A DNA stretch of 34,328 bases from an uncultured Chthonomonas sp. (GTDB lineage Bacteria > Armatimonadota > Chthonomonadetes > Chthonomonadales > CAJBBX01). Positions 1-34,328 of the stretch are shown in pieces; positions within the stretch are counted from its first letter, which is position 1, and each line of letters opens with the position of its first letter. A program made the position numbers and the translations under genes. The stretch covers positions 1-34,328 of the forward strand of contig CAJBBX010000019.1 of the NCBI GenBank assembly GCA_903951425.1, given 5' to 3'. The notes under the pieces are model-generated. The model searched no databases, was not told the DNA's origin, and was given only the letters and a program-made list of their open reading frames with translations.

Positions 1-837
1 GATGCACTTGGCGTAGCACCCGCCCTCGAAGTTAAAAATGCCGTCGTCGCTCCAGCCATGCTCGTCGTCGCCGATCAGTCGGCGCGCCGGGTCGGCCGAG
101 AGGGTGGTTTTGCCCGTGCCGCTGAGGCCGAAGAAGAGCGCCGTGTCGCCCGCGGCGCCCATGTTGGCGGCGCAGTGCATGGAGAGGACGCCCTGATCGG
201 GCAGCAGGTAGTTCATGATCGTGAAGATGCTCTTCTTCATTTCGCCGGCATACTCGGTGCCGCCGATGAGGATGAGCCGCTTCTCAAAGTGGACCAGGAT
301 GTACGCCTCGGAGTTGGTGCCGTCGACCTCAGGATCCGCGTGGAAGCCCGGAACGCAGACCACCACAAACTCGGGGACGTGCTCCTCGGTAGTTTTCCAG
401 TTCGGCCGGACAAAGAGCTGCCTGGCGAAGAGGTTATGCCAGGCGAACTGGGTGATCACGCGGATGGGTACCCTGTACCGCGGATCTGCGCCGGCGTAGC
501 AGTCCTGGATGTAGACGCGCTTGTCCTGCAAGTAGGCCGTCACCCGCTTGAAGATGGAGTCGAACCGCTCCTCGGAGATCGGCTGATTCACCGGGCCCCA
601 CCAGATCTTGTCCTCAACGCCTGCCGTGCGCACCACGAACTTGTCCTTGGGGGACCTGCCCGTGTGGAGGCCTGTGCGTGAGACGAAGGCGCCGCCGGAG
701 GCGAGCAGGCCTTCGCGCTGGGCAAGCGCGTTCTCGACCAGCGCTGCAGTCCCCAGGTTCCAGTGCGCGAAGAGTGCGCTCTTGATACCGTGGTTCTCGA
801 GGCCGAAGCGGCTGGGCCGGACTCCTAGGTTGTGCAT
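1..837 (-). CDS. pckA: Phosphoenolpyruvate carboxykinase (ATP), N-terminal 279 residues, cut by window edge
   Basis: The reverse strand encodes the N-terminal half of ATP-dependent PEP carboxykinase, which converts oxaloacetate and ATP to PEP, CO2 and ADP in gluconeogenesis. Visible family marks include [17 protein letters not shown] near the N-terminus, [20 protein letters not shown], the kinase-1a P-loop [11 protein letters not shown], and the following [20 protein letters not shown] stretch with the metal-binding Asp. The family is about 530-540 residues, so roughly half is present; the 3' part lies outside the window. The start is the ATG whose complement is 835-837. A GAGG about nine bases upstream supports it. 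The gene diverges from the NIL-domain gene across a 185-bp intergenic stretch. Identification is secure; the ATP-dependent rather than GTP-dependent type follows from these motifs. Confidence 0.96.
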
Positions 838-949
838 ATGCGATCCTCGCGTGGGTTGGAATGGATCCCGAATAGGGCACATAGTCTAGCATACGTGGGT
901 GACGGCCCGAATGTCCTCGCACACGGGCGGGCTCGTCGCGGCAGGGCTG

Positions 950-958
950 TGGTACTAT
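950..958 (+). promoter_or_regulatory. Candidate extended -10 promoter for the NIL-domain gene
   Basis: TGG-TACTAT reads as an extended -10 (TGn followed by a 5/6 match to TATAAT). No convincing -35 hexamer lies 17 bases upstream, which is tolerated in extended -10 promoters. It would place a start of transcription near 965, about 58 bases before the ATG at 1023. The match is short and could be chance. Confidence 0.35.
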
Positions 959-1022
959 CGGACATCGTGTGCCGAGGGCCGTCCGGCGGCGCATCACTGT
1001 GTTGTGTCCATGGGAGCTCCCA

Positions 1023-1277
1023 ATGCCAACTGTCCGTGTTCGAGTTACATCTCGTGCGTCCGAGCAGGTCGGTCAGCCCATCCTATACCGCCTCGGCAAG
1101 GACTACAACGTCACCACCAACCTCAGGCGTGCGCAGGTCACCGATGAGTCCGCCATGGCTGAGGTTGAATTGACCGGCGCTATCGAGGAAGTCCATCGTG
1201 CCATAGCCTGGCTGCATACCACGGGCCTTCAGGTCGATGCCCTGGATCGGTCGGTGGGCGACGGCAGCAACCTGTAG
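1023..1277 (+). CDS. Small stand-alone NIL-domain protein (84 aa)
   Basis: The product is an 84-residue ferredoxin-like-fold protein resembling the NIL domain, the ligand-sensing module at the C-terminus of the methionine ABC ATPase MetN. Seen directly are an opening strand with RVRVTSRASEQVGQPILYRL, then KDYNVTTNLRRAQVTDES, an acidic AEVELTGAIEEVHRAIAWL segment, and the terminal GLQVDALD, which matches the usual NIL layout. It carries no 4Fe-4S cysteines, although many stand-alone NIL proteins in other bacteria are fused to ferredoxin domains. The ATG at 1023 follows a GGGAG; upstream in-frame starts lack such a site. tlyA follows 66 bases downstream, so the two may be cotranscribed. The ligand is unknown; a small sulfur compound or methionine is only a family-based guess. 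Confidence 0.75.
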   Translation: MPTVRVRVTSRASEQVGQPILYRLGKDYNVTTNLRRAQVTDESAMAEVELTGAIEEVHRAIAWLHTTGLQVDALDRSVGDGSNL

Positions 1278-1343
1278 TCGCCGTTTTCTGATATCGCGCG
1301 CCCGCTGGTGGCGCGCCTGTCACGCCCCGAAGGAGGGAACGCC

Positions 1344-2093
1344 ATGCCTGATCGACTGGACAGGGCGCTGCTGGCGCGGGGCCTGGCTCCAAGCCGCGAA
1401 CGCGCCCAGATGCTGATTCATGCCGGCCTCGTGCTTGTGGACGGCGAGGCCGCGAGCAAGCCGAGCATCACCGTGGACGACGGCAGCCGCATCGAGGTCA
1501 CCGGGGAAGCGCTGGCCTACGTCGGTCGCGGCGGCCTCAAGATGGAGGCCGCGTTGCGCCACTTCCGGGTGAACGCGAACGGCGCCCGTTGCCTCGATGT
1601 CGGCGCGTCGACCGGAGGTTTCACCGACTGCCTTCTGCAGCGTGGCGCCGCACAGGTGGTGGCGATCGATGTGGGCCACGACCAGCTCCACCCATCACTG
1701 GCGGCGGACCCGCGTGTGGAGAGCCATGAGGGTGTCAACGCGCGAAACCTGGAGCCGGCGCAGTTCGGGCCTCCGTTCGACATCGTGGTGATCGATGTCT
1801 CCTTCATCTCGCTCACCCTGGTGCTGCCCGCCGTGGCCCCCATGCTGCGCCCTGGCGGCTACTGCATCGCGCTGGTGAAGCCGGAGTTCGAGGCCGGGCG
1901 CGAGGCTGTGGGTGAGCGGGGCATCGTCCGCGACGAGGCCGACAGGCGGCGTGCCCGCGACCGTGTGACCCTCTGTGCTACACGCGACCTGGGCTGGGAC
2001 AAGATCGGGCTCATCCCGTCGCCCGTTGTGACCGGCGGCAACCGCGAGCATCTGGCGTGCTTCCGCAAGCCGCAGGAGGCGCCCGAGGCATGA
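1344..2093 (+). CDS. tlyA: TlyA-family 23S/16S rRNA (cytidine-2'-O)-methyltransferase
   Basis: A 249-residue TlyA/hemolysin-A family protein, usual length for the family. Residues 1-60 form an S4 RNA-binding domain (RLDRALLARGLAPSRERAQM). The rest is an FtsJ/RrmJ-type Rossmann methyltransferase with the SAM motif DVGASTGGFT at 85-94, an acidic IDVSF at 150-154 and the characteristic KPEFEAGREAVG at 179-190. TlyA methylates ribose 2'-OH groups of C1409 in 16S and C1920 in 23S rRNA in mycobacteria; other lineages may methylate only one site. The ATG at 1344 is chosen over an upstream in-frame start because AAGGAGGG at 1330-1337 sits at ideal distance. Its TGA overlaps the next gene's ATG by four bases, suggesting translational coupling to a functionally unrelated secreted hydrolase. 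Confidence 0.93.
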   Translation: MPDRLDRALLARGLAPSRERAQMLIHAGLVLVDGEAASKPSITVDDGSRIEVTGEALAYVGRGGLKMEAALRHFRVNANGARCLDVGASTGGFTDCLLQRGAAQVVAIDVGHDQLHPSLAADPRVESHEGVNARNLEPAQFGPPFDIVVIDVSFISLTLVLPAVAPMLRPGGYCIALVKPEFEAGREAVGERGIVRDEADRRRARDRVTLCATRDLGWDKIGLIPSPVVTGGNREHLACFRKPQEAPEA

Positions 2094-4429
2094 TCTCCCC
2101 GTTGGCGGCCCTCCTCTGTGTACTTGCCGGTGCGGCTACGGCCGGGCCGGCGCCCTCCAAGCTACCCCGCGGGCCGATACCTGACGGCCTTGGCGTGAAC
2201 ATCCATTTCACCGATCCCCGCCCAGGCGAAATGAAGATGATGGCGGAAGCGGGTGTCACCTGGGTCCGCATGGATTACGACTGGAATCAGGTCGAATTCG
2301 AGAAGGGGCGGTACCGGTTCGACGCCTACGATCGCCTGATGACCGCCCTGAAGCCCCACGGTATCCGGCCGATCTTCATCCTTGATTACGTACATCGCCT
2401 CTACGACGAGGCCCAGTCACCCCACTCCGACGAGGCCATCGCGGCCTTCGCGGCCTTCGCGTCGGCCTCGGCGAAGCACTACGCGGGTCAGGGCGTTATC
2501 TGGGAGATGTACAACGAGCCCAATATCTTCCCGTTTTGGCGGCCCAAGCCCAATGTCCGGGACTACATCCGCTTGGCCACGACGGTGGGCGAAGCCATCC
2601 GCAAGGTTGCGCCGAAGGAGGCCTACGTCGGTCCCGCCACCTCGGGTATCGACTATGGGTTCCTTCAGGCCTGCTTCGACGGCGGGCTACTGAAGTACTG
2701 GGATGCAGTCTCGGTGCATCCCTACCGCCCCATGCCGCCCGAGACCGCGGCCGGCGACTACAGCCGGCTACGCGCGATGATCGCCCGGCGTGCGCCGCGT
2801 GGCAAGCGCATACCGATCATCTCCGGTGAATGGGGCTACAGCTCCATTGCGGGCAACGTGAGCCCGGCCGTCCAAGCTCGGTTCCTTGCGCGCCAGTGGC
2901 TCACCAACCTCTCCTCCGGAGTGCCGCTGTCGATCTGGTACGACTGGCACGACGACGGCCTCGATGCCAAAGAGCCGGAGCACCACTTCGGCACGGTGCT
3001 GAATGAGTACCACGCCGACCGTGACCCGGTCTACGACCCCAAGCCGGCATACCTGGCGGCCCGCCAACTGACGAGCTTCCTCCGAGGCCATCGGTTCAAC
3101 AAGCGGCTGCAGGTCGGCGGCGCTGGCAACCACGTGCTGCTCTTCAGCAAGGGCCGCGACGTTCGCGTGGTGGCGTGGACAACCTCCGCCGAACCCCAAC
3201 AGGTCACGCTGCCCGCGAGCCCAGGGGTCCTGGAGGTCACGGACCACCTCGGCCGGCGCCTGGACGATGTTCAGGCCGCGGGTCCCGGCGCCGAACTGCG
3301 GCTCACCGACGCGCCGCTCTACATCCGGCCTGCGGGGAGAAACCGTGTGCTGTCGTTGGCCACCGACTGGGCAACGCTCGGAGAGGAGTGGCCGACGGCG
3401 TATGCTCCCATGGCCCGTGTGGGCGCCACTGTCCGCAATACCACCGGCGCCGCGGTCACGATCGCCACCGGAGGCGCCTCGACGGCGCTTGCCGCGGGCG
3501 CCTCGCACAATGTGTCGACCGCTGTCGGCCTGCAGCGATCGGAGCAGGGGCCCGCTGTGAGCCTGTCGTTCAGCGTCGATGGTTCCGCGCCCATCGTACA
3601 GGCCGCACGGGTCGCTGTGACCAATCCACTGGTGGCGTCGGTCGAGCCGCCCAGGGGCGGGAAGCTCGTGCTCAGCATCATCGATCCAATCGGTAGCGGG
3701 TTCGCAGGCACTGCCCTCGTCACCGTGGAGGCGCCGGGCGTGCCGCCCCGCAGCTTTCAGCGTCCCGTCCGGCTAACGGGCGGCGCGGCCGCCGTCCGCT
3801 GGGTCATCCCCGCAGACATGGGCTCGGGAGGCCAGGTTCGTGTCGCCGGCGAGTTGCGCGACACAGCCGGCAGGCGCGTCCTTGCCATGTCGCCCGTTGA
3901 GTACCGGCCTGTGGCCGCGTGGAGGGTCGGAGAGAGGGATGCGTCGAAGTGGATCACCGTGCTGCCTGACGGCGATGCCAAGGTGCCCTCGGAGCAGACG
4001 CTGAGCGTTGTCGCGGCTCCCGGCCCAGATGCTCCCGCCGAGGCCGCCGTGGATCTCAAGTATCGCTTCGCCTCGGGCTGGAAGTTCGTCTGCGTGCGGA
4101 CGCCGGCCGACTCGGAGCGGGGAATCGAGGGCAAGCCGAAGGCCATGGGCGCCTGGGTGCATGGCGACGGCCAGGCCAACCAGTGCCGCGCCCGCTTCGT
4201 CGATGCCACGAACCAGACCTTCCAGCCCGATGGCGAGACCATCAGTTGGACGGGCTGGCGCTGGGTGGTCTTTCCCATGGACGGTTCGAGAAGCGGGCGA
4301 TGGGGCGGCGCCGACGACGGTGTCATCCACTACCCGATCCGGTGGGACTCGCTGTTCCTGCTGGACAGCCCCGGTGGCCGCGCGACGCAGGGACAGCTGC
4401 TGATCGCTGGGCCAACCCTTATCTACTGA
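2090..4429 (+). CDS. Secreted clan GH-A glycoside hydrolase, multidomain (779 aa)
   Basis: This is a secreted (beta/alpha)8-barrel glycosidase. Residues 1-18 are a Sec signal peptide (MISPLAALLCVLAGAATA). The barrel spans about 30-350: GLGVNIHF and VTWVRMDYDWNQVE at the start, WEMYNEPN with the Asn142-Glu143 acid/base pair at the end of strand 4, SVHPYRP in strand 6, and IISGEWGYSS with the probable nucleophile Glu247 at strand 7. This layout is typical of clan GH-A (GH5, GH39, GH30 and relatives). After the barrel come a small beta-sandwich (about 360-430) and roughly 350 residues of beta-rich, CBM-like sequence without motifs I recognise. The ATG at 2090 overlaps the tlyA stop. The GH172 gene follows 17 bases downstream, so the two probably act on the same glycan. 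The exact GH family and substrate are not decided; a xylosidase/arabinosidase-like role is a guess. Confidence 0.82.
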   Translation: MISPLAALLCVLAGAATAGPAPSKLPRGPIPDGLGVNIHFTDPRPGEMKMMAEAGVTWVRMDYDWNQVEFEKGRYRFDAYDRLMTALKPHGIRPIFILDYVHRLYDEAQSPHSDEAIAAFAAFASASAKHYAGQGVIWEMYNEPNIFPFWRPKPNVRDYIRLATTVGEAIRKVAPKEAYVGPATSGIDYGFLQACFDGGLLKYWDAVSVHPYRPMPPETAAGDYSRLRAMIARRAPRGKRIPIISGEWGYSSIAGNVSPAVQARFLARQWLTNLSSGVPLSIWYDWHDDGLDAKEPEHHFGTVLNEYHADRDPVYDPKPAYLAARQLTSFLRGHRFNKRLQVGGAGNHVLLFSKGRDVRVVAWTTSAEPQQVTLPASPGVLEVTDHLGRRLDDVQAAGPGAELRLTDAPLYIRPAGRNRVLSLATDWATLGEEWPTAYAPMARVGATVRNTTGAAVTIATGGASTALAAGASHNVSTAVGLQRSEQGPAVSLSFSVDGSAPIVQAARVAVTNPLVASVEPPRGGKLVLSIIDPIGSGFAGTALVTVEAPGVPPRSFQRPVRLTGGAAAVRWVIPADMGSGGQVRVAGELRDTAGRRVLAMSPVEYRPVAAWRVGERDASKWITVLPDGDAKVPSEQTLSVVAAPGPDAPAEAAVDLKYRFASGWKFVCVRTPADSERGIEGKPKAMGAWVHGDGQANQCRARFVDATNQTFQPDGETISWTGWRWVVFPMDGSRSGRWGGADDGVIHYPIRWDSLFLLDSPGGRATQGQLLIAGPTLIY

Positions 4430-4446
4430 ACGAAGGAGTGACGCGT

Positions 4447-5553
4447 ATGGAACCATTCAACGGTCTCGGCCTCGGCCTCCACAACATCAGCCGGCTGTCG
4501 GCGGCGCAGACGCGGTCGATCTCGGCCGAGAACCCCGACGGCTCCAAGGGCAAGGGCGGCATGGCGATGCCGCCGGTCGACGCCAACGGCGCCCCCGTAG
4601 GCTCCGCCCGCGAACTGGGGCAGGGCTGGAAGGTGCGGCCCTGCATCACCGTGCCGGCACGGGCCACCGTGACTGTGGCCGACATGGACGGCCCCGGCGC
4701 GATCCAGCATATCTGGATCACTGTGCATCCCGACTACTGGCGTCGGCTGGTCCTGCGCATCTACTGGGACGGCGAGGAAACACCGTCTGTGGAGACGCCC
4801 CTGGGTGACTTCTTCTGCATGGGCTGGTGCCAGCGCGCCAACGTCAACTCGGCGCCCATCGCTGTGAACCCGGCAGGCGGCTTCAACTCATACTGGGAGA
4901 TGCCCTTCCGCAAGTCGGCCCGCATCACGGTGGAGAACCTCTGGGACGAGCCGTGCCACGGTTTCTTCTATCAGGTGAGTTACGCCCTGACCACCGTGCC
5001 GGTCGATGTTGCCTACCTCCACGCGCAGTGGCGGCGCAGCAACCCGCTGCCCTACGCCACGGACCACACGCTGCTCGACGGTGTGCGCGGCCAGGGCCAC
5101 TACGTGGGCACGTACCTTGCCTGGCAGACCAACAACTGCGGCTGGTGGGGCGAGGGCGAGATCAAGTTCTTCATGGACGGCGACAGCGATTTTCCCACGA
5201 TCTGCGGCACCGGCACCGAGGACTACTTCGGCGGCGCGTGGGACTGGGAGCAGCCTGCGGGCCAGTACTGCATCTACTCCACGCCCTACCTCGGCATGCC
5301 GCAGGTGATCACCGCCGGCGCCGAGGGCATGTACCGCAGCCAGCAGCGCCACGGCATGTACCGCTGGCACGTCATGGACCCGGTCCGGTTCCAGTCTGAC
5401 CTGAAGGTGACCATCCAGGCTCTGGGTTGGCGCTCCGGCGGCCGCTACCTGCCGCTGCAAGACGACATCTCGTCGCTGGCCCTCTGGTACCAGGCCGAGC
5501 CGCACGCGGAGTACCCCACGCTACCGGATCGCAACGGGCTCGAGGTGATCTAG
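4447..5553 (+). CDS. GH172 (DUF2961) family glycoside hydrolase
   Basis: A 368-residue DUF2961 protein, now classed as GH172, a family that includes alpha-D-arabinofuranosidases and difructose-anhydride-forming enzymes. Family marks visible are the N-terminal NISRLSAAQTRSISAENP (13-30) followed by GKGG, DGPGAIQHIWIT (81-92), the WDGEETPSVETPLGDFF stretch (107-123), WWGEGEIKFFMDGD (233-246) and GTGTEDYFGG (254-263). Two conserved acids, in GEGE and in GTED (Glu258), are the likely catalytic pair by analogy with characterised members. No signal peptide is seen, so it probably acts in the cytoplasm or as an assembly released otherwise. The ATG follows AAGGAG at 4433-4438. It lies directly behind the secreted GH-A enzyme, which could supply its oligosaccharide substrate. 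Confidence 0.88.
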   Translation: MEPFNGLGLGLHNISRLSAAQTRSISAENPDGSKGKGGMAMPPVDANGAPVGSARELGQGWKVRPCITVPARATVTVADMDGPGAIQHIWITVHPDYWRRLVLRIYWDGEETPSVETPLGDFFCMGWCQRANVNSAPIAVNPAGGFNSYWEMPFRKSARITVENLWDEPCHGFFYQVSYALTTVPVDVAYLHAQWRRSNPLPYATDHTLLDGVRGQGHYVGTYLAWQTNNCGWWGEGEIKFFMDGDSDFPTICGTGTEDYFGGAWDWEQPAGQYCIYSTPYLGMPQVITAGAEGMYRSQQRHGMYRWHVMDPVRFQSDLKVTIQALGWRSGGRYLPLQDDISSLALWYQAEPHAEYPTLPDRNGLEVI

Positions 5554-5567
5554 CTTCCGGGTATGGC

Positions 5568-5595
5568 GAGGCCGCTCGGCGTCTCGGGCGGCCTC
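5568..5595. terminator. Inverted repeat between convergent GH172 and LarA-like genes
   Basis: GAGGCCGC (5568-5575) pairs with GCGGCCTC (5588-5595) across a 12-base loop. It lies in the 40-bp gap between two convergent genes, and its right arm reaches the last bases of the LarA-like stop codon. No U-tract follows on either strand, so it is at best a weak or factor-assisted bidirectional terminator. Confidence 0.4.
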
Positions 5596-6910
5596 ACTTC
5601 AGCCAGGACAAGGGGTCCAGCGGGCTATTGGGCTCAAACGGATGCGGACCCGACAGCACTTCGATGTCGTCGCGGCCCTCGGCATCGGCCAGCAACCGTC
5701 CGCAGATCTCCACCACCTCCACATGCTCGGTATCCCGGATGCGCGCCACGCGGGTCCGCTCCGGGCCGCCGCGCCCGCAGAGCCCAATGGCCGCACGCAC
5801 CGCCGCCGCGCCGTCCTCCATGACGATGGGGATGCGGCCCCGGTACGCTCCGCCCTCGCCGCTGGTTCGGTGGTTGGTGTAGGTGGCCGCCATGTCGGTA
5901 TGCTCGATCAACCGCCGCGTCACGATGTCGGCCAGACCGAGCCCCGCCGCGTTCCCGTGCGACGCAGGGCTCACGTCCATAGTGCAGACCATGCGGACGT
6001 TGGGCCCGTCCCATGTGGTCTCGGCGATCGACGGCATTCGTACGCGTCCAAGGACGTGCGTGTCCATGCCGGAGCCGCTGATGTCCTTGCCCATGTAGTC
6101 GACGACCAGCACATCGATCTCGGGCAAGGTGAGCCGCGGCGCCAACCCGCGGGCACGGTCCAGGAGCCGCGACTCGGCCTCGCCGCCGATGTCGGCCACG
6201 GGCAGTGCGTGGATCTCGGCCGTCTGGCCGTACTGGTTCTCCAGCACCGCCACGCCGCCCAACACGTTGGCGGCCTTGGCGACGCGCCGGCCCACCTCCG
6301 GCATCACGTTCCGCAGGCCGTCCGCGCCGAACCAGTGGATCGAGTCGGCCCCCTTGCGCTTGCCGAGCCCGATGGCGCACATCTTGCAGAGGCCTGACTC
6401 GATGGGCCCGGTGAAATCGGTGTGGTGCTTGATCCGGTTGATGAGCAGCACCCCGTCGGCCGACAGCGCGTTGACATCGCAGTAGACGGGGTACCCGTCG
6501 TCGAGCGTGTCCACCTGCCGAACCTCCATCGAGGACCGGACCTCAGCCCCCATGGACCCGGCCGTGATGCCGTACGATGCCAGCACTTCGGCCTGCCCCT
6601 CGGCAGTGGCGCCGCCATGGCTGCCCATGGCGGGCACGATGAAGACCTTGAACCCGGCTTCGTGTACTGCGTCGACCACGGCTCGCACCATGGCCGCGAT
6701 GTTGGCGATGCCGCGGCTGCCCACGGCGAGCGCAAGCGTGGAGCCGGGAGGCAGGGAGTTGGGGCCGCGCACGATCTCGGCTGCCGCTCGGCCCGCACCA
6801 CCTGCCGGGTCCGTCTCGCGCGGGGCTTCCACGCGCTGGCGGACCACCCAGACTTCCGGTAGGGCGATCTGCGGGTAGTCGAAGGCCGTGGTGCTGATCT
6901 CGATCTTCAA
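5594..6910 (-). CDS. LarA-like (DUF2088) lactate racemase-domain protein
   Basis: A 438-residue member of the LarA/DUF2088 family, close to LarA's usual 420-430 residues. LarA uses a nickel-pincer nucleotide to racemise 2-hydroxy acids by hydride transfer. Seen here are LALAVGSRGIANI (59-71), VPAMGSHGGAT (92-102) with a candidate active-site His98, and NRIKHHTDFTGPIESGLCKM (158-177) followed by IGLGKRKGA, typical of the LarA-like subgroup that is not canonical lactate racemase. Substrate is unknown; sugar acids or other 2-hydroxy acids are plausible given the neighbouring glycosidases. The start chosen is a TTG at 6910, because an AGGAGG sits five bases upstream; an ATG at 6934 in the same frame lies before that site and lacks its own. 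No larB, larC or larE is in the window. Confidence 0.85.
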   Translation of the reverse strand: MKIEISTTAFDYPQIALPEVWVVRQRVEAPRETDPAGGAGRAAAEIVRGPNSLPPGSTLALAVGSRGIANIAAMVRAVVDAVHEAGFKVFIVPAMGSHGGATAEGQAEVLASYGITAGSMGAEVRSSMEVRQVDTLDDGYPVYCDVNALSADGVLLINRIKHHTDFTGPIESGLCKMCAIGLGKRKGADSIHWFGADGLRNVMPEVGRRVAKAANVLGGVAVLENQYGQTAEIHALPVADIGGEAESRLLDRARGLAPRLTLPEIDVLVVDYMGKDISGSGMDTHVLGRVRMPSIAETTWDGPNVRMVCTMDVSPASHGNAAGLGLADIVTRRLIEHTDMAATYTNHRTSGEGGAYRGRIPIVMEDGAAAVRAAIGLCGRGGPERTRVARIRDTEHVEVVEICGRLLADAEGRDDIEVLSGPHPFEPNSPLDPLSWLK

Positions 6911-6989
6911 GGCATCCTCCTGACGCTCCGGCATCGTACCGGCTGCCTGCCGCCGTATTCGACTCTAGCACACTGCCGACGGTGCGGGT

Positions 6990-7019
6990 TTGACGCTCGC
7001 CGAGTCCGTCGTCCATAAT
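6990..7019 (+). promoter_or_regulatory. Sigma-70-type promoter for the GT2-methyltransferase-phosphoesterase unit
   Basis: TTGACG (6990-6995, 5/6 match) and CATAAT (7014-7019, 5/6 match) are separated by 18 bases. Transcription would start near 7026, about 38 bases before the preferred GTG start at 7064. This is one of the two clearest two-box promoters in the window. Confidence 0.6.
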
Positions 7020-7063
7020 GACAGGTACCGTGGGTCGGGTCCATGCCTGTCGGGGAGGATCAC

Positions 7064-7858
7064 GTGCCGTTACGCTGGGGAGAGGAAGCCGATGTGAGCG
7101 TGCCGCTACTGTCGGTCGTGGTGCCGGCCTACAACGAGAGCCACCGCCTCGGCGCGTCGCTTCGTCGGATGGTCGAGTACCTCGACGGTCGGGGCGAAAG
7201 CTGGGAGATCCTTGTCGTAGATGACGGCAGCACTGACGACACGCCCGATCAGGTGCGCCGCGTCACCGCTGACGAGCCGCGATGCCGGCTTCTGCAGTAC
7301 GACTGCAACCACGGTAAGGGCTATGCGGTGCGCTACGGCATGGTTCGAGCCGCCGGCGATTTCGTGCTCTTCTCTGATGCCGACCTGGCCACGCCCATCG
7401 AGGAGTTGGAGCACCTCCTGGCAGCCATTCGCGCGGGATCGCCGGTGGCCATCGGTTCGCGTGACATCCCAGGCGCCAGGCTGGAGCGGAGGCAGTCGGC
7501 CATCCGCGAGCTTGGCGGCAAGCTCTTCAACCGGTGCGTGAGACTGGTGGCCGTTCCCGGCATCCACGACACGCAGTGCGGCTTCAAGATGTTCACCCGT
7601 GAGGCCTGCCGTAATGTCTTCGGCGTCTGCCGCATCGATAACTTCTCCTTCGACGTGGAGGCCCTCTACCTGGCCCGGCGCCTGGGCCTGTCCATCGCCG
7701 AGGTCCCCGTGCGCTGGAGCCATCAGGAGGGGAGCAAGGTTCGGTTCGTCCGCGATGCCTGGCGCATGCTCCTGACGCTGGTGCGTATCAGGCTCACTGC
7801 GTACCCGTGCGGCCCTGGAACCCGCGTCGTCGCGGCCGGCGCCGAGTCGAGGCGCTAG
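7064..7858 (+). CDS. GT2 glycosyltransferase, polyprenyl-phosphate sugar transferase type (ALG5/DPM1-like)
   Basis: About 264 residues of a GT-A-fold family 2 glycosyltransferase. Near the N-terminus are LLSVVVPAYNESHRL and EILVVDDGSTDDTPD, followed by KGYAVRYGM and the DxD-containing FSDADLATPIEE. The C-terminal RWSHQEGSKVRFVRDAWRML is characteristic of the dolichol/undecaprenyl-phosphate glucosyltransferase (ALG5-like) subgroup. Such enzymes move glucose or mannose from a nucleotide sugar to a polyprenyl phosphate at the inner face of the membrane. No C-terminal membrane helices are present. Three in-frame starts are possible (ATG 7043, GTG 7064, GTG 7094); GTG 7064 is preferred because GGGGAGG lies five bases upstream, with 7094 second best. 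A methyltransferase gene follows nine bases downstream. Confidence 0.85.
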   Translation: MPLRWGEEADVSVPLLSVVVPAYNESHRLGASLRRMVEYLDGRGESWEILVVDDGSTDDTPDQVRRVTADEPRCRLLQYDCNHGKGYAVRYGMVRAAGDFVLFSDADLATPIEELEHLLAAIRAGSPVAIGSRDIPGARLERRQSAIRELGGKLFNRCVRLVAVPGIHDTQCGFKMFTREACRNVFGVCRIDNFSFDVEALYLARRLGLSIAEVPVRWSHQEGSKVRFVRDAWRMLLTLVRIRLTAYPCGPGTRVVAAGAESRR

Positions 7859-7867
7859 CGGCGGCCC

Positions 7868-8593
7868 ATGGAGAGCCAGGAATATGACCGCATGTACCGC
7901 CTGGAGGGGTCCTACTGGTGGTTCGTGGGCAGGCACGACCTGGTCAAGCGGATGCTGCGCCGCCACGGCGTGCTGCGGCCCGATGCCAGAGTACTTGACC
8001 TGGGCTGTGGGACCGGGGCCATGTCCGTCGCGCTGGGTTCCCAATGCCATGTTGTCTCCGCAGACCTGAGCCCGCTGGCACTGTCATATAGCGCCAGGCG
8101 AGGCATCAAGAGCCTCTGCGCCGCGGACGCCCAGCGCCTCCCCTTCGCCGACCACTCGTTCGACGGCGTCATCGCGTTGGACATTCTGGAACACCTGCCC
8201 GACGACGCCGCGTCAGCTAGGGAGATCTGCCGTGTACTCAAGCCCGGCGGCCGCGTGGTCATCACGGTGCCTGCCTACCAGTCGCTCTGGAGCGGCCACG
8301 ACCTGGCCCTGATGCACCAGCGGCGCTATGTGGCTTCGGAGGTGCGCGCGCTCTTCGAGGCGGCAGGCCTGCGGGTTCGCAAGCTCTCGTATGCCATGGC
8401 GTTCCTCTATCCGGTGGTCTGGTTCGTGCGTCGGCTAACGGCTGCCCGGACGAAGCAGGAGGCCACGCTGGTCCCGGTGCCGGCATGGGCCAATGCTGTG
8501 CTGGCCGGGCTACTGCGCGCGGAGAACGGCGCCATCTGCGCTGCCGACCTCCCATTCGGTGTGACGGTCCTCTGCGTCGGCGAGAAGGCCTAG
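7868..8593 (+). CDS. Class I SAM-dependent methyltransferase (241 aa)
   Basis: A soluble methyltransferase of the Methyltransf_11/UbiE-like type. Motif I is VLDLGCGTGAMSVAL, followed by the acidic SADLSPLAL, then AADAQRLPFADHSFDGVIALDILEHL (motif II/III) and RVLKPGGRVVITVPAY. The tail is shorter and basic, without a recognisable specificity domain. Homologues often sit beside GT2 genes in glycan or lipid-linked sugar loci, and this one is flanked by a polyprenyl-phosphate sugar transferase and a membrane phosphoesterase. That context suggests methylation of a lipid or glycan, but this is inference. The ATG at 7868 has only a weak ribosome-binding site, consistent with coupling to the gene upstream. 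Confidence 0.82.
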   Translation: MESQEYDRMYRLEGSYWWFVGRHDLVKRMLRRHGVLRPDARVLDLGCGTGAMSVALGSQCHVVSADLSPLALSYSARRGIKSLCAADAQRLPFADHSFDGVIALDILEHLPDDAASAREICRVLKPGGRVVITVPAYQSLWSGHDLALMHQRRYVASEVRALFEAAGLRVRKLSYAMAFLYPVVWFVRRLTAARTKQEATLVPVPAWANAVLAGLLRAENGAICAADLPFGVTVLCVGEKA

Positions 8594-8597
8594 GCCG

Positions 8598-9455
8598 ATG
8601 GCTCCGCTGACGGTCATCTTGGTCTTCTTGTTGGTCGCCGTGGTCGGCGTGGCCTACTACGCGATCCGCATCGAGCCTTTCCGCATCCTGATGCCGGAGT
8701 ATGAGACCCCCTGCCCGGGCCTGCCCGAGGAACTGGACGGCCTCCGCATTGCGCACGTCACCGATATCCACATCGGTGTCACCCAGGGCAACCGCAAGGC
8801 CGTGGAGCGAGCGATCAAGGCTGCGCGCGCGGACCTCTTTGCGCTGACCGGCGACTACCTCTACGGCCATGGCGGCGGCGAGGAGTTCGCGCACTGGCTT
8901 CCCGGCATCGGCGGCGTGCCGTTGCCCGCGCTGGCTGTGACCGGCAACGGCGAGTACAAGCGGTTCGCGCCGCGGGAGCTGGTAGTCGAGGCCTTGCGCG
9001 GTTGCGGCATCCCGGTGTTGAGGAACGATTGCACGCTGGTGCCGGTGCGCGGCGGGGAGCTACAGGTCGTGGGAGTTGACGACCCGCATACCGGGCACGC
9101 CGACGTCGATGCGGCGTTTGCCGCGGCAGACCCGGACCGGTGGACCCTCATGCTGGCGCACTCGCCCGATGCGCTCTTCGACATGGAGGGCAAGCGGTGC
9201 GACCTGATGCTTTGCGGCCACACCCATGGCGGCCAGGTGAAGTTGCCCATACTGGGCGCCGTCAGCCGGCACCTGCGGCGCGGGCGGGCGATCTACTCGG
9301 GTTGGTACGGCCCCACCGAGATCGAGGCGGTCGTGGGGTTTGCCGTGGGCGGGCTCAGGGTCTTCATCTCGCGAGGCATGGGAACGGCGCGCCTCGCCAT
9401 TCGATACAACGCACCGCCGGAGTTGCCGATCCACATCCTGCGTCGCGTGGCCTGA
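8598..9455 (+). CDS. Membrane-anchored calcineurin-like metallophosphoesterase (YaeI/YkuE type), GNH motif altered
   Basis: A 285-residue metallophosphoesterase with one N-terminal membrane helix (about 3-22). Metal-binding motifs are DIHIG (Asp56, His58), LTGDY (Gly85-Asp86), His188 in LMLAHSPD, and CGHTHGGQ (206-213). This set matches the YaeI/YkuE subgroup implicated in lipid or UDP-sugar phosphoester cleavage. The usual GNH(E/D) motif reads GNGEY at 116-120: Asn117 is kept but the histidine, thought to be the catalytic proton donor, is Gly118. The codons are AAC GGC GAG, so a single-codon change is visible directly. The enzyme could be slow or altered in mechanism, or this could be a base error. 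Its stop codon abuts the stop codon of the anti-sigma gene on the other strand with no gap. Confidence 0.85.
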   Translation: MAPLTVILVFLLVAVVGVAYYAIRIEPFRILMPEYETPCPGLPEELDGLRIAHVTDIHIGVTQGNRKAVERAIKAARADLFALTGDYLYGHGGGEEFAHWLPGIGGVPLPALAVTGNGEYKRFAPRELVVEALRGCGIPVLRNDCTLVPVRGGELQVVGVDDPHTGHADVDAAFAAADPDRWTLMLAHSPDALFDMEGKRCDLMLCGHTHGGQVKLPILGAVSRHLRRGRAIYSGWYGPTEIEAVVGFAVGGLRVFISRGMGTARLAIRYNAPPELPIHILRRVA

Positions 9456-9764
9456 TCAGCGGGCCCTGAGGCGCGGCCTCCAGCGGTACCAGGGGCGTTT
9501 CGTCTGCACGTCGATGGCTGCCATGATGCTGGGCGCGAAGTCGCGGCTGGGCTCAAAGAAGGGGAGCGTTTCAACGACGCGGATCGTGATCTCGATCTCG
9601 CGGAGTTCCCTGGCGCAGATAAAGCAGACGGCCACGTGGGCGCGCACAGCCTCGGCGGCCACTGCGTCGAGGTAACCCTCCACCAGGTCGGGCAACTGCT
9701 CCTGCACCTGGCGGCAGAGGGAGAACTCGCCGACCTCGTCGTTATAGAGGCTTCTCTCTTCCAT
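9456..9764 (-). CDS. Zinc-binding anti-sigma factor without membrane segment (ZAS type)
   Basis: A 102-residue protein with the anti-sigma zinc motif His43-x3-Cys47-x2-Cys50 (HVAVCFIC) inside a helical N-terminal domain. It binds and silences the ECF sigma factor encoded just upstream; the two genes overlap by 23 bases, a normal sigma/anti-sigma arrangement. Unlike most partners of this type it has no transmembrane helix: the chain ends in a basic WYRWRPRLRAR right where a membrane helix commonly begins. It could be a soluble anti-sigma sensing a cytoplasmic signal through its cysteines, or a truncated membrane one. Its stop codon touches that of the convergent phosphoesterase gene. Confidence 0.82.
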   Translation of the reverse strand: MEERSLYNDEVGEFSLCRQVQEQLPDLVEGYLDAVAAEAVRAHVAVCFICARELREIEITIRVVETLPFFEPSRDFAPSIMAAIDVQTKRPWYRWRPRLRAR

Positions 9765-10356
9765 CGCTATCCAAGTCCAGCACCGGTCGTAGGTGCTCCC
9801 GCAAGAGGGCGCGCGCCCTGAAGAGATGCGTCTTGATCGTGCCGGAGGGCTTGTCCAGCGCTTCGGCGATTTCCTCGATACTCAACCCCTGAATGTGCCG
9901 CATGACGATCACGGTTCGGTACTTGTCGGGCAGGGCCATGATGGCCTCGTCGACGATGTCAGCCACCGCTCCGCGGACCGCCGAACCCTCGGGGCTCATG
10001 CTGCGGTCGGTGTCGGCGGGTTCGTGCCCGGTCTCGATCTCCTCGTCCAGCGAGAGCGCCCCGCGCGTCCGCCGGGAGCGCATGAGGTCGATGCTCAGGT
10101 TTGAGGCGATCTTGTAGAGCCAGGTGAGGAAGCTGGCGTCCTGTCGGAAGTTGCGCAACGCCCCATAGGCCTTGACGAACGTCTCCTGCACCAGGTCGTC
10201 CGCGTCGTCCGTGTTGCACACCATCCGGTAGATCAGATTGTAGACCTGGCGCTGGTAGCGGCGGATCAACCTGTCGTAGGCTGTCGCATCGCCGGCCAGC
10301 GTGCGCTGAACCAGCGAGGCGTCTCGAGGATCGGGTGGGTTTGGCGTTGGTGGCAT
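9742..10356 (-). CDS. ECF RNA polymerase sigma factor (204 aa), module 1
   Basis: A typical ECF (sigma-70 group 4) protein. Region 2 runs from AYDRLIRRYQRQVYNLIYRM through DADDLVQETFVKAY to FLTWLYKIASNLSID; region 4 is ALPDKYRTVIVMRHIQGLSI followed by EEIAEALDKPSGTIKTHLFR. A 40-residue acidic linker separates them. It would recruit RNA polymerase to stress-type promoters and is controlled by the anti-sigma encoded by the overlapping downstream gene. An AAAC-N17-CGTA pair upstream on the same strand is a candidate autoregulatory promoter. The target regulon is unknown. Confidence 0.93.
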   Translation of the reverse strand: MPPTPNPPDPRDASLVQRTLAGDATAYDRLIRRYQRQVYNLIYRMVCNTDDADDLVQETFVKAYGALRNFRQDASFLTWLYKIASNLSIDLMRSRRTRGALSLDEEIETGHEPADTDRSMSPEGSAVRGAVADIVDEAIMALPDKYRTVIVMRHIQGLSIEEIAEALDKPSGTIKTHLFRARALLREHLRPVLDLDSDGREKPL

Positions 10357-10386
10357 CTGGGCGGCGCTCTACTTCCATGCTCCCAT

Positions 10387-10412
10387 TACGGCATCCCTCC
10401 GGCGCAGGTTTC
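10387..10412 (-). promoter_or_regulatory. Candidate ECF-type promoter upstream of sigma module 1
   Basis: Read on the minus strand, GAAAC (complement of 10408-10412) is followed after 17 bases by CGTA (complement of 10387-10390). ECF promoters commonly have an AAC-containing -35 and a CGT-type -10 at 16-17 bases. The -10 lies about 30 bases before the sigma gene start. The motifs are short, so this is suggestive only; the similar pair before the second ECF gene adds weight. Confidence 0.35.
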
Positions 10413-10442
10413 GCCGCTTGGCCGCTACGCTGAGCGCAGGCC

Positions 10443-11276
10443 TCATCCTTTGATCCCCGACATGGTGATGCCTTGGATGAAGGTCCGTTGGGTCAGGAAA
10501 AAGAGCAGCAGGATCGGCGCGGTCATCACAGTGGAGACGGCCATCAACTGGCCCCAGAACGAGCCGTACTGGCTGGTGAACATGGCCAGGCCCAAGGAAA
10601 GCGGGAACTTGCCCTCGTCGTACAAGTAGACCAGCGGGCCGATGAAGTCATTCCAGGTAGCCAGAAAGGTGAAAAGCGCCACGGTGGCCAGCGCGGGCTT
10701 CGCCAGCGGCATGACCACGCGGCGGTAGATGTCGAACTCGCTGCAGCCGTCCAGCCGCGCCGCGTCGGTCAGGTCGCCGGGGATGGTCATGAAGAACTGG
10801 CGCAGAAGGAAGATGAAGAACGCATTGCCCAGGAATGCAGGAACGGTGAGCGGCAGCAGCGTGTCGATCCAACCCAGCGTCTTGAAGACGGCGAACATCG
10901 GGACCATGGTGACCTGCGCGGGCAGCATCATGGTGGATAGGAGCACGGCGAAGAGCGGCTCCCTGCCCTTCCATGGGATGCGGGACAGGCCGTAGGCGAC
11001 CAGCGAACTGCTGAGGAGCACCCCAACCACGTTGGCGGTGCATAGGACCATGGTGTTGCGGAGGTAGAGCATAAACGGGAAGTGCGTGAGCCCGTCCTTG
11101 TACTGGGTCAGAACCCAGTGCCTGGGCAAAATGGTGGTGAAGACCTCGGCCTCGGGTTTCAGCGACGTCATGACGAGCCAGACGAACGGCGAGAAGAAGA
11201 CGACGCTGAGGATGATCAGCGCCGCGTAGACGAGGGTGACGTTCAGTCTGCGTCCGGCCGAGAGGGTTCTTGCCAT
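10443..11276 (-). CDS. Carbohydrate ABC transporter permease, MalG/UgpE-like, orphan
   Basis: A 277-residue inner-membrane permease of the CUT1 (sugar/polyol/glycerol-3-phosphate) family with six membrane helices: an N-terminal helix at about 13-36, a cluster between 70 and 165 and two near the C-terminus. The cytoplasmic EAA loop is clear at 170-194 (TDAARLDGCSEFDIYRRVVM followed by PLAKPA), as is the family hallmark WNDFIGPLVYL. Such permeases work as a heterodimer with a MalF-like partner, a binding protein and an MsmX-like ATPase. None of these is adjacent: upstream is Sua5, downstream the ECF sigma gene. The partner genes must be elsewhere, or the gene is a remnant. A weak AGG precedes the ATG. 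Confidence 0.93.
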   Translation of the reverse strand: MARTLSAGRRLNVTLVYAALIILSVVFFSPFVWLVMTSLKPEAEVFTTILPRHWVLTQYKDGLTHFPFMLYLRNTMVLCTANVVGVLLSSSLVAYGLSRIPWKGREPLFAVLLSTMMLPAQVTMVPMFAVFKTLGWIDTLLPLTVPAFLGNAFFIFLLRQFFMTIPGDLTDAARLDGCSEFDIYRRVVMPLAKPALATVALFTFLATWNDFIGPLVYLYDEGKFPLSLGLAMFTSQYGSFWGQLMAVSTVMTAPILLLFFLTQRTFIQGITMSGIKG

Positions 11277-11346
11277 GTGAATGCCTATGCGTACTCCTTG
11301 GCTGGTAGATTCGCGATTGGCTCGACGAACTCCTCCGCGCGGATGG

Positions 11347-12339
11347 CTATGCCCGGGAGGCTCGTGACAGACGGTCCAGGACAGCAGTCCAGTGGGACCC
11401 AGACGGCGGCTGCGAGATCACGATGACCTCCACGCCGGCCGCCTCTGCCTGGTGCAATCGGGCGTAGAGCACGGCGGCGTAGGCGTTGGCGTCGTCGGGC
11501 ATCGTCAGCTGCAGCACGCCTGGCTTGGGTTCTGCCTCGCGGGCGAACCGCAGCCACGCGACTGGTCGGCCTTTCGCGGCCTCGTCGTAGACGCACGCTT
11601 CTGATGCCTCGGTCACGATGGTCCGTGCGCTCGGCGCGTAGTGCCGCGCCATGGCCCCCGGCGACCGATGCGGTCTACCGGGCGCCGCAGACCCAGCCAC
11701 TGAACGCACGCCTGCCTCGTTCCACAGCTCCTCCGCGGAGACCGGCCCTGGCCGCAGGATGGTGGGCGGGTCGGTGGTGGTATCGATGACGGTCGACTCG
11801 ATGCCCGCCGCGCAGGCGCCGCCGTCCAGCACCAGGTCGATGCGTCCGGCCAGTTGGCTCAGCACGTGGGCGGCCGTGGTGGGCGAGATGCGCGCGCTCC
11901 TGTTGGCGCTGGGAGCGGCGATGGGCACGCCCGCGGCCTGGATCAGCGCAGCGGCAACCGGATGCGCGGGCATCCGCAACGCCACCGTTTCCCCGCCGGC
12001 CGTTACTACGTCGGGCACCTGGCCTGATCGAGGCGCCACCAGCGTCACAGGGCCAGGCCAGAAGGCCCGGGCGATGCGCTCGGCCACGCCGGGCCACCGG
12101 GACGTCAGGCGCGCAACATCGCTGCGATCAGCGATATGCACGATGATAGGATTGGCCGCAGGGCGTCCTTTGGCCTCGAAGATCGCGCGAACCGCCTCGG
12201 GCGACAGGGCGTTCGCCCCCAGGCCGTAGACGGTCTCGGTGGGGAAGGCCACGAGACCGCCTCGGCGCACCACCTCCGCAGCCTCGCTCAGCGCCGCGCC
12301 GAGCGGGGCGACGGGATCGGCCTCAAGCGTTCGCGTCAT
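11347..12339 (-). CDS. L-threonylcarbamoyladenylate synthase, Sua5 type
   Basis: A 330-residue Sua5/YrdC protein that makes threonylcarbamoyl-AMP from threonine, bicarbonate and ATP, the first step of tRNA t6A37 modification. The YrdC domain (about 1-200) shows GGLVAFPTETVYGLGANAL, KGRPAANPIIVHI, SGQVPDVVTAGGETVALRMP and SANRSARISPTTAAHV. After ILRPGPVS an additional C-terminal Sua5 domain of about 110 residues follows, which distinguishes Sua5 from the shorter YrdC/TsaC. It is in the same direction as sat, 16 bases behind it, and 70 bases before the orphan permease. The role in t6A synthesis is well founded by family. Confidence 0.93.
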   Translation of the reverse strand: MTRTLEADPVAPLGAALSEAAEVVRRGGLVAFPTETVYGLGANALSPEAVRAIFEAKGRPAANPIIVHIADRSDVARLTSRWPGVAERIARAFWPGPVTLVAPRSGQVPDVVTAGGETVALRMPAHPVAAALIQAAGVPIAAPSANRSARISPTTAAHVLSQLAGRIDLVLDGGACAAGIESTVIDTTTDPPTILRPGPVSAEELWNEAGVRSVAGSAAPGRPHRSPGAMARHYAPSARTIVTEASEACVYDEAAKGRPVAWLRFAREAEPKPGVLQLTMPDDANAYAAVLYARLHQAEAAGVEVIVISQPPSGSHWTAVLDRLSRASRA

Positions 12340-12355
12340 CGGCTGACGGGCGCGA

Positions 12356-13498
12356 TCAGCGCATGGCCTCTATGAGGACCGTGGCAACTTCCGGCCGCGT
12401 GAACTCCAACGGCGGGATTTGGCCGGCGCGGAGCATCTCACGGACCTTGGTGCCGGAGAGGGCCACATGGTCCTCGGCGCCGTGCGGACAGGTCTTTGCG
12501 CTGGCCATGCCCTCGCACTTGTTGCACCAGAAGCTATGCTCGAACATGAGGGGCGTGATGCCGATGGCAGCCGCGTCGAACTCCGAGAAGATGCGCTGGG
12601 CGTCGTAGGTTCCGTAGTAGTTCCCCACACCGGCATGGTCGCGACCCACGATGAAGTGCGTGCAGCCGTAGTTCTTGCGGACCAGCGCGTGGAAGACGGC
12701 CTCGCGCGGCCCTGCGTAGCGCATGGCCGCCGGGTTCACAGAAAGCATGGCCCGGCCGGCGGGGTAGTAGCCGCTCAGCAGCGCCTCGTAGCAGCGCATG
12801 CGGACGTCGGCGGCGATGTCGTCCGACTTGGTCTCACCGACCAGCGGGTGCAGCAGCAGGCCGTCCACGATCTCCATGGCGCACTTCTGGATGTACTCAT
12901 GCGCGCGATGGACGGGGTTGCGGGTCTGGAAGCCTACCACGGTTCGCCAGCCCAGCCCGTCGAACCGCGCGCGGGTCTGCGCGGGGGCCAGCCGGTACTC
13001 GCTGAAGTCTGTGTGTGCAGGAAGGTCGAGGACTTCCACCGGGCCGCCCACCAGGGTGTCGCCCTGACCGTAGACGGCGGCAACGCCGGGGTGCGCCGCG
13101 TCGGTGGTCCCGTAGACCTTCTGCGCCTCGAGCTCCCGGTCGTAACCGTAGACGTCGGTGACCGTCATACCAGCAAGGAGCGCGCCCTGCTCGTCTGTGA
13201 GCGCGACCAGGTCGCCGACCTTGGCTTCGCCGCTGGTGGGAGCCAGCGTGATGGGCATGGACCAGGGTAGCCCGCCCGGCAGGTGCATCGTCTGCGCGAC
13301 GCTGCGGTATGTCTCAGCGTCCATGAAGCCCTCCAGGGGGCTTACGGCGCCGATGGCGATCAGTTCGAGGTCGTTGATCTGTCGGGCGGTCAGGGCGATG
13401 CGGGGAGCGCTCGCCAGACGGCCGCTCAACTCGACGCGGGCGTCGGCAGACGCCAGGCGGTTGACGAGAGTGCCGCCGTGTGGTGCGATTGTGGGCAT
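12356..13498 (-). CDS. sat: Sulfate adenylyltransferase (ATP sulfurylase), homo-oligomeric type
   Basis: A 380-residue ATP sulfurylase that forms adenosine-5'-phosphosulfate from sulfate and ATP. Hallmarks are [11 protein letters not shown] (191-201) with the HxxH-type nucleotide motif, GRDHAG (285-290), and a likely zinc site formed by Cys325, Cys328, Cys337 and His339 (WCNKCEG and TCPHG), as in Thermus-type enzymes. The domain order is an N-terminal PUA-like domain to about residue 165, then the catalytic domain. No APS kinase domain is fused, and no APS reductase, CysC or CysDN lies nearby. The enzyme could serve assimilation, with the partner elsewhere, or run in reverse as in sulfur oxidation; the window cannot decide. 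The gene heads a minus-strand run with Sua5 and the permease. Confidence 0.94.
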
Positions 13499-13598
13499 AT
13501 CAGGTCCTTCCGGGCGCAGGCGCGTGGTGTGCTGGGGCCTGCAGCAAGGAGTCTACCCGCCGCATGGCAGGCTTGCGGGCGAGGGGGCGGCGGCTGCC

Positions 13599-13623
13599 GA
13601 ACATCGACGGTAGGTCATGCGTC
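13599..13623 (+). promoter_or_regulatory. Candidate ECF-type autoregulatory promoter for sigma module 2
   Basis: GAAC (13599-13602) is followed after 17 bases by CGTC (13620-13623). This fits the common ECF pattern of an AAC -35 and CGTC -10. Transcription would start near 13630, leaving room for the GGGAG ribosome-binding site at 13635 and the ATG at 13647. A similar pair precedes the other ECF gene in this window. Confidence 0.42.
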
Positions 13624-13646
13624 AAAGGTGAGTGTGGGAGCGCAGT

Positions 13647-14315
13647 ATGCAGTCTGAGTGCCGAACCATCACAGGCGATGTGGCCGACCTGGACGTAGCG
13701 CTTGTTCGCCGCTGCAGGTCGAACGACGCAGCGGCGTTCAATGCCATCGTGGCGCGCCATAAGGCTCGCGTCTACCGTTTTATCTGCCGCATGGTTGGGC
13801 CGGGAGCGGACGCTGATGACCTGGCGCAGGAGACCTTCGTCAAGGCTTACACCAGCCTCCCGGGTTTTCGCGGTTCGGCATCACTGTCCACGTGGCTGCT
13901 ACGCATCGCCGGCAACCTGTGTATTGACTACCGCCGCCGCCGCAAGCATGCCCCGGCGCGGGCCGTATCCCTCTCGTCTATGCTGTACGCAGATGGGGAG
14001 CGCGACGGCGCCTTGGAGCCGGTTGACCCGCATGGCGGTCCCGAATCTGAGGCGCTCCGCACCGAACTGCAGGGCCGAGTGCATGCGGCCATTGATGCAC
14101 TCCCCGACAAGCTACGGATGGTGGCGTTGCTATACGACATTGAGGGCCTGACCTACGATGAGATCAGCCACGTGGTGGGTTGCCCCATGGGCACGGTGAA
14201 GTCGCGCCTCTTCAGTGCGCGTTCATCGCTGCGCGCCGCCCTGGGTCCCTACATGGGCGACCTGGCTCTGGAGGCCCCTGTCGAGGCCGAACGCGGTGGA
14301 GGGGGCAGGCCATGA
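13647..14315 (+). CDS. ECF RNA polymerase sigma factor (222 aa), module 2 (RpoE-like)
   Basis: An ECF sigma factor with region 2 at AFNAIVARHKARVYRFICRM, then DADDLAQETFVKAY and STWLLRIAGNLCIDYRRRR, and region 4 at ALPDKLRMVALLYDIEGLTY followed by DEISHVVGCPMGTVKSRLFS. The start is the ATG at 13647, seven bases behind GGGAG; a GTG fifteen bases upstream overlaps that site and is rejected. Its TGA overlaps the start of a membrane anti-sigma gene, and a MucB/RseB-like gene follows. This order matches the rpoE-rseA-rseB envelope-stress cassette, which suggests control by damage in the cell envelope. Confidence 0.93.
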   Translation: MQSECRTITGDVADLDVALVRRCRSNDAAAFNAIVARHKARVYRFICRMVGPGADADDLAQETFVKAYTSLPGFRGSASLSTWLLRIAGNLCIDYRRRRKHAPARAVSLSSMLYADGERDGALEPVDPHGGPESEALRTELQGRVHAAIDALPDKLRMVALLYDIEGLTYDEISHVVGCPMGTVKSRLFSARSSLRAALGPYMGDLALEAPVEAERGGGGRP

Positions 14316-14815
14316 TGCGCCAGGCCTCATGCCGCAGGGCGCAGCGTGTCCTGGACGAGTTTGCCGCCGGATCGCTTCCTGCGGGCGAGGCATGGACCGT
14401 GCAGCAGCATTTGGCCTCCTGCTCGGCTTGCGCGCAGATGCTCAATGACTTCAGCGTCTTGCGATCGGCCACGGCTACAATGGAGGCTGACGCGCCGCCC
14501 CCCGGGTTCGAGGATGCCGTCTTGCGGCGCATCGCCTCGCAAGGCGGGCGGCGGGCCCCATGGCCCGTTCACCTCCGGTGGGTCGCCCTGGCGGCTCCCG
14601 CAGCGGCTGTACTGGCTCTTGCCGTGCTGGCTCCGCACTCCGAGGCGCCTGGGCCACCGGTACGGGTTGCCGCGCAGTCTCCGGTTGTCTCCGCGACATC
14701 GGACACGGGCCTGCTGGCCGTGGCCGCCTCCGATCCGCTGGCGGACCTGGCGGCTGCCAACCTCGTGGAGCGCACCGGCGAACCCGCCGGTGCGAACCGG
14801 GATGCTGACCTCTAG
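14312..14815 (+). CDS. Membrane anti-sigma factor (RseA-like, zf-HC2)
   Basis: A 167-residue single-pass membrane protein. The cytoplasmic part has the zinc anti-sigma motif His33-x3-Cys37-x2-Cys40 (HLASCSAC), preceded by a helix with LDEFAAGSLPAGEA. A hydrophobic helix lies at about 90-107 (WVALAAPAAAVLALAVLA) and an Ala/Pro-rich periplasmic tail of 60 residues follows. The ATG at 14312 overlaps the sigma stop (ATGA), with a GGGGGCAGG ribosome-binding region. By family it sequesters the sigma factor until cleaved in response to envelope stress. The last 14 bases overlap the RseB-like gene. Confidence 0.88.
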   Translation: MMRQASCRRAQRVLDEFAAGSLPAGEAWTVQQHLASCSACAQMLNDFSVLRSATATMEADAPPPGFEDAVLRRIASQGGRRAPWPVHLRWVALAAPAAAVLALAVLAPHSEAPGPPVRVAAQSPVVSATSDTGLLAVAASDPLADLAAANLVERTGEPAGANRDADL

Positions 14816-15521
14816 GCGGGCCGCCTTGGCGCTGCTGACCGCATGCGCGCTTGCGCCTCGAGGCGCTCTGGCCACTCCGGACGATGCCGCCCGGCCGGTT
14901 CGTCCGGTACTCCGCGTCGCGCTGCAGGATGCCCGCGCCGCCGCACTTGGTCGCCGAGTTCTGCAACGCTACCTTGGCGTGGGCATGGCCTGCCGCTTTA
15001 CCGCCGTGGAGACGACCCGGGTCCTCTTGGGCCGTGTGCGCGAGTCACGGCAGGTCGTGCTGCATGGCGGCGCTGGAATGGAACGCCGGGAGTACACCTA
15101 TCCCGCTCGGATGCGTGGCGATATCCTGCTGCTTACGGCCGATGCGACTTACCACTTGCGGGCCAGGCCCACGCCGAGGGTGCTTGTCGGCGCCGCGCAG
15201 ATCGAGGCAGGGCGCAGGCGGGCTCTCATGGCGCTACGGGCGACCGCGGCCGGCAAGCTGCGGCTCCGGGCTGTGGGGACGGATGAGGTAGCCGGCCGCT
15301 CAGCGGATATCGTTGAGATCGGCGGCCTGCCGGGCCGTGCAGTGCGGCGCCTCTGGATCGACAGGGCAACCGGTGTGCGCCTGCGGGTCGACATTCTGGA
15401 CAGCCTGGGAGCCACGCAGACCACCAGCTACTACACTCAGATCGACTACGGGGCGAAGCCCGATCCGGGGCTCTTCTCACCGGGCTCGCTACCGCAGGCG
15501 CCCAGGATCCAGCAACCCTAG
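14802..15521 (+). CDS. Exported MucB/RseB-like sigma regulator or LolA-fold lipoprotein-sorting-like protein
   Basis: A 239-residue protein with an N-terminal Sec signal (about residues 1-24: a basic start with RR, then AALALLTACALAPRGALA). The mature chain resembles the half-barrel N-terminal domain of RseB/MucB and outer-membrane lipoprotein sorting proteins: GMACRFTAVETTRVL, VLHGGAGMERREYTYP, then DVAG-like RLRAVGTDEVAGRSADIVEI and RLWIDRATGVRLRVDILDSL. RseB binds the periplasmic face of the anti-sigma factor and shields it from proteolysis. The gene starts inside the anti-sigma gene, completing a sigma/anti-sigma/RseB operon. The usual smaller C-terminal RseB domain is not apparent, so LolA-type lipid binding remains possible. 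Confidence 0.72.
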   Translation: MLTSRRAALALLTACALAPRGALATPDDAARPVRPVLRVALQDARAAALGRRVLQRYLGVGMACRFTAVETTRVLLGRVRESRQVVLHGGAGMERREYTYPARMRGDILLLTADATYHLRARPTPRVLVGAAQIEAGRRRALMALRATAAGKLRLRAVGTDEVAGRSADIVEIGGLPGRAVRRLWIDRATGVRLRVDILDSLGATQTTSYYTQIDYGAKPDPGLFSPGSLPQAPRIQQP

Positions 15522-15524
15522 GAC

Positions 15525-15550
15525 CGGCCCGAAGCCTGCGCTCCGGGCCG
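15525..15550. terminator. Hairpin between convergent RseB-like and Gfo/Idh genes
   Basis: CGGCCCG (15525-15531) pairs with CGGGCCG (15544-15550); the inner AGC-CTGC-GCT extends the stem after one A/C mismatch. It lies in a 39-bp gap between convergent stops. There is no U-run, so a bidirectional, GC-rich terminator is likely but not certain. Confidence 0.55.
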
Positions 15551-15560
15551 TGAATACCTG

Positions 15561-16613
15561 CTACAGGACGACTTCGCGGCCCGTCGCACCGCTCCGGTAG
15601 AGCCCCTCCAGGATCGTGATGACGTCCAGCGACTGCTCCGGAGGCACCGGGCTCGATGCGCCGTTCACGATCGCTTCCGCGAAGGCCATGCACTCCTTGG
15701 CGTGCGGCTCGCCGCCTTCTTTGTTTTGGAGTTGCGTGTCCAGATGCTGCTTGGTGGCGTTGTTCGTGGTCAGCAGCACGTTGTCCGGCCAGTGCGCGCC
15801 GCCCTTGTCGCCGTAGAGCCACATCTGCATGTCTTCGCCGTGGGTCTTCGGGTGGTTCAGCAGCCACGAGACCTCCAGGACCAGCGTGGCTCCGTTGGCG
15901 AACCGGACGAAGGCCGCCGCAAACTCCTCCACATCCCAGAAGTCGGGGATCGGCCCGCCCCAGTTACTGAAGGCGCCGGGCAACTTGCTCAGCTTGTCCT
16001 GCGTGATGCCCGTGACGGTTACCGGCTTTGGGTTGCCCATCATCCAGAGCGTCAGGTCCAGGATGTGGACGCCGATGTCGATGCACGGCCCGCCGCCTGC
16101 ATGCTGCTTGGTCACGAAGCCCGCAGAGGTGGGTGCGCCGCTCCGGCGCAGCATCCAGCTTCGGGCGTGGTAGATGTCGCCCAGTGCGCCGCCGTCGATC
16201 TCCGCCTTTAGCGCCTTGGCCGCACCGTCGAAGCGGAAGTGCTGGGCGGTCATCAGGAGCTTGCCCGAGGCGTTGCGGGCCTCGATCATCTGCAGGATGT
16301 CGGCCGGCGTCGGGGCCAGCGGCTTCTCGCAGATGACGTGCTTGCCGGCCTTCAGCGCCGCGATGCTCAGCGGGGCGTGGTAGGCGTTGGGCGTGCAGAT
16401 GTCGATGATGTCGATGTCCGGCGCCGCGAACAGTTCCTCGGGGCTCTCGTAGAGCCGCGACACGCCCTGTGCCTCGCCTTGTGCCTTGAGCACGTCGGCG
16501 TTTATGTCCGCGAACGCCACCATCTCGGTGTGCGGGCTCTCTTTCCAACCGGGGAAGTGCGTCCGGGCGATGCCGCGAACGCCGATCACGCCAACCTTGA
16601 GCGGTGCTGCCAT
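15561..16613 (-). CDS. Gfo/Idh/MocA family NAD(P)-dependent oxidoreductase (350 aa)
   Basis: A cytoplasmic sugar or cyclitol dehydrogenase. The Rossmann start is LKVGVIGVRGIARTHF (5-20), followed by FADIN, DIIDICTPNAYHAP (68-81) and the catalytic-lysine motif CEKPLAPT (95-102). The C-terminal half has GGGPCIDIGVHILDLTLWMM, which carries the family's substrate-binding Asp/His region. Oxidation at C3 of sugars or inositols is common in the family, but specificity cannot be read here. The ATG at 16613 follows AAAGGA; upstream in-frame starts lack one. It is 58 bases behind the DegT-type aminotransferase, and the pair resembles pathways that oxidise then aminate a sugar or inositol ring. Confidence 0.9.
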   Translation of the reverse strand: MAAPLKVGVIGVRGIARTHFPGWKESPHTEMVAFADINADVLKAQGEAQGVSRLYESPEELFAAPDIDIIDICTPNAYHAPLSIAALKAGKHVICEKPLAPTPADILQMIEARNASGKLLMTAQHFRFDGAAKALKAEIDGGALGDIYHARSWMLRRSGAPTSAGFVTKQHAGGGPCIDIGVHILDLTLWMMGNPKPVTVTGITQDKLSKLPGAFSNWGGPIPDFWDVEEFAAAFVRFANGATLVLEVSWLLNHPKTHGEDMQMWLYGDKGGAHWPDNVLLTTNNATKQHLDTQLQNKEGGEPHAKECMAFAEAIVNGASSPVPPEQSLDVITILEGLYRSGATGREVVL

Positions 16614-16671
16614 GGGTGTCCTTTCTAGAGCGTCTGCTCCAGGGTTTGGGAGTGTAGTGATTGAGTTCCGG

Positions 16672-17943
16672 CTAGAGGCACCGGTCCACCTTGTTGACGG
16701 CGGCCGCCATGGCCTCGGCATGGTGCGTCTGCGTCTTCATGTTGAAGCCGAACCGCAGGGCCCGGCCGAGCAGGTCGAGCGTCTTGGGGCACATGTCCTG
16801 GCTGTACGTCACGCTACCGGCATAGGCCGGGTGGGTCCACGGTGAAGCGGCGTGGTGGTGGCTCCGCTTCTGCAGGATGGAGTCCCAGTAGCGGTAGATG
16901 TGCCGGTCCGGGAAGCTGTCGGTATGAGCCGCACCGCACGGCAGACCCTCGGTGGTGAGGGCGTCGGCGAAACGGCCCACCAGAGCCGCGTCGTTCACGA
17001 TGATCGCCGCGCTGATCCCGCAGTCGCCGTCGGGGTCGTCCACATGCTGCCGGACGTAGTGCCGCGGCTCGGCGAGGCCAGCCAAGAACGTGTGCTTCAT
17101 GGCTCGTGTGTGAGCCAGGATTGCATCCAGGCGGCCCAACTGCACCAGCGCCAATGCGCCCAGAAGCTCGCTGGGTCGGAAGCAGCTGGCGGAGAAGGGA
17201 GGCTCGCCCCAGCCATCGGTGGCGATGGTCTCTTTCATCCACATCGGAAGCGCCGGGTCTGAGGCGAAGCAGGCCCGCTCGTGGACGCCGTAGTCGTCGG
17301 TCACCACGAGGCCACCCTCGCCGCAGGTGATGATCTTGAAGTAGTTGAGGCTCCAGGCCCCCGCGTCGCCGATGCTGCCCACCGGTTTGCCGAAGTACTC
17401 GCCGCCGATGCACTGGCAGCAATCCTCCACCACGGCCAGCCCGTGTCGTCGGCATAGGGCCATCAGGTCGTTGATGCGCGCGGGGACGCCCTGCATGTAG
17501 ACGGGTATGACGGCCTTGGTCTGCGGCGTGACCTTCGCCTCGACGTCGCGCGGGTCAAGGCCCAGCGATTCGTCGATCTCGGCGATGACGGGGACCGCCC
17601 CGCAGGCCACCACAGCCGCCGCAGTGGCAATATAGGTGTATCCGGGGATGATCACCTCGTCCCCTGGGCCCACGCCGACGCCCTGCAAGGCGCAGACCAG
17701 CGCGCTGGTGCCGGAGTTGACCATCAGCCCGTGCTTCCGGCCCAGCCGCGCGCAGGCTACGGCCTCGAAGGCGCGGACCCGGCTGTCCTCGACGAACCTG
17801 AACAGCTTGCCGGTGCGCAGCACCGCCTCGACGGCCTGGACCTCCTCGTCGCCGATGCAACTGACTCCCGGCCCGCCGCCCGTGGAGGGCAGGGGATCGG
17901 AAATGGTCGGACTTCCGCCGTCGATCGCCAGACGCTCGCTCAT
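16672..17943 (-). CDS. DegT/DnrJ/EryC1/StrS family PLP-dependent aminotransferase (423 aa)
   Basis: A sugar-type aminotransferase that transfers an amino group from glutamate or glutamine to a keto sugar or keto-cyclitol. Family marks: LRTGKLFRF near residue 45, NSGTSALVCAL (76-86), GDEVIIPGYTYIAT (94-107), VVEDCCQCIGGEYFGKPVG (171-189) and SLNYFKIITCGEGG (198-211) with Lys203 as the expected PLP Schiff-base residue. The Asp174 motif reads VEDCCQ rather than the usual VEDAAQ. The ATG at 17943 is supported by GGGAGG; the longer in-frame extension upstream runs into the divergent ccm promoter region and is out of keeping with the family. Cotranscribed with the Gfo/Idh dehydrogenase. The N-terminal LAIDGGSPT resembles StsC/GlcNAc-type scyllo-inosose aminotransferases, a possible but unproven role. 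Confidence 0.92.
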   Translation of the reverse strand: MSERLAIDGGSPTISDPLPSTGGGPGVSCIGDEEVQAVEAVLRTGKLFRFVEDSRVRAFEAVACARLGRKHGLMVNSGTSALVCALQGVGVGPGDEVIIPGYTYIATAAAVVACGAVPVIAEIDESLGLDPRDVEAKVTPQTKAVIPVYMQGVPARINDLMALCRRHGLAVVEDCCQCIGGEYFGKPVGSIGDAGAWSLNYFKIITCGEGGLVVTDDYGVHERACFASDPALPMWMKETIATDGWGEPPFSASCFRPSELLGALALVQLGRLDAILAHTRAMKHTFLAGLAEPRHYVRQHVDDPDGDCGISAAIIVNDAALVGRFADALTTEGLPCGAAHTDSFPDRHIYRYWDSILQKRSHHHAASPWTHPAYAGSVTYSQDMCPKTLDLLGRALRFGFNMKTQTHHAEAMAAAVNKVDRCL

Positions 17944-18019
17944 GTCGGTACCTCCCGCTGTTGTGCGCCTATACGGTTCGCCGTCGGACCCGCGACTCCT
18001 GCCCGCTGGAGGCCCCCAC

Positions 18020-18028
18020 TGGTATAAT
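18020..18028 (+). promoter_or_regulatory. Extended -10 promoter of the ccm operon
   Basis: TGG-TATAAT is a perfect extended -10 element. No recognisable -35 is present at the expected distance. Transcription would start near 18035, 27 bases before the ccmA ATG. The site lies in the 118-bp divergent gap with the aminotransferase gene. Confidence 0.62.
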
Positions 18029-18061
18029 GGCCGGTGGCAAAAGGGGCGAGGGCGCGCATTG

Positions 18062-18706
18062 ATGGCGACGGGCACGGTGGCGGTGAAGCTGGCAGTGCAG
18101 GATGTCTGCGTCCGGTTCGGGCGTCGGGACGTCTTCGGCAGCGTCAGCCTCAGCGTGGAGTCCGGCGGCGTCGTGGCTGTGTCGGGTCCCAACGGCTCCG
18201 GCAAGAGCACCCTCCTGCGCGCCGTATGCGGCCTGCTCACCCCGTCCGGCGGCGCGGTTCGCCTCACCGTGGCTGATCGGGCGGTGCCCCAGCAAGATGT
18301 TCGGCGGCATATCGGCTTGGCCGCCCCCGACCTGGGCCTCTACCGCTCCCTGACTGCTGCCGAACACCTCCAGTTCGCTGCGCAAATGCACGGCGTGGAC
18401 GGCTCTATTGATCGTCTGCGCGACCTTCTGACCCTCGTCGGCCTCCGCGGCCGCGGGCGCGACGCCGTGGGCTCCTACTCCACCGGCATGCGGCACCGCC
18501 TCCGCTACGCCCTGGCGCTGATCCACGAGCCCGCGCTCCTGATGCTCGATGAACCCACGGCCAATCTTGACGCCGAGGGGGCTGCCGTGGTGAAGTCCAT
18601 CGTGGAGCGCCAACGCAGCCACGGCGCCGTGCTCATGGCTACCAACGAAGCCTCCGAGACCTCCTGGGCGGACCATGTCTGCGTTCTGGGCGCCGCGCGG
18701 ACATGA
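18062..18706 (+). CDS. ccmA: Heme exporter ATP-binding protein CcmA
   Basis: A 214-residue ABC ATPase, normal length for CcmA. The Walker A is GPNGSGKST (42-50), the signature reads YSTGMRHRL (139-147) as in many CcmA proteins, and Walker B is LLMLDEP (159-165). With CcmB it forms the ATPase that releases holo-CcmE from CcmC-heme during cytochrome c maturation. It is the first gene of ccmABCDEF; its TGA overlaps the ccmB ATG by four bases. The identification rests on both motif and the unambiguous gene order. Confidence 0.93.
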   Translation: MATGTVAVKLAVQDVCVRFGRRDVFGSVSLSVESGGVVAVSGPNGSGKSTLLRAVCGLLTPSGGAVRLTVADRAVPQQDVRRHIGLAAPDLGLYRSLTAAEHLQFAAQMHGVDGSIDRLRDLLTLVGLRGRGRDAVGSYSTGMRHRLRYALALIHEPALLMLDEPTANLDAEGAAVVKSIVERQRSHGAVLMATNEASETSWADHVCVLGAART

Positions 18707-19395
18707 CGCAGGAGAGGAAAACCGTAGGCCTGCTTTCCGGCGCATACGCCGTGCTGCGCAAGGAGCTCCAGACCGAGCTGCGCGATCGTGCCGCCCTCAA
18801 CGCCACGCTCCTCTTCTCGGTGGCCGGGCTCGCCATCGTGGCCTACGGCGTGGGACCCGCAGTGCTGCCCGCGGTGGTGCAGTCTGCCCTCCTTTGGGTT
18901 GTCCTCTTCTTTGCGGCGTTCAGCGGCTTAGCGCACGTCTTCACGCATGAGGAGGAGGCCGGCACGTCTGCCTTTCTTCGTCTCACAGCGGATGCCCATG
19001 CGGTGTATCTCGGCAAGCTGCTCTTCAACCTGCTGCTCACGGCCCTGATCGCGCTGATCACCGTGCCTGCCGGGTTGGTCGCCGTGTCCGCTTCGCCAGA
19101 CCGCCCGTGGATGTTCGCCGCTGTGGCGCTGGCCGGCGTGCTGGCATTGGCTACTTCGGCAACGGTCGTGGCCGCCATCATTGCCCGAGCGCAGGGCCGC
19201 GGGGCGCTGTTCGGCGCCGTGGGACTGCCCCTCCTCCTGCCCGTGCTGCTCATCGCCGTTGACGCCACGAAGAACACGCTGGAGCCCGAGATGATCGCCG
19301 GCCTCGCCGGCCGCGAGATTGTGGGCCTCTGTGCCTTTGCCGTCATGGTCATTGCGGCTTCGTGGCTAGTTTTCCCGGCCGTATGGGAGGAGTGA
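18703..19395 (+). CDS. ccmB: Heme exporter membrane protein CcmB
   Basis: A 230-residue membrane protein with about six hydrophobic helices and the CcmB start KELQTELRDRAALNATLLFS. The next recognisable family stretches are VVLFFAAFSGLAHVFTHEEE (around 66-85), KLLFNLLLTALIALITVP, and GRGALFGAVGLPLLLPVLL. CcmB is the permease subunit paired with CcmA in the holo-CcmE release complex at the inner membrane. It starts with an ATGA overlap with ccmA. Length and hydropathy fit the family. Confidence 0.93.
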   Translation: MTQERKTVGLLSGAYAVLRKELQTELRDRAALNATLLFSVAGLAIVAYGVGPAVLPAVVQSALLWVVLFFAAFSGLAHVFTHEEEAGTSAFLRLTADAHAVYLGKLLFNLLLTALIALITVPAGLVAVSASPDRPWMFAAVALAGVLALATSATVVAAIIARAQGRGALFGAVGLPLLLPVLLIAVDATKNTLEPEMIAGLAGREIVGLCAFAVMVIAASWLVFPAVWEE

Positions 19396-19427
19396 CCCGT
19401 CGTGATGCGTATTGCTACGGTGTACCC

Positions 19428-20159
19428 ATGAAACCACTAACCACTCCAACACGAGTCTGCGGGGCCTGGTGGAAACTAGGCTCGGCTCTCTTCATGTTCG
19501 CCACCATCGTGGTCGGCCTCGCCGTCGCTGGTCCGGTGAGAACTCCGGACGGCGTCGCGATGTTCACGATGGGCGGCCACGGCGCCAAGCTCATCTTCTT
19601 CCATGTGCCGTGCGCCTGGCTTGCCAGTCTGGCTTACATCGTTGGGGCCATCTACGCCGTGCGTGTGCTTGTCTCCGGCAGCAAGTCGCTTGAGGTCCAA
19701 GTGGACCTGGACATCAAGGCCTGCACCGCCATGGAACTGGGCTTGGTGTTCGCACTCCTGGCCACGGTGACCGGGAGCATCTTCTCGCACAACGAGTGGC
19801 TCACGTTCTGGAACTGGCGTGAGCCCCGCATGGTATCAATCTTCGTCATCCTGCTCATTTTCGCCGCGTATCTGGTGCTGCGGCAGGCCATCGACAATCC
19901 GAACCGTCGGGCCCGGTTGGCCGCAGCCTATGCCCTGATCGCAGTGGTGCCCGGGCTGTTCCTGATCTGGGTGCTGCCGAGGATGGTGGCCACTCTCCAC
20001 GGTGACGCCAACCAGGCGGTGATGGGCAACAACCTTGGTGGAATGTACCGACCGGTGTTGCGCTATCTGGCGCTGCCGGCGTTTCTCGGCCTGTTCGGCT
20101 GGATGTTTCAGCTGGGCGTCAGGGCCAAGCGCCTCGCGGTGCGCCATGCGGCCGAGTAG
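19428..20159 (+). CDS. ccmC: Heme handling protein CcmC (WWD-domain)
   Basis: A 243-residue six-helix membrane protein that loads heme onto CcmE. Periplasmic His59 in IFFHVPCAW corresponds to the conserved first heme-ligand histidine; a second candidate is His191 in ATLHGD. The tryptophan-rich WWD loop is at 124-137 (WLTFWNWREPRMVS). The usual Trp-Asp step is replaced by Trp-Arg-Glu, so the Asp that names the motif is not in its usual place. The ATG at 19428 is chosen: in-frame starts at 19383 and 19392 overlap the ccmB end and have no properly spaced ribosome-binding site, although the site at 19428 is also weak. Length matches the family (about 245). Confidence 0.9.
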   Translation: MKPLTTPTRVCGAWWKLGSALFMFATIVVGLAVAGPVRTPDGVAMFTMGGHGAKLIFFHVPCAWLASLAYIVGAIYAVRVLVSGSKSLEVQVDLDIKACTAMELGLVFALLATVTGSIFSHNEWLTFWNWREPRMVSIFVILLIFAAYLVLRQAIDNPNRRARLAAAYALIAVVPGLFLIWVLPRMVATLHGDANQAVMGNNLGGMYRPVLRYLALPAFLGLFGWMFQLGVRAKRLAVRHAAE

Positions 20160-20195
20160 TCGCGGCCGGCGCCGATAGGGAAGGGTAAGCCGCAA

Positions 20196-20318
20196 ATGTC
20201 CATGTGGTCACTGGTCGTCGTACCGCTGCTGGTCTGGATCGGTACGGTTGCATACCTCGTCAAGATCGACCTGCAGCTATCGAAGCTTGAGGCCGCCACG
20301 CAGGAAGTCGATCTGTGA
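20196..20318 (+). CDS. ccmD: CcmD-like small membrane protein (40 aa)
   Basis: A 40-codon gene too short for ordinary gene finders. Its product has one hydrophobic helix (about 4-22: WSLVVVPLLVWIGTVAYL) and a charged C-terminal tail with KIDLQLSKLEAATQEVDL. CcmD proteins are 40-70 residues with exactly this plan and lie between ccmC and ccmE; CcmD helps release holo-CcmE from CcmABC. An AAGGG lies upstream of the ATG, and the stop overlaps the GTG start of ccmE (GTGA), so both termini fit translational coupling. Sequence conservation in CcmD is low, so position is the stronger argument. Confidence 0.75.
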   Translation: MSMWSLVVVPLLVWIGTVAYLVKIDLQLSKLEAATQEVDL

Positions 20319-20707
20319 AGCCCGGTTACATTGTGGCCCTCGTGGTGCTGGTCGTAGCCATGTGCGCCGCCATCTACAGCTTCAGCGGCGTCGTGGCCCA
20401 GCACGCCGATATTGCGGCCGCCGTCAGCCGGCCTGGACAGACGCTGCAAATCCCCGGCAAGATACGCAAGGAGACGGTGAAGTACGAGATCACCAACGGC
20501 AGGGGCTCGCTAAAGTTCGTGATCGAGGACTTCGCTGATCCGACCAGGACCATGCAGATCGTCTATGCGAAGCCCAAGCCGGAGAACTTCGATGCCGCGG
20601 TCAGTGTCGAAGCCATCGGCGAGTACCGCTCGGGCGTGTTCGAGGCGCACAACCTGTTGGTAAAGTGCCCATCCAAGTACAACGACCAGGCCAGCGCGGC
20701 CAAGTAG
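20315..20707 (+). CDS. ccmE: Heme chaperone CcmE, Cys-x3-Tyr variant
   Basis: A 130-residue heme chaperone: one N-terminal membrane helix (about 5-24), then an OB-fold. IPGKIRKETVKYEI, FVIEDFADPTRTMQIVYA and VEAIGEYRSGVFEAHNLLVK are the family strands. The heme-binding motif after NLLVK is Cys118-Pro-Ser-Lys-Tyr122, where classical CcmE has His-x3-Tyr. Cys-type CcmE is known from Desulfovibrio and archaea, where CcmG/CcmH/CcmI are missing too, as they are here. Translation starts at a GTG overlapping the ccmD stop. Heme attachment through this Cys, rather than His, is inferred from those systems. Confidence 0.93.
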   Translation: MKPGYIVALVVLVVAMCAAIYSFSGVVAQHADIAAAVSRPGQTLQIPGKIRKETVKYEITNGRGSLKFVIEDFADPTRTMQIVYAKPKPENFDAAVSVEAIGEYRSGVFEAHNLLVKCPSKYNDQASAAK

Positions 20708-20737
20708 GCGTAGCCGAGGGAGCCTGAAGGGAGCCAC

Positions 20738-23152
20738 ATGGAGATCGGTCGTTGGCTAATGGTGCTGGGGCTCGCGTCCTCGGTCCTCTGTGTCGTCCTC
20801 TACGCGGCGGTCTCGAGGCAGGCTCGGGCCATCATGTGGGCGCGCCTGATGTTCGCTCTCGCCGCATTCTGTGCCGTGGGCGGCTTCTGGCGTCTCATGT
20901 TCCTGGTCTCGAACTACCGCTTCCAGTACCAGTACGTGTACGACTATGTCTCCGCCGACCTGCAGGGAAAGTTCCTCTACTCCGCCACGTGGGCGGGGCA
21001 GGAGGGCAGCTTCCTGCTATGGGCGGTCTGGACCGGCATCCTCGGCCTCTTCGTGATCTGGAAGTCCGGGCGCTGGGAAGCGCGTGTGATGCCCTTCTAC
21101 GTGGCGTCGCTGGCGTTCCTCTTCGGCATTCTGATCTGGCTGAGCCCGTACGTCATGCTCCCACGAGGTGGCGCCGACGGCTACCCGATGGATATGGCCT
21201 GGCCGCCGGTTGACGGCAATGGGCTGAACCCGTCGCTGCAAAACTACTGGATGGCCATCCATCCGCCCACCATCTTCCTCGGCTTCGTGGGCTTGGCCGT
21301 GCCCTTCGCCTATGCGTTGGCCGCCCTGGCTTGGAAGGATCACTCCGACTACGCGGCCCGGTCGCTTCCGTGGACCGGCCTGGCGGTGGCCTTTCTGGGT
21401 ATTGGCCTCTTCATGGGCGGCTACTGGGCCTATGAGACGCAGGGCTGGCATGGCTTCTGGGCATGGGATCCGGTGGAGAACGCCTCACTCTTCCCATGGC
21501 TGGCGTCCATAGGCTTGCTCCACGGGTTGCTTGTCCAGCGGTACCGCGGCGGCATGGCGCGAACCAACCTGGTGCTGGCCATGCTCGGATGGGTGATGTT
21601 CATCTACGGGACCTTCCTAACGCGGTCCGGTGTGCTCTCGAGCTTCTCGGTGCATGCCTTCAGTTCGCTGGACAAGGGCGCGCTCTGGTTGCTGATCGCC
21701 ATGGTGGCGCTCTCGGTGCTCGTTAGCTTCGTGCTGCTTATCTGGCGCTGGAAGTCCATTCCACGGCCGCCGGCCGACGCCTCGCCCCTCTCGCGGGATA
21801 CGGCTCTGTCTATCTGCGTCACGCTGGCGTTGGTCTCATCTATCGTCGTGGCGGGCGGTACGTCCTGGCCGCTGATCTCGCGGTGGCCCCTGCTGCACAA
21901 GATCCCGTTCCTTGCCGGCCTCACTGCCGACACGGGCGTGCGCGTCGAGCCCATCTTCTACAACGTCTCCGGCGTCGTGTTGCTCACCCCCGCCCTGCTG
22001 GCCATGGCGATCGTGCCCGTGCTCACGTGGCGCAAGGCCAACTCCGAGCAAGCCATGTGGCGCCTCATGGGGCCCTGGTTCACCGCCATCGCGCTGGGCT
22101 TTGCCGTCGCGTGGTTCGTGCAGCATGAGGCCGCTATCGGCTTCAAGGCCGACACACCGCGCCTGGTGGTGGTGATCGTCTCCACGCTGAGCCTCTTTGC
22201 GGCGTTCGTTAACATCGTGGCCCTGATCAAGGCGTTCCGGGGTGGATTGCTTGTGACCGGGGGCTGGCTGGCCCACGTCGGCATCGGACTGCTCATGGTG
22301 GGTACGGTGGTCTCCAACTCCTACGAGAAGTCAACCGACATGATGCTGCTCGAAGGCGCCGATCCCGCGCCGACCCCGTACGGCTACTCGCTGCAGTTCG
22401 AGGGTTGGACCCACGACGGCAAGAGTCACGATGAGGTCCAGAAGGCCTGGTGGATGTTTGACCACGCGGTCAAGATCAACGTTACGCCGTCCGACGGCAA
22501 GGGCAAGGGGTTCGTGGCGCAACCGCCGGTCTTCTACCACCGCCAACTGGTCATGAACCAGGAGGAGGGCGCACCGCAGACCATGCGCTGGCCGCATATC
22601 CACCGCGAGCTGCAGCGCGACTTCTACATCGCCATCGCCAGCGACCCGAAGCTCATCCGTCCATCGGCGACATTGCGGCCTGGTGAGACCGCCTCGATTG
22701 GGACGCCGGGGCTGGAGATGACCCGGTACTCGGTTCGGTACAAGAAGATCTACACCGAGGGCGAGATGTCGGCCGGCGGCATCATCGGCGCCGAGATGGA
22801 GCTCAAGACGCCCGACGGCAAGTCGATCCCGATCCGACCGGGCATCCGCATCGGCTCCGCCGAGGGCGGCGCCTTGCAGGTCAACACAGAAGTGCCCGAC
22901 CTTAACGGTGCTGTGATCCTGGAGGGCGGCATCGATCCGTCCACGCAACAAGTGACGGTGGCGTTCGAATTGCCGGATGCACCGGCTCGGTGGACGATCC
23001 CGGTCGCGATCACGAATAAGCCCGCCGTCAACCTGGTCTGGCTTGGCGTCGTGCTATTGGGGATCGGTTCGCTGTTGGCCACAGTCCGCCGTAGCTTGGA
23101 GGCGGGAAAGAGCCAGTTGGCCCCGGCGCCGGGGTCGGTCGGAACGCCGTAG
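20738..23152 (+). CDS. ccmF: Cytochrome c heme lyase subunit CcmF, long form (804 aa)
   Basis: A polytopic membrane protein of the CcmF/CycK family. All four expected heme-ligand histidines can be placed: His175 in WMAIHPPTIF, His262 in IGLLHGLL, His306 in SFSVHAFSS, and the later WLAHVGIGLLMVG. The WWD loop is GWHGFWAWDPVENAS (236-250). The chain is about 150 residues longer than the E. coli protein, mostly in a large extracytoplasmic domain that begins after SNSYEKSTDMML and ends before the last membrane helix. CcmF accepts heme from CcmE and attaches it to CxxCH in apocytochromes. With no CcmH or CcmI encoded here, this longer domain might bind apocytochrome; that is inference. GGGAG precedes the ATG, and a strong hairpin ends the operon. 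Confidence 0.95.
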   Translation: MEIGRWLMVLGLASSVLCVVLYAAVSRQARAIMWARLMFALAAFCAVGGFWRLMFLVSNYRFQYQYVYDYVSADLQGKFLYSATWAGQEGSFLLWAVWTGILGLFVIWKSGRWEARVMPFYVASLAFLFGILIWLSPYVMLPRGGADGYPMDMAWPPVDGNGLNPSLQNYWMAIHPPTIFLGFVGLAVPFAYALAALAWKDHSDYAARSLPWTGLAVAFLGIGLFMGGYWAYETQGWHGFWAWDPVENASLFPWLASIGLLHGLLVQRYRGGMARTNLVLAMLGWVMFIYGTFLTRSGVLSSFSVHAFSSLDKGALWLLIAMVALSVLVSFVLLIWRWKSIPRPPADASPLSRDTALSICVTLALVSSIVVAGGTSWPLISRWPLLHKIPFLAGLTADTGVRVEPIFYNVSGVVLLTPALLAMAIVPVLTWRKANSEQAMWRLMGPWFTAIALGFAVAWFVQHEAAIGFKADTPRLVVVIVSTLSLFAAFVNIVALIKAFRGGLLVTGGWLAHVGIGLLMVGTVVSNSYEKSTDMMLLEGADPAPTPYGYSLQFEGWTHDGKSHDEVQKAWWMFDHAVKINVTPSDGKGKGFVAQPPVFYHRQLVMNQEEGAPQTMRWPHIHRELQRDFYIAIASDPKLIRPSATLRPGETASIGTPGLEMTRYSVRYKKIYTEGEMSAGGIIGAEMELKTPDGKSIPIRPGIRIGSAEGGALQVNTEVPDLNGAVILEGGIDPSTQQVTVAFELPDAPARWTIPVAITNKPAVNLVWLGVVLLGIGSLLATVRRSLEAGKSQLAPAPGSVGTP

Positions 23153-23180
23153 CGGCTTTCGGGCCGCAGCAGGGCAGACG

Positions 23181-23214
23181 CACCGAGGGCGCGCCACACG
23201 GCGCGCCCTCGGTG
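23181..23214. terminator. Perfect 15-bp inverted repeat, bidirectional terminator
   Basis: CACCGAGGGCGCGCC (23181-23195) pairs perfectly with 23200-23214 across the four-base loop ACAC. It sits in the 69-bp gap between convergent ccmF and P5C dehydrogenase genes and would serve both. No U-tract is present on the plus side. Confidence 0.8.
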
Positions 23215-23221
23215 ATTCGGG

Positions 23222-24769
23222 CTACAGCTTCTCGGCTACCGACTTGCCCTGCATGAAAAGCTGCAGGTAATCGCGGCCGCCGGCCTTGCTGTCGGTTCCG
23301 CTCATGTTGAAGCCGCCGAAGGGCTGCACATCGACCAGCGCCCCCGTGCACTTGCGGTTCAGGTAGAGGTTGCCCACGTGGAAGTCGGCCCGCGCCCTCT
23401 CCAGCCGGGCGCGGATGCCCGAGAAGAGCGCACCGGTGAGGCCGTAGTCGGTGCCGTTGGCGATCTCCAGCGCGTGGTCGAAGTCAGCGGCGCTGATGAC
23501 GGCCAGCACCGGTCCGAAGATCTCCTCCTGCGCGATACGGGCATCTGGCGCCACGTTGTCGATGATGGTGATCGGCACGAACTGGCCGTCGCCGTCTGGG
23601 ACGCCGCTCTGGTAGACCAGGTCGCCCTCCTGCCGTCCGATCTCGATGTACTCGTGGATCTTGCGCACGGCTCCTGGATCAACCACCGCGCCGAGGTCGA
23701 TGCCCTGGCAGGCGGGGTCGCCCATGGTGAGTCTCGGCGCCAGCGCCAGGACCCGCGCCATGAGGGCGTCGTGGACGTCGTCAACCACGATCAGTCGCGA
23801 GCAGGCCGAGCACTTCTGGCCCTGGTAGCCGAAGGCTGAGGCTACCACGGCCGCAGCGGCGGCATCGAGGTCGGCGGTCTCATCAACGATGATGGCGTCC
23901 TTGCCGCCCATCTCCAGCACGGTGCGCTTCAGCCACTTCTGGCCCCGATGCACCTTGGCGGCGCGCTCGTGGATGCGGACGCCCACCTCGCGTGAGCCGG
24001 TAAAGGATATGAAGCGGGTCAACGGGTGGTCGACCAGGACGTCGCCGACCGAGCTTCCGGGGCCGGGCACGAAGTTGACAACGCCCGCCGGTAGGCCCGC
24101 CTCCTCCAGAATCTCCATGAACTTGGCGGCCACAACGGGCGACTGCGAGGCGGGCTTCACCACCACCGTGTTCCCCGCGGCGGCGGCGGCGCCGGTCATC
24201 CCCGCCATAATGGCGAGCGGGAAGTTCCAAGGCGAGATCACCACGCCCACGCCAAGCGGTACGTAGCGGACCTCGTTCTCCTCGCCGGGACTGGGCGTCG
24301 AGGGAAGGGGAGCGGCCAGGCGCATCATCTCTCGGGCGTAGAGCTCGAGGAAGTCCACCGCCTCAGCCGCGTCGGCATAGGCCTCGATCCAGGACTTGCT
24401 CACTTCGACGACCAACCAGGCCGAGAACTCGTAGATGCGCCGTCGTAGGATGGCGGCGGCCTTCAGGATGATACGAGCCCGCACCACCGGGGGCACAGCC
24501 CGCCACTCATCAAACGTGGCGGCGGCGCAACGGATGGCGCGGTCGGCGAGCTCAGGCGTGGCGCTGCCCGTGCGCCCGACGATGCGGCTGGGTGCGACTG
24601 GGTTCGCCGAGACGATGGTAGCGTCGGTTGTGATCCGTTCGCCGCCAATGATCAGTGGATAGTATTGGTCAGCCTGCGATGCCACCAGATCCAGCGCGGC
24701 GCGCATGGCGGCGGCAGGTCCGGGCTGCGTGAAGTCAGGGTAGGGCTCATTCGCGTAAGGGGGGAGCAT
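23222..24769 (-). CDS. rocA: L-glutamate gamma-semialdehyde (1-pyrroline-5-carboxylate) dehydrogenase, RocA type
   Basis: A 515-residue aldehyde dehydrogenase, the normal length for RocA-type P5C dehydrogenase, which oxidises glutamate semialdehyde to glutamate with NAD+ in proline and arginine breakdown. Seen are the N-terminal YPLIIGGERI, the cofactor stretch VVISPWNFPLAIMAG (176-190), FTGSREVG (256-263), the general base Glu286 in LEMGGKDAI, and the catalytic Cys320 in GQKCSACSR, both with P5CDH-type surroundings. The GGFNMSGTDSKAGG near the C-terminus is also typical. The ATG is supported by GGAGG five bases upstream. No proline dehydrogenase (putA/putB) lies in the window. Confidence 0.93.
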   Translation of the reverse strand: MLPPYANEPYPDFTQPGPAAAMRAALDLVASQADQYYPLIIGGERITTDATIVSANPVAPSRIVGRTGSATPELADRAIRCAAATFDEWRAVPPVVRARIILKAAAILRRRIYEFSAWLVVEVSKSWIEAYADAAEAVDFLELYAREMMRLAAPLPSTPSPGEENEVRYVPLGVGVVISPWNFPLAIMAGMTGAAAAAGNTVVVKPASQSPVVAAKFMEILEEAGLPAGVVNFVPGPGSSVGDVLVDHPLTRFISFTGSREVGVRIHERAAKVHRGQKWLKRTVLEMGGKDAIIVDETADLDAAAAAVVASAFGYQGQKCSACSRLIVVDDVHDALMARVLALAPRLTMGDPACQGIDLGAVVDPGAVRKIHEYIEIGRQEGDLVYQSGVPDGDGQFVPITIIDNVAPDARIAQEEIFGPVLAVISAADFDHALEIANGTDYGLTGALFSGIRARLERARADFHVGNLYLNRKCTGALVDVQPFGGFNMSGTDSKAGGRDYLQLFMQGKSVAEKL

Positions 24770-24805
24770 GGAAGCCTCCAGCGTGATGGGGTCATACTGT
24801 GTCGG

Positions 24806-24814
24806 ATTATAGCA
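24806..24814 (-). promoter_or_regulatory. Extended -10 promoter of the P5C dehydrogenase gene
   Basis: On the minus strand TGC-TATAAT forms a perfect extended -10 about 36 bases before the ATG. No clear -35 is seen. It resembles the other TGn-type promoters in this window. Confidence 0.6.
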
Positions 24815-24870
24815 CCGCGGACCGGAGCCGGCCGGGACGCCGGAGCCGCAAGCTCAGGGGGTAGCGGGCC

Positions 24871-26058
24871 ATGCTGACGATCGAGCAACTGAGGTGGCTG
24901 GCCTCACCGGAGGGCGCCGCCGAGCGCCGAGCCGCTGCCGTGGGCGCTGCACTGCCGCAGAAGCTGCTCCTGAGCCTGCGCCGCCGGCTCTCTCCGTGGC
25001 AGGCCGCCGCCGTAGCGGAGATCATTGACCTGCAGCAGCGAGCCGCCCCGCGCTTCGCCCAGGCCGACGGCATGCTCTTTACCCGGCAAGGGCTGGAACA
25101 GGCTTCAGGCGTGGGCACGGCCGAGTGGCGCGCCGCGCAGATGCCCCGTGACGCCCTCGTGTACGACCTCTGCTGCGGCATCGGCGGCGACGCCATGGCG
25201 CTTGCCCGGCGCGGACCGGTGGTGGCCATCGATCGCGATCCTGCTGCGGCCTTCTGCGCCGCGCACAACCTTGCCCTCTCGGCGTCGGGGCGAACCACGC
25301 CGGTGGCGGTGGCCGATGTGGGCTGCCTTCGCGGCTCGCCCGATGCCTTCGTGTTGGACCCGGCGCGACGGCGCGACGGCCTGCGCCTGCGCGATCCGGA
25401 GGAGTGGTCGCCGCCACTGAGCTTCGTACACGAGCTGACCGAGCGGTGGCCGTCGGGCGCCGTGAAGGTCTCACCGGCCATACGGGATGACGTCCTGGAG
25501 GTTCTGGGCGGCCGCGTGGAGTTCGTTTCTGAAGGGCGGGAGTGCAAGGAGGCTGCGGTCTGGTTCGGCGCCGTCGGGCCCGAGGCCCTTCGCTCAGCCG
25601 TTGTGCTGCCGGCTGGGGTTCGGCTGAGCCGTGATCTCGGGCTTGGCCCTGCCGATGTCACCGATCTACAGGCATGGCTCATGGAGCCCGATCCTGCGGT
25701 GATCCGCGCGGGCCTGCTGCCGGAGCTCTGCGCGCTCGTCTCCGGCGCCCTGATCGACCATGAGATTGCCTACGTGACTGTCGAAGCCCCGGTCGCCACG
25801 CCGTTTGGTCGCTGGCATCGTGTCCTCGGCCACTCGACGCTACGGCCGAAGAAGATTGCCCAGGAGCTGGCTCGACTGGGCCTCCACGCGGTGGCCGTGA
25901 AGAGGCGTGGCGCGCCGGTGGAGCCTGAGCAGCTGATGCGTGACCTGCCGCGCACGGGCGGCCGGCCTGCCGTCGTGGTAGCCACGCGACTGCAGGGACG
26001 CCTGATTGCCATCATCTGCGGCGAGGGCGAGCAGGAGCCGGGGGCGTCCGCGGCGTAG
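24871..26058 (+). CDS. Class I SAM methyltransferase with C-terminal THUMP-like domain
   Basis: A 395-residue protein of the PG_1098/THUMP-like methyltransferase family found across bacteria. An alpha-helical N-terminal segment (1-90) contains FTRQGLEQASG. The Rossmann methyltransferase has VYDLCCGIGGDAMALA (97-112), AIDRDP (119-124) and the family-typical DPARRR (163-168). From about residue 290 to 385 comes the THUMP-like domain (GHSTLRPKKIAQELARLGLH and LPRTGGRPAVVVATRL). The target is unknown; RNA methylation is expected from the THUMP-like domain but has not been read from the sequence. The gene diverges from P5C dehydrogenase and is followed 40 bases later by a Tat-exported oxidoreductase. 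Confidence 0.88.
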   Translation: MLTIEQLRWLASPEGAAERRAAAVGAALPQKLLLSLRRRLSPWQAAAVAEIIDLQQRAAPRFAQADGMLFTRQGLEQASGVGTAEWRAAQMPRDALVYDLCCGIGGDAMALARRGPVVAIDRDPAAAFCAAHNLALSASGRTTPVAVADVGCLRGSPDAFVLDPARRRDGLRLRDPEEWSPPLSFVHELTERWPSGAVKVSPAIRDDVLEVLGGRVEFVSEGRECKEAAVWFGAVGPEALRSAVVLPAGVRLSRDLGLGPADVTDLQAWLMEPDPAVIRAGLLPELCALVSGALIDHEIAYVTVEAPVATPFGRWHRVLGHSTLRPKKIAQELARLGLHAVAVKRRGAPVEPEQLMRDLPRTGGRPAVVVATRLQGRLIAIICGEGEQEPGASAA

Positions 26059-26098
26059 TTATGAACGTGCGCAAAGAGCATCGCCGAAGGAGTGTGAC

Positions 26099-27454
26099 AT
26101 GGCAAGTGACGTAGACCGACCGGGCGCCATCGGGCGCAGGGATCTGCTGCGGGCTGCGGCAGCCGTAGGCGTCACGAGCGCCGCCGGCGGAGCCGCCAGG
26201 GCGCAGGCGAACTCACGGATCGGGCTGGGTTTTATCGGCGTCGGCGGGCGCGGATCCTGGCTCTTCAACGACTTCCTCCGCCGGTCGGCCGATCCGGCTA
26301 CGGGCCTCGACATCGTGGCGGTCTGTGACGTCTGGGACCGTCGGGCGCAGGATATGGCACGGGCCGCAGGCGGCAAGCCGAAGGTCTTTCGTGACTACCG
26401 TGAGGTCCTGGCCATGAAGGGCGTGGACGCCGTCGTCGTGGCGACACCCGACCACTGGCACTCCAAGATCACCATCGAGGCCATGAAGTCCGGCCGCGAC
26501 GTCTACTGCGAGAAGCCGCTGACCCTCTACTGGGAGCAGGCCAAAGACGTGGCCACCGTGAGCAGGGATACGGGCAAGGTCGTGCAGTGCGGGGCCGGTT
26601 CAGGCTCCGACGGCGCCTGGTGGACCGCACGCGACGTGATCAAGCAGGGCGGCATCGGGCCCGTCATCTGGATCCAGGGCGGCGCGTTCCGCAATGACCC
26701 GTCCGGCGACTGGAACTGGGGCATCCAGCCCTGCAAGCCGGGCGTCGACCTCGACTGGGACCTCTGGCTGGGCTGGAAGCACGGGCTGGCGGCGAAGCGG
26801 CCCTACGATGCCGAGCGGTACAGCCGGTTCCGCAAGTACTGGGACTACAGCGGCGGCCTCGCCACCGACCTGCTCTACCACACCTACGCCCACCTGGCTA
26901 TCGCGCTGGACCATGAGCTTCCCACGCGCGTGGTCGCGGCCGGCGGCCAACCGGTGCACAATCTGAAGAACGACAACCGCGAGGTTCCCACGCTCTTTAC
27001 CGTGACCACGGACTACGCCAGCCAGCGGCAGTGTGTGCTGGTCGGGACGCAGGAGTGCGAGGAGGGGGTCGCCGAGGTGGTGCGCGGCCAGAAGGCCGTC
27101 CTCTCCACGGGCGGCCCCGGCGTCATCATCCGCCCGCAGGCGCCGTTCCGCGACGAGATGATGAGCCTCGCCCGGTCGTTGGACTGCTACCGCGGCGCCG
27201 AGTTGATCACGCACAAGGAGGGCGACCGCACCATCCTTGACGAGATTCGTGTCGCCTCAAAGTACAACTGGGATCACATCGGGAACTGGGTAGACTGCCT
27301 CCGAAGCCGCCAGCAGCCAACGCTCAACGCAGATCGTGCGTACAGAGTGATGGTGCCGATCGCATTGAGCGTACTCTCCTACCGGAGCGGGCGCGCCATC
27401 CTGTTCGACCCCGACAAGCAGGAGATCACTCGACGGGTTCCGGGTTCGGTTTGA
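26099..27454 (+). CDS. Tat-exported Gfo/Idh/MocA family oxidoreductase (451 aa)
   Basis: An exported oxidoreductase with a twin-arginine signal: GRRDLLRAAAAVGV with Arg13-Arg14, then a hydrophobic stretch ending in AARAQA near residue 37. The Rossmann motif is IGLGFIGVGGRGSW (41-54), then VAVCDVWDRR (73-82), VVVATPDHWHSKI (112-124) and CEKPLTLYWEQA (137-148). The Tat route implies folding with a bound nucleotide before export. Proteins of this plan are frequent in Planctomycetota, Armatimonadota and Bacteroidota and overlap GH109-type NAD-dependent glycosidases, so either dehydrogenase or glycosidase chemistry is possible. The ATG at 26099 follows GAAGGAG; the frame is open further upstream but overlaps the methyltransferase gene. 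Confidence 0.88.
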   Translation: MASDVDRPGAIGRRDLLRAAAAVGVTSAAGGAARAQANSRIGLGFIGVGGRGSWLFNDFLRRSADPATGLDIVAVCDVWDRRAQDMARAAGGKPKVFRDYREVLAMKGVDAVVVATPDHWHSKITIEAMKSGRDVYCEKPLTLYWEQAKDVATVSRDTGKVVQCGAGSGSDGAWWTARDVIKQGGIGPVIWIQGGAFRNDPSGDWNWGIQPCKPGVDLDWDLWLGWKHGLAAKRPYDAERYSRFRKYWDYSGGLATDLLYHTYAHLAIALDHELPTRVVAAGGQPVHNLKNDNREVPTLFTVTTDYASQRQCVLVGTQECEEGVAEVVRGQKAVLSTGGPGVIIRPQAPFRDEMMSLARSLDCYRGAELITHKEGDRTILDEIRVASKYNWDHIGNWVDCLRSRQQPTLNADRAYRVMVPIALSVLSYRSGRAILFDPDKQEITRRVPGSV

Positions 27455-27492
27455 CGGGGCTCGCCGGCCCCGGAATGGGAGACCGGCCGCCT

Positions 27493-29373
27493 ATGGTTCG
27501 ACGTAAGGTCGTGGCTTACGGCCTCGCCTGTGTCCTTAGCGCAGTGGCCCTCTGGTTGCTGCCGCTCTGCGAACTCACGGTGCGGGGCCTGCTCTCCACC
27601 TCCGGCAGGGGTGACGTACCGCCCCTGCCGCCGGAGACCGAGCCCATGCCGGCGTCGCTTTGGTGGAGCCGGTCCGTCTTCTCTTTCGTGACTGCCATGG
27701 GCGGCTTGAACCCGTCGATGGTTCTGCTCGTGCTCGTCTCGCTGGCGTTGCCCCTCGGCTACTGCTTCCTGCGTAGCGTTAACGGTAGCTTTCGGCTTAC
27801 CACCGGCGTGGACTGGGACAGCGGGCTCCTGTTCCGCACGTACCTCCACGGTTGGCCAATCACCAAGACGATCCTGGTACTCGTAACAGCCGCGCCCGTG
27901 CTGATCGCGCTCTACGGCATCCTGGCATGGTTGCCCCTGCCCGAGGTCCTGGAGGCCGCCCTGAAGGCAGCGGCCACCGGCGCACTGGCGTGGCTCTCGT
28001 TAAGCCGCAACGGCATCGCCGGAGACCTTGAAGACGGCAACTATCTCTTTCCGTCGGATAGGGGAGTGCGGCGCAACCTGTTGTCCTCCGGAGCGCTCTT
28101 CGGGCTGGCCGTCTGGATCTCCCTACCTGCATTCCAGGCGGTGGCCCCTGTAGAGTGGCTCGCCTTCTGGACGGCCATCGGCGGCGTCGGGTCACACACC
28201 TGGACGCTACTGGCCGCGTTGGGCGCCCTCGTGGTCGGAGCCGGCGCATTCGGCATCGTCTGGCTGGCAGTGGTCCTGGGGCCTGGACTCCACCTGCGGT
28301 GCGACATGCGGCGCTGGGCGCCCCCTGCGGCCATGTTGGCGCTGATGGGCGGCTCAGCGGCCCTTGTATGGCCCGCAGTGGCCCTAGGGAGGTTCGACTA
28401 CAGCGTGCCTGCTGACGGCCCGGCGCCGGCCCGACTTGCATCGCTGGCTCAATCCGATGGGGCCACCGGGCCCCCTGCGCCGCGGTTGCTCCTCGTAGCG
28501 GGCGAGACGGCCACCCGCGTCCGCATCGGCGGCGATGGTGGCCCGCTGCCTGCACAGGGGGCCGAGGCCGCCCGCCGCACCGAGGCGTTGCTGGTGCGGC
28601 GCGGTTACCGCTCGGCCCTGGCGGCGCCCGCCATGTGGGGCTTGCACCGTGCCGCACAGGTCGCCATGGACGCGCCCGAGGCGATGCGTCTGGAACTGCT
28701 GGGCGCCACTCGGGTAGGGGATGCGACGTTCTCTGCGATGCTCATGGACCGAGCGCGGCGCTGGCCGGCATCTGCCGCCGCCCGGCGTGCGGCCCTCGCG
28801 CTGGCCGACGAGAGCCAGTTCAAGTGCGTAGATCCGCGCGCATCGCTGATGGTGGGTGACCTGCTCGCTCGAGTGGGTCTGACTGCCCGAGCCCGGGTCC
28901 TCTACACACGCGCGGGAGTGCCTGCATCACGTCTGTCGGAGCGGTTGGAGCGTGTGCCGGCGGTCACCCCGTCTCGGGTCGAGGGCACGCTGATGGTGGA
29001 TGGACGGCCTGCGGCCGGGACGTCGGTGGCCCTCACGGACGCCCGGTCGGCGTGGCTGAGCCGCCAGGAGCGTGCCGTCGGAGCCGAGCGGCCGGCGGGC
29101 TGGCTCAGGGGCGTGGCGGCCACTGCACGTGTCTCGACGCAGGGGCGCTTTGTCCTTGATGACGTCACTCCCGGCGAGTATCGCCTGCTCATCCAACGGC
29201 CGCCACACGCGGCTGACGGTGACGGCCAAGTCTGGCGCGTCACCGCTGCGTGGGATTTGCGCGAGCCGTTCTACGTGGCCGGCCGCAGGGCCGACATGGG
29301 GGCGATCGGACTGGAGGCGGCTAGTCCTCGTCTTCCTCGGGAGCCATCTGGGCAAGCACTTCGTCGGCGCTGA
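27493..29373 (+). CDS. Unassigned polytopic membrane protein with C-terminal carboxypeptidase-regulatory-like domain
   Basis: I do not recognise the family. The 626-residue product has an N-terminal membrane part with about seven hydrophobic stretches (around 7-26, 74-93, 126-147, 158-170, 198-218, 236-263 and 276-296). The soluble C-terminal half contains a helix-rich Ala/Arg segment (350-480) with TPR-like composition, and then, near 495-580, [20 protein letters not shown] and [15 protein letters not shown], which match a carboxypeptidase-regulatory-like beta-sandwich. The ATG at 27493 is chosen for GGGAG about ten bases upstream; an ATG at 27475 and a TTG at 27451 are in frame. The last 53 bases run through the stop and end of the convergent ABC ATPase gene, which is unusual and might mark a rearranged junction. 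Confidence 0.7.
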
Positions 29374-30070
29374 TTGGGTTGGCCACCGGCGTGTCCTGAA
29401 CGACGTGGCCGTCCTTGAACCGGATGATCCTCTTGGCGTGCTCCGCGATCTCCTGCTCGTGTGTGACGATTACGACGGTTTTCCCTTGCCGGTTCAGGCC
29501 CTGGAAGATCGACATGATCTCCTGGCCGGTGCGCGTGTCCAGGTTTCCTGTGGGCTCGTCGCCGAAGATGATAGGCGGGTCGTTGACCAGCGCACGTGCA
29601 ATGGCGACGCGCTGCTGCTGACCACCGGAGAGTTCGTTGGGCTTGTGGTTCACCCGGTCGCCGAGACCCACAATATCGAGGCACTTGCGGGCGACCTGCT
29701 CACGGTGGCGCGTGGTGTTGTAGAGCATGGGTAGTTCCACGTTGCGCAGCGCCGAAGTGCGGGGCAGGAGATTGAAGGTCTGGAAGACGAACCCAATCTT
29801 CTTGTTGCGTATCTCGGCCAGTTGGTTGTCGTTTAGCTTGGCAACCTCGACGCCGTCCAGCGAGTATGAGCCCGCTGTCGGTCGGTCCAGGCAACCGATG
29901 AGGTTCATAAACGTGGACTTGCCGGAGCCGGAAGGGCCCATGATGGCCACGAACTCGCCGGCGGCAACCGTGAGGGAGACGTGCCGGAGCGCACGCACCT
30001 CCATCTTGCCCATCTTGTAGGTCTTGCTCAGGCCGTGCACTTGGATCAGCGGTTGCGCTTGTTCGCTCAT
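29321..30070 (-). CDS. ABC transporter ATPase, MacB/LolD type
   Basis: A 249-residue ATPase of the MacB/LolD/FtsE group. Walker A is GPSGSGKST (45-53), then [13 protein letters not shown], the Q-loop [12 protein letters not shown], the signature ELSGGQQQR (146-154) and Walker [13 protein letters not shown] (167-178), all typical of type VII ABC systems. The first 10 or so residues precede [11 protein letters not shown]. The ATG at 30070 follows GAGGAAAGA. A longer in-frame start at 30133 lies inside the gene before it and is rejected. It is the third gene of a TolC-adaptor-ATPase operon, but no MacB-like permease follows; the next gene is convergent and overlaps its end. Confidence 0.92.
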
Positions 30071-30129
30071 TCTTTCCTCACCTGCGGCGGCTTGGGGCCG
30101 AGCAGCTTGGCTCGGCCCAGGCTCGCGGA

Positions 30130-30438
30130 TCACTTTGCGCGGCTCTCCATCTGGCCCATAAACTCGCCTAGCATTTGCTTGGCGCGGCCCGTGAAGGGGC
30201 TCTTGGGCATACTGTCCGGGTTCAGCGGGTTGAACGGCTTGGGGTCTGGAATGGAGGCCGGGTCGAACGACCTGCCGACGCCTGCCGTGCTGCGTTCGCC
30301 CATGGCCCCGCCTCCGCCGCCCATTCCGCCGCCTGCGCCCTGCCCGCTACTCAGCTCGGAGGCAAGCACCTTGAGTTGGCGTTCGGTCAGGGGCTTGGTG
30401 ATGGCCCTGCTCAGCTCCAGCGCCGCGTCGTTGCTCAT
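30130..30438 (-). CDS. Short Gly/Pro-rich ORF behind the adaptor fragment; possible detached C-terminal part
   Basis: About 102 residues from an ATG that overlaps the adaptor fragment's TGA. A helical start ([20 protein letters not shown]) is followed by a Gly-rich linker and a Pro-rich tail ([20 protein letters not shown]), ending in an amphipathic [13 protein letters not shown] recognise no family. The same frame runs upstream into the region where the adaptor frame breaks (30440-30473), reading [14 protein letters not shown]. It may be the remaining C-terminal extension of the adaptor after an internal deletion, or an independent small gene coupled to it. Function unknown. Confidence 0.5.
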
Positions 30439-30755
30439 GACCATCTTGGTCGTCCAGGGCTTGACGGCTGGCAGGGATCGATGTTGGCCAGAACCTGGTT
30501 CTTGGTGACCAGTGAGCCCTCGTCCACCAGCAGGGCGTCGACCCGTCCACCGGCCTTGGATTTGATATCGACGGTCGTCCACGGCATCAGCACGCCGGTG
30601 GCCGACACGGTCTTCTTAACGGTGCCGAAGGTGACCTTGCTGGTACGGTACTTCACTTCATCCTCGGTGCTCGGAGCCCGAAGGCGCGCCGTCGCGAAGA
30701 AGCCGGTGCCGAGTACGGCCAGAGCAACCACGGTGACAATGACAGCTCGCTTCAT
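30435..30755 (-). pseudogene. Truncated MacA/HlyD-type periplasmic adaptor
   Basis: An N-terminal adaptor fragment of 106 codons. It starts with a membrane anchor (about 4-22: AVIVTVVALAVLGTGFFATA), then VKYRTSKVTFGTVKKTVSAT and the first half of a biotinyl-lipoyl domain (KAGGRVDALLVDEGSLVTKN to QVLANIDP, ending at residue 94). MacA family proteins continue for about 280 more residues through the alpha-hairpin, the second lipoyl half, the barrel and the proximal domain. Here the frame turns into [12 protein letters not shown] and stops. The point of loss lies in 30440-30473. Its start overlaps the tolC-like stop (ATGA), so the operon layout is intact on that side. Internal deletion is the simplest reading; assembly error is possible. 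Confidence 0.72.
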
Positions 30756-32116
30756 CCGTTGCCTCCAGCAGCGACCTTGTCTGCCGTTCCCGTCGCCCGC
30801 GCCAAGCGAGCCTCAGCCACGTGGAAGTCGTAGATGGCCTGGACGGCGTTAGTCTCGGCCGTCACCAACTGCGACCGCGCGGTAATCACATCGACGACCG
30901 TTCCGGCGCCGTTGGTATAGCTCTCCGAGGCTGCCTCGAAGTTCGCCTTCGCCGACGCGGTAGCCGCCTCGGCGGCCGCCGAACGGGCTCGGGCCTCTTC
31001 CTTAAGCAGGTACGCCTGCTCCACCTCAAGCTGCACGGCCTGCCTTTGTAGCTCTAGTTGCTGGCGCGCCTGCTCCTCGGCGGCAGTAGCCGATCGGACC
31101 TGCGACCGCGCCAGGCCGGCATCGAAGAGGGGATAGGTGACTGCCGCGATGACCGACTGGCTGTCGCCGCCGTCGGGGTTCAGCCAGTAGGACGCACTGG
31201 CGTTGGCCTCCAGGACGACGCCGGAGCTGATCTTCGCGAGCCTCGTGCTCTGCCGGCTCGACTCGATGCCGGCGTCGAGCTCCTTGAGGTCCGGTCGCTC
31301 GCGCAGGGCTGCGTCAATGTAGGAGGCCGCCGTCCGTGCGTCGGGCTCGGCGGACGGAGCCGGTGTCGGCGTCTCCGCCAGCACGACAGCCACCGGCGTC
31401 GAGATGCCCATGGATTTGCGGAGGGTGATCTCGGCCAAGCGCGCATCGTTCTTGGCGATGCTCACCTGCACCATGGCGTTGGCGTAGTCGGCATCGGCCT
31501 GAAGGGTGTCGATCTTCCTGACGGTCTGGGCCTCTACGGCTGCTCGGACCGACTCAAGGGTCGTCCGAGCCCGTTCCGCATTGGTGACCTGGACCCGAAC
31601 CAGCTCGCGGCTCCTGAGCACCTCGTAGTAGCCTGAGGTGACGTCGAGGATCACGCCCAGTCGTGTGTCGGCCAGGCCATAGCGCGAGGCCGCAGCGCCT
31701 GCCCGCGCCGAGGCCACATTGGCCTCCCGGCGGCCGGTATCGTATAGCAGTTGTCGAACGGTGAGGGAGGAGACGGTGGACTCAGACCTGACGGTCACGG
31801 CGCCGCCGTCCATGTCGGACCGGGATCGGTCGAACGAGTACTGGACCTTGGGGCCGACGTGCGGGAAGTAGTCGGACATGGCGGAAGTCACTCTCGCCTC
31901 TGAGGCGTCCTGTCGGCTCCGCGCGATGGCCAGCGACGGCTGGCTCTTCAACGCGATGCTGATGCACTGACTCAGGGTGAGGGGTTTGGAGAGGTCGGGC
32001 TGGGACTTGGGTTGCTGCTGGGACAGGGCCCAGGCCGGCGCGGTGGCGGTCGCTAGGATCGCCGGCGCCAGGGCGACAAGTCGCCGGGACGGCAGGCACA
32101 GATGGCGGTACACCAT
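30752..32116 (-). CDS. TolC-family outer membrane efflux protein
   Basis: A 454-residue outer-membrane channel protein of the OEP family. The signal peptide is residues 1-30 (RRLVALAPAILATATAPAWA). Two OEP repeats follow: the first begins with PLTLSQCISIALKSQPSLAI, contains RQLLYDTGRREANVASAR and DVTSGYYEVLRSRELVRV; the second includes RPDLKELDAGIESSRQS, TYPLFDAGLARSQVRSATAA and YTNGAGTVVDVITARSQLV. Long heptad-rich helices are apparent. It forms a trimeric tunnel for an adaptor/ABC pump. ATG 32116 is used, with a GTG at 32146 as the alternative; an AAGGAG sits 13 bases from the ATG, which is long. Cotranscribed with the truncated adaptor. Confidence 0.92.
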   Translation of the reverse strand: MVYRHLCLPSRRLVALAPAILATATAPAWALSQQQPKSQPDLSKPLTLSQCISIALKSQPSLAIARSRQDASEARVTSAMSDYFPHVGPKVQYSFDRSRSDMDGGAVTVRSESTVSSLTVRQLLYDTGRREANVASARAGAAASRYGLADTRLGVILDVTSGYYEVLRSRELVRVQVTNAERARTTLESVRAAVEAQTVRKIDTLQADADYANAMVQVSIAKNDARLAEITLRKSMGISTPVAVVLAETPTPAPSAEPDARTAASYIDAALRERPDLKELDAGIESSRQSTRLAKISSGVVLEANASASYWLNPDGGDSQSVIAAVTYPLFDAGLARSQVRSATAAEEQARQQLELQRQAVQLEVEQAYLLKEEARARSAAAEAATASAKANFEAASESYTNGAGTVVDVITARSQLVTAETNAVQAIYDFHVAEARLARATGTADKVAAGGNG

Positions 32117-32169
32117 GGCGGGCGAGGGTCTCCTTCTCGGTTGCACTACTCAATGAAGCATACACCTAG

Positions 32170-32190
32170 ACGGCTCTAAGGAAGAGCCGT
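32170..32190. terminator. Hairpin after the ferredoxin gene
   Basis: ACGGCTCT (32170-32177) pairs with AGAGCCGT (32183-32190) around the loop AAGGA. It lies between the ferredoxin stop (32228) and the tolC-like start on the same strand. On the minus strand it comes after the ferredoxin gene, so it could separate the two operons; the following bases are not U-rich. Confidence 0.55.
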
Positions 32191-32227
32191 TTCATGGATG
32201 TCACCGGCGCCACGCGGCAGGGGCCTC

Positions 32228-32581
32228 TCACCACTCGCGAACGGGCTGCTCCAGACGTCGCACGACCACCCGGCCGGGCCTGACCAAAGCCTGACACGCG
32301 AGCCTGGCGCCTCTCGGCAACCCCGGAGCCGTGTCGAGCCGGTCGCGCTCGGGCTGCTCCATTCGGCTCAGGAAGCCGCCACCTGAGACCACCTCCACGC
32401 AGCACGACAGGCAGGCACAGTTGCCCAGGCAGGCGTGCGGCAGCGCAACGCCCGCAATTCGAGCCGCATCAAGCAACGTGTGGCCGGCCGGCGCAAGCGC
32501 CTCGGGGCCGCCATCGGCGAATACAACAAGGCACTCTCCGACGTCGGCGCCGCTCGTCGGCTCCGGGCCAACGATCCTCAT
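32228..32581 (-). CDS. [2Fe-2S] ferredoxin, adrenodoxin/ISC-like
   Basis: A 117-residue plant/adrenodoxin-fold ferredoxin. Cluster ligands are Cys51, Cys57, Cys60 (HACLGNCACLSC) and Cys96 (RLACQA), in a C-x5-C-x2-C-x35-C pattern as in the Isc/adrenodoxin type. Two extra cysteines (55 and 61) lie within the loop. LLDAARIAGVALPHA and the R-E-W C-terminus add to the fit. The electron partner is unknown. The ATG at 32581 overlaps the stop of the upstream gene (ATGA); an ATG at 32605 is in frame but lies inside that gene. The two are surely cotranscribed. No iscSUA genes lie nearby. Confidence 0.87.
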   Translation of the reverse strand: MRIVGPEPTSGADVGECLVVFADGGPEALAPAGHTLLDAARIAGVALPHACLGNCACLSCCVEVVSGGGFLSRMEQPERDRLDTAPGLPRGARLACQALVRPGRVVVRRLEQPVREW

Positions 32582-33666
32582 TCTGTCTCTGCCAGCTTTC
32601 GGCACCAGGCCGCCTCACCGGCACGGCGACGCCCGTCCATGAACTGAGCCAGCCGCCTCAGGCACGCGGCTACCTCCGCCTCCGAAGTAGCGACCGCCAC
32701 GGCGGCGAGCATCTCGCGCTCGGCGTCAGCATCGGAGCCAAGGGCCACGAACCGCTCTGAAGCCTCCATGCGTGCTGTCGAGGAGAGGCCGCGTCCGGCG
32801 ATGATGATAGACTCCAGCGGATCACTGTCGTCCGCCGGAGCCGCCAGCGCACGGTAGTCATTGAGGCAGGCGGCCAGGATGTGACCCTCCGGCCGATCAG
32901 GCCCCAGGTCGTACTCCTCAAGCCTCGTGGAGATGGCCGCGTGTTGCCTCAGGGCCATGCGGAGGGCTTGGAGCCGATCCTCTGCCGACGGAGTGAGGCA
33001 GGCTACGGCATACCAGGCGTCCACAAACCAGGGCGCCTCCCGGCACGACGCGTCCGCAGCCCGAAGCGCTCCCTCCACGTCACTCACAGCATGGCGCCGC
33101 CACGCGATCCGCAATAGGGGACCTGCGCCACATCCGGTTGACACACTCTCTGACTCGTCCAGCTCGCACGCGTCCGCCGAGGCAGGCAGGGGCCATCCCC
33201 GGGGCGGTTCAAGGCCGTAGGCGCCGAGGTCGCGCACGATCTCGTCAGCCTCGTCTGGGTCCTCGTCGCGGAGCGCCGCAAACGACGCCCATGCTCCCAG
33301 TCCGGCAAGCCCCCGGGCCACCGGCTGAAGGTGGCATTGCTCCGTGTCATACCGAAGCACAACTGGACCTCCAGGCGCCTCCCCCGCCGGGAGGTAGAGC
33401 CCGTAGACCGCATGGTCATCCTCGGCGACCGGGTGGAACGACGGGAACATGCCGCACCATGTAGACCAGCCGTCAAGCGCCTCCTCCGGATCATGCGGGC
33501 CGATCGGCCCAAGGGCCTGCCCCTCGCAGAGCAGGCGACAGAACGGAAGCGTGAGGTCGAAGCCCCAGCGGGCCAGGTAAGCGGACCGTAGCCGTTCAGC
33601 CTTCACGATAACAAACCCCTCGGTTGGCGGTAAAATGAATGCGGGCACAGGCGCAGTGGAGGCCAT
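32578..33666 (-). CDS. Uncharacterised two-part protein: SUKH/SMI1-like N-terminus, TPR-like C-terminus
   Basis: A 362-residue cytoplasmic protein without an assigned family. Residues 1-130 have SUKH/SMI1-KNR4-like features: WSTWCGMFPSFHPVAEDDHA, then YGLYLPAGEAPGGPVVLRYD and ARGLAGLGAWASF. The SUKH fold often serves as an immunity or protein-binding module. From about 185, repeated helix pairs rich in Ala, Leu and acidic residues (EGALRAADASCREAPWFVDA, LQALRMALRQHAAI, DAEREMLAAVAVATSEAEVA) resemble TPR/SEL1-type repeats. The ATG at 33666 is taken; no clear ribosome-binding site is seen, and a GTG at 33771 would overlap the tRNA promoter. It precedes and overlaps the ferredoxin gene. The SUKH assignment is tentative. 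Confidence 0.55.
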   Translation of the reverse strand: MASTAPVPAFILPPTEGFVIVKAERLRSAYLARWGFDLTLPFCRLLCEGQALGPIGPHDPEEALDGWSTWCGMFPSFHPVAEDDHAVYGLYLPAGEAPGGPVVLRYDTEQCHLQPVARGLAGLGAWASFAALRDEDPDEADEIVRDLGAYGLEPPRGWPLPASADACELDESESVSTGCGAGPLLRIAWRRHAVSDVEGALRAADASCREAPWFVDAWYAVACLTPSAEDRLQALRMALRQHAAISTRLEEYDLGPDRPEGHILAACLNDYRALAAPADDSDPLESIIIAGRGLSSTARMEASERFVALGSDADAEREMLAAVAVATSEAEVAACLRRLAQFMDGRRRAGEAAWCRKLAETE

Positions 33667-33732
33667 TTGCCCGCGTGACGGATGCGTGGGCGCCTGAGTG
33701 GCAGTGGCAGTGTACTGTATTGCCCCTCGCTG

Positions 33733-33762
33733 TTGACACTGCCGCAGAGGCTGTGCTATAGT
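33733..33762 (+). promoter_or_regulatory. Sigma-70 promoter of the tRNA-Tyr/tRNA-Thr/tuf unit
   Basis: A perfect TTGACA (33733-33738) and TATAGT (33757-33762) at 18-bp spacing, with TGC before the -10 as an extended element. Transcription would start near 33769, about 62 bases before tRNA-Tyr. The strongest promoter-like sequence in this window, as expected for tRNA and tuf. Confidence 0.75.
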
Positions 33763-33830
33763 GTCCAGCACACTCGGTGAGCCACTGGTTCGCCGGGTTG
33801 TTGTTTGTGCGGTGGTCTACGCGCGATCGT

Positions 33831-33912
33831 GCCGGGTTACCCGAGTGGCCAAAGGGGGCTGACTGTAAATCAGCTGCGGAACGCTTCAGTGGTTCGAATC
33901 CATTACCCGGCA
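33831..33912 (+). tRNA. tRNA-Tyr (GTA)
   Basis: The acceptor stem is GCCGGGT (33831-33837) with ACCCGGC (33905-33911) and discriminator A at 33912. The anticodon stem is GCTGA/TCAGC and the loop CTGTAAA gives anticodon GTA at 33865-33867. The variable arm is long, as tRNA-Tyr of bacteria requires, and the T-loop GGTTCGAATCC is standard. CCA is not encoded, in contrast to the next tRNA. Confidence 0.97.
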
Positions 33913-33976
33913 CTCTCACTCTCGCATTTGACCAAGACGTGAACGTAGTTGGACCGCTCGCAGGGGCGGAGGTTGT

Positions 33977-34051
33977 GCCCACTTAGCTCAGCGGCAGAGC
34001 ACTTCTTTGGTAAAGAAGAGGTCATGGGTCCGATTCCCATAGTGGGCTCCA
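33977..34051 (+). tRNA. tRNA-Thr (GGT)
   Basis: The acceptor stem is GCCCACT (33977-33983) with AGTGGGC (34041-34047), discriminator T and encoded CCA to 34051. The anticodon stem CTTCT/AGAAG encloses TTGGTAA, giving anticodon GGT at 34009-34011. The D-arm AGCTCAGCGGCAGAGC and T-arm are standard. It lies 64 bases after tRNA-Tyr and 136 bases before tuf, the familiar tRNA-tuf synteny. Confidence 0.97.
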
Positions 34052-34187
34052 CACCCTGAGTCGTCAAACCGGGTGCCCTGGCAGGTAGCTATGCGGTCGT
34101 TCGGCGCAAGGGGACACCCCCCCCCATGCCGATGTCACCGCTTGGCCCACTGTCGGAGCACGGTATGTCTCAAGCCGGAGGAATTGG
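34052..34187 (+). promoter_or_regulatory. tuf leader with a C9 tract
   Basis: This 136-base spacer between tRNA-Thr and tuf holds a run of nine C at 34117-34125, preceded by GGGGACA, so a short G4/C4 hairpin is possible. A GGAGG-type ribosome-binding site (GGAGGAATT) lies just before the ATG at 34188. I see no separate promoter. The tuf message is probably made by processing from the tRNA transcript. Confidence 0.45.
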
Positions 34188-34328
34188 ATGGGTAAGCAGC
34201 GATTTGAGCGCAACAAGCCGCACGTGAACATCGGAACGATCGGTCACGTGGATCACGGCAAGACGACGCTGACGGCAGCGATCACCCGGTGCCTGGCATC
34301 GGCCGGCGGCGCCAAGTATGTGGCGTAC
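34188..34328 (+). CDS. tuf: Elongation factor Tu, N-terminal 47 residues, cut by window edge
   Basis: The ATG at 34188 starts a chain with [20 protein letters not shown] followed by LTAAIT, the unmistakable N-terminus of EF-Tu including the P-loop GHVDHGKT of its GTPase domain. EF-Tu carries aminoacyl-tRNA to the ribosome. The rest lies beyond the window. The ribosome-binding site is GGAGGAATT. Its position after tRNA-Tyr and tRNA-Thr is the classical tufB-type context. Confidence 0.97.

Follow-up and report, generated by a model that had tools for sequence, protein, structure and literature searches.

Does a ccm locus whose heme chaperone CcmE carries a cysteine where the classical System I protein has its heme-binding histidine, and which contains no ccmG, ccmH or ccmI, encode a working cytochrome c maturation pathway, and is it an oddity of one genome or the usual condition of its phylum? 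The locus lies in a stretch of 34,328 nucleotides (the window; contig CAJBBX010000019.1, positions 1 to 34,328) from the MAG of an Armatimonadota member close to Chthonomonas, an assembly of 6.08 Mb and 188 contigs with ratings of 100% completeness and 3% contamination. The Cys-type variant of CcmE is known in the literature as System I* (Allen 2006; review PMC3601427). According to that 2011 review, CPSKY is the commonest motif of the system (present in 25 of 36 bacterial genomes surveyed), roughly a third of its members have CcmH, its hosts include delta-proteobacteria, Chloroflexi and Firmicutes, and the Desulfovibrio desulfuricans operon lacking CcmG and CcmH is functional in Escherichia coli. 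The evidence described below suggests, with a probability of roughly 90%, that the locus encodes a CcmH-independent System I* pathway with a Cys-heme CcmE, and that most Armatimonadota have inherited this arrangement as their ordinary condition.

The genes ccmA to ccmF form one array with short or overlapping junctions (18062-23152, plus strand; Table 1). CcmB, CcmC, CcmE and CcmF scored above their Pfam cut-offs, while CcmA and the CcmD-like ORF fell just below theirs; the System I* gene set (CcmA, B, C, E and F) is thus present by Pfam and NCBIfam matches, CcmA being recognized through ABC_tran and a near-cut-off ccmA match. Neither ccmG, ccmH nor ccmI was found within the array, which is flanked by genes unrelated to ccm, a DegT-type aminotransferase-like ORF upstream and an aldehyde-dehydrogenase-like ORF downstream, both on the minus strand and assigned by eye. 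Gene order and flanks therefore bear out the sequence-only reading of a ccmABCDEF array devoid of ccmG, ccmH and ccmI at the locus. That reading had also bounded the array with a promoter at 18020 and a perfect hairpin at 23181. The hairpin is real when compared with shuffled sequences; it lacks a T tract, and no intrinsic terminator was called there. A sigma-70-type scan of 17850-23400 returned no promoter, a TATAAT near 18023 standing there without a -35 hexamer.

Table 1. Features of the ccm array, with positions in the window.
Feature	Position	Strand	Evidence
ccmA, heme-export ABC ATPase	18062..18706	+	ABC_tran 2.2e-24; TIGR01189 ccmA 122.7 bits, just below the cut-off of 131.6
ccmB, ABC membrane subunit	18703..19395	+	Pfam CcmB 55.2 bits, cut-off 24.9
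ccmC, heme delivery to CcmE, WWD box WNWREPR	19428..20159	+	Cytochrom_C_asm 8.9e-17; TIGR01191 ccmC 83.9 bits; motif from alignment
ccmD-like small membrane protein, 40 aa	20196..20318	+	CcmD_alt 21.1 bits, just below the cut-off of 23.5
ccmE, Cys-type heme chaperone, N-terminal TM helix and OB fold	20315..20707	+	PF03100 52 bits
CPSKY motif, Cys118 (TGC, 20666-20668) and Tyr122	20666..20680	+	invariant in alignment A2
ccmF, cytochrome c synthase, 804 aa	20738..23152	+	Cytochrom_C_asm 2.1e-25, CcmF_C 6e-17; alignment; fold match 6zmq, Z 35.3
enlarged last periplasmic loop of CcmF, residues 529-762, beta-rich in model	22322..23023	+	
15-bp hairpin 3' of ccmF, no T tract	23181..23214	+	z -7.2

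The ccmE ORF starts with GTG and encodes 130 amino acids (PF03100 E-value 9.5e-14). Codon 118 is TGC and opens the motif CPSKY at codons 118-122, so that cysteine stands in place of the heme-binding histidine of classical System I. A base error at this codon is excluded in practice, because the same cysteine occurs in two genomes of the same genus, which are also the nearest named records (an Armatimonadetes MAG, L003, with 87% identity, and an uncultured Chthonomonas, L004, with 78%), and in more than 100 other loci. The AF2 model of CcmE (pLDDT 83) predicts a single TM helix followed by an OB fold; its top fold match was the CcmE chain of the E. coli CcmABCDE complex 8ce8, and the best PDB sequence match was 2kct, the Cys-type CcmE of Desulfovibrio vulgaris. 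A plasmid search with this CcmE gave only three weak matches. In the neighbouring CcmC, the three genomes of the genus (L003, L004, L117 and L118 besides the window) all share the Trp-rich box WNWREPRM, which differs by one inserted residue and Glu for Asp from the WNWDPR of most other Armatimonadota; the Balneolota box is similar (W-x-F-A-E-P-R/K).

Questions concerning the whole genome were addressed through family searches. These detected one CcmE, with no second or His-type copy, and no CcmH: the best PF03918 match (contig C62) reached 14.4 bits against a cut-off of 25, and nothing was found at an E-value of 0.001. The proposal of a natural Cys-type Ccm system lacking CcmH was thereby supported. 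Membership of System II (CcsBA/ResBC) finds no counterpart, as ResB/CcsB was absent from the genome-wide PF05140 search at an E-value of 0.01; COX1 likewise gave no match in the genome. Potential clients of the pathway are present. At least four CxxCH proteins were predicted, a minimum because only some families were searched: a 446-aa cytochrome-bd-like subunit I that carries a cytochrome c domain (CSSCH) fused at its C-terminus (L205:7662-9002, contig C163), a 1308-aa protein (CVGCH and CVSCH; L206:6299-10225, contig C60), a 132-aa cytochrome (CGRCH) and a 659-aa frame (CLTCH and CASCH). A paired-CxxCH pattern had no match, the gap it allowed being too short for most multiheme proteins. The 1308-aa protein combines NPCBM, a hydrazine-synthase-alpha-like middle domain, the two CxxCH motifs and an FGE-sulfatase domain, and the bd-like subunit is adjoined downstream by a second membrane protein with no Pfam match. 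The genome also contains 15 Redoxin-type matches, in which CcmG and ResA were left unsplit, and three CcdA/DsbD-type matches; therefore, a thiol-reducing route is available.

Across the phylum, CcmE was detected in 198 of 291 Armatimonadota genomes and CcmH in four, one of them probably through contamination. The cysteine is present in all of 110 CcmE loci, which were chosen among the matches listed so as to represent different families; C-x3-Y is preserved in 109, the exception being CPSKE, in which Tyr is replaced (L182:3130-3555), and many families retain the gene order of the ccm locus. Among named sequences from outside the phylum, the 80 best matches were all of the Cys type, mostly from Balneolota/Bacteroidota, in a list that is biased to this type because one of the search peptides was KCPSKYND. 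The Cys-type CcmE is thus an already described variant that is the normal form across Armatimonadota, nearly always without CcmH. Consequently, its supposed rarity is not supported, and neither is its description as a rare outer-membrane lineage, Desulfovibrio being itself an outer-membrane lineage; the variant had, moreover, already been listed for several lineages (PMC3601427). The suggestion that the genome widens the distribution of the variant stands as far as Armatimonadota were not found linked to System I* in the open-licence literature searched; an earlier mention elsewhere is possible.

Some observations concern copy number, arrangement and motif. Several genomes of family f15 (L138, L139, L142, L150, L152, L192, L195) have two CcmE matches and at some loci of this family ccmF precedes ccmE, in some cases with ccmABC divergent; another Armatimonadota genome (G235) has five CcmE matches. 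The CcmE of a Halorussus halophilus plasmid (L225:6965-7336) reads RAHEGSD in the motif region, with His and no Tyr, while archaeal CcmE has been described as universally of the Cys type.

The presence of Cys in CcmE and the loss of CcmH are only loosely linked, because Cys-type CcmE adjoins CcmH in the genomes G003, G004 and G006, where CcmF is also a neighbour, and on a plasmid of the Gram-positive Cytobacillus firmus. This decoupling agrees with the proportion of CcmH-bearing members given by the review (PMC3601427). The strong CcmH match of a further genome, G136, was set aside as a probable contaminant: it lies on a 3-kb contig (C7, L202) beside a proteobacteria-like ccmF fragment and a ccmG-like redoxin, in a family otherwise lacking CcmH.

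For the System I* pathway proposed here, a sequence of steps can be outlined by analogy with Desulfovibrio and Methanosarcina. CcmAB, CcmC and the CcmD-like protein would place heme on the exported OB-fold chaperone CcmE, where it would be held through Cys118 instead of His, Tyr122 being a probable axial ligand. CcmF would then receive the heme, reduce it and join it to CxxCH apocytochromes without CcmH, with general CcdA/thioredoxin-type proteins probably holding the apocytochrome thiols reduced. Both the covalent nature of the Cys-heme bond and the order of these steps are inferred from the two analogous systems. Counting against the System I* explanation are the altered WWD box of CcmC in the genus and the fragmentation of the MAG.

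An alignment of 40 CcmF sequences showed no variation in the WWD box or in four His (175, 262, 306 and 513). The CcmF tree places the main Armatimonadota together (SH-aLRT 94), with a Bacteroidota/Balneolota group (99) as their sister, and a branch with 100% support splits both from family f4 and E. coli. This vertical-looking topology fits inheritance within the phylum; an ancient transfer between the two sister groups is possible. The last periplasmic loop, taken as the spacing from the conserved TM His (H513; H491 in E. coli) to the Trp of the last helix, measures 255 in the protein of the window, 219-337 in 54 main Armatimonadota, 215-255 in family f35 and 225-383 (median 299) in 58 Bacteroidota/Balneolota, figures that leave out eleven full-length CcmH-less sequences the script could not measure. 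Where CcmH is present, the spacing is 123 (E. coli and G006), 124 (Cytobacillus), 132 (G004) or 147 (G003), so that the CcmH-less clade (215-383) has roughly double the loop length found with CcmH (123-147); Sinorhizobium, the CcmH status of which was not read, has 123. This long-loop CcmF may be a new feature. In the AF2 model most of the loop is ordered and rich in beta structure, apart from two weaker stretches at about 561-580 and 601-620, and the rest of CcmF matches 6zmq; the loop region gave only low fold matches, to unrelated beta-rich proteins. A ResB-like identity of the loop was dropped, as the weak ResB match also appears in CcmF of E. coli and in CcmH-partnered CcmF.

These data raise the explanation that CcmF took over the job of CcmH, its doubled loop binding and positioning the apocytochrome by the WWD heme site. 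The contrast in spacing, the ordered beta-rich domain and the long loop (about 242) of the archaeal Halorussus CcmF, with no ccmH annotated at its locus, would agree with it. Yet two genomes with short loops and no detected CcmH (G001, 149; G002, 141) are exceptions to the rule, the length contrast may reflect just one or two evolutionary events, and the loop cannot replace the thiol chemistry of CcmH because it has almost no Cys; moreover, the separate C-terminal half CcmF1 of Methanosarcina acetivorans was reported as not strictly essential (PMC9084895). The takeover is regarded as unlikely, and similarly doubtful is its broader form, a CcmH-independent CcmF subtype common to Armatimonadota and Balneolota/Bacteroidota in which the enlarged ordered loop handles the apocytochrome as CcmH/CcmI do elsewhere.

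A second explanation, to which a comparably low probability is assigned, is that Cys118 only ligates the iron, heme being bound non-covalently and the transfer chain differing from that of the His system. The covalent step is uncertain because heme binding by D. vulgaris CcmE was reported as non-covalent in vitro (PMC3884852); against this, covalent binding has been reported for D. desulfuricans CcmE, and the CcmE of M. acetivorans is heme-stainable and requires Cys120 for heme attachment (PMC9084895). Finally, a false absence of ccmH due to gaps in the assembly or to a diverged sequence, for which the 188 contigs and the 14.4-bit best match could be invoked, is highly improbable given that 287 of the 291 genomes of the phylum, single-contig ones included, and all 30 genomes behind the named loci (a few of them Armatimonadota again) had no CcmH match. 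A CcmH too divergent for PF03918 is possible; this model does detect divergent members, including those of G004 and Cytobacillus (68.5 bits).

To our knowledge, no Ccm biochemistry exists for Armatimonadota. The value of the CcmH-independent System I* reading lies mainly in its phylum-wide distribution and in the CcmF loop. Since a whole phylum has the Cys-type heme chaperone as its standard form and a second large group commonly has it too, the His-type protein of E. coli may be the wrong default for bacteria. Armatimonadota also offer a natural comparison of Cys-type CcmE with CcmH (G003, G004 and G006) and without it (nearly all others), and the CcmF loop, the length of which largely tracks the presence or absence of CcmH, bears on what CcmH does.

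Among known systems, the Desulfovibrio System I* (Allen 2006; Goddard 2010, via PMC3601427) shares with the window the Cys-type CcmE, the lack of CcmH and, as far as the locus goes, of CcmG, and an outer-membrane host; the window belongs to a different phylum and has no CcmI-like gene at the locus. The CcmABCEF system of M. acetivorans, as described in PMC9084895, likewise combines a Cys-x3-Tyr CcmE with the lack of CcmH/CcmI (for CcmI, at the locus in the window), but its genes are scattered, CcmF is split into CcmF1 and CcmF2 and ccmD is missing, whereas in the window the ccm genes, a ccmD-like one included, sit in one compact operon and CcmF is undivided. The E. coli System I resembles the window in the CcmA-F families, the OB-fold CcmE and, within CcmF, the WWD box with the four His; it differs by His130 in CcmE, by possessing both CcmG and CcmH, and by a CcmF of 647 aa whose last loop is short. 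The loci of Balneolota/Bacteroidota (Rhodohalobacter, Gracilimonas) share the KCPSKYND CcmE, a long-loop CcmF that is sister in the tree and the lack of CcmH in the genomes tested, and they differ in a CcmE identity of about 30% and in a CcmF loop that is longer still.
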